From positions 1 to 64,000 of the forward strand of contig NZ_SMKX01000026.1 in NCBI RefSeq assembly GCF_004349055.1: DNA of 64,000 bases. The letters run 5' to 3'. Shown piece by piece: positions 1-64,000 of the stretch (position 1 is its first letter; each line of letters begins with the position of its first letter). Made by a program: the position numbers and the translations under genes. This stretch comes from Kribbella antibiotica. GTDB lineage: Bacteria > Actinomycetota > Actinomycetes > Propionibacteriales > Kribbellaceae. The notes under the pieces were generated by a model. That model had not been told where the DNA came from and made no database searches. It was given only the letters and a program-made list of their open reading frames with translations.

Positions 1-60
1 GTAGTGGCACCGGGGGACGGTGACGGGGAGATGGAGTCAGCTGCCTGGGGAGGCCTTGCC

Positions 61-662
61 ATGTTGAAATTTCGCCGTACGACGTTGGTGCTCGCGCTGT
101 CTGCTCTGCTTGTGGGTCCAAGTGCATCGCAGGCGGCGGCTGCGCCGGTTTTGCTAATGGGTTTGAGAGTCCTCGGTTGACGGTTGAGTTTCATGACTAC
201 GTTGCTGGGCAGCAGTTTGATGGGTGGACGGTTACGTCGGGGAGCGTGGATCTGACTACCGACTGGACCGATGCTGAGGGGCGGCAGGCGCTTGATCTCA
301 ACGGGTCTAACGACGGCGCGGTTGCGCGGACTCTGCCTGCGCAGTTGCTTACGACGTAGAAGGTCAGCTTTGCTGTGGCGGGGAACTCGGAGGGGCCGCC
401 GACGGTTAAGAGTGGCAAGGTGACGGTCAACGGGCAGGACGTTGACACCTTTACCTTCAGCGTTGCGGGGAAGAACAACAGCAACATGGGCTGGGTTTAT
501 CGGAGCTTCTACTTCACTAACTTGCTGTCGTCGAGTGCGGTGCTGCAGTTTGCCGGTACGTCGGGCTCTGCGTGGGGAGCTGTTGTCGACGACGTCAAGG
601 TGGAGAGCTGCCTGCTGATCTTGTGCCCGCCTGGAGCAGCCTCGGTCAACCGGATCCGTTGA
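61..662 (+). pseudogene. Decayed secreted choice-of-anchor C / DUF642-like protein
   Basis: An ATG at 61 opens a clear signal peptide (MLKFRRTTLVLALSALLVG...) that ends at TGA 178-180. A mature-protein frame runs beside it: NGFESP begins at 156 in another frame and continues to 662. The two frames would join with a 1-base loss or 2-base gain near 141-156. A second lesion, TAG at 357-359, interrupts the mature frame just before KVSFAVAGN; the frame then runs on through MGWVYRSFYFT and DDVKVES to TGA 660-662. NGFESP, the GW...F motif and the terminal DDV match secreted beta-sandwich proteins of the choice-of-anchor C/DUF642 kind (established family pattern, recognised by eye). G/C bias at third positions is weaker than in neighbours, as expected for a decaying gene. 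Original function unknown. Confidence 0.7.
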
Positions 663-1856
663 TTAGTTGATGGAGCGGACCTCGGGGTAGCGCGGGAGGG
701 GCCGGCTTCGGTGCATCAAGAAGGTGTCGAACCAGGCGGCGATGTAGGCGCGCTGGGCTTTGATGCTGCGGTCGGGGTTGATGGTGCCGATGCCGGCGGT
801 CACGGTTTCGGGCGGGATCGGGTACGCCGCCGCTAGCTGCGGAATGGCGAATTGGTAGTCGGCGAAGGAGGGGTGCCGGCTGCCGAGGAGGTTCAGGTCG
901 AGCTTCGGGCCGCGTTGGTGTTGCCAGAAGGCGGCCCATGACGGGTCGTAGTCCGGGCTGTTGGCCGGTACGGCGTGGTGGTGGCCTTCGGAGCCGAAGA
1001 GCAGGAAAGGCCGGTCGAGCCCTCGGAGGGCGGACTCGCCTAGGACTTTGCCGTCTAGGTCGTAGACCATTGCGCCGTCGAGGTTGATGCCTACGTCGAT
1101 GCGGCGGTCGAGGAGCATTGCTTCGGCCGCTGCGAAGCCGCCTGCGGAGAAGCCCAGTACGCCGACCCTGGACAGGTCCATCGTCTTCGCCAGCCCACTG
1201 CGCGATCGGGCGAGCTCGTCGAGGACGAAACGTAGGTCGGCGACGCGGGTTTGGATGGCTTGGCGGTAGACCGCGGTCTCGTCGCTGGGTGGGATCGTTG
1301 CGCGCTCAATCCGGCCACCTGGGAACTCGACCGGCGCCTCGCCGGTGTGGTCGATGGCTACGACGATGTAGCCGCGGCTGGCCAGGTCTTCGATCTGGTG
1401 GGTGCCGAAGGTGCGTGAGGTGCCGAAGCCGGGGGAGTAGAGGATGACCGGGTGGTTGCGACCTCGGACGGCGGCATTCAGCCGTGCGTTTGTTGGGGTT
1501 CGGGCGTAGTCGAGCTCGGGGCCTTCGAGGCCGATCAGAGGTAGCCAGTCGGCTGCCAGGACGGGGCCGAAGGCTTTCGACGTGTAGGTGGCGCGCGGTT
1601 CGCCGTGGGGTATTGCTGGATAGACGACGCTGATCATGAGTTCGCGCACCCGGCTGGGGGTCCAGGGGTCTTGGCGACCACGGTCTACCAGGTGCAGGGA
1701 CGTCGTACCGATTGGTGCAGCAACCGTCGGCCGGGGGACGCGCAGTGCTAGCCCAGCCGGCTGCGATGCTTCGGCCATCGGTACGCCGGCCATGCCGAGC
1801 ATGAGGCTCGTCGCCAGCACCAAGCGGGTCAGCAATCTGACCGTGGTTTCCCGCAT
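663..1856 (-). CDS. Secreted alpha/beta hydrolase, PAF-acetylhydrolase-like lipase/esterase
   Basis: About 397 residues with an N-terminal Sec signal peptide ending near residue 30 (AEA). The lipase nucleophile elbow GFSAGGF places the catalytic serine near residue 237, an aspartate follows in NLDG about 23 residues on, and a histidine lies in SRHPSFADY near 328; this order and the HxSFxDY motif fit platelet-activating-factor acetylhydrolase-like esterases. It probably hydrolyses a lipid or short ester outside the cell; the substrate cannot be read from sequence. The ATG at 1856 is chosen because a GAGGGGGA ribosome site lies 4 bases before it; a TTG one codon earlier is possible. It converges with the broken gene at 61-662, their ends abutting. 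Confidence 0.8.
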   Translation of the reverse strand: MRETTVRLLTRLVLATSLMLGMAGVPMAEASQPAGLALRVPRPTVAAPIGTTSLHLVDRGRQDPWTPSRVRELMISVVYPAIPHGEPRATYTSKAFGPVLAADWLPLIGLEGPELDYARTPTNARLNAAVRGRNHPVILYSPGFGTSRTFGTHQIEDLASRGYIVVAIDHTGEAPVEFPGGRIERATIPPSDETAVYRQAIQTRVADLRFVLDELARSRSGLAKTMDLSRVGVLGFSAGGFAAAEAMLLDRRIDVGINLDGAMVYDLDGKVLGESALRGLDRPFLLFGSEGHHHAVPANSPDYDPSWAAFWQHQRGPKLDLNLLGSRHPSFADYQFAIPQLAAAYPIPPETVTAGIGTINPDRSIKAQRAYIAAWFDTFLMHRSRPLPRYPEVRSIN

Positions 1857-1929
1857 CAAGTCCCCCTCAGGTCTTACACCTCAACACGTTCGAGCACGTC
1901 ACCACAGCTTCCATCCCCCGGTCAAGCTG

Positions 1930-2682
1930 TCAGGCGTTGGCTTTCTCGGTGAGGTAGTTGGACCAGGTGCGGTTGGCAGTGGTCGCGTTGGTGAGGGTCA
2001 GGTTCTGGGCGGTGCGGTAGGCGCGGCCGACTTTGCCCGGTAGGCGGATCGGGAGGTGCGGGCGGCGTTTGCCTTCAAGCTCGAGGTAGGTGTCGACCAG
2101 TTCGCGGAGGGTGTAGACGGTCGGGCCGGCTAGGTCCGGTACGGCGCCAGCGGGCTCGCCTAGGGCTAGTTCGGTGATGCGGGCGGCGACGTCGCGTTCG
2201 TCGACGGGCTGGAAGCGCAGGCCGCCAGGGGTGGGAACGATCGGGAGACCAGCCATCTTCTGGGCGACCGTGTAGGTGAGGCTGTTGAACTGGGCTGCGC
2301 GGAGGATCGTCCAGGGGACGCCTGAGGCGCGGATCGCCTGTTCGGCGCCGAGCTTTTCGCGGAAGTAGCCGATGGGCATCGTGTCGGCGCCGATGACAGA
2401 GATATGGACGATGTGCCGTACGGCGGCCGCTGCGGCGGCGTGGGCGAGATTCGTGGCGGCGAGTGCGTCACCCTTGGCGCCGCCGGCCAGGTGGAGGATC
2501 GTGTCGATGCCGGTCAGGTCCAGGCCGTCAGCCTTCAGCAGGTCGCCTTGCACGTGCTCGACGCCGTCAGCGTTTACGCCGCCACGACGGCTCAGCACGC
2601 GCACGTCGTACCCGGCGGCGGTCAGTCGGGGGACCACAAGCTTGCCGAGGGTTCCGGTGCCGCCGGTTACCAGGATCGTCAT
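1930..2682 (-). CDS. NAD(P)-binding atypical SDR / NmrA-type protein
   Basis: 250 residues opening with the Rossmann dinucleotide motif TGGTGTLG at residues 6-13, which identifies an NAD(P)H-binding extended or atypical short-chain dehydrogenase. The classical YxxxK catalytic pair is not evident, and the SVIGAD and PWTILRAAQF segments are typical of NmrA/HSCARG-like proteins, which may sense redox cofactor rather than act as enzymes. It is probably cytoplasmic, since no signal is seen. It stands alone on the minus strand, divergent from the phosphatase gene at 2937. Substrate or partner unknown. A second protein of similar type is encoded at 21358-22221. Confidence 0.8.
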   Translation of the reverse strand: MTILVTGGTGTLGKLVVPRLTAAGYDVRVLSRRGGVNADGVEHVQGDLLKADGLDLTGIDTILHLAGGAKGDALAATNLAHAAAAAAVRHIVHISVIGADTMPIGYFREKLGAEQAIRASGVPWTILRAAQFNSLTYTVAQKMAGLPIVPTPGGLRFQPVDERDVAARITELALGEPAGAVPDLAGPTVYTLRELVDTYLELEGKRRPHLPIRLPGKVGRAYRTAQNLTLTNATTANRTWSNYLTEKANA

Positions 2683-2936
2683 TGCTGCTCCTCAGTAGAT
2701 CGTCTCTTGTCTGGCTGACGGATCGACTGGAGAAGATGTGACCGGATGTGGCCCAGCTCACCCTGATGGGACAGAGTCGAGGTTCCAATACGCGGAACAA
2801 TCCGTTTCGGGGCGGAGCCTGAGGCTCGGGTCAGGGCGTTCATTCACTGAACATGTAATGGTCTTCGGTGAGGCCTTGATCCTCACCCGGGGGCCGATAC
2901 CTTGCTGTAGTCCGTCCCCCCTCCGCCCCGAGGTGT
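2683..2936. other. Divergent intergenic region
   Basis: This 254-base gap separates the NmrA-like gene from the metallophosphatase and must hold both promoters. I see only a short hairpin, GAGCC-TGA-GGCTC, near 2814-2826, and an AT-richer stretch (CATGTAATGG) near 2849-2858. No confident promoter or operator can be assigned. Confidence 0.3.
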
Positions 2937-4832
2937 GTGAGAAGAATGGTTCGATTCCGTACGACGTATAGCCGCGCGACGCTGGCTGCCGTGACTGCAG
3001 GTGGGTTGCTGGCTGCTGGGTTGATCAGTGCCGCGGCGGCCGCTGAAGGTGATGATCCGCCGAGCGTTCAGCAAGCAGCGCCGATCGCAGCTGAGCGGCA
3101 GCAGGTTGGCGAGAAGGGGTCCAGCGTCGGCAAGGCGCTGCTCAATGCGACCAGTCCTGGGCAGGTTTGTGCTGAACCGGGCGCGAAGTGGTTGCGGCTG
3201 CGGGTTGCGAAGCTGGATCTGCGAGGGACCGATTCACTCGCGGTGGGTTCCACCAGGTTGACGGCGACCAACTGGCAAGGGAAAGCCTTTCATACCAAGG
3301 CCTTCGAGGGACGTTGTGTCAGCGTCACGCCGAAGCTGACAGACCCGGCTAGCAGCTATGAGATCGATGCATATCAGTCGGGAACACAGTCGTTGTCTCT
3401 GGCAACGGTCACGGTGGCGGGCGCTGGTGACATCTGCGGTTCGGCGTGTAACCAGACTCGTGCCCTGCTTGACAGTATTAATCCTGACGCCGTCTTCACC
3501 GCGGGCGATAACGCCTATGAGGCTGGCACGCTGAGCGAGTACAACAACAGCTACCACCCGCAGTGGGGTGCCTATAAGAGCATCACGCACCCGACGCCGG
3601 GCAACCACGAGTATGGGACCAGCGGCGCTTCCGGGTACTTCAGCTACTTCGGCGCTGCCGCCGGCCAGTCCGGCAAGGGCTACTACTCATGGGACATCGG
3701 CGACTGGCACTTCGTCGCGTTGAACTCCAACATCGACAAGAAGGCCGGCAGTGTGCAGGAGGCCTGGCTGCGGAGCGACCTCGCGGCCAGCACCAAACCC
3801 TGTACGGCGGCCTACTGGCACCACTCGCGTTTCGCGGCCGGGAACTACAGCGACGACGCAAGCCTGAAGCCGTTCTTCCAGGCGCTGTACGACTATAAAG
3901 CGGACCTCGTGCTGAGCGGCCACGACCACAACTACGTCCGGTTTGCGCAGTCCAAGCCGGACGGTACGAAGGACACCGCCAACGGCATCCGCGAGCTGCT
4001 CGTCGGCACTGGCGGACGCGCCCTCTACGGAGCTGGCGGTAGCACCGCGGCGACGATCGAGAAGAGCAACTACAACACGTTTGGTGTCGCGAAGCTGACG
4101 CTCAACAGCACCAGCTACACCGCCGACTTCGTCCCGGTCGCGGGCCGTACGTTCACCGATACGGTGACCAGCAGTTGCCACCCGAAGAACGGCAGCGCAA
4201 CCCCGTCGTACACGGTGAGTGCCAACCCTGCCTCGGTCGCGGTGGCCCGCGGCGCCGGTGGCAGCTCGACGGTCACGGTCGCCAGTTCGGGCGGCTTCAA
4301 TGCGGCCACGAACCTCACGGTGTCGGGTCTGCCGGCGGGGGTGACCGCGTCGTACAGTCCGTCGTCGGTGACGCCGCCTGCTAACGGCAACGCGTCGTCC
4401 ACGCTGACTTTCGCGGCCTCGGCCACCGCCACCACCGGCGCGGCTACGGTGACTGTGACCGCGACGTCCGGTACGGCGACCAAGACCACGACGATCGCAC
4501 TCGACGTCACCACGGGAGGCGGCAGCAGCCTCAGCAACGGCGTTCCGGTGACGGGCCTGTCCGGTGCGAAGGGCGCGATGCTGAGGTACACGCTGGCGGT
4601 ACCGGCCGGTGCCACCAACCTGAAGTTCGTGACCTCGGGCGGCTCGGGGGACGCGGACCTGTACGTGAAGTTCGGTTCGGCGCCGACGACGTCGAGCTAC
4701 GACTGCCGGCCGTACGAAAGCGGCAACGCTGAGACCTGCACGATCTCTACTGCGCAGGCCGGCACGTACCACGTGATGCTCAACGGCTATGCGGCGTTCT
4801 CGGGCCTGAGCCTCACCGGCAGTTACTCGTAA
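2937..4832 (+). CDS. Secreted calcineurin-like metallophosphoesterase with C-terminal PPC domain
   Basis: 631 residues with a signal peptide ending near residue 36. The metal-binding set of the calcineurin-like fold is complete: GAGDIC (Asp165), GDN (191-192), GNHE (222-225), HH (295-296) and GHDH (328-331). This resembles purple-acid/alkaline phosphatase-type extracellular esterases. An Ig-like region spans about 425-525, and the last ~95 residues form a bacterial pre-peptidase C-terminal (PPC) domain (GSGDADLYVKFG), a beta-sandwich common on secreted actinobacterial hydrolases and usually an accessory domain. Likely role: extracellular release of phosphate from organic esters. The GTG at 2937 and ATG at 2946 are both possible starts; neither has a well-spaced ribosome site. 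Confidence 0.85.
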   Translation: MRRMVRFRTTYSRATLAAVTAGGLLAAGLISAAAAAEGDDPPSVQQAAPIAAERQQVGEKGSSVGKALLNATSPGQVCAEPGAKWLRLRVAKLDLRGTDSLAVGSTRLTATNWQGKAFHTKAFEGRCVSVTPKLTDPASSYEIDAYQSGTQSLSLATVTVAGAGDICGSACNQTRALLDSINPDAVFTAGDNAYEAGTLSEYNNSYHPQWGAYKSITHPTPGNHEYGTSGASGYFSYFGAAAGQSGKGYYSWDIGDWHFVALNSNIDKKAGSVQEAWLRSDLAASTKPCTAAYWHHSRFAAGNYSDDASLKPFFQALYDYKADLVLSGHDHNYVRFAQSKPDGTKDTANGIRELLVGTGGRALYGAGGSTAATIEKSNYNTFGVAKLTLNSTSYTADFVPVAGRTFTDTVTSSCHPKNGSATPSYTVSANPASVAVARGAGGSSTVTVASSGGFNAATNLTVSGLPAGVTASYSPSSVTPPANGNASSTLTFAASATATTGAATVTVTATSGTATKTTTIALDVTTGGGSSLSNGVPVTGLSGAKGAMLRYTLAVPAGATNLKFVTSGGSGDADLYVKFGSAPTTSSYDCRPYESGNAETCTISTAQAGTYHVMLNGYAAFSGLSLTGSYS

Positions 4833-4835
4833 GCG

Positions 4836-6074
4836 ATGTACCTGTCCACGATGCGTGCCGGCGACACTGCTCGCGCCGGCACTGCTGGTCAACGTCTGCG
4901 GCACGGCCGCGTACCGGGCACGGTCGTTGCCTTGGGCATCGTCAGCTTCGTGACCGATGCGTCCGCGGAGATGATCACCGCGGTGCTGCCGATGTACTTG
5001 ATCTACGGACTCGGCCTGGGCTACCTGCAGTTGGGTGCGCTGGATGGGCTCTACACCGGCGCTACTGCGCTGCTGAGGCTAGCGGGCGGTTACGCCGCCG
5101 ACAGGTTGAATCGGCCGAAGGCGGTCGCAATCGCCGGGTACGGCGTCTCTGCGCTGACCCGGCTCGGGCTTCCCGTGGCCGGTGGCTCGCTGGCCGGGAT
5201 CAGTACGTGCGTGGCGATTGACCGGGCAGGTAAGGGCGTTCGGACCGCGCCCCGCGATGCGATGATCACTCTAGCGACTCCAGCAAAGAACCTGGGTCGG
5301 GCGTTCGGTGTTCATCGCGCGCTCGATACCGCGGGTGCGCTGCTCGGGCCGCTGATCGCGTTCGGGCTGCTCAGCCTGCTGCCCGGCGACTACAACGCTG
5401 TCTTCATGGTGAGCTTCTGCCTCGGCACGATCGGCGTACTCGTCCTGGTGTTCTTCGTCCGCCAGCCGCACCGCGAAGCCGCCCGACGCGCCGCGACCAG
5501 CCTGAAAGCGGGCGTGCGCGTCGCGCTGCGGCCGGGTGTCCGCTCGCTGGTCGTCGCGGCGGCGTTGCTCGGTCTGATGACCGTCGGCGACATGTTCCTG
5601 TACGTCGCTCTCCAGCGCCAAGCCGACCTTCCGACCGCCGTGCTGCCGTTGCTTCCGCTCGGAACCGCCGGAACCTTCATGCTGGCGGCGATTCCGCTCG
5701 GCCGGTTCGCCGATCGATTCGGTCGCTGGCGGATGTTCCTGGCCGCGCATGTTCTTTTGGCCGGTGCCTACTTACTCGTTGCTGGCGGCATCAAAGGGTG
5801 GGTTGTCGCAGGCGCTGTGTTGCTGCTGCACGGCTTGTTCTACGCCGCGAGTGACGGCGTGCTGATGGCGAGCGCGGGCCTGATGGTTCCGGCGGAACTG
5901 CGCGCCACCGGGCTGGCCGTCGTACAGACTGCGCAGGCTTTGGCGCGAGCCGTCGGGGCAGTGGGTTTCGGGGTCGCGACAGCAGCGGCTGGCGCGCGTC
6001 CGGCGTTTGGAGCGTTCGCAGTGTTGCTCGTTGTCGGGGTGCTTCTCATCGCGAGAACGCGAGGACGGTCATGA
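4836..6074 (+). CDS. MFS transporter
   Basis: 412 residues with about 12 hydrophobic segments. The early charged loop GGYAADRLNRPK, with a related LGRFADRFGRW in the second half, is the repeated loop 2-3 / loop 8-9 pattern of major facilitator superfamily carriers. It starts 3 bases after the phosphatase stop and its stop overlaps the next ATG (ATGA at 6071), so the phosphatase, this carrier and the next two genes may form one transcript. Direction and substrate are not evident. SFVTDASAEMITAVLP near residue 35 resembles a subset of drug-efflux-annotated members, which is weak evidence. Confidence 0.85.
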   Translation: MYLSTMRAGDTARAGTAGQRLRHGRVPGTVVALGIVSFVTDASAEMITAVLPMYLIYGLGLGYLQLGALDGLYTGATALLRLAGGYAADRLNRPKAVAIAGYGVSALTRLGLPVAGGSLAGISTCVAIDRAGKGVRTAPRDAMITLATPAKNLGRAFGVHRALDTAGALLGPLIAFGLLSLLPGDYNAVFMVSFCLGTIGVLVLVFFVRQPHREAARRAATSLKAGVRVALRPGVRSLVVAAALLGLMTVGDMFLYVALQRQADLPTAVLPLLPLGTAGTFMLAAIPLGRFADRFGRWRMFLAAHVLLAGAYLLVAGGIKGWVVAGAVLLLHGLFYAASDGVLMASAGLMVPAELRATGLAVVQTAQALARAVGAVGFGVATAAAGARPAFGAFAVLLVVGVLLIARTRGRS

Positions 6075-7003
6075 ACCGGGTCGTCACCGGGGTCGCGTTG
6101 ATCGCACTATTCGTTGCTGGAGGCATCGGTTATGTCGGCTGGCGGGCGAATGCGGCCGACAACCCAACGACATCGCCGCTCGACCTCGGCCGCGCCGGAA
6201 CACTCCTGTACGTCGATCGCGCGGGCACAGTCCGGCAGGTGTCGCGGGACCGGCCGGACCAGGTGATCGGCGCGGGCCCGACGTGTCACCGCGTGTACGC
6301 CGCCGCGGGGACACTCGGTTGCTTGCGGACTACCGGCGTACCGATGTCGGGCGAGCTCGACGTCTACCGCGACGGCGGCCTGACCAAGACCCTGCAGGTC
6401 TGGGGAGATCCGAGTCGAGTGCGGGTCTCGCAGGACGGCCGGTTCGTGGGCTGGACGGTGTTTCGGGCTGGCGACAGCTATATGCGGCAAGGTGCGTTCT
6501 CGACCACGGCTGGCATGTTCGACGTGAACAGCGGCACGCAGTACGGGTCGTTGGAGGACTTCACCACGTCCGTCAACGGAAAGCCGTACGGCGAACCGGA
6601 CGTCAACTTCTGGGGCGTGACATTCCTGAACGACGAGGTCTTCTACGCCACCATGGCCAGCAAAGGCAAGACCTGGCTGATGCGCGGCGACTTCGCGAGC
6701 CGCCGCTTGACGAGCCAAAAAGAGAACGTCGAGTGCCCGTCGATCTCACCCGACCAGAAGCGGATCGTCTACAAGTTCCGTACTGGCGATCAGTGGCGGC
6801 TGCATGTGCTCGACCTGACGACTGGTGCGGATCACCCGCTCGCCGAGTCAGCGCACATCGACGACCAGGCGGCCTGGCTCGACGACAAGACGATTGCCTA
6901 CAGCAAGAATGATGGCGAAGGGCCGGCGATCTTCACGGTCCCGGCTGACGGAACCGGTACGCCGCAACGGTTACTGGCCGGCTCATCCCCGGCCCCACTG
7001 TGA
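6071..7003 (+). CDS. Membrane-anchored TolB/WD40-like beta-propeller protein
   Basis: 310 residues. A single N-terminal hydrophobic segment (about residues 3-20) acts as signal anchor; the rest would lie outside the membrane. The repeating pattern (DGRFVGWTV, CPSISPDQKRIVYKFR, AAWLDDKTIAYSKNDG) matches PD40/TolB-like propeller blades, which generally bind other proteins or cell-surface material. It overlaps the MFS gene by 4 bases and the YibE/F gene by 4 bases, implying coupled translation. No enzymatic motif seen. Function unknown. Confidence 0.65.
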   Translation: MNRVVTGVALIALFVAGGIGYVGWRANAADNPTTSPLDLGRAGTLLYVDRAGTVRQVSRDRPDQVIGAGPTCHRVYAAAGTLGCLRTTGVPMSGELDVYRDGGLTKTLQVWGDPSRVRVSQDGRFVGWTVFRAGDSYMRQGAFSTTAGMFDVNSGTQYGSLEDFTTSVNGKPYGEPDVNFWGVTFLNDEVFYATMASKGKTWLMRGDFASRRLTSQKENVECPSISPDQKRIVYKFRTGDQWRLHVLDLTTGADHPLAESAHIDDQAAWLDDKTIAYSKNDGEGPAIFTVPADGTGTPQRLLAGSSPAPL

Positions 7004-8190
7004 GCCACGGCCACGGTGACACCAGCGCGGTCGACGCTGACGCAGTTGTAGCGCGCAGAGTCCGGATCCTGCTCGCCGCCGTACTAACGCCCCTCCTACT
7101 CCTGACCCTAGTCGGCGTCGTCATGCTCTGGCCTAGCCATGAGGTGAAGGTCGATGCGCTGCAGACTGCGAAAGCGCGCGGCGTCGTGCTGTCGATCGCG
7201 CCATGCGCGGAGCGGCCGGACGAGTGCGATCGGGCGCGCGTCAAGGTGACGGCCGGCGAGGGTACCGGCAGCGAGGTCGACGCGCGGGTGGTCAAGCATC
7301 CGCTGGTCCCGCGCGTCCAAGCAGGCAACAGGATTCTGATGCAGGTGATCCCGGAGGCCGCTGCTGACGAGCGATATAAGTACGTCGACCAGGACCGTGG
7401 TCGCCCCTTATTGCTGCTCGTCGGGATCTTCGCCGCCGCGGTGATCGCCCTGTCGCGCTGGCGTGGACTGGCGGCCCTTGGCGCGCTGGCCGTCACCGCC
7501 GTGGTGCTGACTCAGTTCGTCATGCCAGCGATCCTGGCGGGCGGCGATCCGTTGCTGGTGGCCGTGGTCGGAGCGTTCGTGATCATGAGCGTCACTTTGC
7601 TGCTGACGCACGGGCCGAATGCGCAGACCGCAATCTCCATGGCCGGTACGGCGGGCGCCCTGGTGCTCACGGCCGCTCTCGGCGAACTGTTCGTTCTGGG
7701 GAGTCGAATCAGCGGGTTGGACAACAACGGCGCGTCCGAGGTGGCGGCGTACGTTCCTGGCGGGGTGAACCTGCCGTCGCTGGTGGTGGCCGGCCTGGTC
7801 ATCGGCGCCCTTGGGGTGCTGGACGATGTGACTGTTACCCAGACGGCAGCGGTGTGGGAGCTGTCAGCGGCGAAGCCGAACGCGAGCCGGCGTGAGTTGC
7901 TCGCGGCCGGGCTGCGGATCGGGCGCTCGCACGTCGCGTCTGTGGTCAACACGCTGGTGTTGGCCTATGCGGGTGCGGCGCTGCCACTGCTGATGCTGTT
8001 CGCCATCACCGGAACGCCTGACTCGTACGTCGTGTCGCTGGAGACCGTTGCCACGCAGATCGTCAACGGGCTGGTCGGCAGCCTCGGGATCATCGCCGCC
8101 GTACCGCTCACGACCGCGCTGGCGGCCGCTGCGGTCGCGCACCGCAGCGGATCAGTCCCAAGCCCACGCGACGCGGTAGATGCCGGGTAG
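7000..8190 (+). CDS. YibE/F family membrane protein
   Basis: 396 residues: one N-terminal membrane segment (about 25-45), an extracytoplasmic stretch to about residue 125, then a run of hydrophobic helices. The segments GVLDDVTVTQTAAVWEL and AYAGAALPLLMLF are characteristic of the YibE/F family, whose activity is not established. Start is GTG 7000, overlapping the preceding TGA. The 3' end overlaps the convergent HTH gene by 39 bases. Confidence 0.8.
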   Translation: MSHGHGDTSAVDADAVVARRVRILLAAVLTPLLLLTLVGVVMLWPSHEVKVDALQTAKARGVVLSIAPCAERPDECDRARVKVTAGEGTGSEVDARVVKHPLVPRVQAGNRILMQVIPEAAADERYKYVDQDRGRPLLLLVGIFAAAVIALSRWRGLAALGALAVTAVVLTQFVMPAILAGGDPLLVAVVGAFVIMSVTLLLTHGPNAQTAISMAGTAGALVLTAALGELFVLGSRISGLDNNGASEVAAYVPGGVNLPSLVVAGLVIGALGVLDDVTVTQTAAVWELSAAKPNASRRELLAAGLRIGRSHVASVVNTLVLAYAGAALPLLMLFAITGTPDSYVVSLETVATQIVNGLVGSLGIIAAVPLTTALAAAAVAHRSGSVPSPRDAVDAG

Positions 8191-9099
8191 CGGGTTCACC
8201 TCGACCAGTTGAGCGGTGTGTGAGGCGCCGAGCCACAGGTCGGTCTCCTTCGGTTCGCTGTCGGCGACCGATAGGCGGTGGGTGCGGTAGACCCGCACCG
8301 GTAGGCAGGACGGGTCGAAGCGGACCTGGATCGAGAAGTCCAGCAGGCCGGGCGCGGCCCGGTGCGACTGATAGGCGTCGATCTCGGCCGTCGCCGATCG
8401 CAGCGTGTAGCGCAGCACGGTCAGCTCGCCTGCCCGCAGCGGTCGCTCTAGCAACAGCTCGTAGGTGCAGAACCCGGTGGCTTCGTCGTCACGCCGACGA
8501 CCCACCCGGCAGCCGACAGTGTCCTCGATGCGCAGTGGCTCGACCATCCCGGCGTCGGTGCGGAAGGCAGCGACGTACCGATCGACGTTGTCTTGTACGG
8601 CGCGAACGACGACCAGGTAGCTGGATTCGAGCAGCTTGTGGTCCTTGCTGACGGTGCTGGTGATGTGCACGCCGACCTTGGTGAGCCGATGCAGTGCGTC
8701 GAGGCTCGTGCCCATGCGCTGTAGGGCGCGGGACAGCCCATCAGGGCGGGCCCACGCCTCGTCGAGCCGCAACGAGTTGGGGTGTTGGGCCAGCCAGCGC
8801 CCACGCGGCCGCGCCGGGCCCAGCAGCGACGACAACGCCTCCGGGTCGAGTCCGAGAACCTCCTCGACAACCGACAGCGCTCGCAACGACTCAGGTCGTT
8901 CCGGCCTGGTGCGGCCGTGCTGCCAATAGCTGAGCGCGGTCTTGCTCACCCGCGCGCCCCGCTCTTCGAGCTTGTGCTGCAAGCGGTCAAGACTCAGGCC
9001 GCTGCCTCGAATCGCCAGCTTCAGCGCAAGGCTGAACGGACCGCTGGCAAGTACTTCGTCCAACTGCACGCGGTCACTGTCGAGTCCGTCGACGCCCAC
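8152..9099 (-). CDS. Helix-turn-helix transcriptional regulator
   Basis: 315 residues. Residues about 18-65 (SLALKLAIRGSGLSLDRLQ, then SKTALSYWQHGRTRPER) form an XRE-like helix-turn-helix in which the recognition helix would be KTALSYWQHGR. The remaining ~220 residues have no recognisable enzyme motif and presumably sense a ligand or form dimers. It is divergent from the Tat/DUF4331 operon at 9310, with two strong palindromes between them, so it is a candidate regulator of that operon and of itself (inference). Its 3' end overlaps the YibE/F gene. Confidence 0.7.
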   Translation of the reverse strand: MGVDGLDSDRVQLDEVLASGPFSLALKLAIRGSGLSLDRLQHKLEERGARVSKTALSYWQHGRTRPERPESLRALSVVEEVLGLDPEALSSLLGPARPRGRWLAQHPNSLRLDEAWARPDGLSRALQRMGTSLDALHRLTKVGVHITSTVSKDHKLLESSYLVVVRAVQDNVDRYVAAFRTDAGMVEPLRIEDTVGCRVGRRRDDEATGFCTYELLLERPLRAGELTVLRYTLRSATAEIDAYQSHRAAPGLLDFSIQVRFDPSCLPVRVYRTHRLSVADSEPKETDLWLGASHTAQLVEVNPLPGIYRVAWAWD

Positions 9100-9233
9100 G
9101 AGCTCACCGTAGCGGCTCGTACGGCGACCTATCCGAGGTCGCCGGGGTGTCGAAGGCGCCTGCGCCGCTGGCCGTCTTTTGCGTGTGGACCCATCCGCCG
9201 GTCCTGCGGCTGCGAACGCCGTACGGCAGTGAG

Positions 9234-9249
9234 TGTGATTCAGATCACA
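9234..9249. promoter_or_regulatory. Perfect CRP/GlxR-type palindrome
   Basis: TGTGATTCAGATCACA is a perfect 16-base palindrome apart from its central bases and matches the CRP/GlxR-family consensus TGTGA-N6-TCACA. It lies 60 bases before the Tat-protein start at 9310 and 135 bases before the divergent HTH gene, so a cAMP-receptor-type protein could act on either promoter. Confidence 0.7.
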
Positions 9250-9250
9250 T

Positions 9251-9273
9251 CAGATGCGATCGGGTCGCATCTG
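9251..9273. promoter_or_regulatory. 23-base inverted repeat, probable operator
   Basis: CAGATGCGA and TCGCATCTG are perfect 9-base arms around a TCGGG centre, one base after the CRP-type site. There is no U-tract, and the position 36 bases before the 9310 start suits a repressor or activator site rather than a terminator. The divergent HTH regulator (8152-9099) is the obvious candidate ligand. Confidence 0.65.
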
Positions 9274-9309
9274 CCCCAGACAGGGGTGTGCCGAAGGAGA
9301 GGAACAGGT

Positions 9310-9582
9310 ATGAGTGACGCAACACGTCGCGGTTTCCTGGTGTTCGCGGGCGCGGGAACTGTCGCCGCAGCCGGGGCCATCGCCGCGCCGAAGATCTTCG
9401 ACGAGCAGCCCGCCGCTGCCGCGAGTCAGCTCGAGGTCGCGGACCTGACGAACGCGGAGTCGTTCGTCGTCCACGTCAAGGACGTGCAGAAGGGCGAGAT
9501 GGCGATCATGGTCGGCGAGCGCGAAGTGCTGATCACCGATCGCGATCTCGCGTCCCGGCTCGCCGGAGTGAGGACCGCCTGA
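9310..9582 (+). CDS. Small Tat-signal protein, function unknown
   Basis: 90 residues. TRRGFLVFAG near residues 5-14 is a twin-arginine signal, followed by an Ala/Gly-rich hydrophobic stretch and a cut site near EQPAAAAS. The mature part is only about 50 residues (DLTNAESFVVHVKDVQKGEMAIMVGEREVLITD) and looks like a small soluble or accessory domain. The ATG at 9310 is preceded by AGGAGAGG; an open frame runs upstream but lacks the Tat signal context. The stop overlaps the DUF4331 start (TGATG at 9580-9584). Tat export suggests that it folds, perhaps with a cofactor, in the cytoplasm before export. Confidence 0.8.
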   Translation: MSDATRRGFLVFAGAGTVAAAGAIAAPKIFDEQPAAAASQLEVADLTNAESFVVHVKDVQKGEMAIMVGEREVLITDRDLASRLAGVRTA

Positions 9583-10961
9583 TGTCATCGCATCGTGAAG
9601 CACCGGAGATCTCGAAGGACCCGGTCGCCGACAACACCGACGTGTACGCATTCGTCAGCCCGGACAAGCCGGACACGGTGACGCTGATCGCCAACTTCAT
9701 CCCGTTCCAAAACCCGTTCGGCGGGCCGAACTTCTACGAGTTCGGCGACGACGTGCTCTACCAGATCCACATCTCCAACGGTGGTGACGGCAAGGCGGAT
9801 ATCAGCTACCAGTTCCGCTTCCACGCCGAGATCCGGAACAAGAAGACGTTCCTGTACAACACCGGTCCGATCACGTCGATCAAGGACAAGACGTGGAACC
9901 GGCCGCAGTACTACTCGGTGACCCGGGTCGAGAACGGCCGCTCCCGCATCCTGGCGCGCGACCTGGCCGCACCGCCGGTCAACGTCGGCCCGCGCAGTAC
10001 GCCGAACTATGCCAAGCTGGCGGGTGAGGCGATCCACACGTTCGGTACGAACCGCAAGGTGTTCGCCGGGCAGCGGGCGGACGGGTTCTTCGCCGATCTC
10101 GGGTCGATCTTCGACCTCGGAACGCTGCGTCCGTTCCAGGCGGCGCACCTGATCCCGTCGGCCGCGGCGATGGGCGTCAACGGGCTGCAGGGCTCGAACG
10201 TGCACACGATCGCGTTGCAGGTCCCGATCTCGGACTTGACCCGGGACGGCAAGAAGCACACTGACGTGATGGACCCGAAGTCGGTGATCGGGGTCTATGC
10301 GACCGCTAGCCGGCAGCAGTCGAAGATCTTCGATGACCTGTTGGGGATTTCGCATTGGCACGGCCCGCACAAGCAGGTCTCCCGGCTGGGAAACCCCTTG
10401 TTCAACGAGGTCATCGTGCCGATGGCGGAGAAGGACAAGTGGAACAGCCGGCCGCCGCACGAGGACAAGAAGTACGCCCAGTACGTCACCAAGCCCGAGC
10501 TGGCGGGATTGCTTCCGGCGCTTTACCCGGGGGTGTTTCCGAATCTGGCGGCGTACAAGAAGCCGCGTGCCGACCTCGCCGCGATCCTGCTGACCGGGAT
10601 CCCGAAGGGCGTCGTACCGGGGTTCCAGAACTACACCGGGCCGGTGCAGGCGGACATGCTGCGGCTCAATGTCGCCGTACCGCCTGCGAAGACGCCGAAT
10701 CCGCTGGGGCTGGTGGCCGGGGATGCGGCTGGGTTCCCGAACGGGCGCCGGGTGTTCGACGATGTCGTGACGGTTGAGATTCGGGCGGTTGCCGGCTTGA
10801 CGATTCCGTTGGTTGACCCGTCGTTCACGCCGGATGGGGCTGCTGCGGCGGTCGCGGACGGTACGTCGAACACGAACTCGACCTACCTGAAGGTGTTCCC
10901 GTACCTCGGTACGCCGGGTGGCGGGTATCAGTCGAAGCCGGGCGTTCCGGCGGCGTCATGA
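9582..10961 (+). CDS. DUF4331 domain protein
   Basis: 459 residues matching DUF4331 along the whole length: SSHREAP at the N-terminus, DNTDVYAFVSPDKPDTV, IPFQNPFGGPNFYEFGDDVLY and the late AGFPNGRRVFDDVV. The activity of this family is not established. No signal peptide is visible, although the preceding gene carries one, so the two products might be exported together or act on opposite sides of the membrane (inference). The start overlaps the Tat gene stop by one base, and the end overlaps the His-rich gene (ATGA at 10958). Confidence 0.9.
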   Translation: MSSHREAPEISKDPVADNTDVYAFVSPDKPDTVTLIANFIPFQNPFGGPNFYEFGDDVLYQIHISNGGDGKADISYQFRFHAEIRNKKTFLYNTGPITSIKDKTWNRPQYYSVTRVENGRSRILARDLAAPPVNVGPRSTPNYAKLAGEAIHTFGTNRKVFAGQRADGFFADLGSIFDLGTLRPFQAAHLIPSAAAMGVNGLQGSNVHTIALQVPISDLTRDGKKHTDVMDPKSVIGVYATASRQQSKIFDDLLGISHWHGPHKQVSRLGNPLFNEVIVPMAEKDKWNSRPPHEDKKYAQYVTKPELAGLLPALYPGVFPNLAAYKKPRADLAAILLTGIPKGVVPGFQNYTGPVQADMLRLNVAVPPAKTPNPLGLVAGDAAGFPNGRRVFDDVVTVEIRAVAGLTIPLVDPSFTPDGAAAAVADGTSNTNSTYLKVFPYLGTPGGGYQSKPGVPAAS

Positions 10962-11359
10962 CAGCGCCGCTGACGAACGCGGAGGAGAATCCGCATGCGG
11001 GTAAGGGCTCGTCGGTCCTGCTCGACATCGGTGACGGTGTCGGCGCGATCGTGGTCACGCTGCCGGCCGAGCTGGAAGATGCCGAGATCGAGCGTCGCCC
11101 GGCCGGTTGGGCGAGCCCGGAGGTCGTCGCACACGGCCATGGTCACGGGCACGGGCACGGGCCGGGGGAGCACAGTCATCGGTATCCGCATGTGGCCGTA
11201 GTTCCCAGGCCGTCGCCGGAGGGGGAGACCGTCTACTCCGCTGTGTTCTTCGATGTCCCCGAAGGCAGCTATGAGCTGTACGTGATGCCCGATGGGCCGG
11301 TGCAGTTGACGGTCAACGTGGTCAGCGGCGAGGTCACCGAGGCTGACTGGCCGCAGTAA
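10958..11359 (+). CDS. Histidine-rich small protein of the DUF4331 operon
   Basis: 133 residues: a beta-rich N-terminal part (SSVLLDIGDGVGAIVVTLP), a central loop HGHGHGHGHGPGEHSHRYPH around residue 62-81, and a beta-rich C-terminus (GSYELYVMPDG...LTVNVVSGEVTEADW). Actinobacterial proteins of this pattern are sometimes annotated as phospholipase, but I see no catalytic motif here. The seven or more closely spaced histidines suggest Zn, Ni, Cu or Co binding (inference). It overlaps the DUF4331 stop by 4 bases, so it is the third gene of that operon. Confidence 0.75.
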   Translation: MTAPLTNAEENPHAGKGSSVLLDIGDGVGAIVVTLPAELEDAEIERRPAGWASPEVVAHGHGHGHGHGPGEHSHRYPHVAVVPRPSPEGETVYSAVFFDVPEGSYELYVMPDGPVQLTVNVVSGEVTEADWPQ

Positions 11360-11463
11360 GACGTGGAGCCGTCGGGAGTGGACACAGGGGCCACGCCCGG
11401 CGGCTGCCCGCGACCCTCACAGCAGCGATAATGAGTCGTCTGTTATCGAAACCTGGGGGGTCG

Positions 11464-11991
11464 ATGATGCGTACGCGCATGCTTGCGATTGTTCTGTCGG
11501 TGGGTCTGCTGGCCGCTGGCGTCTGGTTCTTCGGCATCCGGCACGGTGACGGTCCGCTGGGAGAAAGCGGTCTTGGCAACCAGCTCTGCTTCCCCGTGGG
11601 TGAGTCGGAGTCAGCGACCATCGGCACCATGGACACGCTGCGCAACAGCTCCTCGAGCATCGTCAAGATCACCGATGTCTCACTGATCGGCGCCCGCGGT
11701 GTCGAGAACGCCGGTGCCTTCCTCGTGCAGGGTGCCGCCACCAGCAAATCCGGATGGGCGTTCGGCAATGGGCCCTTCGACGGCGAGGCCAACCGCCCCC
11801 GGTTGGCGGTCGACGCCGAGCTCCCCGCGAAGTCGGACGACGACATCGGGCTGATCGTCCACCTCACCCGGCCCGACGTCCTCGCCGAAGGCTATGTGGA
11901 AGGTATCCGGATCGAGTACACAACAGGCGATCGCCGCTACTTCCTCGAAACCGGCCCAGAACAAATCCTCCGCCCCGGCAAGTGTTTCTAG
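11464..11991 (+). CDS. Membrane-anchored or secreted protein of unknown function
   Basis: 175 residues from the ATG at 11464, chosen because GGGGGG stands just before it; an ATG at 11431 in the same frame is less likely. Residues 5-22 form a single hydrophobic anchor or signal; the rest (GNQLCFPVGES ... LRNSSSSIVKITDVSLIGARGV) looks like an extracellular beta-sandwich. Two cysteines, near the start of the mature part and in the C-terminal GKCF, could pair. I do not recognise the family. It stands between the DUF4331 operon and the broken permease gene. Confidence 0.6.
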   Translation: MMRTRMLAIVLSVGLLAAGVWFFGIRHGDGPLGESGLGNQLCFPVGESESATIGTMDTLRNSSSSIVKITDVSLIGARGVENAGAFLVQGAATSKSGWAFGNGPFDGEANRPRLAVDAELPAKSDDDIGLIVHLTRPDVLAEGYVEGIRIEYTTGDRRYFLETGPEQILRPGKCF

Positions 11992-12043
11992 GCTCTTTTC
12001 AGATTCGGTTGCCGGGGGCGACGAGCGGGGCGACACTTTTTGG

Positions 12044-13434
12044 ATGACTGCGGCTGAACCGACGACTGACGGTACGTACCGGGACCGGGTTTTTGCGGTG
12101 GAGCCTGGCGGGAACGAGGCGATCGCCGAGGAGGATCGGCACGGTCGGCCGAGCCAGTTGTTCTGGACGTGGATGTCGCCGAATCTCGAGTTCGCGACGA
12201 TCTTCGTCGGCGTACTGGCGGTGGCTGTTATGGGATGAGCTTCTGGCAGGCGGTTGCGGGCGTTGTGGTTGGCACGGGGTTGGGCGCGGTGGCGCACTAC
12301 TTTCTGTCAGCGCGGGGGCCGCGGCTGGGGGTTCCGCAGATGGTGTCGGGGCGGTTGGCGTTCGGGTTCAAGGGGAACGCGCTGCCTGCGGTGCTGATGT
12401 CGATCACTGCGGGCGTCGGGTGGTTTGCAACGAACAGTGTGAGTGGCGCATATGCGCTGGCGGCGTTGTTCGGTATTGGACCGCTGGTCGGGCTGATCAT
12501 CATCGTGCTGGTGCAGACGGCGTTGGCGTTCTGCGGGCACAACCTGGTGCAGGCGTTCGAGCGGTACGCGTTTCCGGTGCTGGCGGTGATCTTTGCGGTT
12601 GCCTCGATCGCGATTCTGATGAAGGCGCACACCGGTGCGGCTGCGCTGGAACCCGTTGTAGGCAAGGGTTCCTTCGGCGGGTTCCTGCTCACGGTCGGTA
12701 CGGCGTTCGGGTACGCGGCGGGCTGGACGCCGTACGCCTCGGACTACACGCGCTACCTGCCCTCGAAGGTGTCGGCGGTGCGCACCGGGTTGTTCGCGTC
12801 GGCAGGTTTGTTCGTGTCGTGCGTGGTGCTGCAGATTGTTGGCGCCGCGTCGGTGACCATCGGCCCGGCCCTGTCCGACAACCCGACGCAAGCGTTCACC
12901 GGTGAGCTGAGTTCGCCGGTCGCCAAGGCCACCCTGCTGGCGATCGCGATCGGAGCGATCGCCGCGAACTCGATCAACGTGTACTCGGGCGCGATGGCGT
13001 TCGTGACGATCGGGGTGAAGCTGCCCGCGCACATCGCGCGCGCTTTGGTCACGGTGTTCTTCGGAGTCGCCGGATTCCTCGTCGCGTGGTGGGCGCTGCC
13101 CGACGCCGCGACAAGCTACGAGGCCTTCCTGCTGATCATCGCCTACTGGGTCGGCCCGTGGCTCGGTGTCGTGCTCGCCGACCAGTACCTGCGGCGAACG
13201 CAAACAATCACCCACCTCCTGTACGACGCCTCCTACGCGAACTGGGGCGGTCTGCTCTCGTTCCTCGTCGGGCTCATCGGGTCGGTGGTGTTGTTCTCCA
13301 ACCAGGAGAAGTTCACCGGCCTCGTCACCAAGGCGGTTCCCGGGCTCGGGGACATCACGTTCTTCGTCGGATTCCTGCTTGCCGGGGGCGGATACTTGTT
13401 GTTGTGCCGAGCCAGAATCGCCAACGAATCATGA
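12044..13434 (+). pseudogene. NCS1 cytosine/purine permease split by a frameshift
   Basis: The N-terminal part (ATG 12044, TYRDRVFAVEPGGNEAIAEE ... WMSPNLEFATIFVGVLAVAV) ends at TGA 12236-12238. The remainder continues in the next frame from ATG 12235 (MSFWQAVAGVVVGTGLG ... RGPRLGVPQM) to 13434. Together they are a normal-length NCS1 nucleobase:cation symporter with about 12 membrane helices, but the break falls inside helix 1. One extra base between GTT and ATGGG near 12229 (for example a T in the T run) would restore the frame, giving ...AVYGMSFW. So this is a 1-base deletion, a sequencing error or, less likely, a coupled two-part protein, since ATGA overlaps the two frames. The 3' end overlaps the deaminase start (ATGA at 13431). 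Confidence 0.75.
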
Positions 13435-13877
13435 CGCCTCAGGAGATGCTCGACGTTGCTGTCGCTGAGGCGCGTCAGGGCTTGGCGGAAGGCGGGATTC
13501 CCATCGGAGCCGCGCTGTTCAGCTCGGACGGCGTCCTGCTCGGCAGCGGTCACAACCGTCGGGTCCAGAACGACGACCCCTCAGTGCACGGCGAGACCGA
13601 CGCCTTCCGCAACGCCGGCCGCCAGCGCGACTACCGGTCCACGATCATGGTGACAACGCTCGCGCCGTGCTGGTACTGCAGCGGTCTGATCCGCCAGTTC
13701 GGAATCGGCGCCGTGATCATCGGCGAGAACCGTACGTTCGACGGCGGTCAGCACTGGCTGGCCGAGCACGGCGTACAGGTGACGCTGCTCGATGATCCGC
13801 GCTGTGTGACGATGATGACCGACTTCATTGCTGCGAACCCAGTCTTGTGGAACGAAGATATCGGGGTATCTGAATGA
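13431..13877 (+). CDS. Nucleobase/nucleoside deaminase, cytosine-deaminase type
   Basis: 148 residues with the zinc-site pattern of the cytidine/deoxycytidylate deaminase superfamily: HGETDAF (His53, Glu55) and APCWYC (Cys80, Cys83). Length and arrangement fit yeast-type cytosine deaminases and tRNA-adenosine/guanine deaminase-like enzymes. Coupling to a cytosine-type NCS1 permease favours a free nucleobase such as cytosine, isoguanine or 5-methylcytosine (inference). It overlaps both neighbours by 4 bases (ATGA at 13431 and 13874), so permease, deaminase and oxygenase form a tight operon. Confidence 0.85.
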   Translation: MTPQEMLDVAVAEARQGLAEGGIPIGAALFSSDGVLLGSGHNRRVQNDDPSVHGETDAFRNAGRQRDYRSTIMVTTLAPCWYCSGLIRQFGIGAVIIGENRTFDGGQHWLAEHGVQVTLLDDPRCVTMMTDFIAANPVLWNEDIGVSE

Positions 13878-14833
13878 GCGCGATTGCCACTATTGACATC
13901 TCTCGCTGGTACGCCGGGGGTGCCGAAGCTGACGCGGTTGCGGCTGAGGTCGACGCGGGCCTGCAGCAGGCCGGCTTCATCGTCATCACCGGTCATGGCG
14001 TCGACACCGGATTGGCTGCGCGGGTGCGGGCAGCGAGCCGCGAGTTCTTCGCACTGCTGCCCGAGGTCAAGGCGCGCTACTCAGTGCAGGTCGGTGGGCA
14101 CGGCTGGCTCGGCCCGGGTGCGGAGGCCAACGCGTATTCCGAGGGCACCGAGTCCCCGCCGGACCTCAAGGAGAGCTACAGCCTCGGCGCCGAGACCCCG
14201 ACCGGCGATGCCGAGGTGGACCGCGTGTGGTTCGCGCCGAACGTCTGGCCGGCCGAAGTTCCCTCCCTGCAAGGGCTTGTCGACGAGTACACCGCGGTCA
14301 TGCGGAGGCTCTCCGATGACCTGCTGGCGTTGTTCGCGCATGCTCTGGGCCTGCCTGGCAACCCGTTCGCCGTACAGGCTGATCGGCCTACGTGGACGAT
14401 GAACATCAACCACTACCCGCCGGTGAGCGTGGTGGGTGAGCCGGAGCCGGGGCAGTTCCGGATCGGCCCGCATACGGACTTTGGTACGGTGACTGTGCTG
14501 GATCGCGAGCCTGGTGCGGGCGGTCTGCAGGTGTACTCCGAGGCCGGGGGCTGGGAGGACGCTCCGTGGGAGCCGGGTGCGCTGACCGTCAATATCGGTG
14601 ACCTGCTTGAGCACTGGACCGGACGCCGCTGGCCGTCGGGCCGGCACCGCGTGCTGCCGCCGCAACCGCATGCGCCTGAAGAAGATCTGGTGTCGCTGAT
14701 CTACTTCTACGAGGCCAACCACGACGCAGTCGTCACTCCGCTGGAACCGCCGGTCGGCAAGGTGTCCGGCCTGCAGCCGGTCACCTCAGCGGCGTTCATC
14801 AAGGAGCGCCTCGACGCGATCACCGTCGGCTGA
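13874..14833 (+). CDS. 2-oxoglutarate/Fe(II) oxygenase, isopenicillin-N-synthase family
   Basis: 319 residues with the N-terminal DIOX_N pattern (GFIVITGHGV) and the Fe(II) triad HTD (His200, Asp202) plus a distal His258 in SGRHRV. This family includes the fungal thymine 7-hydroxylase as well as gibberellin oxidases, so a pyrimidine or purine substrate fits the operon with a nucleobase permease and deaminase (inference). Last gene of the operon; a strong terminator follows at 14840-14876. Confidence 0.85.
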   Translation: MSAIATIDISRWYAGGAEADAVAAEVDAGLQQAGFIVITGHGVDTGLAARVRAASREFFALLPEVKARYSVQVGGHGWLGPGAEANAYSEGTESPPDLKESYSLGAETPTGDAEVDRVWFAPNVWPAEVPSLQGLVDEYTAVMRRLSDDLLALFAHALGLPGNPFAVQADRPTWTMNINHYPPVSVVGEPEPGQFRIGPHTDFGTVTVLDREPGAGGLQVYSEAGGWEDAPWEPGALTVNIGDLLEHWTGRRWPSGRHRVLPPQPHAPEEDLVSLIYFYEANHDAVVTPLEPPVGKVSGLQPVTSAAFIKERLDAITVG

Positions 14834-14839
14834 AGCGAG

Positions 14840-14876
14840 CGCGTCGCTCCCAGCAGATCATGCTGGGAGCGACGCG
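14840..14876. terminator. Strong bidirectional terminator
   Basis: A 16-base-pair perfect stem (CGCGTCGCTCCCAGCA with its complement) closes a five-base loop GATCA and is followed by TTTG. It sits between the convergent oxygenase and condensation-domain genes. Confidence 0.85.
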
Positions 14877-14881
14877 TTTGA

Positions 14882-16261
14882 TCAGCCGGCTGTGAGCATG
14901 AGGTCGCGGAGGCGTTCGACGTACAAGCGCATGCTCTTGAGGGCGATGTCGGTGTCGGGGTAGCGGCAGGCGAACTGCAGGCCTTCGTGGACCCGGCTGA
15001 TCCACACGCACACCTGGTCGCCGTACGAAACGCGGATGAGGCCGTAGGCCTTCAGCTCCTGCCACCGCTCCGATCCCTCGACGCTCCGGCCGTCGGCGAA
15101 CGAGACGATCGAGTACAGGTCGGGAGAGGTGGGGCGGAAGTCGGTGCCCAGCAACTGGAGCACGCGGGCGACGGGCACGCGTGACATCGGCCGGTTCCGG
15201 CGAAGTTCTGCGCGGACCGTGTTGAGTGCGCCGTCGAAATCTGTTGCCGCGGAGACGGCGATTTCGAGCGGCGCGCCGCCGACGTACCAACCGACCGACT
15301 CGGACAGTTCCGACTTGACCCTCGTGTGGAACGGGGCGACGGTGCGATAGACCTCTTGCCCGGTGAGTTCGCGAACGATGAGGGCAGTGGCTGCGAGCAC
15401 ACCGACCAGACTTCCGCCGTACGGGCGGCAACGGTTCTCGAACGCGGCCGCATCAGCGTCGGTCAGCAGCATTTCCTGCAGGAACTTCTGGGTCGGCAGC
15501 GGGCCCTCGGGATCGAGGCCGAGGTCGAGCGGGAAGTTCGGGAGTCTGCCGTCGCAGTTCGCGACGAACTCGCGCCAGCGGTCGACGATCGGGTCGGTCA
15601 CCTCGACCTGATCGGCCTTCGTGCGTTCGATGGCGCTGAAGTCGACGTAACTGGCGACCGGCAGGGTGTCCTCGGTGCGGCCTTCGAGACCGGCCGCATA
15701 GAGCTCGTGGATCTCGGTGGGAATCCGATAGATCGAGTAGGCGTCGACGTTGCTGTGGTCGAAGGCCATGTAGACGCTGGTGCTGTCGTCCCGGACGACG
15801 GCCGTGTAGATGAAGTTCGGCCAGCTCAGCGCGTCCGCCGCGACGTCGAACCGGTCTTGCAAGTACTGCGTCAGGACTTCGGCGTCGGGGAAGTTGCCGA
15901 TCTCCCCCCGGTGCAGCACCAGGGCCTCGGCCTCGAGCGTGAATCGCCGCATCTCACCGTCGACGGAGCGGAAGCCACTGCGCATCGTCTCGTGCCGCAG
16001 CGTCCACAGGCGCAGGGCTTCCTGCAGTACGTCGAGGTCGATCGGTCCCGGGATGTCGAACGCTGTGCCCAGCCAAGTCGGCACGAACAGGCCGTCGTCG
16101 CGCACCGAGCGCGCCGTCTTTACGTGGGACTCCTGGACGTAGCTCGGTGGGCGCGAGTCCTCCGGCAGTCCGGTCGCGGCCTCGATGGTGGACGGATGAA
16201 CAGTCCACTCCACGAGGTGCCCGGGGCGGATCTCGCATCGTTGGATATCGGTCATGCGCAT
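14882..16261 (-). CDS. Stand-alone NRPS-type condensation-domain protein
   Basis: 459 residues forming one condensation / acyltransferase fold of the NRPS C-domain and PapA-like superfamily. The catalytic HHxxxDG motif appears as DHSNVDA (168-174): the second histidine and the aspartate are kept, while the first His and last Gly are replaced. GSLVGVLAATALIVRELTG and VGWYVGGAPLEIAV are typical later C-domain segments. No adenylation or carrier domain is nearby, so the partner is encoded elsewhere or it joins free acyl and amine or alcohol substrates. The ATG at 16261 is chosen for a GGAG seven bases upstream. Confidence 0.8.
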   Translation of the reverse strand: MRMTDIQRCEIRPGHLVEWTVHPSTIEAATGLPEDSRPPSYVQESHVKTARSVRDDGLFVPTWLGTAFDIPGPIDLDVLQEALRLWTLRHETMRSGFRSVDGEMRRFTLEAEALVLHRGEIGNFPDAEVLTQYLQDRFDVAADALSWPNFIYTAVVRDDSTSVYMAFDHSNVDAYSIYRIPTEIHELYAAGLEGRTEDTLPVASYVDFSAIERTKADQVEVTDPIVDRWREFVANCDGRLPNFPLDLGLDPEGPLPTQKFLQEMLLTDADAAAFENRCRPYGGSLVGVLAATALIVRELTGQEVYRTVAPFHTRVKSELSESVGWYVGGAPLEIAVSAATDFDGALNTVRAELRRNRPMSRVPVARVLQLLGTDFRPTSPDLYSIVSFADGRSVEGSERWQELKAYGLIRVSYGDQVCVWISRVHEGLQFACRYPDTDIALKSMRLYVERLRDLMLTAG

Positions 16262-16483
16262 GGGTGTACTCCGGTTCGCAGGGGGGTCGAAACGCGAGCA
16301 TGGCAAGGGGAAACAGCCGCCGGCTACCAGGGTTTGTGGGGGGCACATCGAGTGCCGGCGGATGTCGACAACTGTCGAGGGCCACGCAGACCGAGGTCAA
16401 GCGAAAAGGGAAATATCTACGGTGATCTCACAGACTGCTGATTGCCCAGGGCACCCAAGTGCTGTCGATGCGGCAGGCAACGA
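16262..16483. other. Intergenic region upstream of the condensation gene
   Basis: 222 bases between two minus-strand genes. It should hold the condensation gene's promoter and the end of the racemase transcript. I see no convincing hairpin, operator or small gene. Confidence 0.3.
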
Positions 16484-17212
16484 TTATTTCAGCGGTGTTT
16501 CCGCAAGGAGCGCCTCGACGCGATCTCGGTCGGGGAAGGCGAACTCGCCGAGTTTGCCGGTGGTGAGGCTGAGCCGGATGAGCGTTTCGACGGTGACGGT
16601 TGCTGCGGTGACGCCGTCGATGACGCTGACGCCGAGCTCGGTGGACAGTTCGTGGCAGAGGTCCGCCATACCGGCGCAGCCCAGAACGATCGCGTCGGAG
16701 CCGTCGTTGGCAAGCGCTTCCTTGCAGGCTTGCAAGATAGAGGTCCGGGCCTGTGGGGTTTCGAGACCGAGCACGGGGATCTCGCAGGCGTGGATGCCCA
16801 GGCAGCTGGCGGCGACGCCGTACTGGTGTGTCAGGTCGCGGGCCTGTCCGACGGTGCGGGAGAGGGTGGTGACGACGCTGAAGCCGCGGCCGAGGTACGA
16901 CGCCGTCCGCATGGCTGCCTCCGCGATGCCGACGACCGGGCCGCGGGCCAGTTCGCGCGCAGCCTGCAGGCCGGGATCGCCGAAGCACGCGATGACATAG
17001 CCGTCGTACCCGGCTGTCTCGCCGGTGGCGATCTCCTCAAGCACACCCGGTACGGCGAGCGCCGCGTCGGCGTGGCTCTCGATTGCCGCGGGTCCACGGC
17101 TGGGGCTGGTTGCGTGGACGGTGACACCCGGACCGGCCACGGCGCGGGCGCAAGCGCCGATCTTGGCGGTCATCGATGCGGTGGTGTTGGGGTTGATGAC
17201 CTTCAACATCAT
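16484..17212 (-). CDS. Asp/Glu/hydantoin racemase family protein
   Basis: 242 residues. The two catalytic-cysteine motifs are plain: ACFGDPG (Cys76) and LGCAGM (Cys179), with the N-terminal VINPNTT typical of hydantoin/allantoin racemases. The start ATG at 17212 overlaps the permease stop (ATGA), so it is co-expressed with an NCS1 permease of the allantoin/hydantoin kind. Likely role: racemising an imported allantoin- or hydantoin-type ring so that a stereospecific hydrolase can act (inference); no hydrolase is in the window. Confidence 0.85.
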   Translation of the reverse strand: MMLKVINPNTTASMTAKIGACARAVAGPGVTVHATSPSRGPAAIESHADAALAVPGVLEEIATGETAGYDGYVIACFGDPGLQAARELARGPVVGIAEAAMRTASYLGRGFSVVTTLSRTVGQARDLTHQYGVAASCLGIHACEIPVLGLETPQARTSILQACKEALANDGSDAIVLGCAGMADLCHELSTELGVSVIDGVTAATVTVETLIRLSLTTGKLGEFAFPDRDRVEALLAETPLK

Positions 17213-18678
17213 GCGGGCGCGGCCACCACAGCCGGTACGGCGGCCTGGCCCGAGCCGGCCACGTTGGCTCGTTTGGCGAGTACCGAGTAGGCGGCGAACC
17301 CGACGCCGCAGCCGATGAACCAGCTGTAGTCGGCGACCCACAACGCTGCATCGAGCCAGCGCGGGACCAGCACTGAGGCGATCGAGACCAGGCCGGCGAT
17401 GATCACCGACTTCACGGCGCTGGGGTTGTAGCCCTTGGAGTAGTGGTATTCGCCGTCCTCATCCATCGTGAACATGTCGTCGACGACGAGTTTCTGCTTG
17501 CGGATCAGGTAGAAGTCGGCGATCAGGATGCCGAACAGCGGACCGATCAGCGCACCGAGAATGCCCAGCGTGTAGTGGATCGCGGTGTCGTTGTTGTACC
17601 AGTTCCACGGTGTCAGGACGACCGATCCGACCGCCGCGATCATGCCGCCGGCGCGCCAGCTGATGCGTTGCGGGCTCACGTTGGAGAAGTCGAAGGCCGG
17701 CGAGATGAAGTTGGCGACGATGTTGATCCCGACCGTGGCCGTGACGAAGGTGGCGGCGCCGAGCAGGATGGCGAAGGTGCTGTCGATTCGCTCGACGGTC
17801 TTGATCGGATCCGTGATCAGCTCGCCGAAGACCGGGACGGTGGCGGCGGCCGTGATCACGGTCAGCAGGGAGAAGAAGATGAAGTTGAGCGGCAGCCCCC
17901 AGAAGTTGCCCTTCTTCACGGCGGCGAAGCTCTTGCCGTAGCGGGAGAAGTCGCCGAAGTTCAGCATCGGTCCGGAGAAGTACGACACCACCAGCGCGAT
18001 CGCGCTGAGCATCGTGCCGACCGTGGCCCAGCCGGAGAGCTTGTGGTCCGACAGGTTGAGGTCGATGTGGAAATCAGCCTTGATCAGCAGGTAGATGCAG
18101 AGCAGCAGCATCGTGATGTAGACAGCGGGACCGGCGAAGTCGATGAACTTGCGGATGGTCTCCATACCGCGCCAGAACAACGCTGCCTGGGCGACCCAGA
18201 GGATGACGAAACCGACGTAGCCGAGCGTGGAGAGGCCGAGGAATCCGTGCTGGTTGACGTCCGCCCAGGGCGCCAGGCCCGGCCAGAGTTTCAGGAACAC
18301 GATATTGAGCGCAGCGGCGGCCAGGAAGGTTTGGACGCCGTACCAGGCGACTGCGATCAGGCCACGGATGATCGCAGCGATGTTGGCGCCCCGAACACCG
18401 AAGGAGACCCGGCTGATCACGGGATACGGCACGCCCGCGAGCTGGCTCGGTTTGGCCACGAGGTTGCAGAAGAACTGCACGATGCAGATGCCGACCACCA
18501 GGCAGATGAACACCTGCCAGCTCGTCAGACCGAGCGCGAACAGACTGCCTGCGGTCAGATAGCCGCCTACGCTGTGCACGTCGGACATCCAGAACGCGAA
18601 GATGTTGTAGGAGCCCCACGTCTGCTTCTTGAGGGGCGCGAGATCCTCGTTCGTGAGTCTGGGGTCGTAGTCGGTCAT
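17209..18678 (-). CDS. NCS1 nucleobase/allantoin-type cation symporter
   Basis: 489 residues with about 12 membrane helices. The N-terminal segment LTNEDLAPLKKQTWGSYNIF followed by FWMSDVHSVGGY is the classic entry to NCS1 transporters for allantoin, hydantoin, uracil or cytosine. The ATG at 18678 gives the usual N-terminus; a TTG at 18747 overlapping the GntR stop (TTGA) would add 23 residues and cannot be excluded. It is downstream of a GntR regulator and upstream of the racemase, forming a three-gene uptake unit. Unlike the NCS1 gene at 12044, its frame is intact. Confidence 0.85.
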   Translation of the reverse strand: MTDYDPRLTNEDLAPLKKQTWGSYNIFAFWMSDVHSVGGYLTAGSLFALGLTSWQVFICLVVGICIVQFFCNLVAKPSQLAGVPYPVISRVSFGVRGANIAAIIRGLIAVAWYGVQTFLAAAALNIVFLKLWPGLAPWADVNQHGFLGLSTLGYVGFVILWVAQAALFWRGMETIRKFIDFAGPAVYITMLLLCIYLLIKADFHIDLNLSDHKLSGWATVGTMLSAIALVVSYFSGPMLNFGDFSRYGKSFAAVKKGNFWGLPLNFIFFSLLTVITAAATVPVFGELITDPIKTVERIDSTFAILLGAATFVTATVGINIVANFISPAFDFSNVSPQRISWRAGGMIAAVGSVVLTPWNWYNNDTAIHYTLGILGALIGPLFGILIADFYLIRKQKLVVDDMFTMDEDGEYHYSKGYNPSAVKSVIIAGLVSIASVLVPRWLDAALWVADYSWFIGCGVGFAAYSVLAKRANVAGSGQAAVPAVVAAPA

Positions 18679-18743
18679 GCTCAGCGACGCTAAGAAGGGC
18701 TCGTTTCGGCGGCCGGCGCCGCTGGTAAACGTGGGGTTTCGGC

Positions 18744-19445
18744 TCAAATATATGAGAAGCGGTCGGGGTCGTCCGCGAATCGGCTGATCGCGGTTCGGAG
18801 GCGGGCGTAGTGGCGGTCCGACTCGGCGACCAGGGCGTCGGCGTCGCGGTTGGTGAACGCGATCAGCATGCGCTCGTGGTCGGCGTGCAGCGCGGCGCGA
18901 TCGTCGTCGGGCACGCGCGACATCGGCCGGGCCGGTTCGGTGATGTTCCAGACGGATTCGTACATCTTGACCAGGCGCTGCATGCCCGACGGCACGATCA
19001 GGGCGAGGTGGAAGGCGCGGGCAGCGGTGTCGTATGCCCGCTCGTCGCCGCGTTCGACGGCCTCGCCGAGCTGGGCATGGGCAGCCCGGACCTGCTCCTC
19101 GTGCCCCGGCTCAGCCAGTACGGCGGCTGCGCGCAAAGCGGCCGATTCGAGCGCCTGGCGGACGTCGTACAGTTCCTTGAACTCGCTGAAGGTCAGTTTC
19201 GCGACGCTGTAACCAACGTGCGGCCGATGCTCGACCAGCCCTTCGGCCAGCAGGGTCTTGAGCGCTTCGCGGACCGGGATCGGACTGACCCCGAAGAACG
19301 CCGCGACCTCGTCGATAGGGATCGGCGTACCCGGCTGCTGATCGCCGATCAGAATCGAGCGCCGCAGATCGCCCTCCAGTGAGGTGGTCTCACCGACACC
19401 GCCCGTGCGCAACAGCCGCGAAGCAAAGCCTGACCGACGGCGCAT
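18744..19445 (-). CDS. GntR-family regulator with FCD domain
   Basis: 233 residues. The N-terminal winged helix-turn-helix (PIDEVAAFFGVSPIPVREALKTL, near 42-65) is GntR; the C-terminal helical part with RALESAALRAAA..., AFHLALI and the late HERMLIAF is an FCD ligand domain (FadR subgroup), which often binds carboxylates via Asp/His-coordinated metal. It is first in the unit with the NCS1 permease and racemase, so it probably represses that uptake system until the substrate or a product binds. Confidence 0.9.
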   Translation of the reverse strand: MRRRSGFASRLLRTGGVGETTSLEGDLRRSILIGDQQPGTPIPIDEVAAFFGVSPIPVREALKTLLAEGLVEHRPHVGYSVAKLTFSEFKELYDVRQALESAALRAAAVLAEPGHEEQVRAAHAQLGEAVERGDERAYDTAARAFHLALIVPSGMQRLVKMYESVWNITEPARPMSRVPDDDRAALHADHERMLIAFTNRDADALVAESDRHYARLRTAISRFADDPDRFSYI

Positions 19446-19463
19446 CTCCCGACGATAAGCCTT

Positions 19464-20114
19464 CTAGGCGGATCCGTACATCGGCGTACCCCATTGCCCG
19501 CGATGAATGACCTGGCTGGCGTCGCGGCGCCGCTCGGCCAGTTTCGGGTTCTGGGGTGCAGCGTCGGGCGCCCGGTAGCCGATCGCGATCGCGCCGATCG
19601 GGTGATAGTCGTCCGGGACCCCGAACTCGTTGCGGAACCGCTGGAGGTGTTCGGGGATCTCCGTGTCCGGTCGGTCCTCGCTCGCCTTGGGCATGAGCCA
19701 GAAGAAGAACGCGCCGAGTCCCTCGTCCACCGCTGACAGCAGGATGAGCATCGCCGCCATACCGGTGTCGATGTGCCAGTACGGCGCCGGCCACTTCGCC
19801 TCAGCGCGATCCTGCCAGCTCTTGTCCGGCTCGGCGTACCGGGCCAGGTAACTGGCCTTGTGGGCCATCGGCACGACGACCAGCGGCGCGTTTTGCATCG
19901 CGGGGGTGTACGCGGTCTGGTTCGGTACGAACGGCCAGAACCGCTCACGGTCGGCGGCATCCTGCAGGACCAGGAATCCCCAGCCCTGCGCAAAGCCCGC
20001 CGACGGCGCGCGGAGCGCACTGGCGAGGATTCGATCGACCACCTCCGCCGGCAACTCCCGGTCGGTGAACTGCCGAATCATTCGACGACGACGAACCACC
20101 TCGGCAAACTCCAT
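19464..20114 (-). CDS. Nitroreductase-family flavoprotein
   Basis: 216 residues. The N-terminal VVRRRRMIRQFTDRELP, PSAGFAQGW in the middle of the first third and the late IGAIAIGYRAPD are signature segments of FMN-dependent nitroreductases. It likely reduces quinones, nitro compounds or enoyl-type substrates using NAD(P)H. It lies just downstream of an acyl-CoA dehydrogenase on the same strand (25-base gap), so both may be on one transcript. Confidence 0.88.
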   Translation of the reverse strand: MEFAEVVRRRRMIRQFTDRELPAEVVDRILASALRAPSAGFAQGWGFLVLQDAADRERFWPFVPNQTAYTPAMQNAPLVVVPMAHKASYLARYAEPDKSWQDRAEAKWPAPYWHIDTGMAAMLILLSAVDEGLGAFFFWLMPKASEDRPDTEIPEHLQRFRNEFGVPDDYHPIGAIAIGYRAPDAAPQNPKLAERRRDASQVIHRGQWGTPMYGSA

Positions 20115-20139
20115 CGCTCCACCCTACGAGAGAGCTGGC

Positions 20140-21312
20140 TCAGTTGAAGTGGGCGCCGGGTTTGCGGTAGCCGCGGAGTAGGTCGCGGGAGATGATCAGG
20201 CGCTGCATTTCGTCGGTGCCCTCGAAGATGCGCCAGAGGCGGACTTCGCGGAACCAGCGTTCGATCGGGAGTTCTTTGGTGTAGCCCATGCCGCCGTGGA
20301 TCTGGAGGACTCGGTCGGCGACGCGGTTGACGGTATTCGTGCCGTAGAGCTTGGCGATCGCGCTGTCGTGCTGGGGCGAACGGCCTTGGTCGACGGACCA
20401 GGCGGCGTACAGGACGAGCCAGCGGGCGGCCTCGAGCTCGACCTCGGAGTCGGCGATCATCCACTGGATGGCTTGGTTGTCGGCGATCGGGGAGCCGAAG
20501 GTTTCGCGGGTCGTGGCGTGCTCGATGGCCAGCTGGAGCAGGCGTTCGCAGGCGCCGATGCCGCGGGCCGGGATGATGAAGCGGCCCTTCATGATCCAGC
20601 GCATGGCGAGCTCGTAGCCCTGGCCGATCTCGCCGAGGACGTGATCGTGCGGAACCCGTACGTCGTCGAAGTTGAGGGTCGCGGGGACCGCCTGGCCCAT
20701 GGTGACGATCGGGTCGGAGGTCCAGCCGCGGTCGCGGTCGACCAGGAACGCGGTGAAGCCGCCCTTGGAGCCTTTCTCGGCGTCGGTGACCGCGATGACG
20801 ATGGCGAAGTCGGCCTCGTTGCCGCCGGTGATGAACGTCTTCTCACCGCGGATGACCCACTCGTCGCCGTCGCGGCGGGCGGTGGTGCGGATCGCGCGGG
20901 TGTCGGAGCCCGCTCCCGGTTCGGTGATCGCGAAGCACGACTTGCGCTCGCCCGAGATCGTCGGGAGCAGGTACTCCTCGCGTTGGTCCGCATTGCTCTC
21001 GTACAGGATGTTGTCGGCCTCACCACCGAACGAGAACGGTACGAACGTTCGCCCGAGCTCGCTCGTGATGAGCGCCTGATCGACCGCGGAAAGGTCCATC
21101 CCGCCGTACTCCTCGGGGGTGCTCAGCCCCCAGAACCCGAAGGACTTCGCCTTCAGCCGGAGCTCCGTGACGACATCAGGCTCGACACCGGGCCGGCCTT
21201 CTCGCTCCCGCTTCAGTACGTCGTTCTCCAGCGGCATCAGTTCTCTTCGCACGAACTCCCGCGTCGTTTCGCGAATCGCGCGCTGTTCGTCGCTGAGCGA
21301 GAAGTCGACCAT
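20140..21312 (-). CDS. Acyl-CoA dehydrogenase
   Basis: 390 residues with the three-part acyl-CoA dehydrogenase fold: N-terminal helical part (FSLSDEQRAIRETTREFV), the flavin-loop CFAITEPGAGSD, and C-terminal QIHGGMGYTKELPIERWF and RIFEGTDEMQR. FAD-dependent alpha,beta-oxidation of an acyl-CoA is expected; chain specificity cannot be read. The ATG at 21312 has GAGG five bases upstream; an ATG at 21324 is an alternative. Confidence 0.92.
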   Translation of the reverse strand: MVDFSLSDEQRAIRETTREFVRRELMPLENDVLKREREGRPGVEPDVVTELRLKAKSFGFWGLSTPEEYGGMDLSAVDQALITSELGRTFVPFSFGGEADNILYESNADQREEYLLPTISGERKSCFAITEPGAGSDTRAIRTTARRDGDEWVIRGEKTFITGGNEADFAIVIAVTDAEKGSKGGFTAFLVDRDRGWTSDPIVTMGQAVPATLNFDDVRVPHDHVLGEIGQGYELAMRWIMKGRFIIPARGIGACERLLQLAIEHATTRETFGSPIADNQAIQWMIADSEVELEAARWLVLYAAWSVDQGRSPQHDSAIAKLYGTNTVNRVADRVLQIHGGMGYTKELPIERWFREVRLWRIFEGTDEMQRLIISRDLLRGYRKPGAHFN

Positions 21313-21357
21313 CGGGCCCTCCATCGGTTGGCTGCCCAGCCACCGTAAGCGCTCCGG

Positions 21358-22221
21358 CTACGCGGTGGGAACGAAGTCGGCGCGGTGGTTTTCGCACCAC
21401 TCGCGGAAGGTCCGCGGGGCTGTTCCGGTGAGGTTCTGTACGTCGTCGGAGAGGATGCCGGCGCGGCCCGCGCGGAACAGTTCGTGCAGGTTCTGAAGCG
21501 CGCGCACCTGCGGCTCCGGCGTACCGCGCTGGAGGCTGGCTTCGGCGTACTGCTCGGGAGTGAGGAGCACGCACTCGATGTCGCGCCCCAGGACGTCGGC
21601 GAGGATCTCCACCTGTTCCTGGTCGGTCAGGGCCTCGGGGCCGTTCAGTATGTAGCCGTGGCCCTCGTGGCCGGCTTCGGTCATGACGGTGGCTGCGACG
21701 CGGGCGATGTCGTAGGGGTCGATGGGCGGGCTGTAGCCGGGCGCGGTCGGGATGTAAACCTTGCCTTCGGCATCGATTGTGTCCTTCCACCACAGTGCGT
21801 TGCTGGCGATGGCGTTGGGGCGCAGGTAGGTGATGGCGATCCCCGACTCGCGCAGGACGTCGTCGCGAGCGTTGATCGCAGCACCGATCAGTGGGCGCGG
21901 GTGTACGACGGTACCGATCGACGACAGTACGACGATCCGGCCGACGCCGGCCTCTTTGGCCGCGTCCACGACGTTCTGCGCCTGGGCGGGGATTGGTGCG
22001 GCCTGCATGAAGAAGATGACGTCGATGCCGTCCGCCGCCTTGTGCAGGGCCTCGGTGTCGTCGAGGTCGCCGATGGCGATCTCGGCCGCGGGCGGCAGGT
22101 TGCTCGCCTTGTCAGGGTTGCGGATATATGCACGGACGTCTTGTCCGGCGTCAACGAGTTGCTGAACGAGTTCGCCGCCGACGTTGCCAGTGGCTCCGGT
22201 GATCAAATGTTTTGCTGCCAT
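21358..22221 (-). CDS. NmrA-like NAD(P)-binding protein
   Basis: 287 residues starting MAAKHLITGATGNVGGELV, a Rossmann motif, with IRNPDKAS, VVLSSIGTV and ITYLRPNAIASN as in NmrA/QOR2-like proteins. It may be a quinone or NADPH-sensing reductase. It is divergent from the MmyB-like regulator at 22307 with an 85-base gap containing an inverted repeat; this gene-pair arrangement suggests that the regulator controls it (inference). Confidence 0.82.
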   Translation of the reverse strand: MAAKHLITGATGNVGGELVQQLVDAGQDVRAYIRNPDKASNLPPAAEIAIGDLDDTEALHKAADGIDVIFFMQAAPIPAQAQNVVDAAKEAGVGRIVVLSSIGTVVHPRPLIGAAINARDDVLRESGIAITYLRPNAIASNALWWKDTIDAEGKVYIPTAPGYSPPIDPYDIARVAATVMTEAGHEGHGYILNGPEALTDQEQVEILADVLGRDIECVLLTPEQYAEASLQRGTPEPQVRALQNLHELFRAGRAGILSDDVQNLTGTAPRTFREWCENHRADFVPTA

Positions 22222-22254
22222 GACTCCAGACTGCAATTTGCCGGCGGTAACAGC

Positions 22255-22273
22255 GTGGCCCACCTGGGGCCAC
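22255..22273. promoter_or_regulatory. Inverted repeat in divergent promoter, probable operator
   Basis: GTGGCC and GGCCAC form perfect six-base arms around CACCTGG. The site lies 34 bases from both divergent starts (22221 minus, 22307 plus), as expected for the operator of the XRE/MmyB regulator. Confidence 0.5.
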
Positions 22274-22306
22274 CCAGATGCTTCTTCGTCGGGGCACACT
22301 GGGGAT

Positions 22307-23146
22307 ATGGAGTCACTGCTTGAGCTCGGCCCGCTGCTGCGCGCCTGGCGTGGGCGTCTGCAGCCTGCGGATGTCGGGTCACCTTTTGGGAACCGATCGA
22401 CCCGTACGGCGGGGCTTCGGCGCGAGGAAGTGGCCTGGCTTGCTGGAGTGTCGCCCGACTATGTCAAGCGTCTCGAGCAAGGGCGCGCGCATCCGTCCGC
22501 CAGCGTGGTGCACGCACTCGCCAGGGCATTGCGGCTTTCGGACAGCGAAACTGCCACAGCACTGCGGTTGGCCGGGCATGCGAGTGACTTGCGGACGTTG
22601 ATGCCGCGGCGGATCACACCGAGCGTTCGGCGCCTGTTGGACCGCCTTCCGGAGACACCAGTGGCCGTCTTCGACGCAGCCTGGACGCGGCTGGAGCAGA
22701 ACCCGCTGTGGACCGCGCTCATGGGTGATCATCGCGATTCCGGCGGCCGGGAAGAGAACCTGGTCTGGCGGCACTTCTTCGGCAGCCCGGCACGAGTCCG
22801 TCATCCGCAGCTGGAGAAGTACCGTGGGGCACTCGTTGCGGACCTTCGCGGCGTCCATGCGCGCTACCCGGCCGACCCGGATCTCGCAGCTCTCGTGTCT
22901 GCGCTGCGATCGCGTAGCGAGGAATTCGCACGCCTGTGGGACACCGCGACGATCGGGGAGCACGGCAACGAGCGCAAGACCATCGACCATCCGGAGATCG
23001 GCGCGATCGAGTTGGACTGCGACGTCGTCACGATCCACGGCGCTGACCTCCGCCTGATCATCTTCACCGCTGCCCCTGGGACTACCGCCGCAGACCAGTT
23101 GCAACTCCTCCGCGTCCTCGGATCCGAACGAGTCAGCGCTCCCTGA
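22307..23146 (+). CDS. XRE-family regulator with MmyB-like ligand domain
   Basis: 279 residues. The N-terminal HTH (LRREEVAWLAGVSPDYVKRLEQGRAHPS, about 38-65) and following helices are the standard start of the XRE proteins carrying an MmyB-like (MLTR) ligand-binding domain; the C-terminal part has the family markers NPLWTAL, REENLVWRHFF and a late GAIELDCDVVTIHGADLRLIIFTA. Such proteins usually control a divergent oxidoreductase gene, here the NmrA-like gene. ATG 22307 is six bases after CACACT, a possible -10, suggesting a leaderless message. Confidence 0.9.
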   Translation: MESLLELGPLLRAWRGRLQPADVGSPFGNRSTRTAGLRREEVAWLAGVSPDYVKRLEQGRAHPSASVVHALARALRLSDSETATALRLAGHASDLRTLMPRRITPSVRRLLDRLPETPVAVFDAAWTRLEQNPLWTALMGDHRDSGGREENLVWRHFFGSPARVRHPQLEKYRGALVADLRGVHARYPADPDLAALVSALRSRSEEFARLWDTATIGEHGNERKTIDHPEIGAIELDCDVVTIHGADLRLIIFTAAPGTTAADQLQLLRVLGSERVSAP

Positions 23147-23159
23147 GACCTCGCGTCGG

Positions 23160-23768
23160 CTAGCGCGGCAGGAGGGCGGAGCTTGCCTGGTCGGTCAGCC
23201 AGGTGGTGCATTCGGGCCAATCCCAGCCGAGCTCGCGGACGGCTCTCCAGCCGCTCCGGCCGAAGTAGAACCAGAGAATGTCGGCGGTGTGGGATTGGTC
23301 GGTGCGGACGGCATTGAGCGTCACCAAGTGTTGGGCAGTCTGCTCCAGCCGTGCGCGGTAGATCTTGTCGGCGCTTTCGGCCGCGGCCGTGACCACCGGG
23401 TCAGCGTTTGCGTTGTCGTGCAACAGATTCAGGATGGTTTCGTGCTGCCGGGTGATGGTGCCCGTGCCCTCAGCTGTCCGGTGCAGGATGTCGCGGCCGT
23501 CGCTCGAACCCAGTACGTCGTCCAGTGTGCTCTGGATGAGCGCGTCATCGGCGCTCTCCGCGACCAGAGCCGCAAGCAGCCCGGGTTTGCCGCCGACGCT
23601 GGTGTACACCGTGTTGAGCGCGACGCCTGCCTGCTCGGCGATTCCGGCCACCGTGGTCTTCGCGTACCCCTGCTCCTCGAAGAGTTGCCGGGCGGCCCGC
23701 AGTACGGCAGCGCGGGTCTCCTGAGCCGCGACAGTCCGGACCTTCGACGTGTACGAGCGCTTCGCCAT
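23160..23768 (-). CDS. TetR-family regulator
   Basis: 202 residues. RAAVLRAARQLFEEQGYAKT followed by VAGIAEQAGVALNTVYTSVG (about residues 15-55) is a TetR DNA-binding domain; the C-terminal helices (ligand pocket) have no recognisable specificity. It is divergent from the hemerythrin gene with a 20-base imperfect palindrome between them. The end converges with the XRE gene, 13 bases apart. Confidence 0.9.
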   Translation of the reverse strand: MAKRSYTSKVRTVAAQETRAAVLRAARQLFEEQGYAKTTVAGIAEQAGVALNTVYTSVGGKPGLLAALVAESADDALIQSTLDDVLGSSDGRDILHRTAEGTGTITRQHETILNLLHDNANADPVVTAAAESADKIYRARLEQTAQHLVTLNAVRTDQSHTADILWFYFGRSGWRAVRELGWDWPECTTWLTDQASSALLPR

Positions 23769-23806
23769 GGCGGCACTATCGCAGATCCTCGGGTGTTCCA
23801 TCCAAT

Positions 23807-23826
23807 CAAGTGATGGTCATCTATTG
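23807..23826. promoter_or_regulatory. Imperfect 20-base palindrome, probable TetR operator
   Basis: CAA-N2-GATG-N2-CATC-N2-TTG is symmetric at 14 of 20 positions and lies between the divergent TetR (23768) and hemerythrin (23851) starts. It would overlap the -35 zone of the hemerythrin promoter, which fits repression by the adjacent TetR protein. Confidence 0.5.
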
Positions 23827-23838
23827 AAAGTAAGTGTG

Positions 23839-23844
23839 TACTAT
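23839..23844 (+). promoter_or_regulatory. -10 element of a leaderless promoter
   Basis: TACTAT stands six bases before the ATG at 23851, so transcription would start at or next to the A of the start codon. No ribosome site is present. This spacing is the known signature of leaderless actinobacterial mRNAs. Confidence 0.55.
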
Positions 23845-23850
23845 GAATTC

Positions 23851-24537
23851 ATGCTGATCAACCCTGACGCCCCGGCCGACAAGCCGGAAACCCAGCAGAT
23901 GAAGGTCATTCACCGGGCGATGCGCCGCGAGTTCGCGCAACTGCCTGAGCTGATCGCCGTCGTACCGGCTGGTGACACCGCTCGTGCGCGCCTGCTCGGA
24001 GACCACCTCGCTCTGATGCTGGGCATGCTGCACGAACACCATGAGGCCGAGGATGAACTGCTCTGGCCGCTGCTCGTCGAACGCGTCCCGCTGCAGCAGG
24101 CGCTGATCAATCTGATGGAGCAGCAGCACGAAGCAGTCGCCCAGGCGATCGGCGTCATCGAGGCCGAGCTGCCCCGCTGGACTGCCGATGCCAACCTCGC
24201 GTCCCGCGACTCCCTGACCGGCTCGCTGCGCGACTTGGAGGCTGCGCTGGTTGAGCACCTAGACCTCGAAGAAACCGAGGTGCTGCCGCTCATCCACGAC
24301 CACCTCACCGTTCTCGAGTGGGAGGCGCCGAAGCGGCATGCCATGAAGAACGGCCCGAAATCCCTCACCAGCAAGCTGACCATGGCCGGCATCGTCCTGG
24401 AAGACGCGACCCCACGCGAACAAGCCTGGTTCCTGAATGAAATGCCCCCGCCGGCCAGGCTCCTGTGGCGAGCCTTCGGCGCCCGCCGCTACCAGGCCTA
24501 CAAACAATCAGTCCGCGCCGAAGCGCTCGTCCAGTAA
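23851..24537 (+). CDS. Hemerythrin-like domain protein
   Basis: 228 residues. A four-helix HHE cation-binding domain occupies about 17-160: IHRAMRREF, MLHEHHEAEDELLWPLL, LMEQQHEAV and LVEHLDLEETEVLPLIHDHL supply the His/Glu ligands for a di-iron site. Such proteins bind O2 or NO or buffer iron. The C-terminal 60 residues (PPPARLLWRAFGARRYQAYK) occur on many actinobacterial members. An earlier in-frame start is rejected because ATG 23851 is placed by a -10 box. It is probably repressed by the divergent TetR. Confidence 0.85.
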   Translation: MLINPDAPADKPETQQMKVIHRAMRREFAQLPELIAVVPAGDTARARLLGDHLALMLGMLHEHHEAEDELLWPLLVERVPLQQALINLMEQQHEAVAQAIGVIEAELPRWTADANLASRDSLTGSLRDLEAALVEHLDLEETEVLPLIHDHLTVLEWEAPKRHAMKNGPKSLTSKLTMAGIVLEDATPREQAWFLNEMPPPARLLWRAFGARRYQAYKQSVRAEALVQ

Positions 24538-24671
24538 GGCGTTTCGGCAATATCGCCTGACGTTCGAAGTCGTGGTGGACAGATGGTCATGTCTTGGGGG
24601 ACAGGCTGGTGTCGGCGCTGTGGGTGCGGCCGTGACGGTCGGCGGTTGTTGCTCGCTGAGGATGGTGGTTT

Positions 24672-24961
24672 GGGGAGCGCAATGCACCGGAACCGGTTCG
24701 TTTCGCTCCCCGAACCGGTTTAGCTCTGCTCCCCAAATCCCACCCCAATCAGTACCTGATCGCCGGCGTCCGCCGTCACGGCGATGACGTCCGGAGGACC
24801 GCGAATCGTCACACCTATCTCGCGCATCCCACCAGCACCTGTTTCCGGTCAGGATCCGCCGGCGTGGGTGTCGGACGTTGTTGCGGTGCCGAACTGACGC
24901 ACGTGGTCGTTCGGCTGGGCTGGGGAGCAAAATGAACCGGGATCGACGGGTAGAACTCCCC
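24672..24961. repeat. Cluster of 19-20-base repeats, GGGGAGC...ACCGG
   Basis: Four related copies occur in this gene-poor gap: plus strand 24672-24690 (GGGGAGCGCAATGCACCGG) and 24922-24940 (GGGGAGCAAAATGAACCGG); minus strand 24693-24711 (GGGGAGCGAAACGAACCGG) and 24715-24734 (GGGGAGCAGAGCTAAACCGG). Both ends are constant and the middle varies. The minus-strand pair is in tandem. The 24922 copy is faced by CTCCCC at 24956-24961, forming a degenerate inverted pair. Purpose unknown: protein-binding sites, a decayed non-autonomous element or a repeated domestic sequence are all possible. The gap runs 24538-25057. Confidence 0.6.
24720..24827 (-). CDS. Possible 35-residue small ORF
   Basis: ATG 24827 to TAA 24720 encodes a 35-residue peptide (begins MREIGVTIRGPPDVIAV, ends GVGFGEQS) with hydrophobic alternation and mixed, not strongly biased, third positions. 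Its last codons and stop lie in one of the GGGGAGC repeats. The ribosome site is poor. It may be coding, a gene remnant, or chance. Confidence 0.25.
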   Translation of the reverse strand: MREIGVTIRGPPDVIAVTADAGDQVLIGVGFGEQS

Positions 24962-25057
24962 GCCGTGCCGCGCCACCGGCCTCAATGACCGCTGGCGTCT
25001 GAAACACGCCGATCGTGTACCTCGGTTCTTCGGATGTCGGCGGGGTGGTGCCCGGGA

Positions 25058-26023
25058 TCAGCGCTGACGGATTCTGTCGTGGGCGAAGTGGGGTTCTGCG
25101 GCTTCTAGGTGTGGGGTGGGGATGCCTAGGCGGCGGGCTTCGGTCAGGGTGTCGCGGCAGACTTCTCGCGGCTCCTGGGCGTGGGGGTCGGAGTGGGCTT
25201 CGAAGCTCATTCGGATTAGTGCGATGTGTTTGGTCAGCGCCGCTAGCAGGGAGCTTGTCAGCCAAGCGGGCAGGCGGAATTGCAGCAGGTTTGCTCGGTG
25301 TTCGCGTAGGTCTACTCCGCGTGCTTCGAGGAGCGGTAGGAGTTCCCTGGCGGTCAGGATTGCTTGGCGCAGCTCCTTCGGTGAGCCGGCCAGGTCGGCT
25401 AGCGAGCCGATGCGCACGGCTTGGGCGAAGAGGCCTGTGTCGGACACGAAGTGGATCCATAGCCAGCCGCGGAGGTTGGTTTTCTCGTTGATGCGTAGGC
25501 CCGCTTCGCGAAACGTTCGCCGTACGGCGAGTTCGCGGTTGGTCAGGGGGCGGTCGATGGTGCCGAAGATGACTGATCGCAGCAGGGCGCCGCGGAGTGT
25601 GTCGTCCGGGCCGAAGCCGCCGCCGGCTTGGGGAAAGCCCCAGGCGATCTGGTCGATCGGGAGGTCGCCGATCGCGGTCAGGGGATCGGCCCAGATGTTG
25701 CCGAAGACCAGAACGGTGGCGTTGCCTACGCGCGGGGCCAGGAAAGTGGTTGCTTCCGGCAATTGGTAGTGAGCCACGCTCAGCACGATCAGGTCGAAGT
25801 CGTGGTCCGGCTCGAGGTCTTCGCGGTAGCGCACCGGCCAGGTCTCGAGGATGCGTTCGCCCCGGATCTTGTGCCGGGTGTCGAGCAGGTCGAGGCTGAT
25901 CGTGTCTCCGTACGTCGCCGCGCGGCCGGGGCGGACGTAGAACTCGACGTCGTGTCCGGCCTGGGCGAGGGTCCAGCCGTAGATCGTGGCGATCACGCCG
26001 CGGCCGAACATCAGGACCTTCAT
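25058..26023 (-). CDS. Ketopantoate-reductase-like oxidoreductase
   Basis: 321 residues. The N-terminal MKVLMFGRGVIATIYGW is a GxGxxG-like Rossmann motif in which the usual last glycine is changed, followed by HDVEFYVRPGR for NADP and, near residue 190, NLRGWLWIHFVSD at the position of the catalytic-lysine helix; the expected lysine (often KLxxN) is not clearly present. The C-terminus resembles the ApbA/PanE C-domain. It may reduce a 2-keto acid other than ketopantoate. It is divergent from a TetR gene with three operator copies between, so it is likely the repressed target. Confidence 0.75.
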   Translation of the reverse strand: MKVLMFGRGVIATIYGWTLAQAGHDVEFYVRPGRAATYGDTISLDLLDTRHKIRGERILETWPVRYREDLEPDHDFDLIVLSVAHYQLPEATTFLAPRVGNATVLVFGNIWADPLTAIGDLPIDQIAWGFPQAGGGFGPDDTLRGALLRSVIFGTIDRPLTNRELAVRRTFREAGLRINEKTNLRGWLWIHFVSDTGLFAQAVRIGSLADLAGSPKELRQAILTARELLPLLEARGVDLREHRANLLQFRLPAWLTSSLLAALTKHIALIRMSFEAHSDPHAQEPREVCRDTLTEARRLGIPTPHLEAAEPHFAHDRIRQR

Positions 26024-26051
26024 GCGGCACCTCTCTGAGCGGGCGGGTAAG

Positions 26052-26066
26052 TGGAGGTTGTCTCCA
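26052..26066. promoter_or_regulatory. TetR operator copy 1
   Basis: TGGAGGTTGTCTCCA keeps the outer five bases of each arm of the GGAGATGATCTCC palindrome found twice more downstream; it is the weakest copy and lies closest to the minus-strand gene (start 26023). Confidence 0.6.
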
Positions 26067-26077
26067 GTTGGACGATA

Positions 26078-26092
26078 TGGAGATGATCTCCA
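26078..26092. promoter_or_regulatory. TetR operator copy 2
   Basis: TGGAGATGATCTCCA is a perfect 15-base palindrome (central G unpaired). Its 13-base core is identical to copy 3. Confidence 0.75.
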
Positions 26093-26112
26093 CTTGTCAA
26101 TCAGCCTCTAAC

Positions 26113-26127
26113 CGGAGATGATCTCCG
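26113..26127. promoter_or_regulatory. TetR operator copy 3, abutting the start codon
   Basis: CGGAGATGATCTCCG is a perfect 15-base palindrome ending one base before the ATG at 26129, so bound regulator would cover the start of its own gene. Confidence 0.75.
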
Positions 26128-26128
26128 C

Positions 26129-26713
26129 ATGGCTTCTCGGGAGGGGGACAAGCCCTTGCGCGCTGACGCTCGACGGAATCGGGATGCCCTGGTCGCAGCG
26201 GCCCGGGCGGTCTTCGATGCCGGAGGCTTCTTCGACCTGCGCTTCGATGATTTCGCCGGTCTGGCCGGTGTGGGCACCGGCACGCTCTACCGGCATTTCC
26301 CCACCCGCGAGGCGCTCGCCGAGGCGGTCTACCGCGGGGAGGTCTCGACGCTGGCAGACCGTGCTCGGGAGCTGCAGGTGACGCTGCCGCCGGCGGAGGC
26401 CTTGGCCGCCTTTCTGCGCGGAATGCTCGACCACATCGAAGCCCATCACGGGCTCGCCCGGACACTGGCGACGCTGATGGCCTCTAGCCCGAGCGCACAG
26501 GCCGAGGGTAGCCAGCTGATGGAGCAGGCGGTCACCAGCCTGGTCTCTGCTGCCGCGGATGCGGGAGCAATCCGCGAGGACGTCAGTGCTGGCTCAGTGA
26601 TGATGGCGCTGCATGGCATCGGCGCTGCCCACGACCGGCCCGGCTGGCGCGTCGAGGCCGACGGCCTCATGACCCTCGTCCTCGACGGACTGCGCCCGCC
26701 AGCACCACGATGA
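26129..26713 (+). CDS. TetR-family regulator
   Basis: 194 residues. RRNRDALVAAARAVFDAGG followed by FAGLAGVGTGTLYRHFPTREALAEAVY (about 14-60) is a TetR HTH of the SCO-type group with a C-terminal TetR_C domain. The three GGAGATGATCTCC-type palindromes in the divergent promoter make autoregulation and control of the reductase at 25058 likely. The end overlaps the next gene by 4 bases. Confidence 0.92.
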   Translation: MASREGDKPLRADARRNRDALVAAARAVFDAGGFFDLRFDDFAGLAGVGTGTLYRHFPTREALAEAVYRGEVSTLADRARELQVTLPPAEALAAFLRGMLDHIEAHHGLARTLATLMASSPSAQAEGSQLMEQAVTSLVSAAADAGAIREDVSAGSVMMALHGIGAAHDRPGWRVEADGLMTLVLDGLRPPAPR

Positions 26714-27186
26714 TGCGGCGACTCAGCTCGAGAATGCGCACGCTGGCGATCCTGGAGATCTTCAACATTGCGCTCATCGGCTGGGTGGTGTTCGGTGTTG
26801 CCGACGCGCCGGTCACGGTCGCCAACGTCGCCGGGTACGGCGCAACCGCGTTCCTGCTCGCGGTTGGAGCGTCGTACTGGGTTGTGAAGCTTCGGCAGGT
26901 CCGCGCTGGCCAGTCCCAACTGCGCTATCGCGTGGTCTTCCGGCGACTGCGGTTTCTGTGTGCGGCGGTGGTCGTTATCGCGGGGATCCTGGTCGGCATC
27001 GGATTTGCCGGACGTGTGTCCGGGTACGCCGCCGGAGTCGTTCTGTGGGTCCTTGCGGCCGCGGAGTACGTCAACTATTTCCACTGGCAACTCATGTACG
27101 ACAACCGAGCCGAACTGGCCCGCTTGTCGCGGACCGGCCGGCTCGCTCGTGCGCATCTGTGGCGCGACCTTCGCCGTACGTCGTGA
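26710..27186 (+). CDS. Small four-helix membrane protein, function unknown
   Basis: 158 residues with four hydrophobic segments (about 13-30, 37-58, 79-98, 102-120) and a basic cytoplasmic C-terminus. NYFHWQLMYD near 122-131 is a distinctive conserved-looking segment. It starts inside the TetR stop (ATGATG at 26710) and so is co-translated with the regulator. No family recognised. Confidence 0.75.
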   Translation: MMRRLSSRMRTLAILEIFNIALIGWVVFGVADAPVTVANVAGYGATAFLLAVGASYWVVKLRQVRAGQSQLRYRVVFRRLRFLCAAVVVIAGILVGIGFAGRVSGYAAGVVLWVLAAAEYVNYFHWQLMYDNRAELARLSRTGRLARAHLWRDLRRTS

Positions 27187-27199
27187 GCAGTGGTGGGGG

Positions 27200-28981
27200 T
27201 TAGCGCAGCGGGAGGATGTCGTTTTCTTGGGAGATTCGGTCGGCCAGGTCGCGGCGGGCCTGGTCGTCGGTTGTGGTGGATGCCTTGGGTGCGGCGAGGG
27301 ATTTGGCTGAGCGCTTGTTGGCGTTCAGGAAGGCGTCCACGGGGCCGCGGACCGGGTAGACCTTGGTGTCACCGAGGAGCGGGACCGAGGGGCAGATGCT
27401 GTTGGGGGTGGTTGATCCGTGCAGCAGGTAGGTGTTGATGACGCCGTCTACGCAGGGGTTGTCCTGAGTGGCGTACTGGCCGTGGAACGGGGAGTCGTCG
27501 ACGCGGAGGACGCTGATGCCGGGCGCCTTACTGGCGGCGGCCATGGCTTGTTCGTACGCCGTCTGCGGGTCGAGCTCGCCTTGGACGAGCAGGACGTTCT
27601 TCTGGACCGAAGCGGGCAGGTTCGGGAGCTTCTGCAGGGGCTCGTCGGTCCACGGGCCGCAGGCCTCGCTGAGACCGTACTGCCAACCGAAGTCCTTGTA
27701 CTTCGGTCCCTGGCGATCGCTGAGCTGCTTGTACCAGCCGGTGGTCTTGGTGGGCTGGTCGTTACAGGCAACAGCGAACCGGGTCAGCGGCAGCTGCACG
27801 TAGTCGCTCTCCTGCTCGCCCTCGCCGAGGCGCTTGGCGACGAGGACCTTGGTGGTCACCTTGGCCGCGCGGACGCCGAGGCGTTCGAGTGACACTCGGT
27901 CAGCCTGAGCACGGACAGCCGCGGGCAGTGCCGCGATTTTCGCCGGGACCTCTTTCTCGGGAGAAGTGATCGCCACCAAGGCGAGCAAGGTGAAGATCCA
28001 GCCGATGGGACTGCCGTTGCCTGCGAACAGAGCGTCGTACGAGTCGGGGTCGAGACCGGCGGCAACCGCCTTCGAGCGGCCGGCTTCGATGACCTTGCGT
28101 GCGGAGGCTGGGGTCTTCCCGAAGACGTCAGGCTGCGCGCGGTTCAACCAGCCCAGGAAGGCCGTGTCGGTCTGGCGCTGGCCGATCCGGGGGAAGTCTT
28201 CGAAGCCGGCCTGCAGGCGGCCTTGCCAGTCGATGCTGGAGTCGAGGACCATCCGGCCGGTGGTGGTGGGGAAGAGCGAGGCGTACTTGGCGCCGAGCCA
28301 CGTTCCGTAGGAGTAGCCAACGTAGTTGAGTTTGGTTGCCTTGGACAACTGCCGGATGAGGTCCATGTCGTGGGCGGTCTGCCAGGTGGTGATGTACGGC
28401 GAGACGGCCAGGCTCTGACAGGCCTCGGCGATGGCGCGGGGTGTCTGCTGGTGGTCCGCGATGCTCTTCGCGGAGCGGTCACGGGCGTCGAGCGGCCCCT
28501 TCGGCAGGCGGCTGACGGGAACATCGCACGTGATACCGAGACCGGCCGCACCCTTCGCGCCCGACTGGCCGGTGCCACGCGGGTCCATACCGAGGATGTC
28601 GTACTTCGCGTTCAGGGCCGGCTGCAATCCGGCGATGTCGGAGGCGAGCGAGGTGCCCTGTCCGCCGGGACCTCCCGGGTTGGTGAGCAGAACGCCCTGG
28701 TAGTCGTCTTTGTCGCCGGTGGCAACGACCTTGCTGACGTACACCTTGAGGTCGGGGCCGGCGGCCGGGTTGGCCCAGTCGCGCGGCACGGTCATCAACG
28801 CGCAGAGCGTCTTGACCCCGCCGGTATCGAACGAGCACTTCTGCCAGGCCAGCTTCTGACCGGTGTACTTCGCAACGGGCGGTGGCGCAGCTTTGGCGAC
28901 CTGGCCGGTAGCGGTCGGCGCGATAACGGCGACCAGCGACAGAGAGATTGCGACGGCGGCACTGATTCTCAGCTTGTTCAT
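27200..28981 (-). CDS. Secreted tripeptidyl-aminopeptidase-like alpha/beta hydrolase
   Basis: 593 residues with a signal peptide (cut near residue 30). The alpha/beta-hydrolase oxyanion segment LLTNPGGPGGQGT, nucleophile elbow VGYSYGTWLG and the C-terminal TAP-like domain with LLVQGELDPQTAYEQA (Asp) and DSPFHGQY (His) match the Streptomyces SlpD/SlpE/Tap exopeptidase group. Likely role: cleaving short peptides outside the cell. The ATG at 28981 gives the signal peptide directly; upstream extension is not needed. Confidence 0.88.
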   Translation of the reverse strand: MNKLRISAAVAISLSLVAVIAPTATGQVAKAAPPPVAKYTGQKLAWQKCSFDTGGVKTLCALMTVPRDWANPAAGPDLKVYVSKVVATGDKDDYQGVLLTNPGGPGGQGTSLASDIAGLQPALNAKYDILGMDPRGTGQSGAKGAAGLGITCDVPVSRLPKGPLDARDRSAKSIADHQQTPRAIAEACQSLAVSPYITTWQTAHDMDLIRQLSKATKLNYVGYSYGTWLGAKYASLFPTTTGRMVLDSSIDWQGRLQAGFEDFPRIGQRQTDTAFLGWLNRAQPDVFGKTPASARKVIEAGRSKAVAAGLDPDSYDALFAGNGSPIGWIFTLLALVAITSPEKEVPAKIAALPAAVRAQADRVSLERLGVRAAKVTTKVLVAKRLGEGEQESDYVQLPLTRFAVACNDQPTKTTGWYKQLSDRQGPKYKDFGWQYGLSEACGPWTDEPLQKLPNLPASVQKNVLLVQGELDPQTAYEQAMAAASKAPGISVLRVDDSPFHGQYATQDNPCVDGVINTYLLHGSTTPNSICPSVPLLGDTKVYPVRGPVDAFLNANKRSAKSLAAPKASTTTDDQARRDLADRISQENDILPLR

Positions 28982-29028
28982 GGGCGTCTTCCTGACAAAT
29001 TGGCGGAGTCGGACTGAGTTGGAGGAGG

Positions 29029-29388
29029 TCAGATGGTCTTGGGGTCCGGGCCGAAGCGGTTGCCGCCGTCGGTGCCCTTCTGCAGGTTGAGCAGCAGCGT
29101 CGCGGCCTGCCCGAAGAACGGGATCAGCCAGAGCAGCAGCCACGCCGCATTCCGGTCGGCGTCGTGGAATCGCCGTACCGTCACGGCGAGGTTCGGGACC
29201 AGGATCAGGAGCAGGAAGATCCCGGACAGCAGACCGAGGTCGTCACCGGGGGTGTCGAGGGCCTGGTCGAGCAGGGAGAGCACCGTCAGGACGACCAGCG
29301 TGCCCAGGGTGAAGAGCCAGAACTCCTTCCGGCGGGCGCGGCCGGTGAAGACGGCGTACTTCTTGAACGGGACGAGAATCGACTGCAT
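29029..29388 (-). CDS. DUF805 membrane protein
   Basis: 119 residues. KYAVFTGRARRKEFWLF at the N-terminus and VRRFHDADRNAAWLLLWLIPFFG later are hallmark DUF805 segments; three to four membrane helices. Function unknown. The ATG at 29388 has GGAG eight bases upstream. It is followed 47 bases later by the peptidase gene on the same strand. Confidence 0.9.
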   Translation of the reverse strand: MQSILVPFKKYAVFTGRARRKEFWLFTLGTLVVLTVLSLLDQALDTPGDDLGLLSGIFLLLILVPNLAVTVRRFHDADRNAAWLLLWLIPFFGQAATLLLNLQKGTDGGNRFGPDPKTI

Positions 29389-29562
29389 GGCGGGGGCTCC
29401 GGTTCCTAGTTGCTGCTGATGACCTGAAGCTATGGCGACGGAGCCGGCTGCCGGGATGACCATTGGGGTGAACTTCGCCGTACCGTCTAGTCCTTTCGGT
29501 TGAGGTGGGGTGTAGTCGCAGGCTTGAGGTGTTTGGGGTGCACAACAAGGCATGCTGGGGGT

Positions 29563-30744
29563 ATGCCTGGTTCCCGGCGCCGTGCGCCGCTGATAGCGGA
29601 GATCGTGATCGTGGCGGCGGCGATCGTGGCCGACCTGGTGTTCACGCCGCTGCCGGATGCCGATGGCAACGGCCTGATCGGATCCGTCCTCAGCGCCTTC
29701 GCTCCGGCGCTCGGCGTTGGCATCGGTGTCCTCGCGGTCTTGCGTCGCAGATTCGACCGAGTCGCGCTGCTGATCCTCGGCGTGGCCTCGGCCTCGTTGC
29801 TGGTCAGCGGTCTCAGCTTGGCCGGAACCATCGTGGGCTCACCGCAGGCACCGTGGCCGTCTTTCACGGAGGCCATCGCGCTGGCCCTTCTGGTCGGTGC
29901 TGCCTGTCACAGACTTCCCGCTCGTACGGTCGGTCCGCTGGCCTTGCTGGCCGGGTTGGCGATGACGCTCGCCCCGTTGTTGCGGTACGGGATCGACTCG
30001 CAGTGGGCGCTGGCCGCCGTACCGGCTGCTTTGTTGTGGGGCGGCAGCGTCGGTACGGGGCTGGTACTGCGTGATGCGGAGCAGCGGCGTGCGGGGGATC
30101 TGGCTGCGGTGCGGGCAGCCGAACGGCTGGTCCTGGCGCGCGAGCTCCACGACTTCGTCGCCCATCACGTCACCGGCATCGTCGTACTGGCTCAGGGCGC
30201 TCGGGTGGTCGCGTCGCGGGCACCGGAGGGTCAGCGTCAGGATCTGGACGTCTTTACCGAGATCGAGAAGGCCGGCGGCGAAGCGCTGACGGCGATGCGT
30301 GGCATGGTCGGGATGTTGCGCACCGATCAGTCCGGGACGGGCGATGCCAGACCGGATCTGCGGCGGGCGCTGGGCGAGGCCTGTGGCGACGACCGGCAGG
30401 TCCGGCTAACTGTTGCCGACGACATCGATCTGGCGCCGATCCCGCCGGAGGTGGTCGGTGCCGCACATCGCCTGGTCCGCGAGGCACTCACCAATGCTCG
30501 CCGCCACGGCCTGGCGGGCGGCACGATCGAGGTCTCGGCGGTCTTGGAGCGACGCGGCTTCACCGCGGCAGTGCTGGTGGACGTCGTCAACCGGGCAGTG
30601 CCGGATAAGGTTCGAGGCGATGGCTATGGCTTGGTGGGGATGACCGAGCGTGCGGAGGCAGTCGGCGGCTCGTTGGCTGCCGGTCCGGACGGGCCCGACA
30701 AGTGGCGAGTGGCTGCACGGTTGCCCCTGCCCGAGATCTTCTGA
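29563..30744 (+). CDS. Two-component sensor histidine kinase, NarL-type partner
   Basis: 393 residues: five or six N-terminal membrane helices (to about residue 168), HisKA_3 dimerisation segment ARELHDFVAHHVTG with phospho-acceptor His196, then HATPase domain (VREALTNARRHG, GYGLVGMTERAEAVGG). The lack of an extracellular domain suggests membrane or cell-envelope sensing, as in actinobacterial DesK-like kinases. Start ATG 29563 follows GGGGG. The response regulator gene follows after 18 bases. Confidence 0.92.
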   Translation: MPGSRRRAPLIAEIVIVAAAIVADLVFTPLPDADGNGLIGSVLSAFAPALGVGIGVLAVLRRRFDRVALLILGVASASLLVSGLSLAGTIVGSPQAPWPSFTEAIALALLVGAACHRLPARTVGPLALLAGLAMTLAPLLRYGIDSQWALAAVPAALLWGGSVGTGLVLRDAEQRRAGDLAAVRAAERLVLARELHDFVAHHVTGIVVLAQGARVVASRAPEGQRQDLDVFTEIEKAGGEALTAMRGMVGMLRTDQSGTGDARPDLRRALGEACGDDRQVRLTVADDIDLAPIPPEVVGAAHRLVREALTNARRHGLAGGTIEVSAVLERRGFTAAVLVDVVNRAVPDKVRGDGYGLVGMTERAEAVGGSLAAGPDGPDKWRVAARLPLPEIF

Positions 30745-30762
30745 CCAGAACAGGAGTACCCG

Positions 30763-31410
30763 ATGGTGACCCGAATCCTCATCGCGGACGACCAGGCGCT
30801 GGTCCGAGTGGGCTTCCGGATGATTCTTGCCGCCGAGCCCGGTTTCGAGGTCGTTGCCGAGGCAGCCGACGGCGAGGAAGCTGTTCGACTGAGCCGGGAG
30901 TTGCGACCTGACGTCGTACTGATGGATATCCGGATGCCGCGGATCGACGGCATTCAAGCCACTCGGCTGCTGGCAGGGCCTGGGGTGCAGAACCCGGTGC
31001 GCGTGGTGGTCGTGACGACCTACGGTGTCGACGAGAACGTGTACGCCGCGCTCCGGGCCGGCGCGTGTGGGTTTCTGCTCAAAGACGCCGGGCCGGGGTT
31101 GCTGGTCGAGGCGGTGCAGGCGGCCGCGGACGGGGAGTCGCTGGCATCTCCATCGATCACGACCCGCCTGATCGAGCATTTCGCCCGCAGCGCCGCCCCG
31201 GCGCCGCTGGTCGACAACCCGCTCACGGACCGCGAGATGGACGTCGTACAGGCTATTGCTCGAGGCCGGACCAACGAAGAGGTCAGTGGTGAGTTGGTGG
31301 TCTCGCTGTCGACCGTGAAGTCACATCTGGGGAGCGTCCAGCGAAAGCTTGGGCTGCGGAACCGCACCGAGATCGCCATCTGGGCCTGGGAGAACCGGCT
31401 CGTCGACTGA
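30763..31410 (+). CDS. NarL/LuxR-type response regulator
   Basis: 215 residues: receiver domain with the acidic pair IADD (9-10), phospho-acceptor Asp55 in VVLMDIRMPR and conserved Lys in LLKDA; C-terminal LuxR HTH (PLTDREMDVVQAIARGRTNEEV, then STVKSHLGSVQRKLG). Partner of the kinase at 29563. Targets are not evident; the adjacent DUF805 and peptidase genes are candidates. The last 90 bases overlap the antisense RDD gene. Confidence 0.93.
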   Translation: MVTRILIADDQALVRVGFRMILAAEPGFEVVAEAADGEEAVRLSRELRPDVVLMDIRMPRIDGIQATRLLAGPGVQNPVRVVVVTTYGVDENVYAALRAGACGFLLKDAGPGLLVEAVQAAADGESLASPSITTRLIEHFARSAAPAPLVDNPLTDREMDVVQAIARGRTNEEVSGELVVSLSTVKSHLGSVQRKLGLRNRTEIAIWAWENRLVD

Positions 31411-31869
31411 GCCGGTCCGCACCACGACCGTGCCTGCGACGAGATCGCCGACGCGTTGCCGCCGGGGAGTACGAAGGATCACCACGATCCCGACCAGGCC
31501 CCAGAGCATGCCGTCGACGACCATCAGTACGTAGCGCAGCGCGAACGCCTTCAGTGGCGGTTTGCTGCCGTCCAGCATGATCACCCGGATACCGGTGATC
31601 CGCATGCCGAGCGAGGCGCCGGCACGGGATTTGTGGGGGATCCACACCTCGTTGACGAGCGGCCCCAACAGCGCCACGGCGAGGCAAAAGACCATGCCGA
31701 CCACGAAGGCCGCGCCGAAATCGATCCAGTGCGCCAGCCCGACGGTCAGCGCGAGCAATACCGCTGCGCCGAGCAAGAGGGCCGCCGTACCGACCAGCAA
31801 ACCGTCGATCACCAGGTGGAGCAGACGGCGCCCCAGCACCTTGGTCGGGTCGGTCCGATCGATCGCCAC
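31321..31869 (-). CDS. RDD-family membrane protein
   Basis: 182 residues, about four membrane helices, with LGRRLLHLVIDG at the start, AGASLGMRITGIRV in the middle and RVGDLVAGTVVV near the end, the usual RDD family landmarks (the Arg-Asp-Asp is relaxed here to RRLLHLVID). Function unknown, possibly ion transport. Start is GTG 31869. The 3' 90 bases overlap the response regulator on the other strand. Confidence 0.85.
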   Translation of the reverse strand: MAIDRTDPTKVLGRRLLHLVIDGLLVGTAALLLGAAVLLALTVGLAHWIDFGAAFVVGMVFCLAVALLGPLVNEVWIPHKSRAGASLGMRITGIRVIMLDGSKPPLKAFALRYVLMVVDGMLWGLVGIVVILRTPRRQRVGDLVAGTVVVRTGSVDEPVLPGPDGDLGAVPQPKLSLDAPQM

Positions 31870-31906
31870 CCGACAAGTGTCCCATCACGCTCTATCGTTA
31901 GGCCGC

Positions 31907-32344
31907 ATGAGCTACCAGCAGCAGCCGCCGCCCAACCAGCCGCAGGCTCCGCAGCAGTACCAGCCGCAGGCTCCGATGGGGATGCTGCAGCTGACCATCC
32001 AGGGCAACATCATGACGAGCAGCATGATCCCGCCGAAGGTGCGGCTGAACGGCTACCCGGTGCAGGCGAAGTACGGCCGCAACGACATCCCGGTGTTCGC
32101 CGGACCGCTGCACGTCGATGTCCACTGTGAGTGGATGCGCGACTTCGGCCAGGCGGCGCTGGACTTTACGGTGCAGCCGAATCAGGCGGTGCCGGTGTTC
32201 TACGCGGCGCCGTACCACCAGTTCACCACTGGGAGCATCGGCCACAGCAAGGTGAAGCGGAAGGGCAGCGGCTTCCTGATCGGGTTGATCGGCGCCGTCG
32301 TTGCCGTCAGCGTGCTGGTCGTCGTGCTCGCGGCGCTGGGCTAA
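31907..32344 (+). CDS. Pro/Gln-rich protein with C-terminal membrane anchor
   Basis: 145 residues: a Gln/Pro-rich N-terminus (YQQQPPPNQPQAPQQ), a compact domain (LQLTIQGNIMTSSMIPPKVR ... LHVDVHCEWMRDFGQAALD) and a final membrane helix (about 122-145). A tail-anchored or single-pass protein with the domain on the cytoplasmic side is likely. Family not recognised. TATCGT lies eight bases before the ATG at 31907 with no ribosome site, so the message is probably leaderless. Divergent from RDD. Confidence 0.7.
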   Translation: MSYQQQPPPNQPQAPQQYQPQAPMGMLQLTIQGNIMTSSMIPPKVRLNGYPVQAKYGRNDIPVFAGPLHVDVHCEWMRDFGQAALDFTVQPNQAVPVFYAAPYHQFTTGSIGHSKVKRKGSGFLIGLIGAVVAVSVLVVVLAALG

Positions 32345-32371
32345 CCAACTGGGCTGTGGGCGACGTGAAAG

Positions 32372-32401
32372 AGGCCGGCCGGGCTGGTGCCCGGCCGGCC
32401 T
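32372..32401. terminator. Strong bidirectional terminator
   Basis: A 12-base-pair perfect stem (AGGCCGGCCGGG) with loop CTGGTG sits between the convergent genes ending at 32344 and 32406; TTCTCCT follows on the plus strand. Confidence 0.85.
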
Positions 32402-32405
32402 TCTC

Positions 32406-35303
32406 CTACTTCTTGCCGAAGACCTGGAGTTCGGTCATGTCGGTGTACTGGCAGCCGCCGAACGGGCCGGGGCAGGCGGTCGGGAAGTTCGCAACCTGCG
32501 GGCTCAGCATGGTGAACCGCACGTACTGAACGCCGGTCGCGTTGCCGGTCGGGGTGAGCAGGTTGTACTTGCCGCGGTTGGCGGCGGTGAACTCACCCTC
32601 CTGGGCGGTGGCCCAGGTGGTGCCGTCGGCGGACGTTTCGATGCGGTACTTGCCGGTCGACGAGCTGCCCGGGTCACCGCAGACGTTGGACGGGTCGACC
32701 TTGAACGAGTCGATCGTGGCCAGCTTCGACGGGAGCTTGATGTCGATGTGCTTCGGGATCATCACGCCCGTCGGCGTACCGTCGTCGTCACCGGTGGTGC
32801 TGCCCCAGCCGGTGCCTTGGGCGTTGTCGATCGCGCCGCTAGGACCACAGTTGTTGTCGCTGAAGTCCGGTCCGGTGAAGGCGGCGATGGTGCCACCACC
32901 TGAGGCAGCGGCCCAGTTCCGCCGTACGGCGTAGTTGGCGGTGGCGCCGGCCTTGACCGTGACGGGGTTGACGGCGAGCTCGAAGCCGGGCGAGGCCACG
33001 ACGAACTTCGGGTAGGTGCCCGGAGCAACGTTGGTGATCGTGTACTTGCCGGCGGCGTTGGTGGTTGCCGTGTAGCCGCCCGCGAACCCGGACGCCTGGC
33101 CGCCGATGTAGACGAGCGCGCCCGCGATGGGCTTGCCGGTGTCCTTGTCGGTGATGGTGCCGGTCAGCGTGGTGGTCTTGCCTGTCGGCGGCTTGTGGAA
33201 GTCCTCGGCCGGGAAGGCGTCGCCGCCGTCGATGACACCGGCGTACCAGCCCATGCCGCGGTTGGCGAAGACCTGCCAGATGATGCCGGCGTTCTTGCCG
33301 CCGCTGGCGACCAGGTCTGCCTGGACGATCGCGTTGCGCATATCGAGCATCGTCGGGTCGGCCGGCGACAGTTCCATCGCGCGGGTGATCAGGGTCAGCG
33401 CGTACTTGTGACCGAAGCGCTCCCGCAGATCCCACAGCGTCTGGGCCCAGACCTCGCCGGACGAGTGGACCTCGGGGGAACCACCGATGGTCGGGAAGTC
33501 GCCGTACGTGTAGCCGCCTTGCGAGCCGTCGATGCCGACGCAGGCCGCTTCCTTGGCCTTGACCCGGCAGTCGTTCGGCATTGTGCGGATGGTGCCGCCG
33601 CCGGTGTCGTAGCGGCCGATCCGCATCTCGCCGTTGGCGACGGTGTCCTTCTCCAGGTTGTGCGAGGCCAGGTAGTCGAGCGCGTAGAAGTCGCTCCAGG
33701 CCTCACCCATCGAGCCGGCCTGGATGCTGTTCAGCGTCGAGTTGCCGGTGGCGTCGACGACCAGGCGGTTCGACAGGCCGTGGGTGTACTCGTGGTACAG
33801 GATCTCGGCCGAGTTCGACGAACTGGTCGCCACGGTCGCGTCGTCGCCGGGGCTGCCGAACAGGTACATCTGCATGGTCGGCGCGATGCCGTCCGGCGGC
33901 GTGCTCATGTTCGCGTTGTTGATGTGGTTCGCGTCCGGGCCGCCGTTCGCGTCGGTCGCGGCGCCGTCGATTGAGTTCAGCAGCACCGGGTCGCCGCCGT
34001 CGGCGTCGAACGAGCCGGCCGCCTTGGTGAAGCTGATCGGCGGCTTGGCCAGCCAGTCATGGAAGTTGCTGGCCAGGAAGAAGCCGTTGGTGACATCCTC
34101 GTTCATGTTCGTCTTCCACGAGTCCGGCTTGGCCGGATCCCAGGTGCAGACGGTCGTCGGCGAACACAACGCGTTGCTACTGAACGGAACCAGCTTGTAC
34201 TCCGCGCCGGTCTTGGTGCCCGGGACCTTGACGGTCTCGCCCGCGTTCGGCTTGTTGTCGTCGTTCACATCGGCGAAGGCCGAGACCGACGTACCGTCCA
34301 GCAGGCTCTTGGCGTTCTTCGGCAGCCACTTGTTGTAGATCAGGTTCTCGACCCGCTGCTTGCCGCCGCTGGGCGCGCCCGGATAGTTGTCGATGACCAG
34401 CGCGTCGCCGGTCGCCTCGCTGTTCAGGTCCTTGCGGTACAGCAGGCCGCCGGTCTGCGCGTCGATGACGTGCGTGTAGACCTTGGTGCCCCCAAGATTG
34501 ACGTACGTCGACCAGCCCTTGCGCAGGCCGTCGGCCGTGTGGAACCAGACCGGCTTGGCCTGATCACCGTTGCTCCAGATCACCGTGCTGCCGGACGACT
34601 TCGCGGTCGCCGACTTCGCCGTACCGTCGAGGTCCTTGGCGGCCTTGGCCCGCGCCTCGTCTGCCGAGAGCGCCGGAGCGGCCGAGCGAGCCTGCGCTTG
34701 GCTGGTCAACCCGGCCACGGGCGAGCCCATGATCGAGATGAGCTGGCCGTGCTTGGTGACGTTGGCCTTGATGCCGTTGCCGAAGACCTCGATCCCGTCG
34801 ACCACCTGGGACCAGAAGATGTGGTGAGTGCCGAGGTCGTCGACGTAGTCCTTGCGCAGCTTCAGCGTCGCCAGGTCGGCGGTCGTCAGCTTGAAGACCT
34901 CCGGGTGCGCCTTCACATAAGCGAGCGCAACATCTGGCGCCTTCTTGCCGCTGCGACCAGTGAGGAAGCCGTTCAGCTTCGTGACCTGAGACGGGGTGCC
35001 GGTGTTCGGGTCCAGATCGACGACGCCCTGGATGCCAAGCGAGTCACGGAAGTTCTTCGACGCGGTCGACTCCTGGCCGGCCACCTTGGCAGCGCGGTTG
35101 TAGGTCGTCTTCGCGTTCGGCGTCCGGGCGTCGTAGTTGCCCTTCCGCTCCTTGCTCAGCGTGTTCTCGGCCGCCTTGCCTTCGCCAGGCCCGGCAGTCG
35201 GCGCTGCGGTGGCGGCGCCTCCGGCAGCGGTCACAGCCAGCAGGGCGGTGGCAGAGACCGCGGTGACTGCAAGCAGCCTCCGCCGTCCAGGTGATGTGCT
35301 CAC
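32406..35303 (-). CDS. Secreted M36 fungalysin-type metallopeptidase
   Basis: 965 residues: signal peptide (to about 33), FTP/PepSY propeptide region (to about 300), catalytic M36 domain with HEYTH (zinc HExxH) followed by the third ligand Glu in MGEAWSDF, a carboxypeptidase-regulatory-like beta domain (TTTLTGTITDKDTGKPIAGA), and a C-terminal discoidin-like domain ending YTDMTELQVFGKK. It is secreted as a self-inhibited precursor and degrades extracellular protein. Start GTG 35303 has GGAG eight bases upstream. Convergent with the gene at 31907; the terminator lies between. Confidence 0.93.
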   Translation of the reverse strand: MSTSPGRRRLLAVTAVSATALLAVTAAGGAATAAPTAGPGEGKAAENTLSKERKGNYDARTPNAKTTYNRAAKVAGQESTASKNFRDSLGIQGVVDLDPNTGTPSQVTKLNGFLTGRSGKKAPDVALAYVKAHPEVFKLTTADLATLKLRKDYVDDLGTHHIFWSQVVDGIEVFGNGIKANVTKHGQLISIMGSPVAGLTSQAQARSAAPALSADEARAKAAKDLDGTAKSATAKSSGSTVIWSNGDQAKPVWFHTADGLRKGWSTYVNLGGTKVYTHVIDAQTGGLLYRKDLNSEATGDALVIDNYPGAPSGGKQRVENLIYNKWLPKNAKSLLDGTSVSAFADVNDDNKPNAGETVKVPGTKTGAEYKLVPFSSNALCSPTTVCTWDPAKPDSWKTNMNEDVTNGFFLASNFHDWLAKPPISFTKAAGSFDADGGDPVLLNSIDGAATDANGGPDANHINNANMSTPPDGIAPTMQMYLFGSPGDDATVATSSSNSAEILYHEYTHGLSNRLVVDATGNSTLNSIQAGSMGEAWSDFYALDYLASHNLEKDTVANGEMRIGRYDTGGGTIRTMPNDCRVKAKEAACVGIDGSQGGYTYGDFPTIGGSPEVHSSGEVWAQTLWDLRERFGHKYALTLITRAMELSPADPTMLDMRNAIVQADLVASGGKNAGIIWQVFANRGMGWYAGVIDGGDAFPAEDFHKPPTGKTTTLTGTITDKDTGKPIAGALVYIGGQASGFAGGYTATTNAAGKYTITNVAPGTYPKFVVASPGFELAVNPVTVKAGATANYAVRRNWAAASGGGTIAAFTGPDFSDNNCGPSGAIDNAQGTGWGSTTGDDDGTPTGVMIPKHIDIKLPSKLATIDSFKVDPSNVCGDPGSSSTGKYRIETSADGTTWATAQEGEFTAANRGKYNLLTPTGNATGVQYVRFTMLSPQVANFPTACPGPFGGCQYTDMTELQVFGKK

Positions 35304-35472
35304 AGCAACACTCCAGGAAGTCGTCAGCGCGGATCGCCCTCCGCGATCCGTCCGCTGCCCGACCTTAAGCGGGGCGACTACCCCAGGGAAGAGATTTCCC
35401 CGGAATGTCGCGGAGCCGAGGGTTGTCCTCCGAGATCGAGCTCAAAGCGCCACCTCGGGTTAGCCTCGCTGG

Positions 35473-35949
35473 ATGGGCATGCTGACACCGCTGGCGATCA
35501 AGATCGGCTCGCTGACCTGGATGCCGAAGTTCCTGCCGCAGATCACCTGGCTGGACAAGCGGATCCACCGGGTCACCCGCGGGCACTGGTCGATCCTGCG
35601 GATGGCCGGGCTGCCGAACCTGATGCTCACCGTCGTTGGCCGCAAGTCCGGCGTTCCACGCTCCACCCCGCTGCTCTGCGTGCCCTACCGCAACGGGTAC
35701 CTCATCGCCGGCTCCAACTTCGGCGGCTCGACGGCACCCGTTTGGGTGGTGAACGTGCGCGCCGCCGACCGAGTGACCGTGGCCGTCGGCGCCGAGCAGT
35801 ACGAAGCGACCGCGCGGGAGATCACCGGCGAAGAGCGGGAGGTCGTCTGGGAGCACATGCTCAAGACCTGGCCGAACTACGCCCGGTACGCCGCCCGCAC
35901 GAGCCGCACGATCCCGGTGTTCTTCCTATCCGGAGCGGTCACGGGCTGA
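35473..35949 (+). CDS. Deazaflavin (F420)-dependent nitroreductase-family protein
   Basis: 158 residues. LMLTVVGRKSGVPRSTPLLC, YLIAGSNFGG and PVWVVNVRA are the F420-binding landmarks of the Ddn/nitroreductase-quinone-reductase family. It reduces quinones or nitro compounds with F420H2. TAGCCT lies six bases before ATG 35473 with no ribosome site: a probable leaderless start. The 3' end overlaps the hydrolase gene by 11 bases. Confidence 0.88.
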   Translation: MGMLTPLAIKIGSLTWMPKFLPQITWLDKRIHRVTRGHWSILRMAGLPNLMLTVVGRKSGVPRSTPLLCVPYRNGYLIAGSNFGGSTAPVWVVNVRAADRVTVAVGAEQYEATAREITGEEREVVWEHMLKTWPNYARYAARTSRTIPVFFLSGAVTG

Positions 35950-36631
35950 CGTTCATCGAGAGGAGGCGGCCAACTGACGGATCCTGCACGTGGGCGCTGT
36001 GGCCGAGGCCGGGCAGCGTGACGACCTGATCGTGGAGTGCGGCCAGCTCGGCGTCAGTGTTCATCGGGTCGAGCTCTCCGCGCGCGAGGACGACGTCCGC
36101 CTGGCTCGCGGCGATCAGCTCGGCCATCTTCGGCGCGCCGACTCCGAAGGTGGCCGGATCCATCGCGAGCCGCCAGTGCCCGTCGACCTCCATCAACCCG
36201 TCGTCCAGCGAGTCGTCCGCCGGATCGACGAGCCCTTGCAGGCCGGACACCTTGAGATAGCGCGCCGCTGCTTCGTCCCGGCTGTCGAACCATGCGACTG
36301 GCTTCTGCGCCAACGCAGCCGCCTTGGCCAACTCGTCGTCGGTCCACGACACCTTCACACCAAGGGCGATCACCCGGTCGACCTGTACGCCGTACCGCCC
36401 GCTGGCCAGCTCGAGCGCGATCACGCCGCCTAGCGAGTGTCCGACGACAACCAGCCCTCGCCGTACCGGTAACCGCTCGGCAACGCCGGCGGCCATCGTC
36501 TCGAACGTGTACCGCGCCAACGCGCCCGCCCGCCCGTGTCCCGGCAGATCCGGCGCCACCCGCGGCTGCGCGCATCCGTCCCAGACCCGCCCGGTAGCGC
36601 CAAGCCCATGCAGCAACACCAGCGAACTCAT
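35939..36631 (-). CDS. Alpha/beta hydrolase
   Basis: 230 residues. SSLVLLHGLGATGRVWDG supplies the oxyanion HG, VVGHSLGGVIALE the nucleophile serine, and PGLGHSAHVQDP the catalytic histidine; the acid is probably the Asp in ARGELDPMN. Cytoplasmic; substrate unknown. The ATG at 36631 gives the normal start of the fold; an ATG at 36682 would add 17 residues. Confidence 0.85.
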   Translation of the reverse strand: MSSLVLLHGLGATGRVWDGCAQPRVAPDLPGHGRAGALARYTFETMAAGVAERLPVRRGLVVVGHSLGGVIALELASGRYGVQVDRVIALGVKVSWTDDELAKAAALAQKPVAWFDSRDEAAARYLKVSGLQGLVDPADDSLDDGLMEVDGHWRLAMDPATFGVGAPKMAELIAASQADVVLARGELDPMNTDAELAALHDQVVTLPGLGHSAHVQDPSVGRLLSMNVSP

Positions 36632-36714
36632 GTCAGCCAGGCTGACACAGGACGCCGCCGCACGCGCCTCGTCGCGCGTCACGCCCGGAGCGGCGGCATC
36701 TCATGCCCGTCCGT

Positions 36715-37884
36715 TTACGCCTTGCGCCAGGCGGCGGTGAGGGCGACGGCTCCGCGCGGGGTGGTGTGCAGCACGGCCGCGCCGTTCTTGTAGAGGTACG
36801 GCTTCCAGCCGCTCGGCTGCTTGCCGGCGGCGTACCAGCCGGTCTTGCTGGTGTCCTTCGGGTTCTGGTAGCGGGTCTTGTTGTCGTAGGACCGCTTCGC
36901 GGACCAGCCTGTGAAGGTGTAGCCGGTGCGCTTGAAAGCGTTCGTCCGCAGGGCTGTCGACCGGCCGTAGAGCACCACGGTGGCGGGCATCGAGCCGGTG
37001 CCACCCGCGGCGGCGTAGGTCACCGTGAACTGGAAGTTGTCCAGGCGGTAGAGCTTGCCGGCGCCGGTGTTGAAGCCCAGGTAGTAGGTGCCACTCTGGT
37101 GGGTGAGGTGCTCGCTCTCGGCGCCGGAGGCGTGCTCGTAGGTGCGCACCAGCTTGAAGGACCAGTTGTAGACGAAGATCTTGTTGGTCTTCTGCGCGCC
37201 CTTGGGGCTGGTGATCACGTAGATGTAGCTCTGGTCGCAGTCGATGCCCTGCCCGAGGCCGGTCATCGCGAACTTCGCCGACTTCCCGGTCTGCTTGAAC
37301 GCGCTGTCGTAGGAGTAGTACTGGTTCAGCGTTCCGCCGGCGTACCGGTTGTTGACCGTGTCGTAGCAGAGCCCGGTCGTTGTATGCGGCAACAGTACGG
37401 TCTTCTCGATCGCGAGCGTGCCGGGGTTGACGACCCGGATCGCCCGCCCCTGGGTAGCGCCCTGGACCGAGTCGTCGTTGGTCCACGCGGGGATCATCAA
37501 CCGCTTGGTGTCGGCGTTGTAGGCCATGTCGTTGCCGTGCCCGAGCAGGTTCGTCTGGTGACCGGAGCGGATCCGGAAGGTTGCGATCTTGGTCGGGCTG
37601 CTCGCGTACAGCTTGGTCTTGATCAGCTGGTTGGAGTCGTAGACCTTCGTACCCGACTTGGCGTGCTCCGTGACGACGGCGTACCAGTAGGTGCCGTCGG
37701 TGACGCCACCGTTGAGTGCTGTGTACTTGGCGGACGTCGGCTTGGCAGTCCCCGCCAAGGTCGGCCCGGTGACCTTCGGCAACGCGGCGGTCGCGGTCAC
37801 CGTGCCGGCGACCGTGAGCGCGGTAGCAGCGCCGAGCGCAACCACCGTCCGCGACAACCGGCCGATTCCGTACCGAGCAAGCAT
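36715..37884 (-). CDS. Secreted propeller-like protein with InlB-type repeat
   Basis: 389 residues with a signal peptide (to about 34). The central part (NLLGHGNDMAYNADTKRLMI, AIEKTVLLPHTTTGLCYDTV, GQGIDCDQSYIYVITS) resembles beta-propeller or helveticin-J-like surface proteins. A C-terminal segment VTYAAAGGTGSMPATVVLYG followed by RTGYTFTGWS is an InlB/Listeria-Bacteroides-type repeat. Binding to cell surface or glycan is plausible. AGGGGG lies five bases before ATG 37884. A 25-base palindrome stands directly upstream. Confidence 0.7.
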   Translation of the reverse strand: MLARYGIGRLSRTVVALGAATALTVAGTVTATAALPKVTGPTLAGTAKPTSAKYTALNGGVTDGTYWYAVVTEHAKSGTKVYDSNQLIKTKLYASSPTKIATFRIRSGHQTNLLGHGNDMAYNADTKRLMIPAWTNDDSVQGATQGRAIRVVNPGTLAIEKTVLLPHTTTGLCYDTVNNRYAGGTLNQYYSYDSAFKQTGKSAKFAMTGLGQGIDCDQSYIYVITSPKGAQKTNKIFVYNWSFKLVRTYEHASGAESEHLTHQSGTYYLGFNTGAGKLYRLDNFQFTVTYAAAGGTGSMPATVVLYGRSTALRTNAFKRTGYTFTGWSAKRSYDNKTRYQNPKDTSKTGWYAAGKQPSGWKPYLYKNGAAVLHTTPRGAVALTAAWRKA

Positions 37885-37900
37885 GAAGCCCCCTTTACGA

Positions 37901-37925
37901 TGCGTGCTTCCCTGTGAAGCACGCA
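37901..37925. promoter_or_regulatory. 25-base inverted repeat
   Basis: TGCGTGCTTC and GAAGCACGCA are perfect ten-base arms around CCTGT, 17 bases before the start at 37884 (minus). It may be an operator for the divergent pair or a hairpin in the leader. Confidence 0.5.
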
Positions 37926-37996
37926 CTGGAACGCACGATAAGACGCACGCAAGGTCATCATCGTTCCTAGCCCTCACCGCTGCTACGGTCTCGGCC

Positions 37997-39412
37997 ATGC
38001 GCGCACTGGCCCGGATCGTTGTGGTGATGGCACTGCTCGTCGTCGGCGGTTGCAGTACGGGAGACGAGTCGCCCCCTGGGCCGAAGCGGTCTGCGGTGCC
38101 GCCGAATCCGGATCGCGATCTCGGCGCGGTGCTCGCAGCACTGAGTCGTATCGATCCCTGCACGCTGATCGACCCGGCGCGCGCCAAAGCACCCGGCTAT
38201 GTGGTTGGTAAGTCGTTCTTGCAGCCGTTTCCGTCGACCTGCGTGGTCCACGGCGATCGGGTGGGATCGGTACAGGTTGACCTGCTGACTTCTTTTGACG
38301 GGGGTGAGCGGTGGCGCGGCCGCGAGCGGCTGATCCTTGGCAAGGCGGTCGGCTACCTGCTGCAGAACGGAAAGTGCGAGCTGGTTGTCCCGGTCAGCTT
38401 CCGGCACGCGATCAAGTTCGAGGATCGCGGTCAGGAGCTGCCCACCAAGGTGAAGTGCGGCCAGGTCCGCGCCTTCGCCGCCGCTGCCGTTCCGCTGCTC
38501 GAGAAACCGGGCCGCGGGCTCGGCCGATGGGATGCGTGCAGTCTGCTGGGACGAGCGCTCGGCCTGGAGTACATGCCGTGGCCGCAGGCGCTGGATAGCT
38601 GTGACGTGGTCGGCAAGGCCAAGCTTCGGTTGCCGTACGGCGTTGTCGCGTTCGACCCCAAGGACTACCCCGAGCGGGTAACCGTCGCCGGCCGGACCGC
38701 TGGACTGAAGCCATCGAGCGTTGAGTGCGTGCTCACGATGGACCATGGACCCACCGGGCTTCCGCGCCCTCGTCCGGCGTACCAACAGATCGTCCTGACA
38801 GCTCCGACCTGCCCGGAAGCGACCAAGCTCGCCACCGCCGTGACCGGTCTGCTCCGTTCGCCGCGACCAGCCAGCCAGGTCCAGTCGCCGCTGTACTTTC
38901 GCCCGAACGAACCGGAGCAGGCCGCGCCCGGCGGATGTGCGTTCGTCGAGTTCCGGGTGGACTTCAAGCTCTGCGAGCCGTACACCTCCGCAGAGAAGCC
39001 GAAGGCTGCCGAGCTGAACGCCAAGGCCCAGGCCGATCCCCATGTGCTCTGCGCGATCGCGGTCGAGCCGGTGCGCGAACGGTTCGGCGAGCGACTGAAG
39101 CCGGTGGTCTCGGACCACCGCTGCCATTTCCTCGAAGGCGGCGACCGCTTGAAGGTAGTGATCAGCAGCTCAGGCGATGCTTTCCACGCCGATCCGCAGC
39201 GTGCACTCACGATCGCCGGACATCCCGCCGAGCAGAGCCGGGGCTACGGCGACAGCCACGTTTTCCGGATCAGCTTGGGTGCGAAAAGCCAGCTCACCAT
39301 CGAGTACGACTTCTTCACGACCAAGGAAGGCCCAACACCGGCCCCCGAAGATGCCGCCGTACTGGCCAAGCTCGAATCACTGATCCCAGCCATCGTCCAA
39401 CAACTGAACTGA
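37997..39412 (+). CDS. Lipoprotein of unknown function
   Basis: 471 residues with lipobox VVGGC (Cys19) after a short hydrophobic signal. Cys-containing segments recur through the mature part: IDPCTLIDP, PSTCVVHG, WDACSLLG, LDSCDVVG, SVECVLTM, TCPEATKL. The spacing suggests two or three related modules of the DUF3558-like kind held by disulfides (inference). Anchored on the outer face of the membrane. TACGGT seven bases before ATG 37997 suggests a leaderless message. The TPR gene follows 12 bases later. Confidence 0.75.
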   Translation: MRALARIVVVMALLVVGGCSTGDESPPGPKRSAVPPNPDRDLGAVLAALSRIDPCTLIDPARAKAPGYVVGKSFLQPFPSTCVVHGDRVGSVQVDLLTSFDGGERWRGRERLILGKAVGYLLQNGKCELVVPVSFRHAIKFEDRGQELPTKVKCGQVRAFAAAAVPLLEKPGRGLGRWDACSLLGRALGLEYMPWPQALDSCDVVGKAKLRLPYGVVAFDPKDYPERVTVAGRTAGLKPSSVECVLTMDHGPTGLPRPRPAYQQIVLTAPTCPEATKLATAVTGLLRSPRPASQVQSPLYFRPNEPEQAAPGGCAFVEFRVDFKLCEPYTSAEKPKAAELNAKAQADPHVLCAIAVEPVRERFGERLKPVVSDHRCHFLEGGDRLKVVISSSGDAFHADPQRALTIAGHPAEQSRGYGDSHVFRISLGAKSQLTIEYDFFTTKEGPTPAPEDAAVLAKLESLIPAIVQQLN

Positions 39413-39424
39413 GGCAGGTAATCC

Positions 39425-40063
39425 GTGGATGAGCGTGTGAGGTATGCCGGCGACCAGTACGAGCGAGCGATTTTCCAAGGCGAGACGGACGGGTTGCTCG
39501 CGGCGGATCGCCAACTGGACGCAGCCGAGGCCGAGTTGGCGGTGGCTCGAGGGAAGCTTCTGCACGGACGCTTCCTTGATGGCCCGGGCCAGGAGGACCC
39601 GCGCGAGCTGGAGCTGTTCCGGCGAGCGCTCGAGCTGTACGACGCATTGGGCGATGAGCGGGGCCGGGCTGAGGCACTGTTCTGGATCGGCTGTTTCCAC
39701 CAGGTCGTCCGTGATGACGCCGAGCCGGCACAGGAAGCACTGGAGTCGTCCGCTGCGCTGGCTCGCCAGACCGGCGACCAGCTGATCTTGTCCTATGCCC
39801 TCCGGCACCTCGGCATCGCAGCCCACCGCGCCGGCCGGGCCGACGAAGCAGCGCGACTCCTGGGGGAGTCCACCCAACTCCGCCGCTCGCTCGGGTTCAC
39901 CGCAGGAGTGGCTGCGAACCAAGTAGGCCTCATCCACCTAGCCATCGACCAGGGCAGACATGCAGACGCCGAATCTCTCCTCGCCGAGGCAACCACACTC
40001 GCTGCATCAGCCAACGCCAGCACAATCACCAACCAGCTAACGGCCGCCCGCGGACGACTCTGA
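39425..40063 (+). CDS. Tetratricopeptide-repeat protein
   Basis: 212 residues, all helical. Repeats such as ALELYDALGDERGRAEALFWIG and ALRHLGIAAHRAGRADEAARLL fit TPR helices; there is no signal or membrane segment. It lies 12 bases after the lipoprotein gene and is presumably co-transcribed, although one product is outside and the other inside the cell. Confidence 0.8.
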   Translation: MDERVRYAGDQYERAIFQGETDGLLAADRQLDAAEAELAVARGKLLHGRFLDGPGQEDPRELELFRRALELYDALGDERGRAEALFWIGCFHQVVRDDAEPAQEALESSAALARQTGDQLILSYALRHLGIAAHRAGRADEAARLLGESTQLRRSLGFTAGVAANQVGLIHLAIDQGRHADAESLLAEATTLAASANASTITNQLTAARGRL

Positions 40064-40067
40064 GCTG

Positions 40068-40095
40068 CCGGGCCGCTAGCCCTAGCGGCTCCCGG
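40068..40095 (+). terminator. Probable terminator after TPR gene
   Basis: CCGGG-CCGCTA-GCCC-TAGCGG-CT-CCCGG forms a hairpin of eleven pairs with a two-base bulge, starting 5 bases after the TPR stop. The rest of the gap to 40259 shows no further feature apart from the AGGAG site for the next gene. Confidence 0.55.
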
Positions 40096-40259
40096 GGCGA
40101 GACCTCGTGAGTGCAGAAGTGGATATTGCTCGCAGACGCGAGTGGGGCCGGATAGGCTCGGAGTACACGACTGGCGAGGGTGGGTGCGACCACCGGGGAG
40201 TGACGAGACGGGCATCGACCGCCTGGGTGCCTAGGGCAACGATATCTAGGAGTTGTGCC

Positions 40260-41129
40260 ATGGCCCGTCACCGTGTTCTACATCTGTCCGACACCCATGT
40301 CAGTCGCACCGGCCCGGACGAGGACGGCGTCGACGGTGTCACCGCGCTCCGTGGGCTCCTTCACGACCTCCGGCTGGTCCCGCAGCTGGACCTGGTGGTC
40401 GTCAGCGGAGACATCGCCGACGACGGCTCCGAGGAAGGGTGCATCGCGGTTCGTGATCTGGTCGGTGAGTTCGCCGCAGAGCGAGGGATCCCGCACATCT
40501 ACAGCACCGGCAACCACGACCGCCGCGACGGATTCACCGCCGCCCTCGGCTGCGGACACCTCGGCCCGGACGGCTTACCGATCGGTCGGTCCGCCGAACT
40601 CGACGACGTTGTCGCCGCGGTCAGCGAGGTCAAGGGACTCCGCGTGATCACGCTGGACAGCCTCGTTCCCGGCTCAGCCCACGGGAAGCTGGGTCGTGAA
40701 CAACTGAAGTGGCTGACCGCCGAACTGGCAACCCCCGCCCCGTCCGGGTCGATCGTCGTACTCCACCACCCGCCGGTGTCACTGGATGCCATCGCCTTCA
40801 TGCAGTCGGTCGTCCTGCAACAACCCGAGGAGCTGGGTGATGCGCTGGCGCGCAGTGACGTGCACGCAGTGCTGTGCGGTCACCTGCACCACCAGCTCAC
40901 CGGAAGGCTGGGCCAGACGCCTGTCTGGGTGACCCCCGGAGTGATCACCCGAATAGACCTCACCGCTCCGCCGGCGCTCGCCCGCGGAGTCCTCGGCGCC
41001 GGCGCCTCAGTCGTCGACCTCGGCGGCCCGTCCGATCCCATGTTTCACGTTCTCCATGCCCGCGCCCGGGATGCCGGCACAGAGGTCTATGCCTATGACC
41101 CCCTGACCGGCGTTCACGTCCCGGCGTGA
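40260..41129 (+). CDS. Class III cyclic-nucleotide-type phosphodiesterase
   Basis: 289 residues. The calcineurin-like metal motifs are complete: LSDTHV (Asp8-His10 region), SGDIADDG, STGNHDRR, VVLHHPPVS and LCGHLHHQL. This set is typical of CpdA/Rv0805-like enzymes acting on cAMP or other phosphodiesters. Cytoplasmic. ATG 40260 has AGGAG seven bases upstream, so longer upstream starts are rejected. Confidence 0.87.
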   Translation: MARHRVLHLSDTHVSRTGPDEDGVDGVTALRGLLHDLRLVPQLDLVVVSGDIADDGSEEGCIAVRDLVGEFAAERGIPHIYSTGNHDRRDGFTAALGCGHLGPDGLPIGRSAELDDVVAAVSEVKGLRVITLDSLVPGSAHGKLGREQLKWLTAELATPAPSGSIVVLHHPPVSLDAIAFMQSVVLQQPEELGDALARSDVHAVLCGHLHHQLTGRLGQTPVWVTPGVITRIDLTAPPALARGVLGAGASVVDLGGPSDPMFHVLHARARDAGTEVYAYDPLTGVHVPA

Positions 41130-41199
41130 GAGCTCGCGCAGCGCGGTGAACTGCCTACAGGGCAGACGACCCAATGCGGGCGTGGTGCGGGTGAAGGGC

Positions 41200-43455
41200 T
41201 CATCTCACGAGTGGGACCTTTGACCAGTCGAGGTCGGAGGCCAGGTAGAAGCTGGTGTACGACGGCTGGTTGTAGGTCGTGTTCTGTCGTGCGACCTCCA
41301 CGCGGTACTGGGGGTCGTGCATCAGCGTGTAGAGCTTGCGGTTGGTGACTTCGGTGCTCAGGTAGATGCGGATCGCGCTGCTGTCGACAGTGCGGACCAG
41401 GAGCTCCTCGCGCCAGTCGCCGAGGATGTCCGCTACCAGGGACGGGTTGCCCTTGGTGTAGTTGTTGGTTCGCGTCCCATCGGCCGTCAGCAACGTGCCG
41501 CGGCGCCAGTCCTTGATGCTCGGGGTGACGTCGATGGCGCCGTCGACGATCTGCGTGGTCATGTCGGCCGCCCAGCGAATACTGGCGTTGGTCCCGGGGA
41601 ACGCCGTACCGAGAGCGTCGCCGTCGGCGGTGCGGAGTCGCATGGCCCAGGTCTCGAGTCCCGGTTCCTCCGGGACGATGTCGCCGATCATGCCGCGCCC
41701 GGTGTCTTTGCCGGAGTACTCGCCGTAGATGGTCTTGCCCGTTGCCGCGTCACGGAGGGCATACCCGTACGGCGCGTAGGTGCCGCCCTCGTGCACCGTG
41801 AAGATCTCCTGGCCGGGGCGCTGCGGGTCGATGTCGGTCACGTGCATGGCGTCGCCGTGGCCGAGTCGAGCGACCTCACCAGGCGTCGCACTGCCCGGCG
41901 GCATCACGTCTTTCGAGCTGTAGAGCAGGCTGCCGTCGTCATCGATCGTTGCGGAGCCGTAGACGATCTCCTGCTTCCCGTCGTTGTCCACGTCCGCCGC
42001 ACTCAGTGAGTGGAATCCCTGTGTAGTAATGGATCCGTACTGCGGGTCAGTGCCGTCCCGGCCGTGCGGTCCGTCGTTGAAGGGGTTCGTCATCGGGGTC
42101 CAGCCGCTGTCGACGGCCCAGCCCTTGGTGAGCTTGCGGCCATTCCAGCCGTACGTGGCAATCGTCGTACGGGTGTAATAGCCGCGGGCGAAGACCGCCG
42201 AGGGGTGCTTCCCATCCAGGTAGGCGACGCCGGCCAGGAAGCGATCCACCCGGTTGCCGGGTTCGATCCGGGCCATCGCGTAGTCGCCCCAGCGGAGGCC
42301 GTCGTCTGTTCGTCCGGGTTCGTAGTGGGTCGTCTGGAGTTCGCGGCCGGTCAGGCCGTCGAAGACTGACAGGTACTCCGGACCGCGCAGGATGAAGCCC
42401 TCGAAGTTGCGGAGCTGGTTGCGCGTGCTGCGGCTGGGGGCGTACACGTCCATGAAGTAGTCGACGAGCGCCGAAGCGTCAGCACGGTTGAGCGGGTACT
42501 GGTACCGCGGTGCGATGCCGAAGGCGGCCTCCAATGTCGCAGGCCACTGCCCGCGCTTCACATCGGGCTGGTCCTGCCACTTCTGGAACATGGCGACTAG
42601 GTGGTCGTGGTAGCCGGTCTTGCTGACCCGGTAGTCGTCCTGGTTGCTGTAGCCCGCGCGACGGTCCGCGGCCGGCATGGTGATGTAGCGCTCGGAGCTG
42701 ATCTCGCCCGACTTCGTGTACCTCGTCGTCTTGGTGCCAGGCGCGGTCTTCAGCATCATCTCGGAGCGGCCGTCACCGTCGAAGTCGTAGACCATGAACT
42801 GCGTGTAGTGCGCTCCGGCCCGGATGTTCACCCCAAGGTCGAGTCGGTGCAGCAGTCGGCCGTCAGCCTTGTACGTGTCGATGTAGACGTTGCCGGTGTA
42901 GCCGATCTGCGAGACGTCCTTGGAGTTCGACGGATTCCAGAGCACGACGTACTCGTACTCACCATCGCCGTCCACGTCGCCGACGCTCATGTCGTTGGCG
43001 GAGTAGGTGTACGCCTCACCTGCCGGAGTGACGCCGTCGGCGGGCTTGCGGAGCGGCAGTTCGCGGTAACCGCCGGACCACGGGGTGACGTAGTCGCTGC
43101 GATCCCGCTCGCGGCCATTCACCAAAGACACCACCCGGTACTGCGAGGTCGGCGTACCGGCCTTGTCGAGGTAGTTCGTGCTGTCGGTGACTGTGGTGAG
43201 GCGTTTGCCGTTGCGGTAAACGGCAAAGTCGGTTCCGGCCAGGCCGTGGTCGGTCCTGCTGGTCGCTTCCTTGCCGAGCAGTCGCCAACTGAGGAAGACG
43301 CCCTCGCTGGTGGTGGTCGCGACCAGGCCGCGATCGAGCTTCTCGAGGTGGGGACCGGAATTAGAGGCAGGCGGCCGCGCGTACGTCGTACCGGTGGTGG
43401 CGGTGGCCGCGAGCAGGGCGGCGAGGACAAGAGCGGCGGCTCGGCGGAAGGTCAT
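41200..43455 (-). CDS. Secreted rhamnogalacturonan lyase, PL11
   Basis: 751 residues with a signal peptide (cut near ARP, residue 27). The N-terminal FnIII-like part (LEKLDRGLVATTTSEGVFLSW) leads to the PL11 beta-propeller with repeated calcium-site loops DVDGDGEYEY, DFDGDGRSEM and DVDNDGKQEI. Such enzymes cleave rhamnogalacturonan I of pectin by beta-elimination. AAGGA lies seven bases before ATG 43455, and a LacI-type operator lies 26 bases upstream, so expression is probably sugar-induced. It converges with the phosphodiesterase gene. Confidence 0.92.
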   Translation of the reverse strand: MTFRRAAALVLAALLAATATTGTTYARPPASNSGPHLEKLDRGLVATTTSEGVFLSWRLLGKEATSRTDHGLAGTDFAVYRNGKRLTTVTDSTNYLDKAGTPTSQYRVVSLVNGRERDRSDYVTPWSGGYRELPLRKPADGVTPAGEAYTYSANDMSVGDVDGDGEYEYVVLWNPSNSKDVSQIGYTGNVYIDTYKADGRLLHRLDLGVNIRAGAHYTQFMVYDFDGDGRSEMMLKTAPGTKTTRYTKSGEISSERYITMPAADRRAGYSNQDDYRVSKTGYHDHLVAMFQKWQDQPDVKRGQWPATLEAAFGIAPRYQYPLNRADASALVDYFMDVYAPSRSTRNQLRNFEGFILRGPEYLSVFDGLTGRELQTTHYEPGRTDDGLRWGDYAMARIEPGNRVDRFLAGVAYLDGKHPSAVFARGYYTRTTIATYGWNGRKLTKGWAVDSGWTPMTNPFNDGPHGRDGTDPQYGSITTQGFHSLSAADVDNDGKQEIVYGSATIDDDGSLLYSSKDVMPPGSATPGEVARLGHGDAMHVTDIDPQRPGQEIFTVHEGGTYAPYGYALRDAATGKTIYGEYSGKDTGRGMIGDIVPEEPGLETWAMRLRTADGDALGTAFPGTNASIRWAADMTTQIVDGAIDVTPSIKDWRRGTLLTADGTRTNNYTKGNPSLVADILGDWREELLVRTVDSSAIRIYLSTEVTNRKLYTLMHDPQYRVEVARQNTTYNQPSYTSFYLASDLDWSKVPLVR

Positions 43456-43480
43456 GGCGGATCCTTCGAAGCGAGGGCGA

Positions 43481-43496
43481 TGGCAAGCGCTTTCCA
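43481..43496. promoter_or_regulatory. LacI-type operator upstream of PL11
   Basis: TGGCAAGCGCTTTCCA is palindromic at 14 of 16 positions with the central GC typical of LacI/CcpA-family operators. It lies 26 bases before the lyase start. No LacI gene is adjacent, so the regulator is distant. Confidence 0.65.
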
Positions 43497-43567
43497 GGGA
43501 AAGTAGTCTGCCGCCCGCAACCTGTCGACGCTCGTGTCCGCAATCGGTCGCGATGATCCTCAAGGTC

Positions 43568-43744
43568 CTAGGCGGACCAGGTCTCCAGGGGGAGGGGGCA
43601 CTCCAGTTCGGTGGAGGCGTCGGTGAGGTCGTAGGCGACCATCGGGCACTGCGTGCAGTAGAGCAGGCCGTCGCCCGGATCGGTGACGAAGTCGTGACCG
43701 GTGGTGGTGCCGGTCCGGCTTGGCTCATTGGTCTCGTTGAACAA
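43568..43744 (-). CDS. Possible small Cys-motif protein
   Basis: 58 residues reading from TTG 43744 to TAG 43568. The second half, GHDFVTDPGDGLLYCTQC and VAYDLTDASTELECPL, has a CxxC plus a later Cys and nearly every third base G or C, which is the coding signature of this genome; the opposite strand shows no alternative protein. The start is uncertain (weak ribosome site, TTG). It could be a small zinc-ribbon-like protein or the C-terminal remnant of a longer one. It lies upstream of the PL11 gene on the same strand. Confidence 0.45.
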   Translation of the reverse strand: MFNETNEPSRTGTTTGHDFVTDPGDGLLYCTQCPMVAYDLTDASTELECPLPLETWSA

Positions 43745-43962
43745 GTCAATCCCGACCTGCCGTTGGGGCTGTCGCTTGCACCATCACTGGAGTTCAAGCG
43801 TTCGTTACAGGGACTCCGCATCTTCACGCGACCGCAATGAAGCTCGGGATCCCGTGATCGCCGGTACCCACCTCCGAATCACGCATGGACCCGGGTACCG
43901 GACCGTCGATCACGGGGCCCGCTGGTAGAACGGCTACCGGCTTGAGCGAAGGGGTGTATCTG
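43745..43962. other. Intergenic region
   Basis: 218 bases between a possible minus-strand small gene and a plus-strand small membrane gene. It should contain divergent promoters; I see no clear palindrome, hairpin or coding stretch. Confidence 0.3.
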
Positions 43963-44106
43963 ATGATGTTCCTGCTGTGGCTCATCGCAGCGATCCTGGT
44001 GATCTCCGGAATCGTTTCGATCGTCCGAGGCGCCTTGACCTGGGGGATCGTGCTGATCGTGGTCGGCCTGCTGGTAGGCCCGGGCGGCGTCAGCATCTTC
44101 ACCTAG
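43963..44106 (+). CDS. Small hydrophobic membrane protein
   Basis: 47 residues with two membrane helices (about 2-20 and 25-40) and a GPGGVSIF tail that is common on tiny actinobacterial membrane proteins. GAAGGGG stands eight bases before ATG 43963, so the longer in-frame upstream reading is not needed. Function unknown. Confidence 0.7.
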   Translation: MMFLLWLIAAILVISGIVSIVRGALTWGIVLIVVGLLVGPGGVSIFT

Positions 44107-44191
44107 GAGTCATGACCGCATGCCGTGGGTACTGGCAGACGACTCGTCAGGCAGGGGCGGGTTTGGCATGCAATGGCGGAGGTCGGGGTCG

Positions 44192-44521
44192 ATGACGATT
44201 CTTGAACATGAAATGTCCGGGCAAGTGGCTGATCCGGGGGTGCGTCTGGAGCGTGCAGGTGCTCGGGTGCGGATTGTCGTCACTACGCAGTTGACCGAGG
44301 AGGTGTCGGCTGCGGTTCGCGAGTTACTGGTGGATGCGTGCGATCGGCGTACTCGCTGTGTCGTGATCGCTCTCGAGGCCGGACTCGGTCCGGTGGGCCA
44401 CGAAGTGCTGCCGCATGTCCTGGACGTGGCTGAGCGCCGCTGCTGGTCGGCCAGTTGCCATCTGGAGGTGACGGCGTCCGACCCCGAGGTGCTGGAGCTG
44501 CTGGCATCCTTGGGTTTCTGA
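44192..44521 (+). CDS. STAS-like small protein
   Basis: 109 residues. Alternation VRIVVTTQLTEEVSAAVREL, CVVIALEAG, and a final LEVTASDPEVLELLASLGF resembles the beta-alpha fold of STAS/anti-anti-sigma proteins, although the phospho-serine segment is not clear. GGAGG nine bases before ATG 44192 favours this start over 44120. It may act in an anti-sigma switch (inference). Confidence 0.5.
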   Translation: MTILEHEMSGQVADPGVRLERAGARVRIVVTTQLTEEVSAAVRELLVDACDRRTRCVVIALEAGLGPVGHEVLPHVLDVAERRCWSASCHLEVTASDPEVLELLASLGF

Positions 44522-44665
44522 CGGAAGGGCAGCTGATGCCATCGATTTAGCTGCTGCGTCAAGGACTCAGTGCTCACCATGGCCCGCCGGTCGCCCGCTC
44601 TTTCTTCCCGGTAATGTGTCTTCGGTCGGGCGACCGCTCGACTCGGCTCGGAACTTGGGAAGACT

Positions 44666-45487
44666 ATGCAGCCTGACGATCTGCCTCCGGCGAAGTTCAA
44701 CACCTCCATTCCGACAGCGGCGCGCATGTACGACTACTATCTCGGCGGCAAGGACAACTTCGCCGCCGACCGGGCGGCCGTCGAAGAACTGGACAAAGTC
44801 GTCCCCAGCACCCGCGCACTTGCCATCAACAACCGGCGATTCATGCAGCGCGCGGTGCGGGTCCTGGCAGAAGATCACGGCATCAGGCAATTCGTGGACC
44901 ACGGATCCGGTCTGCCCACCCAGAACAACGTGCACCAGGTCGCAAAACAGGTCACTGCGGACCCACGTGTCGTCTACATCGACATCGACCCGCTGGTGAG
45001 CGTGCACGGCCGGGCCTTGCTGGTCGAAGACGAGCGCACCACAACGGTCATCGAGGCCGACATGCGCGACACCAACACCATCTTTGCCCACCCCGACACC
45101 CAGCGCCTGATCGACTTCTCCCAGCCTGTTGGCGTGCTGTTCAACTCGGTCTTCCACTGCATCCCGGACAGCGAAACCAACGGTCCGCCGGCCGTGGTCC
45201 GCCAGGTCACCGAGCGGCTGGTTCCGGGCAGTTACCTGGTGATGTGCCAGCTGGTCAGCGAGGACCCCGAGATCCGCGACTTCGTCACCAACTTCATGGA
45301 CCAGGCAACGCACGGCAACTGGGGCCGGGTCCGGCAGGAGAAGGACGTGGCCGAGTGGTTCGAGGGAATGGACATCCTCGAGCCGGGGCTCGTAGAGGTT
45401 TCCACCTGGCGGCCCGACGACGAAGCCGCTCCCAAGCAACAGACCTCGGAGTGGATCGAGTTCGGCGGAGTTGCTCGCCTCCGCTGA
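44666..45487 (+). CDS. SAM-dependent methyltransferase, DUF574 family
   Basis: 273 residues. TSIPTAARMYDYYLGGKDNF at residues 12-32, NRRFMQRAVRVLAEDHGIRQF, DHGSGLPTQNNVHQVA (SAM loop) and YIDIDPLV are the landmarks of the actinobacterial DUF574/Methyltransf_19 family. Many copies occur in such genomes and the substrate is unknown. ATG 44666 follows GGGAAGAC. Confidence 0.92.
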   Translation: MQPDDLPPAKFNTSIPTAARMYDYYLGGKDNFAADRAAVEELDKVVPSTRALAINNRRFMQRAVRVLAEDHGIRQFVDHGSGLPTQNNVHQVAKQVTADPRVVYIDIDPLVSVHGRALLVEDERTTTVIEADMRDTNTIFAHPDTQRLIDFSQPVGVLFNSVFHCIPDSETNGPPAVVRQVTERLVPGSYLVMCQLVSEDPEIRDFVTNFMDQATHGNWGRVRQEKDVAEWFEGMDILEPGLVEVSTWRPDDEAAPKQQTSEWIEFGGVARLR

Positions 45488-45601
45488 CTCGGTTTCGCGT
45501 GCTGGCGCGTGAGGACCTCACCATGGCCGCGCAGTCTCGCCAACTGCTCAGCCCGGTGATTGCCCGGAACGGGTCGGGTACCGGCCTGGCATGATTTCGT
45601 G

Positions 45602-45952
45602 ATGAGGCCTTGGCTCGCGGTGCCCGTCGTGCTGGCGTTGGGTCTTGGTGTTCGGGCATTCGCGAGTGGTGACTTCGCCAAGTACGCGGGGGTCGCGCTC
45701 TACACTACGCTGATCTATGCGCTGGTGTCGTTCTGGTTGCGCCCACTCTGGGCAGCTGTGGTCGCTACGGGTTTCAGCTGGGCAGTGGAGTTCTTCCAGC
45801 TCACCGGGATCCCCGCGGAGCTCTCCGCGCGCAGCGGCCTCGCCCATCTGGTGCTGGGGTCGACTTTCAATGCACCCGACCTCTTCTGGTACGTCGTTGG
45901 CGCCGGTCTCGGCGCGTTGATCGTCCGGCGGCGGACCGCCACCACTGTCTAA
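45602..45952 (+). CDS. DUF2809 membrane protein
   Basis: 116 residues with four membrane helices. The AVEFFQLTGIPAELSARSGL segment followed by HLVLGSTFNAPDLFWYVVG matches the DUF2809 family, of unknown function. CATGAT six bases before the ATG could be a weak -10, and no ribosome site is seen. Confidence 0.85.
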   Translation: MRPWLAVPVVLALGLGVRAFASGDFAKYAGVALYTTLIYALVSFWLRPLWAAVVATGFSWAVEFFQLTGIPAELSARSGLAHLVLGSTFNAPDLFWYVVGAGLGALIVRRRTATTV

Positions 45953-46090
45953 CGGTGCCCGGCTCGCCCGGTTCACGCTCAGGGCGCCCTGTCCGGGTCA
46001 CTCACGAACGGGTTGGACAGTGGTGGAGGTCCGCCCCAGCCACCCGCGGGGGCTCGGCGAAGGTCGTCCGGGCGCGGGGTCGGCAACGCC

Positions 46091-47902
46091 CTAGGTTTTT
46101 GTGTAGCCGGCTGCCTGGAGCTCGAAGAGACGGGCGTAGGTGCCGTTGTGGGTGATCAGGCTTTCGTGGCTGCCGAGCTCGGCGATCCGGCCGTCGACCA
46201 GGACCGCGATGCGATCGGCGGAGCGCACGGCGCCCAGCCGGTGTGAGATGAGCACACTGGTCCGGCCGCTGCGATGAGCGGCGAGGCTGGTGTGGATCTC
46301 GTGCTCCGCTTCGGCATCGAGCCCGGACGTCGGCTCGTCCAGGATCAGCAGATCGCGGCGATCCCGGAGGAAGGCTCGAGCCAGCGCGACCCGTTGCCAT
46401 TGACCGCCCGATAGCAGTACGCCGGTGGCCGGATCGTCCTTGTCTGCTTGGTCGAAGAACATCCGCGACAGCATCGTGTCGTACCCGTGCGGTAGCTCAG
46501 CGAGCACCTCGCCGATCCCGGCGCGACCGGCCGCAGCCTCCACGCGCGGGCGACTGTCCGCGCGCAGTTCGTCGGTGCCGTCGATCTCGCCGAGCGCGAT
46601 GTTCTCGGCGGCGCTGAGCTCGTAACACATGAAGTCCTGGAAGACCGCTCCGATCCGGCGGCGCAACTCGGTGACGTCGAGCTCCCGCAGATCGACGCCG
46701 TCCCAGAGGATCGCGCCACGCGTCGGGTCGTAGAAGCGGCAGAGCAGCTTGACCATCGTGCTCTTACCAGCGCCGTTGTGCCCGACCAATGCAGTCGAGC
46801 GGCCGAATGGAATGAACAGATCAACGCCCTGCAAGGCCCAGGAGTGCTCGTCGCTGTACCGGAACCAGACGTCCCGGAACTCGATACCGTGCCGCAGTTC
46901 CGGCGCTGCGATCGGCTCGTCCGCGACCATCAGCCCGGCGGGTTCCTCCGTCACTGCCTGGTAGTGCTCGAACATCAGCAGCGCATTGTGCGCCATCCCG
47001 AGCCGCCCGATCAGTGCCGACAACGCCAGTTGTACGCCGCCCACCGCCGCGACGAACACCGCAACGTCGCCCAGGCTGATCCGCCCGGCACCGGCGGCCA
47101 TGATCGCCCAGATCAGACCCGCCCCGGCGATGACAGCACCCAAGGCGGCGAGCAGGCCCTGGATCAGCAGGTCGCGCCGGTCGATCCGGCGCTTGGCTGC
47201 GTTCGCCGTACGGAGCTCGCTGAGCATCCGCCGCCGCAACAGCCGCCCCAGACCGAGTAGGCGAATCTCCTTGGCCGCTTCGAGCCCGGTCATCAGCTCC
47301 GAGTAGAAGTACTGCCGACGCTCGGTCGGACTCAATCCGGTCATCAGCTCGGCCCGCCGACGGCTGAGTTGCAGCTCGGCGTAGAGCCCAGGAACCGAAG
47401 CGACCAGTACGACGATCGCCATCCAGGGACTGATCGCGATCAGCGTGAGGGTGAAGCCGGCCAGCGTCAGAATCGACTGCAGGCCGCCGACCAATGCATC
47501 GAGAATGGTCACCGGCCCGGACTGGCTGTGCTGCTCGGCAAGCCGCATCCGGTCGCGGAAGACCGGGTCCTCGAGATTCGCCAGACCAGTCATCCGATCC
47601 GTGGCGCCGTACAGGCGATCGCGCGACAGCACGGTGACCCGGCGGGATACCTCCGCAGACAAGTAGCGGATGAGTTCGCCCAGCACAGCGAGTGCGAGGC
47701 CGGCCGCAGCCAGTCCGATCGCGAGCAGCACAAGGCCTCCGCCGCCGGTGGCCAGGCGGTCCAGCACCAACTTTGTCAGCCAGGCCGCCGCGACCGGCAC
47801 GAGACCGCTGCCGATACTCGCGAGCACGTATCCGGCGAACGCCGCAGGAGCCGCTCGCCAGGCCAGTGCGAGTGAGGCGACTGCGCCCGAGCGCATGCTC
47901 AC
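46091..47902 (-). CDS. ABC exporter, fused membrane and ATPase domains
   Basis: 603 residues: N-terminal ABC-type-1 membrane domain with five or six helices (to about 330) and a C-terminal nucleotide-binding domain with Walker A VGHNGAGKST, signature LLSGGQWQRVALARA, Walker B LLILDEPTSGLD and switch His in VLISHRLG. It is built like bacteriocin/lipid exporters but lacks an N-terminal C39 peptidase domain, so leader removal would need another enzyme, such as the S26 peptidase at 49388. Start GTG 47902 overlaps the thioredoxin stop (GTGA). Confidence 0.93.
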   Translation of the reverse strand: MSMRSGAVASLALAWRAAPAAFAGYVLASIGSGLVPVAAAWLTKLVLDRLATGGGGLVLLAIGLAAAGLALAVLGELIRYLSAEVSRRVTVLSRDRLYGATDRMTGLANLEDPVFRDRMRLAEQHSQSGPVTILDALVGGLQSILTLAGFTLTLIAISPWMAIVVLVASVPGLYAELQLSRRRAELMTGLSPTERRQYFYSELMTGLEAAKEIRLLGLGRLLRRRMLSELRTANAAKRRIDRRDLLIQGLLAALGAVIAGAGLIWAIMAAGAGRISLGDVAVFVAAVGGVQLALSALIGRLGMAHNALLMFEHYQAVTEEPAGLMVADEPIAAPELRHGIEFRDVWFRYSDEHSWALQGVDLFIPFGRSTALVGHNGAGKSTMVKLLCRFYDPTRGAILWDGVDLRELDVTELRRRIGAVFQDFMCYELSAAENIALGEIDGTDELRADSRPRVEAAAGRAGIGEVLAELPHGYDTMLSRMFFDQADKDDPATGVLLSGGQWQRVALARAFLRDRRDLLILDEPTSGLDAEAEHEIHTSLAAHRSGRTSVLISHRLGAVRSADRIAVLVDGRIAELGSHESLITHNGTYARLFELQAAGYTKT

Positions 47903-48423
47903 GATGTCAGCTGGGCGGCCTGGTAACCGGTCGACGCCACTCGCAGGTTGTCGTCGAGGATCACGAGCGTCGGCATCGCGCTCACTCCGACCGCGCGCGC
48001 CACCGGACCGTCCTCGGCCTCGATCACGACCTGGGCGACCTTGGACAACTTCTCGGTCATCTCGGTCAAGGCCGGCTCGTAGCCCGCTGCGATCGCGATG
48101 ACGCGTTCGCGGCCGAGCGGTTCGGCGTACGTCAGGAAGCCCGGCAGGCTCTCGGCGCAGGTCGAGCAGGTGGTGGAGAAGAATCCGAGCAGCATGCCCC
48201 CGGCGGGTGCGACCTCCAGGCCGTCGACCGTGGTCGCGGTGAAGGACGCGATTGGCGTGCCGAGCGGAACCCCGACGACCTCGCGGCTGGGGCTCTGGTT
48301 GTTGACGAGCTTGGTGAGGTGGTCGGCATGAACTCGTAGCCGTTTGACCAGACCCAGACTGATCACCAGGTTGAGCAGTGCCAGTGCCGCGACCAGCACG
48401 ACAGCGACCGTCAGGATGACCAA
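47899..48423 (-). CDS. Membrane-anchored TlpA-like thioredoxin
   Basis: 174 residues: one N-terminal anchor (about 3-24) then a thioredoxin fold with active-site FFSTTCSTC (Cys86, Cys89) and cis-proline segment AMPTLVILDD. This is the TlpA/MauD arrangement, an extracytoplasmic disulfide oxidant or reductant. It overlaps the ABC gene by 4 bases and lies 14 bases after the MauE-like gene, so all three are co-expressed with the Cys-rich peptide. Confidence 0.9.
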   Translation of the reverse strand: MVILTVAVVLVAALALLNLVISLGLVKRLRVHADHLTKLVNNQSPSREVVGVPLGTPIASFTATTVDGLEVAPAGGMLLGFFSTTCSTCAESLPGFLTYAEPLGRERVIAIAAGYEPALTEMTEKLSKVAQVVIEAEDGPVARAVGVSAMPTLVILDDNLRVASTGYQAAQLTS

Positions 48424-48437
48424 CGTCTTCTCCTTCG

Positions 48438-48986
48438 CTAACCGATGGCTTGGGAACCGAACAGCTCGACGAGATCGTCGAAGCGCGTGACGAGCAAGCC
48501 GCCGACCAGGCCGGCGACAGCGGCGATAGCGAATCCTGCGGGCTCGACCGACTCAGGCCTCGTTGCTCCCGCGACGAGGCCTGCGACAGCGGCCGCCAGC
48601 AACAGAACATTTCGTACGACGTGGGCGCGGCCCAGCGGGGTGGTCGCGGCGCCGAAGCACTTGCAGGGCTTGCGAATCCCGCGGCGCAGGGTCACCACGA
48701 TGGCGGCGGTGAAGGACAGCAGGAGAAGCACGGCCAGGAGGAAACCGGCCGACGCGACAAACCTCAAGGAAGCGGAGAAGGCTCCGACCAGTAGTGCCAC
48801 GGTCAGCGTCACCTCGGCCACGACAACGCCCGCGGCAGCCGGCACTCGCAGACCGGTCGGCAGAATCTCCAACGGACCAGCCGATCCGGCGAAGTCCCGG
48901 AACGCCTTGGAGCCCGTCTTGCTCACGGCGGATTGCCCGAAGACGAAGGCCAGGCAGAGACAGCAACTGAGTAAGAGGTAGACCAT
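48438..48986 (-). CDS. MauE/DoxX-family redox membrane protein
   Basis: 182 residues with four or five membrane helices. Cysteines cluster at the first helix (SCCLC, 8-11) and in a loop RKPCKCFGA (108, 110), the KCFG motif of MauE-type proteins. MauE and MauD are needed for disulfide formation in the methylamine dehydrogenase small subunit; here the TlpA partner is next door and the peptide gene upstream is the likely client (inference). Confidence 0.88.
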   Translation of the reverse strand: MVYLLLSCCLCLAFVFGQSAVSKTGSKAFRDFAGSAGPLEILPTGLRVPAAAGVVVAEVTLTVALLVGAFSASLRFVASAGFLLAVLLLLSFTAAIVVTLRRGIRKPCKCFGAATTPLGRAHVVRNVLLLAAAVAGLVAGATRPESVEPAGFAIAAVAGLVGGLLVTRFDDLVELFGSQAIG

Positions 48987-49047
48987 CGCCGTCCCTTGGA
49001 GTTCAGAGCAGTGCCGGTGCGTCCACCGGCACTACGATCAGCTGGAA

Positions 49048-49239
49048 CTAACAGGCGCCGACGACGTAACAGGCCCCGCAGGCGCTTCCTACGCAACTCT
49101 TGTGCTTCCGGACGTAGCCGGGCGAGTCCCAGAAACAGCCGCAGTCCCGGGTCGTGTCCTGCACGCCGGCCTCCGCCGTCACCTCCGGAACCAGTCGGCT
49201 GATGATTCGATCGCCCAGGCGTTGGAATGCATTCCGCAT
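49048..49239 (-). CDS. Cysteine-rich peptide precursor, candidate exported peptide
   Basis: 63 residues. Residues 1-25 (FQRLGDRIISRLVPEVTAEA) form an amphipathic, cysteine-free leader ending AEAG, which suits cleavage near residue 24-25. The C-terminal 38 residues hold all six cysteines (33, 35, 49, 54, 57, 63), the last at the very C-terminus. AGAGG lies five bases before ATG 49239, a strong ribosome site. It heads the operon with MauE, TlpA and the ABC exporter, and the S26 peptidase is divergent. The expected product is a disulfide-rich secreted peptide, perhaps antimicrobial or signalling. No class of characterised RiPP is matched with confidence. Confidence 0.8.
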   Translation of the reverse strand: MRNAFQRLGDRIISRLVPEVTAEAGVQDTTRDCGCFWDSPGYVRKHKSCVGSACGACYVVGAC

Positions 49240-49272
49240 GAATCCTCTTTTCGGAGACGGGTAATTCGCTGG

Positions 49273-49278
49273 ATATTA
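49273..49278 (-). promoter_or_regulatory. Possible -10 element for the Cys-rich peptide operon
   Basis: On the minus strand TAATAT lies 34 bases before ATG 49239, in the most AT-rich part of the divergent region. No strong -35 is visible. Confidence 0.4.
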
Positions 49279-49387
49279 CTTACGACGGTCCGCTCAGGCG
49301 AGAGGTAATTGCCATCGATCCTGGCAGGAACCGGCCATGGCAGTGGTTTGACTGGATCCGGCCCCGCGAGCGTTTATGGTGTCGGCC

Positions 49388-49873
49388 ATGGTCCCGGCAG
49401 TCGTCGTCACGCTCGTCCTCGCGACCGCAGGACTGGTCGCCGCGAGTAGGCGGCTCGCCCTGGTGCGCGTGGCCGGGCAGAGCATGACGCCGACGCTGGC
49501 CGACGGTGATCGGCTGCTCGCGTGGCGCAGGTCCGGACCACTCCGGGTCGGCGACATCGTCGTACTGGAAGCGCCTTATCCGGTTGGGGTTGTGCCGCAT
49601 GCGGCAGCAGGTAAGCTTCACCCACCGCCTTGGCAAACGGGGCCGGCATCACCAGGTGAGCTGGACCGTCGCTGGATCGTCAAGCGGGTCGTCGCGCTGC
49701 CCGGGGACGTCGTTCCGCCCGAGGGCGCCGGATGCCTCACGGCCGGCACCGTGGTGCCGCCAGGTTGTCTGCTGGTCGTCGGTGACAACCCTGATCAAAG
49801 CTACGACTCACGGCACGTCGGATTCGTCCCCGCCGAGCGAGTGCTCGGTCTCGTCATTCGCCGGCTGAAATGA
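49388..49873 (+). CDS. S26-family signal peptidase
   Basis: 161 residues: one N-terminal membrane helix (2-20), catalytic serine in GQSMTPTL (Ser32) and general-base lysine in WIVKRVVALPGD (Lys99), then VVGDNPDQSYDSRHVG. This is a type I signal peptidase/LepB-like fold, short for a housekeeping enzyme. TATGGT lies seven bases before ATG 49388, implying a leaderless start there; an ATG at 49376 is inside the -10. Divergent from the Cys-rich peptide operon, so it is the likely leader peptidase (inference). Confidence 0.87.
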   Translation: MVPAVVVTLVLATAGLVAASRRLALVRVAGQSMTPTLADGDRLLAWRRSGPLRVGDIVVLEAPYPVGVVPHAAAGKLHPPPWQTGPASPGELDRRWIVKRVVALPGDVVPPEGAGCLTAGTVVPPGCLLVVGDNPDQSYDSRHVGFVPAERVLGLVIRRLK

Positions 49874-49898
49874 TTTGCAATTCCCCGCGAATTGTCAA

Positions 49899-49924
49899 GC
49901 ACTTCGATCCGAATCGAAGAGTGC
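49899..49924 (+). terminator. Probable terminator after S26 gene
   Basis: A seven-base-pair CTTCGAT/ATCGAAG stem with CCGA loop, extended by GCA/TGC after a two-base bulge, follows the peptidase stop by 25 bases. Confidence 0.5.
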
Positions 49925-49953
49925 CGCGAAACTTTTCGAAGCCCGGAAATGGG

Positions 49954-49990
49954 CCTCGCCTGACCCCGGGGCTGCGGAGATCAGGCGAGG
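49954..49990. terminator. Hairpin at end of GH6 gene
   Basis: CCTCGCCTGA and TCAGGCGAGG are perfect ten-base arms around a 17-base loop, 16 bases beyond the GH6 stop at 50006 on the minus strand. A terminator for the convergent pair is likely. Confidence 0.6.
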
Positions 49991-50005
49991 AGTCTTGCGG
50001 GTGGG

Positions 50006-52012
50006 TCAGCCGATGGTGCAGGGCTGGCCGCTGACGGTGAACGCGGTCGGGGGATTGTTGGTGCCGGAGTGGGATCCGTTGAAGCCGATCTCGACGGTTG
50101 TCCCGGGAGTGATGGTGGCGTTCCAGGAGCCGGGCACGGGGACTGCTGTGACCTTTGTGCCGGTCTGGGACCAGTTGGCGTTCCAGCCGCTCTGGACCGT
50201 CTGGCCGTTGGCGAAGTCGAACGAGAGCACCCAGTTCGCCAGTGGTGCAGTCGAGGTGTTGGTCAGTTTGACCGACCCCGTGAAGCCGGTGCTCCAGGTG
50301 TTCGCCGAGTAGGCGACCTTGCAGCCGCCGGGTGGGGTGGTCGTGCCGGTGGTCGTTACCGACAGCGCACCGGACGGGACGGAAACGTTGCCTGCGGCAT
50401 CTTTTGCTCGCACGGTGAACGAGTACGCCGTACTGGCGGTGAGGCCGGTTGCGGTGAAGCTCGTGGTCGCGGAGCTGCCGGCCAGGGTGCTACCCCGGTA
50501 GATGTCGTAGCCCGTCACACCGACGTTGTCGGTCGAGGCGGTCCAGGTCAGTGCGACCGAGGTGTTCGTGATCGTGCCGGCCGTCAGTCCGGTCGGCGCC
50601 GAGGGTGGTGTGGGGTCCGTCGGGTTGGTGCCGCCGCCGATGACCGGGTAGGCGTTCCGTACCAGCTGGACGAACTGTGCTTCGAACCACTGACCGGATA
50701 GCGGCGCGTCGGGCAGTGCACCGGTGAGCTGGTTGTCCAGCTTCGGTGCGACGAACGTCGGGTCGCACATCCGGTCGAACCGCTTGCCCTCGTTGTTCGG
50801 GATGTCGGTCGACGCACCGTCGGACTCACCCGGCGGTTTGATCCACACGAACGCGTCGAGATGTGATCCGGCGTACCCGCTGGGCGTGGCCTGCGGGCGC
50901 TCGCCGATACCGGCACCTGACGGGTTGCACCAGGCTCCCCGGTGGACGCGCTTGTCGACGCGCGACTGGTTGACGTAGGTGTTCAGATCCGTGCTGGTCG
51001 AGACGGACGTCGGGCGAGCGGCACCACCCCAGCCGTTGCGGGAGGTGTCGATCAGCATGCCCGTACTGGCCGGGAATCCTTCGGCGACCAGCAGGTTGTA
51101 CAGATGCGCCGTCCAGTCGACCTCATCGAAGTCGAAGTTCCACTCGTAGTACTTGGCGGATCGGACCGGGTTGCCGCCGACGGTCAGCGACGAGTTCGGC
51201 AGGTACGGCTCGACCAGCGGTGTGGTGTTCGCCGTGTTGGCGACGAAGCCGTCGATCGAGGCGTAGCCGGCGACGGTCGTCCGGGCCACCTCGGCGAAGA
51301 GCTTCGCGGCCGGTCCGGAGTTGGTGTCCCAGCCGAGCCAGCCCGAGTGTGCGGCGTCGATGTAGTTGTAGACGTTCGGGATTGCGTGCAGCTTGTCCAG
51401 GGCGTACTTGACGCCGGCCCGGTAGTAGGGCGCGGCCTGCTGGCAGGGCTGGTGGGAGATGTTGGTGATGAGGTTCGGTAGCGAGTCCGGCTCGATCGTG
51501 GCCGCGATCCGGAGGTTCTGGTACTTCGCGTCGGCCAGGATCGCCGCGATCGGGTCGATGTACTCGGCCTTGTAGCGCGCCAGTCCGGCATCCGTCGCCG
51601 GGAGTTCGCCGTTCGATGCGAGTGCGTAGCAGTCCCGGCCGGGCAGGTCGTAAATCACCAGGTTCACGACGAGCGGCGTACCGGCTTGCTTTTGGAGCAG
51701 GGCTTGGTCCAGGTGGGACCGCAACCCGTTGCCGGAGGCGTTGCCGGCGATGGCGCTGATCTGGTCCATCCAGACTGCGGTCGGTTGCGTCTTGATGGCT
51801 CGCATCTTGGTAGCCAGTGCGGCATCGGCTCGGGTGGCAGCCCCTTCGACCGACGCGGCCCAAGCGGGGTTCACATATTGGGTCGCCCCGGCGTAGGGGT
51901 TGTCGACGTGCGGTTCGGCAGCGCTGGCGCTCAGGGCGGTGAGCGGCAGAGCAACCAGAGCGGTTGCCAGAGCGGTGGTTGCGGCGATCAGCCGCAAGGG
52001 AGTTCGGGACAC
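50006..52012 (-). CDS. Secreted GH6 cellobiohydrolase with FnIII and CBM2
   Basis: 668 residues: signal peptide (to about 32); GH6 catalytic domain (about 35-460) with YDLPGRDC (Asp127), IEPDSLPN (acid Asp176) and IDTSRNGWGG; an FnIII domain (PSAPTGLTAGTITNTSVALTW); and a C-terminal family-2 cellulose-binding module (CKVAYSANTWSTGFTGSVKL). Exo-acting hydrolysis of cellulose to cellobiose is expected. GTG 52012 has AAGGAGGA five bases upstream. The leader carries a hairpin, and a GAAACGTTTA box lies 121 bases upstream; the LacI gene is next on the same strand. Confidence 0.93.
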   Translation of the reverse strand: MSRTPLRLIAATTALATALVALPLTALSASAAEPHVDNPYAGATQYVNPAWAASVEGAATRADAALATKMRAIKTQPTAVWMDQISAIAGNASGNGLRSHLDQALLQKQAGTPLVVNLVIYDLPGRDCYALASNGELPATDAGLARYKAEYIDPIAAILADAKYQNLRIAATIEPDSLPNLITNISHQPCQQAAPYYRAGVKYALDKLHAIPNVYNYIDAAHSGWLGWDTNSGPAAKLFAEVARTTVAGYASIDGFVANTANTTPLVEPYLPNSSLTVGGNPVRSAKYYEWNFDFDEVDWTAHLYNLLVAEGFPASTGMLIDTSRNGWGGAARPTSVSTSTDLNTYVNQSRVDKRVHRGAWCNPSGAGIGERPQATPSGYAGSHLDAFVWIKPPGESDGASTDIPNNEGKRFDRMCDPTFVAPKLDNQLTGALPDAPLSGQWFEAQFVQLVRNAYPVIGGGTNPTDPTPPSAPTGLTAGTITNTSVALTWTASTDNVGVTGYDIYRGSTLAGSSATTSFTATGLTASTAYSFTVRAKDAAGNVSVPSGALSVTTTGTTTPPGGCKVAYSANTWSTGFTGSVKLTNTSTAPLANWVLSFDFANGQTVQSGWNANWSQTGTKVTAVPVPGSWNATITPGTTVEIGFNGSHSGTNNPPTAFTVSGQPCTIG

Positions 52013-52038
52013 GCGGTCCTCCTTGAGGAGCAGTCCGG

Positions 52039-52066
52039 CGTACCGGTCCGGGCGGAAGCCGGTACG
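52039..52066 (-). promoter_or_regulatory. Hairpin in GH6 leader
   Basis: CGTACCGG and CCGGTACG are perfect eight-base arms with a 12-base spacer, 27 bases before the GTG at 52012. It may affect translation or mRNA stability. Confidence 0.4.
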
Positions 52067-52132
52067 AGCCACCGTGGGCGTCGGTGGCTGACCTGAACGC
52101 TCACACAGGAGGCGCCGCGTCCGGCAGGGACC

Positions 52133-52142
52133 GAAACGTTTA
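52133..52142. promoter_or_regulatory. GAAACGTTTA operator-like box
   Basis: The AAACGTTT core with central CG is typical of LacI-family operators. The same ten bases recur at 57321-57330 next to the other cellulase genes. It lies 121 bases before the GH6 start, just after the end of the LacI gene. Confidence 0.55.
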
Positions 52143-52155
52143 AGGCCGCGGCCAG

Positions 52156-53214
52156 TTACTGCTTGGTGCGGCGGGCCAACGGGCCCGTGCTGCCGCGAAT
52201 CGCCAGCCCACCAACCGGTACGACGTGGCTGGTCGCGCTCTGACCGTTGAGCACCGCCAGCACGGCGTCTCCGACAGCCGTCCCGAGTTCGCGCAGCGGC
52301 GAGGGCAGTGCGGTGAGCGCCGGCGTACTGAGCCGGCAGAGCGCCGAGTCGCTCGCGGCCAGGATCGACAGGTCCCACGGAACCTCGACGCCGAGTCGCC
52401 GCGCCACATCGAGCGCAGCCAACGCCATCTGGTCCGAGTCGTACACGATGACGGACGGCGGCACTGGACTGGTTAGCAGCTGCCGTGTCGCGGCAGCCGC
52501 CTCTTCCGGTCCGGCATCGGTAGTCATCCGAAGCAGCGAACCGCCAGCATCCTTGAGCATCCGCGCGAGCGCCGCCACTCGCACCTGCGTGCGATGCAGC
52601 TCGGGCTGTCCCGTCACCACTGCAACGTCGCGATGCCCCAAGCCGATCAGGTACGACGCCACGCGGCCGAACGCCTCTGCGTCGTCGAGGTGGACCGAGG
52701 TCAGCCCTTGCGCCGCAGCCGGTGCTCCCACTACGACTGCTGGCGCCCGGAGCGCCCGCAGTGCCTCGACGCGCGGGTCCTGACTCAGCACATCGGTCAC
52801 GATCATCACGTCGAACCTGCGCTCGGCCCACCAGGTCCGGTACGTCGCAACAGCCGCGTCGACGGACTCCACGACCTTCAGGAGCAACGCATAGCCGTGT
52901 TTGCCGAACACATCCTGGATCGCAGTCACGAGGTCGAGGAACGAGCTTGCCGACGACACCCCACCGGCGGCGGTACTGACCACCAGCCCGACAGCCCGCG
53001 GACCGGTATGCATCGACCGCGCCGCAGCACTCGGCTGCCACCGGTACTCCTCGGCAATCCGCAGCACACGCTCACGTGTCGCCGCCGAGACACCAGGTCG
53101 CCCGTTGACGGCGTACGAGACAACAGCGATCGACACACCTGCCGCCCGGGCGATATCCGCGATCGTGACGCGGCGCGCGGGCAAGCCGGGGCGGTCGGGG
53201 GGCGGTGAGACCAC
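52156..53214 (-). CDS. LacI-family regulator of the cellulase locus
   Basis: 352 residues from GTG 53214: LacI HTH (RRVTIADIARAAGVSIAVVSYAVNGRPGVS, about 13-42) and periplasmic-binding-like sugar domain (LVVSTAAGG, VIVYDSDQMALAALDVARRLGV). CACACT seven bases upstream of the GTG may be the -10, implying a leaderless message; an ATG at 53250 is an alternative. It is directly upstream of the GH6 gene and divergent from the sensor gene, so it probably controls both through the GAAACGTTTA box (inference). Confidence 0.88.
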   Translation of the reverse strand: MVSPPPDRPGLPARRVTIADIARAAGVSIAVVSYAVNGRPGVSAATRERVLRIAEEYRWQPSAAARSMHTGPRAVGLVVSTAAGGVSSASSFLDLVTAIQDVFGKHGYALLLKVVESVDAAVATYRTWWAERRFDVMIVTDVLSQDPRVEALRALRAPAVVVGAPAAAQGLTSVHLDDAEAFGRVASYLIGLGHRDVAVVTGQPELHRTQVRVAALARMLKDAGGSLLRMTTDAGPEEAAAATRQLLTSPVPPSVIVYDSDQMALAALDVARRLGVEVPWDLSILAASDSALCRLSTPALTALPSPLRELGTAVGDAVLAVLNGQSATSHVVPVGGLAIRGSTGPLARRTKQ

Positions 53215-53280
53215 AATGACCAGTGTGTTGCCTGGCGGCCCGAAATACATCAGCTCGGGTCGATGCCGAAGGGAGCAAAG

Positions 53281-55911
53281 ATGGCGCCGGTACGACGCAG
53301 TGCCGCGAACGGCATTCCGCGACGGACGATCGGCGTGCTCTCGCCAGTGGTCGGCGGGTTCTACTTCGGCGCATTGATCGCCGGGATCGCAAGGGCCGCG
53401 CGCAATGCCGGCCACCGGGTGGTCGCCGTACAGACTTATCCGGCGGGTCTCGATCGCGAGCGGTATCCCGACGAACCGTTGCTCGAGGTGCCGGTGGCGC
53501 TCGGTGCGGTCGACGGTCTGATCATCCTCGCCAGCGCTGTTCGGCAGGACCGGCTCGCGGCGGTTCAGCAGTGGGGCTGCCCGGTTGTCGTGCTGAGCAC
53601 GGACACGGTCGGCCCGGCCGTGCCGGTGGTGGTGCCGGACAACGCCGGCGGTGTGCGGGCCGCCGTACGGCATCTGATCGATCATGGGCACACGCGGATC
53701 GGGTTCATCGGCAATCCGGCGCAGCGCGACATTCGCGAGCGGCACGAGGCCTACGCCGCGGCGCTCGTCGAGAATGGGATCGACCAGGAGTGGTTCGAGG
53801 AGATCTCCGACAACCACGAGCAGGCCGGTGCCGATGCTGCCTCGCGTTTACTCGCCGCCGGCCTACCGACGACTGCGACCGTGGCGGCGACGGATCGCAA
53901 TGCCATCGGATTCCTGCGCGCGTTGCGAACGGCGGGACTGGTGCTGCCGCGCGACCACGCCGTCATCGGGTTCGACCACACCGACACCGGTGCTCGCTTC
54001 CTCCCCAGGTTGTCGACGATCGACCCGCACAACAACCGGGTCGGCGGGCTGGCTGTCGATCTCCTGCTGGCACAACTGCGCGGCGACACCGTGACCAGCG
54101 GCGTGCACCGAGCCCCGTCGACCCTCGTGATCCGCGAGTCCTGTGGGTGTGGCGAATCGGCGGCAGGCGATGTGAACAACCTGCCTGGTACGACGCCCGC
54201 GCGGGCCCGGCTGCGACACCTGGCCGATACCGGGTTCGCGGCCCCCGCAGCGGTCACGGACAGCCGCCGGATCGACGACGACGCCCGCGAGCGGTGGCTC
54301 CAGGCAGTCGTCGAGCCGGTCACGACCGCTGCTGAGCAAGGCCGATTGCCCAGCGGCTCGTCGCTGAGCAGCCTGGCCCGGCTGACGTCCGCACGGCGGC
54401 CGCATCCGGAGACCCTCGAACAACTGATCGCGGTCGTCCGCGACCTCGAGTGGGAGCTCGCGGCCACGCTCCCGGTCGGATCGGAGCGGCTGCCCACGCT
54501 GTTCCGCGCCGGTACCGACACCACCTTGGCCCTGACGAGAGGCTGCACCCTGCCGCTGCTCGCACGCAGCGGCTACCTGGAACGCGCGATCGCCGACCAG
54601 TACGAGGTCGACCTGGATCTCCTGCGTGGCGACGGCGGTGGCCCGCGCACCCTGACCTGGTTGCCGCGGGCCGGCCGCGGCGCAGCCTGCCTCGGTCTCT
54701 GGACCGGCTCGGCGACGGGCGACCGGGAGCTGGAGATCGTCGGTGTGGACGACAGTTCCGGCGCGCTCTCCCGGCTGGTCGGATCGCGGTCGCAAGCCAG
54801 CCAGTTCCCTCCGGCCACGATGACCCGGGCGGGCGCGGCCGGGAGCAGTCGGCTCACGTTGGTCCTGCCTGTCACATCGCGCGGCAGCGACTGGGGCCTG
54901 CTCGCCATTGAAGGCACAGTCGACACCCGCATGACCAGCGGCCGGGACAAGTACAACCACTGGGCCACACTGCTGGCCGTCGCGCTGGATCACGAGCGCC
55001 TGCTGGCCTCGCTGCACGACCAGCGGCAGGCGCTGGCGGAGGCGGCCAATCGCGAGCGAGCGTTGGCGGACACCCTGCGCGCCAGTGAGGAGCGGTACGC
55101 GCTGGCCTCGATGGCGGCCCAGGACGGTACGTGGGACTGGGATGTCTCGGCCGGGACGGTGTACTACTCACCGCGGTGGAAGCAGACGCTCGGGTACGAC
55201 GAGGACGAGATCGGCAGTACGCCGTCCGAGTGGCTCGACCGGGTGCATCCCGACGACCGCCTCGACCTGTCCGCTGCGATCGCCGCACAGTTGGGAGGCG
55301 CCCGGGCTCCACTCGAGATCGAGCATCGAGTCCAGACGTCCTCAGGAGCGTACCGATGGATGATGTGCCGGGCTGTGGCGGTTCTCGACGACGCGGGTTG
55401 CCCGGCCCGCCTGGTCGGAGCGTTCGTCGACATGACCGAGCGCAAGGAGGCTGAGCTTGCCTTGCGCCGCAACACGTTGCGCGATCCCGAGACAGGTCTC
55501 GCCGGCCGGGTGCTCTTCCTCGATCGGCTCGGCGAGTCCTTGGAGCGCGTCCGGAACCGCCCTGACGACTACGACTGCGCCGTACTGCTCGCGCGCGTCG
55601 TCGATCCGTCGGCTCCGCTGCGGGCCGACGTACGGCGTGAGGTCGTTCGTCGTCTGCAGTCGGTACTGCGCGATGCCGATTCGGCTGCGCGGCTTCGGCA
55701 GGACGAGTTCGGCGTACTGCTCGAAGGCGTCGGGCCAGATCAGACCCGCGTGCAGGAAGTCCTTGCCTGGTTGACGGCTGAGCCTGCGCTGGGAATCGCG
55801 GTCGGGGTGCTGCCGGGCATTCAGCAGTTCAAGGACGCCGACGACGCGCTTCGTGCTGCGGACATTGCGCTGCTCCGCGCCCAGACCCGGGCCTCGATGC
55901 CTCCCCGCTGA
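53281..55911 (+). CDS. LacI-type sensor fused to PAS and degenerate GGDEF domain
   Basis: 876 residues with no HTH and no membrane segment. Order: LacI/PBP1-like sugar domain (about 15-300, TIGVLSPVVGGFYFGALIAG, IGFIGNPAQRDI, VIGFDHTDTGARF); helical and GAF-like region (about 350-575); coiled linker (LHDQRQALAEAANRERALAD); PAS-3 domain (about 603-720, WDWDVSAGTVYYSPRWKQ); diguanylate-cyclase-like domain in which GGDEF is replaced by RQDEF (about residue 804-808), so cyclic-di-GMP synthesis is unlikely. It is a cytoplasmic sugar sensor that signals by protein contact. GGGAG five bases before ATG 53281 sets the start. Confidence 0.85.
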   Translation: MAPVRRSAANGIPRRTIGVLSPVVGGFYFGALIAGIARAARNAGHRVVAVQTYPAGLDRERYPDEPLLEVPVALGAVDGLIILASAVRQDRLAAVQQWGCPVVVLSTDTVGPAVPVVVPDNAGGVRAAVRHLIDHGHTRIGFIGNPAQRDIRERHEAYAAALVENGIDQEWFEEISDNHEQAGADAASRLLAAGLPTTATVAATDRNAIGFLRALRTAGLVLPRDHAVIGFDHTDTGARFLPRLSTIDPHNNRVGGLAVDLLLAQLRGDTVTSGVHRAPSTLVIRESCGCGESAAGDVNNLPGTTPARARLRHLADTGFAAPAAVTDSRRIDDDARERWLQAVVEPVTTAAEQGRLPSGSSLSSLARLTSARRPHPETLEQLIAVVRDLEWELAATLPVGSERLPTLFRAGTDTTLALTRGCTLPLLARSGYLERAIADQYEVDLDLLRGDGGGPRTLTWLPRAGRGAACLGLWTGSATGDRELEIVGVDDSSGALSRLVGSRSQASQFPPATMTRAGAAGSSRLTLVLPVTSRGSDWGLLAIEGTVDTRMTSGRDKYNHWATLLAVALDHERLLASLHDQRQALAEAANRERALADTLRASEERYALASMAAQDGTWDWDVSAGTVYYSPRWKQTLGYDEDEIGSTPSEWLDRVHPDDRLDLSAAIAAQLGGARAPLEIEHRVQTSSGAYRWMMCRAVAVLDDAGCPARLVGAFVDMTERKEAELALRRNTLRDPETGLAGRVLFLDRLGESLERVRNRPDDYDCAVLLARVVDPSAPLRADVRREVVRRLQSVLRDADSAARLRQDEFGVLLEGVGPDQTRVQEVLAWLTAEPALGIAVGVLPGIQQFKDADDALRAADIALLRAQTRASMPPR

Positions 55912-55944
55912 GGGAGAGGCACCGAGCCCCAGATCGGGCGCAGT

Positions 55945-57330
<1,386 letters not shown>

Positions 57331-57383
57331 GGTCCACGGCACGGCCTTCTCGCCGGATCGTCCAGCTCTTACGCTGCCGCAAC

Positions 57384-57397
57384 TGGGAGCGCTCCCA
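57384..57397. promoter_or_regulatory. Perfect CebR/CelR operator
   Basis: TGGGAGCGCTCCCA is the 14-base palindrome bound by Streptomyces CebR and Thermobifida CelR (established). It lies 42 bases before the GH48 start, and a CebR-like gene lies at 60419. Confidence 0.9.
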
Positions 57398-57438
57398 TCC
57401 AGCGTCTCCACCCCTTTGGTCCCGATGGAGGGAAAACT

Positions 57439-60366
57439 ATGAGGCTTCGAACGAGAGCGGGCCGGCTCCGCGCCAGACCGCTCGTCCTGGGGGTCGCGAT
57501 GGCGACCGCGGCAGGACTGATGCAGCTCGTCGCGCCGACAGCGCAGGCCGCGGTGGCCTGCTCGGTCACTTACACCGTGCAGAACGAGTGGGACAGCGGT
57601 TTCGTCGCCGACGTGACCATCAAGAACGAAGGCGACCCGATCAACGGCTGGACCCTCGCCTGGACCTTCCCGAACGGCCAGCAGGTGACGAACCTGTGGA
57701 ACGGCACCTACACGCAGGCCGGCGCCAAGGTCACCGTCCTGCCGGTGGACCACAACCGGAACATCGGTACCGGCGGTAGCGCGACCGTCGGCTTCCAAGG
57801 CACGCGCGGAGCGACGAACGGCAAGCCCACCGACTTCACGGTCAACGGCATCTCGTGCGCCGGTGCCAACAAGGCCCCGACCGTGGCGGTGACCTCGCCG
57901 ACCGCGGGGCAGACGTTCCAGACCGGGCAAGCGATCCCGCTCGCGGCCACTGCGTCCGACAGCGACGGCACGGTAGCGAAGGTCGAATTCCTGGCCGACG
58001 GCGTCGTGATCGCCACCGACACGACTAGTCCCTACCAAGGCTCGTGGTCGGGCGCATCTGTCGGTGACCACGCAGTCTCGGCGCGCGCGACCGACGACCG
58101 CGGCCTCGCGGCCTCCGCGACACCGGTAGCGATCAAGGTGCTCGCCGGGCCGACGATCGTGGCGACGCCAGCGACGCTCAACGTCAAACAAGGCGGTACG
58201 GCGACCTTCGGCGTGACGCTGGCGAGCCAGCCAGCAGCCCCGGTGACTGTCGCGGTGGCCCGGTCTTCGGGCAGCACCGACCTCACCGCGACACCGGCCT
58301 CGCTGACGTTCACTACAGCGAACTGGAACACGCCGCAGAACGTGACGGTGACCTCAGCGGCGAACGGCGGCGACCTGGTGACTGCCGTCTTCTCCGCAAC
58401 GGCCACCGGCTACGCGTCGGCCGCGGTGACCGCCAAGGAGATCTCGGCGACGACTCCACCGTTCCAAGAGGCGTTTCTCACGCAGTACAACAAGATCAAG
58501 GACCCGGCCAGCGGCTACTTCCGCAAGTTCGGTGACCTGCTGGTGCCGTACCACGCGGTGGAGACGTTGATGGTCGAGGCGCCTGATCACGGGCACCAGA
58601 CGACTTCGGAGGCGTTCAGCTACTACCTGTGGCTGGAAGCGAGCTACGGCAAGATCACCGGCAACTGGGCTCCGTTCAAATCGGCCTGGGCCTCGATGGA
58701 GAAGTTCATCATCCCGGCCAAGGCGGATCAGCCCACCAACGACAAGTACAACCCGGCCAAGCCGGCGACGTACGCGCCCGAGCACAACGCGATGACCGGG
58801 TATCCGTCCCAGCTCAACCCGTCGGTCGCTGTCGGTTCCGACCCGATCGCCGCCGAGCTCAAGACGGCGTACGGGACTGACGACATCTATGGCATGCACT
58901 GGCTGCTGGACGTCGACAACACGCTCGGATTCGGGCGGTGCGGCGACGGCACCACGACGCCGTCGTACATCAACACCTACCAGCGCGGGTCGTCGGAATC
59001 GGTGTGGGAGACGATCCCGCAGCCTTCATGTGACACCTTCAAGCACGGTGGTCCGAACGGCTATCTGGACCTGTTCACCAAGGACAGCTCCTACGCCAAG
59101 CAGTGGAAGTACACCAACGCTCCGGATGCGGACGCGCGCGCCGTACAGGTGGCTTTGCTGGCCAGCCAGTGGGCGACCGCGCAGGGCAAGGAGGCCGAGA
59201 TTGCGCCCGAGGTGGCGAAGGCCGCGAAGATGGGCGACTACCTGCGGTACGCGATGTTCGACAAGTATTTCAAGAAGATCGGCAACTGTGTCGGACCGAC
59301 TGCCTGTCCGGCGGGCACCGGCAAGGACAGCGATCACTACCTGATGTCCTGGTACTACGCCTGGGGTGGCGCGACGGATACGTCCGCGGGCTGGGCCTGG
59401 CGCATCGGTGACGGCGCCTCGCACCAGGGCTACCAGAACCCGTTGGCGGCGTACGCGTTGGCGAAGGTGCCGGCGCTGAAGCCGAAATCGGCCACTGGGC
59501 AGGCGGACTGGGCCAAGAGCATGGACCGGCAACTAGAGGTTCTGCAGTGGTTGCAGTCGGCCGACGGCGGGATCGCCGGCGGTGTCACGAACAGCTGGGA
59601 AGGCAACTACGGCACGCCTCCTGCAGGTACGCCGACCTTCTACGGCATGTTCTACGACGCACACCCGGTATGGCGCGACCCGCCGTCGAACCGGTGGTTC
59701 GGCTTCCAGGTCTGGCAGATGGAGCGGACGGCATCGCTGTACCAGATGACCGGGGATCCGCGGGCGAAGAAGATCCTCGACAAATGGGTGCCGTGGGCAA
59801 TCAACAACACCACGGTCGGTGCGAACGGGGCGTTCCAGATTCCGAACGACCTGTCCTGGACCGGTGCCCCCGACACCTGGAACGCCGGCTCGCCGGGCGC
59901 GAACGCGAACCTGCGGGTGAGCGTGCTGAATCACGGCCAGGACGTCGGCGTTGCGGCGTCGTACGCGAAGACTCTGCTGAACTACGCGGCCAAGTCGGGT
60001 AGCGCCTCGGCCAAGACCACGGGTGAGGGTCTGCTGACTGCGTTGCTGGCACATCAGGACGCCAAGGGGATTGCGATCCCGGAGACTCGGGCCGACTACA
60101 ACCGGTTCGACGACAAGTACGACGCCGCTACGGGGGAGGGACCGTACGTTCCGCCGGGCTGGACCGGCACGATGCCCAACGGCGACGCGATCGGCCAGAC
60201 CTCGACGTTCCTGTCGATGCGGTCGTTCTTCAAGAACGACCCGGACTGGCCGAAAGTGCAGTCGTATCTGAACGGCGGTCCAGCGCCGACCTTCACCTAC
60301 CACCGGTTCTGGGCGCAGGCCGAGATCGCCACAGCGTTCTCACTGCACGCCGAGCTATTCGGCTAA
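57439..60366 (+). CDS. Secreted GH48 exocellulase with N-terminal CBM2
   Basis: 975 residues: signal peptide (to about 37); N-terminal CBM2 (CSVTYTVQNEWDSGFVADVT, NGWTLAWTFPNG); Ig-like domain (NKAPTVAVTSPTAGQTFQTG); a further beta domain; GH48 catalytic domain from about residue 345 with HGHQTTSEAFSYYLWLEA (acid Glu), WKYTNAPDADARA and WFGFQVWQMERTASLY. A processive reducing-end cellobiohydrolase of the soluble actinobacterial type. GGAGGG lies seven bases before ATG 57439. Repression by CebR through the box at 57384 is expected. Confidence 0.95.
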   Translation: MRLRTRAGRLRARPLVLGVAMATAAGLMQLVAPTAQAAVACSVTYTVQNEWDSGFVADVTIKNEGDPINGWTLAWTFPNGQQVTNLWNGTYTQAGAKVTVLPVDHNRNIGTGGSATVGFQGTRGATNGKPTDFTVNGISCAGANKAPTVAVTSPTAGQTFQTGQAIPLAATASDSDGTVAKVEFLADGVVIATDTTSPYQGSWSGASVGDHAVSARATDDRGLAASATPVAIKVLAGPTIVATPATLNVKQGGTATFGVTLASQPAAPVTVAVARSSGSTDLTATPASLTFTTANWNTPQNVTVTSAANGGDLVTAVFSATATGYASAAVTAKEISATTPPFQEAFLTQYNKIKDPASGYFRKFGDLLVPYHAVETLMVEAPDHGHQTTSEAFSYYLWLEASYGKITGNWAPFKSAWASMEKFIIPAKADQPTNDKYNPAKPATYAPEHNAMTGYPSQLNPSVAVGSDPIAAELKTAYGTDDIYGMHWLLDVDNTLGFGRCGDGTTTPSYINTYQRGSSESVWETIPQPSCDTFKHGGPNGYLDLFTKDSSYAKQWKYTNAPDADARAVQVALLASQWATAQGKEAEIAPEVAKAAKMGDYLRYAMFDKYFKKIGNCVGPTACPAGTGKDSDHYLMSWYYAWGGATDTSAGWAWRIGDGASHQGYQNPLAAYALAKVPALKPKSATGQADWAKSMDRQLEVLQWLQSADGGIAGGVTNSWEGNYGTPPAGTPTFYGMFYDAHPVWRDPPSNRWFGFQVWQMERTASLYQMTGDPRAKKILDKWVPWAINNTTVGANGAFQIPNDLSWTGAPDTWNAGSPGANANLRVSVLNHGQDVGVAASYAKTLLNYAAKSGSASAKTTGEGLLTALLAHQDAKGIAIPETRADYNRFDDKYDAATGEGPYVPPGWTGTMPNGDAIGQTSTFLSMRSFFKNDPDWPKVQSYLNGGPAPTFTYHRFWAQAEIATAFSLHAELFG

Positions 60367-60376
60367 CCCGCTGAAC

Positions 60377-60410
60377 GCGCGCCCCCGGCACCACCTGGCC
60401 GGGGGCGCGC
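60377..60410. terminator. Strong terminator between GH48 and cebR-like gene
   Basis: A 13-base-pair perfect G/C stem (GCGCGCCCCCGGC) with an eight-base loop, between convergent genes. Confidence 0.85.
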
Positions 60411-60418
60411 CCATGTGT

Positions 60419-61411
60419 TCAGGCGCTGCCGCGCAGCTCCAGTCGGGTGCCGACGATGACCTGCGTCTCCGGCGGCTGGTTGCCGGCGAGCTGGGCAAGG
60501 AGCAGCCGGGTCATCTCCCGGCCCATCTCCTCGGCCGGCTGGAAGACCGAGGTCAGCGGCGGGTCCGAGTGCCGGCCGCCCGGTGAGCCGTCGAAACCGA
60601 TCACGGCCACGTCCTCGGGAATCCGTCGCCCGGCCGCCTTGAGAACCCGCATCGCGCCGAAGGCCATCGGGTCGGAGGCGGCGAAGACGGCATCCACTGC
60701 GGGCTCACGCTCCAACAGGGCTGCCATTGCGCGGGCTCCACTCTCCTCGCTGAAGTCGCCGTACTCGACCAGGTCGTCCCCGGCGACCTCGCGGAAACCT
60801 TGCAACCGAGCGACGCCGGCGGACATGTCCTGCGGGCCGGCGATGGACGCGATCCGGCCGCGGCCCTGATCCAGCAGGTACTGCGCCGCCAGGCGCCCGC
60901 CGCTCGCGTTGTCGGCGTCGACGAAGGGGATATCCGGCCCGACGAGCGGCCGGCCGCACAGAACCAGCGGCAATCCGCTGGCCAGGACCTTGCCCGGCAA
61001 CGGGTCGTCGGCGTGCTGGGACAGCATCATTACGCCGTCCACGTGCTCCCTGGTCAGGAACCGGTCCACGCGATCACGCTCGGTCGAGCTCTGAACCATC
61101 GACAACCACAGCTGCAGCTGCGTCTCGGCCATCGCCGAGCTGATGCCACGGACGATGCCGGCGAAGTACGGCTCTGTGAACAGACGCTCGCCCGGCTCGG
61201 AGATCACGAGGGCCACACAATCGGTCCGGCGGGTGACCAGATTGCGCGCTGCGCGGTTCGGCACGTACCCGAGCTCGTCGATAGCTTTCAGTACCGCGGC
61301 CCGTGCGCCAGGGCTGACCTGGGACGATCCATTGACCACTCGGGACGCGGTTCCCCGCCCCACCCCCGCCCGGGCCGCGACGGTTTCGATGGTGGGACGG
61401 GGTTCGGTCAT
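60419..61411 (-). CDS. cebR: CebR-like LacI-family repressor
   Basis: 330 residues: LacI HTH (TIETVAARAGVGRGTASRVVNGSSQVS, about 7-33) and sugar-binding domain (LVISEPGERLFTEPYFAGIV, VFAASDPMAFGAMRVLKAAG, VAVIGFDGSP). The start ATG 61411 overlaps the bglC stop (ATGA), the same order as cebEFG-bglC-cebR in Streptomyces-type systems. It likely represses cellulases and the uptake operon at TGGGAGCGCTCCCA sites until cellobiose or a cello-oligomer binds. Confidence 0.88.
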   Translation of the reverse strand: MTEPRPTIETVAARAGVGRGTASRVVNGSSQVSPGARAAVLKAIDELGYVPNRAARNLVTRRTDCVALVISEPGERLFTEPYFAGIVRGISSAMAETQLQLWLSMVQSSTERDRVDRFLTREHVDGVMMLSQHADDPLPGKVLASGLPLVLCGRPLVGPDIPFVDADNASGGRLAAQYLLDQGRGRIASIAGPQDMSAGVARLQGFREVAGDDLVEYGDFSEESGARAMAALLEREPAVDAVFAASDPMAFGAMRVLKAAGRRIPEDVAVIGFDGSPGGRHSDPPLTSVFQPAEEMGREMTRLLLAQLAGNQPPETQVIVGTRLELRGSA

Positions 61412-62817
61412 GGAGTCAGCCTGCCTCGGATCAGATCGCCGTACCAATACGCGCTGCTCTTCGGGGTTCGTGTCTGCGTCTCGTAGTCGACGTAGACCAG
61501 GCCGAACCGCCGCGAGTAACCCCAGGACCACTCGAAGTTGTCGAACAGCGACCAGCAGAAGTAGCCGTGCAGCGGGACGCCGAGATCGATGGCCGCCTGG
61601 CAGGCCCGGAGGTGGCCGTCCAGATAGCTGATCCGGTCGGGGTCCCGGACCAGACCGTCCGCATCCGGTACGTCGGGAAACGCGGCACCGTTCTCGGTCA
61701 CGTATAGCGGCACCGAGGGGTACTGGGTCGCCACCCGTTCGAGGACGCTGGTGAGTCCTTCGGCATGGATCTCCCAGCCCATCGCGGTCAGCGGTAGATC
61801 GCCCTTGACGAAGCCGACCTGTTCGCTGCCGGGCCAGGGGGAGGCGCCGCCACTACCGCCGTGACCGTCGTCACCGCCGCCGGCCTCCCCGGTCACGACG
61901 TGCCGGCTGTAGTAGTTCACGCCGAGCATGTCGAGCGGGGTCGAGATGACCGCGAGGTCACCGTCCTGGACGTGCGCGAAGTCGGTGACTTCGGCGAGGT
62001 CCTCGATCACGTCGGCTGGGTAGGAGCCCAGCAGGACGGGATCGAGGAAGAAGCGATTCTGCAGACCGTCGATGCGCCGGGCGGCGTCCAGGTCGACATC
62101 CCGGTCGCTCACGGGAAGAACGTCGTACAGATTGATGGTGACGCCGACCTTGTGGCCGCCGGCCTTGAGCCGGCCGGCGGCGAGACCGTGTCCGAGCATC
62201 AGGTGGTGCCCGGCCCGGACGGCGGCCGCGGGGTCGGTGCGGCCGGGTGCGTGCACGCCGGATCCGTAGCCCAGGAACGCCGAACACCACGGCTCGTTCA
62301 ACGTCGTCCACTGCCGAACCCGGTCACCCAGTACGGCGGTGATCGCGCCCGCGTAGTCCGCGAATCGCTCCGCGGTGTCACGCTCCGGCCAGCCGCCGGC
62401 GTCCTCCAGCGGCTGTGGCAGATCCCAGTGATAGAGGGTCGGCCACGGCTCGATGCCGGCCGCCAGCAGTTCGTCGATCAGCCGCGAGTAGAAGTCGACG
62501 CCGGCCGTGTTGAGCGCACCGCTGCCGTCCGGCTGGACCCGCGGCCACGAGATCGAGAAGCGATAGGCCTGCAGACCGAGGTCAGCCATCAAGGCGACAT
62601 CCTCGCGGTACCGCTGGTGGTGCTCGATCGCGACGTCGCCGGTCTCACCGCCCAGGACCCGGCCCGGGGTGTGCGCGAAGGTGTCCCAGATCGAGGGCCC
62701 GCGCCCGCCGACGGTCGCGGCTCCCTCCACCTGGTAAGCAGCGGTGGCGGCGCCGAACAGGAACCCGGTGGGGAACTGCAGCCCGGTCCCGGCCTCGGTC
62801 TGGCTGTCGGTTGTCAC
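61408..62817 (-). CDS. bglC: GH1 beta-glucosidase (intracellular cellobiase)
   Basis: 469 residues with no signal peptide. GH1 landmarks: FPTGFLFGAATAAYQVEGAA, TLNEPW (acid/base Glu) and YVTENGAAF (nucleophile Glu), and the aglycone segment YFCWSLFDNFEWSWGYSRRF. It hydrolyses imported cellobiose and cello-oligomers to glucose. Start GTG 62817 overlaps the permease stop (GTGA). Confidence 0.93.
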   Translation of the reverse strand: MTTDSQTEAGTGLQFPTGFLFGAATAAYQVEGAATVGGRGPSIWDTFAHTPGRVLGGETGDVAIEHHQRYREDVALMADLGLQAYRFSISWPRVQPDGSGALNTAGVDFYSRLIDELLAAGIEPWPTLYHWDLPQPLEDAGGWPERDTAERFADYAGAITAVLGDRVRQWTTLNEPWCSAFLGYGSGVHAPGRTDPAAAVRAGHHLMLGHGLAAGRLKAGGHKVGVTINLYDVLPVSDRDVDLDAARRIDGLQNRFFLDPVLLGSYPADVIEDLAEVTDFAHVQDGDLAVISTPLDMLGVNYYSRHVVTGEAGGGDDGHGGSGGASPWPGSEQVGFVKGDLPLTAMGWEIHAEGLTSVLERVATQYPSVPLYVTENGAAFPDVPDADGLVRDPDRISYLDGHLRACQAAIDLGVPLHGYFCWSLFDNFEWSWGYSRRFGLVYVDYETQTRTPKSSAYWYGDLIRGRLTP

Positions 62818-63665
62818 GACTTGATCGCACCTTCCATGATGCCGCCGATGATTTGGCGGCCGAACACGATGAACACCGCGAGCAGCGGCAGCGTGGCCAG
62901 AGCCGTCGCCGCGAAGACCTGCGCGTAGTCGGTGTAGTACGCCGTCGCCAGTAGGCTGAGCGACAGCTGGACAGTGGGAGTGTTGGCGTCGAGGATCGCG
63001 TACGGCCAGATGAACTCGTTCCACGTCTGCATGAAGGTGAGCAGACCGAGGATGGCCGCGGCGGGCCGCAGTACCGGCAGGACGACGTTCCAGTAGATCC
63101 GGAACGTCGAGCAGCCGTCCACCCGCGCCGCCTCCACGAGCTCGTCCGAGATCGCCTCGGCGGCGTACTGGCGCATCATGAAGACCCCGAAACCACTGAC
63201 CAGGAACGGCACGATCACCGCTTGCAGACTGCCGTTCCAGCCGATCTTCACCATCAGCATGTAGAGCGGGATCAGGCCGAGCTGGACCGGCACCATCATC
63301 GTGGCGACGATCACCAGCAGCATCACGTTGCGGCCGCGGAACCGGAGCTTGGCGAAGGCGAACCCGGCCAGCGTCGAGAAGAACACCACCGACAGCGTGA
63401 CCACACTGGAGACCACCAGTGAGTTGACCAGCCCGTAGGCGAAAGCGGCGTGCTCGTTCGCGAAGACCCGGCTCACGTTCGCGCCGAAGTCACCACCCGG
63501 CAGCAGCGGCGGCGGTACGTCGTTGATCACGTCGTTGGACCGGGTGGCCACGACGAACATCCAGTAGATCGGGAACAGCGAGGTCACGCAGCCGACGATC
63601 AGCGCCAGATACGTCAACGGGCTGGCCCGCCACAGCCGCACCGAGGCGGCGCGCAGCCGGCTCAC
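62814..63665 (-). CDS. cebG: Cello-oligosaccharide ABC permease, CebG type
   Basis: 283 residues with six membrane helices and the EAA loop ELVEAARVDGCSTFRIYWN near residue 190-208, as in carbohydrate uptake permeases of the MalG group. GTG 63665 overlaps the stop of the upstream permease (GTGA). It imports cellobiose/cello-oligomers with the CebF partner; the ATPase is usually a distant MsiK (family knowledge). Confidence 0.9.
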   Translation of the reverse strand: MSRLRAASVRLWRASPLTYLALIVGCVTSLFPIYWMFVVATRSNDVINDVPPPLLPGGDFGANVSRVFANEHAAFAYGLVNSLVVSSVVTLSVVFFSTLAGFAFAKLRFRGRNVMLLVIVATMMVPVQLGLIPLYMLMVKIGWNGSLQAVIVPFLVSGFGVFMMRQYAAEAISDELVEAARVDGCSTFRIYWNVVLPVLRPAAAILGLLTFMQTWNEFIWPYAILDANTPTVQLSLSLLATAYYTDYAQVFAATALATLPLLAVFIVFGRQIIGGIMEGAIKS

Positions 63666-64000
63666 CGGGCGGCCCTCCGGACGAGCAGCAGGTTGATCAG
63701 CGAGAAGATCACGATCAGCCCGAACAGCGCCCAGGCGATCGCGGCGCCGTACCCGTACTGGAAGCGCTGGAACGCGGTCTCGTACATGTACATGGTGACG
63801 GTCTGGAACTGGCCGAGGGTGCCGCCGAGCATCCGGCCGTTCCCGAAGATCACCGGCTCGGTGAACAGTTGCAGGCCTCCGATCGTGGAGATGACGACGG
63901 TGAAGAGCAGCGTCGGGCGCAGCAGTGGCACGGTGATCCGCCAGAACTGCTGCCACGGCTTCGCGCCGTCCAGCGAGGCGGACTCGAACAGATCCTTCGG
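63662..64000 (-). CDS. cebF: Cello-oligosaccharide ABC permease, CebF type, partial
   Basis: The last 112 residues are visible; the 5' part lies beyond the window. The EAA loop reads LFESASLDGAKPWQQFWRIT, followed by two or three membrane helices and a basic tail (LLVRRAAR). MalF-group permease, pairing with CebG. A sugar-binding lipoprotein (CebE) is expected just outside the window. Confidence 0.85.
   Translation of the reverse strand, partial: PKDLFESASLDGAKPWQQFWRITVPLLRPTLLFTVVISTIGGLQLFTEPVIFGNGRMLGGTLGQFQTVTMYMYETAFQRFQYGYGAAIAWALFGLIVIFSLINLLLVRRAAR

Follow-up and report, generated by a model that had tools for sequence, protein, structure and literature searches.

The locus is a five-gene cassette in a stretch of 64,000 nucleotides of Kribbella antibiotica DNA, which we call the window. 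Four genes follow one another on the minus strand: a precursor peptide gene, a 61-base gap, a MauE gene, 14 bases, a TlpA-like gene and, overlapping it by 4 bases, an ABC exporter gene. The fifth gene encodes an S26 peptidase (Table 1). A sequence-only reading had placed this set here, and translations and profile matches confirm it.

Table 1. Features of the cassette (window positions 46091 to 49873).
Feature	Position	Strand	Basis and remarks
Precursor peptide, 63 aa	49048..49239	-	Translation, RBS, conservation in 4 species, purifying selection
Leader-coding part of precursor	49168..49239	-	P at -7 and A-E-A at -3 to -1 of the predicted S26 cut; without Sec-type hydrophobic core
MauE/DoxX-type membrane protein, CKCFG motif	48438..48986	-	PF07291
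TlpA-like membrane-anchored thioredoxin (putative), CSTC	47899..48423	-	TTG start; CxxC and anchor
ABC exporter (half-transporter)	46091..47902	-	GTG start at 47902, 4-base overlap with TlpA-like gene
S26 (signal peptidase I type) peptidase, N-terminal membrane anchor	49376..49873	+	PF10502; divergent

The precursor consists of a cysteine-free leader (residues 1–24, MRNAFQRLGDRIISRLVPEVTAEA) and a core with six cysteines (residues 25–63, GVQDTTRDCGCFWDSPGYVRKHKSCVGSACGACYVVGAC). The cysteines occupy positions 33, 35, 49, 54, 57 and 63. Position, length, cysteines and cysteine-free leader all agree with the sequence-only reading. That reading was also right to end the leader in the AEA(G) region, but it let a 38-residue peptide begin after AEAG, whereas we predict a cut after AEA (residue 24) and a 39-residue product. 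A ribosome binding site (AAGAGG) lies directly upstream of the open reading frame. A scan for promoters and terminators around the gene found none.

The precursor is conserved. Three other species of the genus carry it with 67–94% identity, each with a full cassette, and the closest quoted relative is the peptide of Kribbella albertanoniae (94% identity). Pooled over close pairs, pN is 0.12 and pS is 0.34. Hence purifying selection acts on the frame, which is translated. When orthologues are compared, the core shows no faster evolution than the leader, and thus we see no sign of positive selection. No Pfam or NCBIfam model matches any of the eight precursors tested (the one in the window and seven others).

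The partner proteins are recognizable to different degrees. MauE, proposed earlier from its KCFG motif, matches PF07291 well (E = 5.9e-21, 75.5 bits against a cut-off of 27). The TlpA-like protein does contain CSTC, but thioredoxin-superfamily profiles score weakly, with a best Pfam score of 21.0 against a cut-off of 26.6. Its name rests on the CxxC motif, the membrane anchor and its partner, and it may act as a thioredoxin. A Pfam domain search found no C39 peptidase domain in the ABC exporter, which is therefore not a PCAT; the missing domain and the overlap with the TlpA-like gene had both been read correctly from the sequence. The mechanically called exporter reading frame (839 aa) exceeds the true gene, because homologues begin at 47902. 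The S26 peptidase matches PF10502 (E = 8.1e-24, 84.9 bits) and TIGR02227 (74.3 against a cut-off of 47) and contains the catalytic motifs GQSMTP and VKR. The catalytic residues reported as Ser32 and Lys99 are present; this numbering fits a start at ATG 49388, and counted from ATG 49376 they are Ser36 and Lys103. Two further S26 genes are found elsewhere in the same genome.

Searches with exporter and MauE profiles recover 75 loci in all. These lie in the genus, elsewhere in the class and on named plasmids. The peptide is a poor guide to this spread: a contig scan with the single peptide matched only Kribbella albertanoniae, and an order-wide search by peptide profile alone returned mostly chance matches. 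Within the genus, the MauE profile brings the count to 20 loci, the one in the window among them; they are spread over 11 of 38 genomes and encode about eight types of core. Gene order is shuffled among loci, yet the set stays together. The precursor gene can come first, sit in the gap between the TlpA-like gene and the exporter or between the exporter and S26, or follow S26. Distances among the ABC, S26, MauE and TlpA proteins agree with each other (Mantel r 0.74–0.86).

Is the S26 peptidase really part of the cassette? The sequence-only reading called it dedicated, a guess from its divergent position. The guess holds up as genetic linkage. S26 is present in 18 of the 19 other genus loci, and in one genome (G030) its gene lies on the same strand and overlaps the stop of the ABC gene. 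The exception is L016, a second copy of the cassette in genome G031 without an adjacent S26 gene.

Beyond the genus, we searched a class sample of 395 genomes with the exporter profile. The scores are bimodal: 50 matches in 29 genomes exceed 660 bits, and the next match falls below 440. Nearly all exporters above 660 bits are accompanied by MauE, TlpA, S26 and a leader-bearing cysteine-rich peptide. In the 49 new class loci, MauE and a TlpA-like protein are always present (the latter truncated in L122), S26 in 44 and a cysteine-rich precursor in 47. Just under the score gap, L135 combines MauE and TlpA with a different peptide; such a set is absent from the seven loci further down (L136–L142). 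A phylum sample added nothing outside the class. Six loci lie on plasmids, of S. clavuligerus (pSCL4), S. atratus, S. nigrescens, a Streptomyces sp., Embleya and Nonomuraea. Where plasmid annotation is given, the cassette reads hypothetical protein, MauE/DoxX, hypothetical protein, ABC transporter and S26 family signal peptidase. The pSCL4 operon runs from BB341_RS28005 to RS27985 and encodes two cores, with calculated masses of 4913.22 and 4797.03 Da. Its annotation calls the precursors, and the thioredoxin too, hypothetical proteins and assigns MauE to methylamine metabolism.

The sequence-only reading had named its own test: the peptide and its cysteines should be conserved beside homologous MauE/TlpA/ABC sets. 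We ran this test, and the reading stands. A cysteine-rich precursor is found in 73 of the 75 loci, and the number of core cysteines is always even.

The cores themselves are hypervariable. The 82 precursors fall into 51 sequence groups and show 63 cysteine spacings. Groups are defined at 35% identity outside the cysteines; at 30% with a lax identity measure all cores merge. The median core is 41 residues long, and cysteine makes up 17% of it. Cores contain 4, 6, 8 or 10 cysteines (3, 43, 34 and 2 cases), an even number in 82 of 82. By chance, all 51 groups would be even with a probability of 4e-16, and even the laxest grouping of 20 gives 1e-6. Peptides were picked on cysteine richness, and parity played no part in the picking. 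Hence the even parity is a strong sign of full disulfide pairing, and it suggests that disulfides are the modification of the core.

A cysteine content of 17% would also suit a peptide that binds metal through its thiols, a metallothionein or metallophore, with MauE and TlpA keeping the cysteines reduced. We consider this very improbable. Metal binding needs no parity, whereas even numbers throughout 63 different spacings are a disulfide signature. Furthermore, reduced thiols are ill-suited to export from the cell.

The structure of the window core is predicted to be beta, with confidence (pLDDT about 90). Neither of two core models gained a significant fold match in Foldseek, and sequence searches of solved structures found no match to the window peptide or the MauE profile. 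In a second look by structural alignment the top two rows were laterosporulins (PDB 6lwz and 6lwy), bacteriocins that are also small disulfide-rich beta peptides. The scores (Z 2.2 and 2.0, Foldseek E 6.7) are too weak for a relationship. The resemblance is not repeated by the second core type, and we found no sequence similarity.

The leader, unlike the core, is constant. The motif P-x3-[A/V]-x-A, a signal-peptidase-type cut site, closes it in 76 of the 82 precursors, and in 60 of those 76 the leader is 24 residues long. A Sec signal should also have a hydrophobic region, and by Kyte-Doolittle the window leader has none of the Sec type: its 10-residue maximum is 1.01 (mean of all leaders 1.08) compared to 2.66 for the Sec signal of OmpA. 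Loci that lack S26 hint at a link between motif and peptidase. In L091 and L132–L134 the full cut motif is missing from the precursors as well; only L016 breaks this pattern (Fisher P 4e-5). This P value belongs to the stricter motif and becomes 0.003 when the A-x-A test admits V-S-A in L132 and L133; the loci are related, so both values are only suggestive. The genome with L016 has S26 in other cassettes.

The functional residues of the machinery are kept as well. The Ser motif and a hydrophobic N-terminus occur in 63 of 63 S26 relatives, as does the KR lysine (48 by pattern, 15 by eye from the sequences). CxxC is kept in 68 of 71 TlpA relatives and CxCFG in 68 of 69 MauE relatives.

Where would the leader be removed? 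The S26 peptidase could strip it inside the cell, similar to SodX of nickel superoxide dismutase, and the exporter would then move the finished core. A leader without a Sec-type core agrees with this order of events, and the window peptidase (P0005) scores 37 bits on the model of the nickel-SOD maturation protease, for which the cut-off is 63. However, in all 63 S26 relatives the hydrophobic segment precedes the Ser motif. Signal peptidase I has the same layout, and there the catalytic domain points outward; the cut motif, too, is the A-x-A of signal peptidases. We therefore regard a cut inside the cell as improbable.

We instead propose a cut after export. The precursor with its leader of about 24 residues would cross the membrane via the dedicated ABC exporter, as the leader lacks a Sec-type hydrophobic core. 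The membrane-anchored S26 peptidase would then cut after the A-x-A that closes the leader, a step suggested by motif, anchor and genetic linkage. TlpA, its redox state held by MauE, would pair the six cysteines into three disulfides. The predicted product has 39 residues and a mass of about 4.08 kDa; the calculated monoisotopic value is 4078.71 Da with all cysteines paired and 4084.76 Da when reduced. One leader and one set of machinery serve dozens of dissimilar cores; we therefore take the machinery to be generic and assign both variation and function to the core. Taken together, the locus is very probably a cassette that by itself yields a small, secreted peptide rich in disulfides and with a probable role in antagonism, as far as genes and their conservation can tell.

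The role of the redox pair may differ from bond making. In class I lasso peptide clusters, deletion of sviF, mslE or mslF lowered the yield or changed export, and the disulfides still formed (PMC9266682). Thus MauE and TlpA may aid export or folding instead. The sequence-only reading had called maturation purely oxidative plus proteolytic. Our data fit this view, in which disulfide making by MauE and TlpA is the presumed part. Supported as a whole, that reading was of one cassette; we additionally find a large family with hypervariable cores, and earlier work had already pointed to candidate RiPPs with MauE (PMC7794033).

Alternatively, the core could carry more than disulfides. An undetected enzyme might add thioether or other bonds, which would make the product a modified RiPP and not just an oxidized peptide. 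For example, at L109 a homologous exporter/MauE/TlpA set is accompanied by a precursor of another type and by an MvdD-type ATP-grasp gene, and similar redox pairs occur in a labyrinthopeptin-like cluster of this genome and in lasso clusters elsewhere. Yet no modification enzyme recurs beside the loci, where the recurrent neighbors outside the cassette are regulators, and even cysteine parity calls for no other chemistry. We thus find an additional enzyme improbable. With a gene-encoded precursor and a conserved leader, the disulfide-bonded product that we favor already shares the basic layout of a RiPP.

Parts of the cassette are familiar from other systems. MauE and MauD of methylamine dehydrogenase show the same PF07291 membership and thioredoxin partner. 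In contrast to that system, the conserved set contains no such dehydrogenase gene, and the client would be a small exported peptide. Sublancin and other glycocins also have dedicated thiol-disulfide oxidoreductases for an exported peptide. They differ in their double-glycine leader, which is cut by the C39 domain of the exporter, in glycosylation and in their redox proteins. Class I lasso peptides (sviceucin, MS-271 and humidimycin) pair a DoxX protein (SviE) and a CxxC thioredoxin (SviF) with a disulfide-bearing exported peptide, as here (PMC9266682, PMC7168211). The cassette lacks their lasso cyclase and RRE/B protease and has an S26 peptidase and a single ABC half-transporter instead.

The idea has a precedent in decRiPPter, whose candidate RiPPs include three Streptomyces families that combine MauE with precursors carrying eight or more cysteines (PMC7794033). 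There, MauE (in one family also MauD) lies beside the precursor and is proposed to modify the RiPP. The window core has six cysteines, and 36 of the 82 relatives have 8 or 10. The decRiPPter families are probably part of the cassette family or overlap with it, judged by their description and not by sequence. The main text of that study is silent on a leader motif, an S26 cut site, an exporter family, cysteine parity and any spread outside Streptomyces (PMC7794033). Searches of openly accessible full texts, a body that leaves out most subscription papers, did not turn up any account of the leader, of its link to S26 or of how widely the cassette occurs. Hence disulfide-bonded exported peptides are known, and we found no earlier description of the leader, the peptidase link or the diversity in the open literature.

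What does the peptide do? The genomic pattern leans toward antagonism: the product may well target competing microbes, as a bacteriocin or a defensin-like toxin. This view draws on hypervariable cores, tandem copies, patchy spread, plasmid carriage and SARP neighbors. Tandem non-identical copies occur at L086, L115 and L147, and several dissimilar cores can occur in one genome. BTAD/SARP regulators adjoin at least 10 of 22 cassettes in eight genomes when seen directly (14 by BLAST grouping), compared to 1.2 expected. For the window cassette we found no SARP neighbor in the stretch examined, from 39 to 56 kb of the window. No immunity gene was recognized.

Actinobacteria also use exported peptides in development. 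The peptide could therefore be a signal with a receptor in the same species as its target, and the cassette would work alike. The lack of a recognized immunity gene and the regulators beside many cassettes agree with such a role. An arms race accounts better for hypervariable cores, for non-identical copies in tandem, for several dissimilar cores in one genome and for a patchy presence, in 11 of the 38 species of the genus, and so a signal seems unlikely to us.

With antagonism as the preferred role, the cassette relatives look like an overlooked bacteriocin-like family, in which leader and machinery are constant and the cysteine-rich peptide is swapped. More tentatively, and just short of an even bet, the fixed leader and its ABC/S26/MauE/TlpA line could form a general chassis on which actinobacteria build a combinatorial library of disulfide-rich toxins. 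Such a chassis would be a bacterial counterpart to the diversification of conotoxins, and in it signal-peptidase cleavage would no longer be tied to Sec export.

With the leader motif, disulfide-rich peptides can be sought in actinobacterial genomes in a simple way, and the cassette lists the genes that heterologous production probably requires. The cassette also opens two ideas to testing: the role of MauE/TlpA pairs outside methylamine metabolism, and S26 as the leader peptidase for an ABC exporter.

In the window, two genes neighbouring the cassette (an S-adenosyl methyltransferase and a DUF2809 protein) show no sign of belonging to it. The window's own genome holds a second MauE/TlpA pair, independent of the cassette, which adjoins the peptide of a labyrinthopeptin-like locus, L018. 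This locus encodes a LanKC synthetase, the precursor and two ABC half-transporters, followed by MauE and the TlpA-like gene. The precursor, 41 residues long and ending in SNLSWWECCSTGSFSNCC, resembles labyrinthopeptin A2. The L018 peptide likely carries a disulfide.

Features within and beyond the window
Feature	Location	Remark
PF04672 methyltransferase	window 44666-45487	outside cassette
DUF2809 protein	window 45560-45952	outside cassette
L018	G000:C346, 2626-9906	same genome as window cassette
L147	S. clavuligerus pSCL4, NZ_CP016560.1 49505-65220
L109	9300-13811	cassette exporter family, MauE, TlpA
L135	4664-9402	MauE, TlpA and a more remote exporter (440 bits)

Several loci do without the S26 peptidase. 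Three mutually related ones (L132, L133 and L134) all lack it, and their precursors, each with eight cysteines, are missing the cut motif P-x3-A-x-A. S26 is also absent from L135, where a small precursor ends in ICDPDPSDDCWIVCNPNYCY; a Pfam search of the translated L135 stretch returned no matches.

On the Streptomyces clavuligerus plasmid, the two precursors of L147, WP_003953191.1 and WP_009999284.1, lie in tandem, and the annotation calls both hypothetical proteins. The MauE of this locus is assigned to methylamine metabolism, likely a misannotation.

At L109, an MvdD-type ATP-grasp gene adjoins the exporter, MauE and TlpA genes; the precursor is graspetide-like, ending in CYAGSDTCRDDVCF, and a BTAD-like regulator is also present. 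Possibly, then, L109 is a hybrid between a graspetide locus and the cassette.
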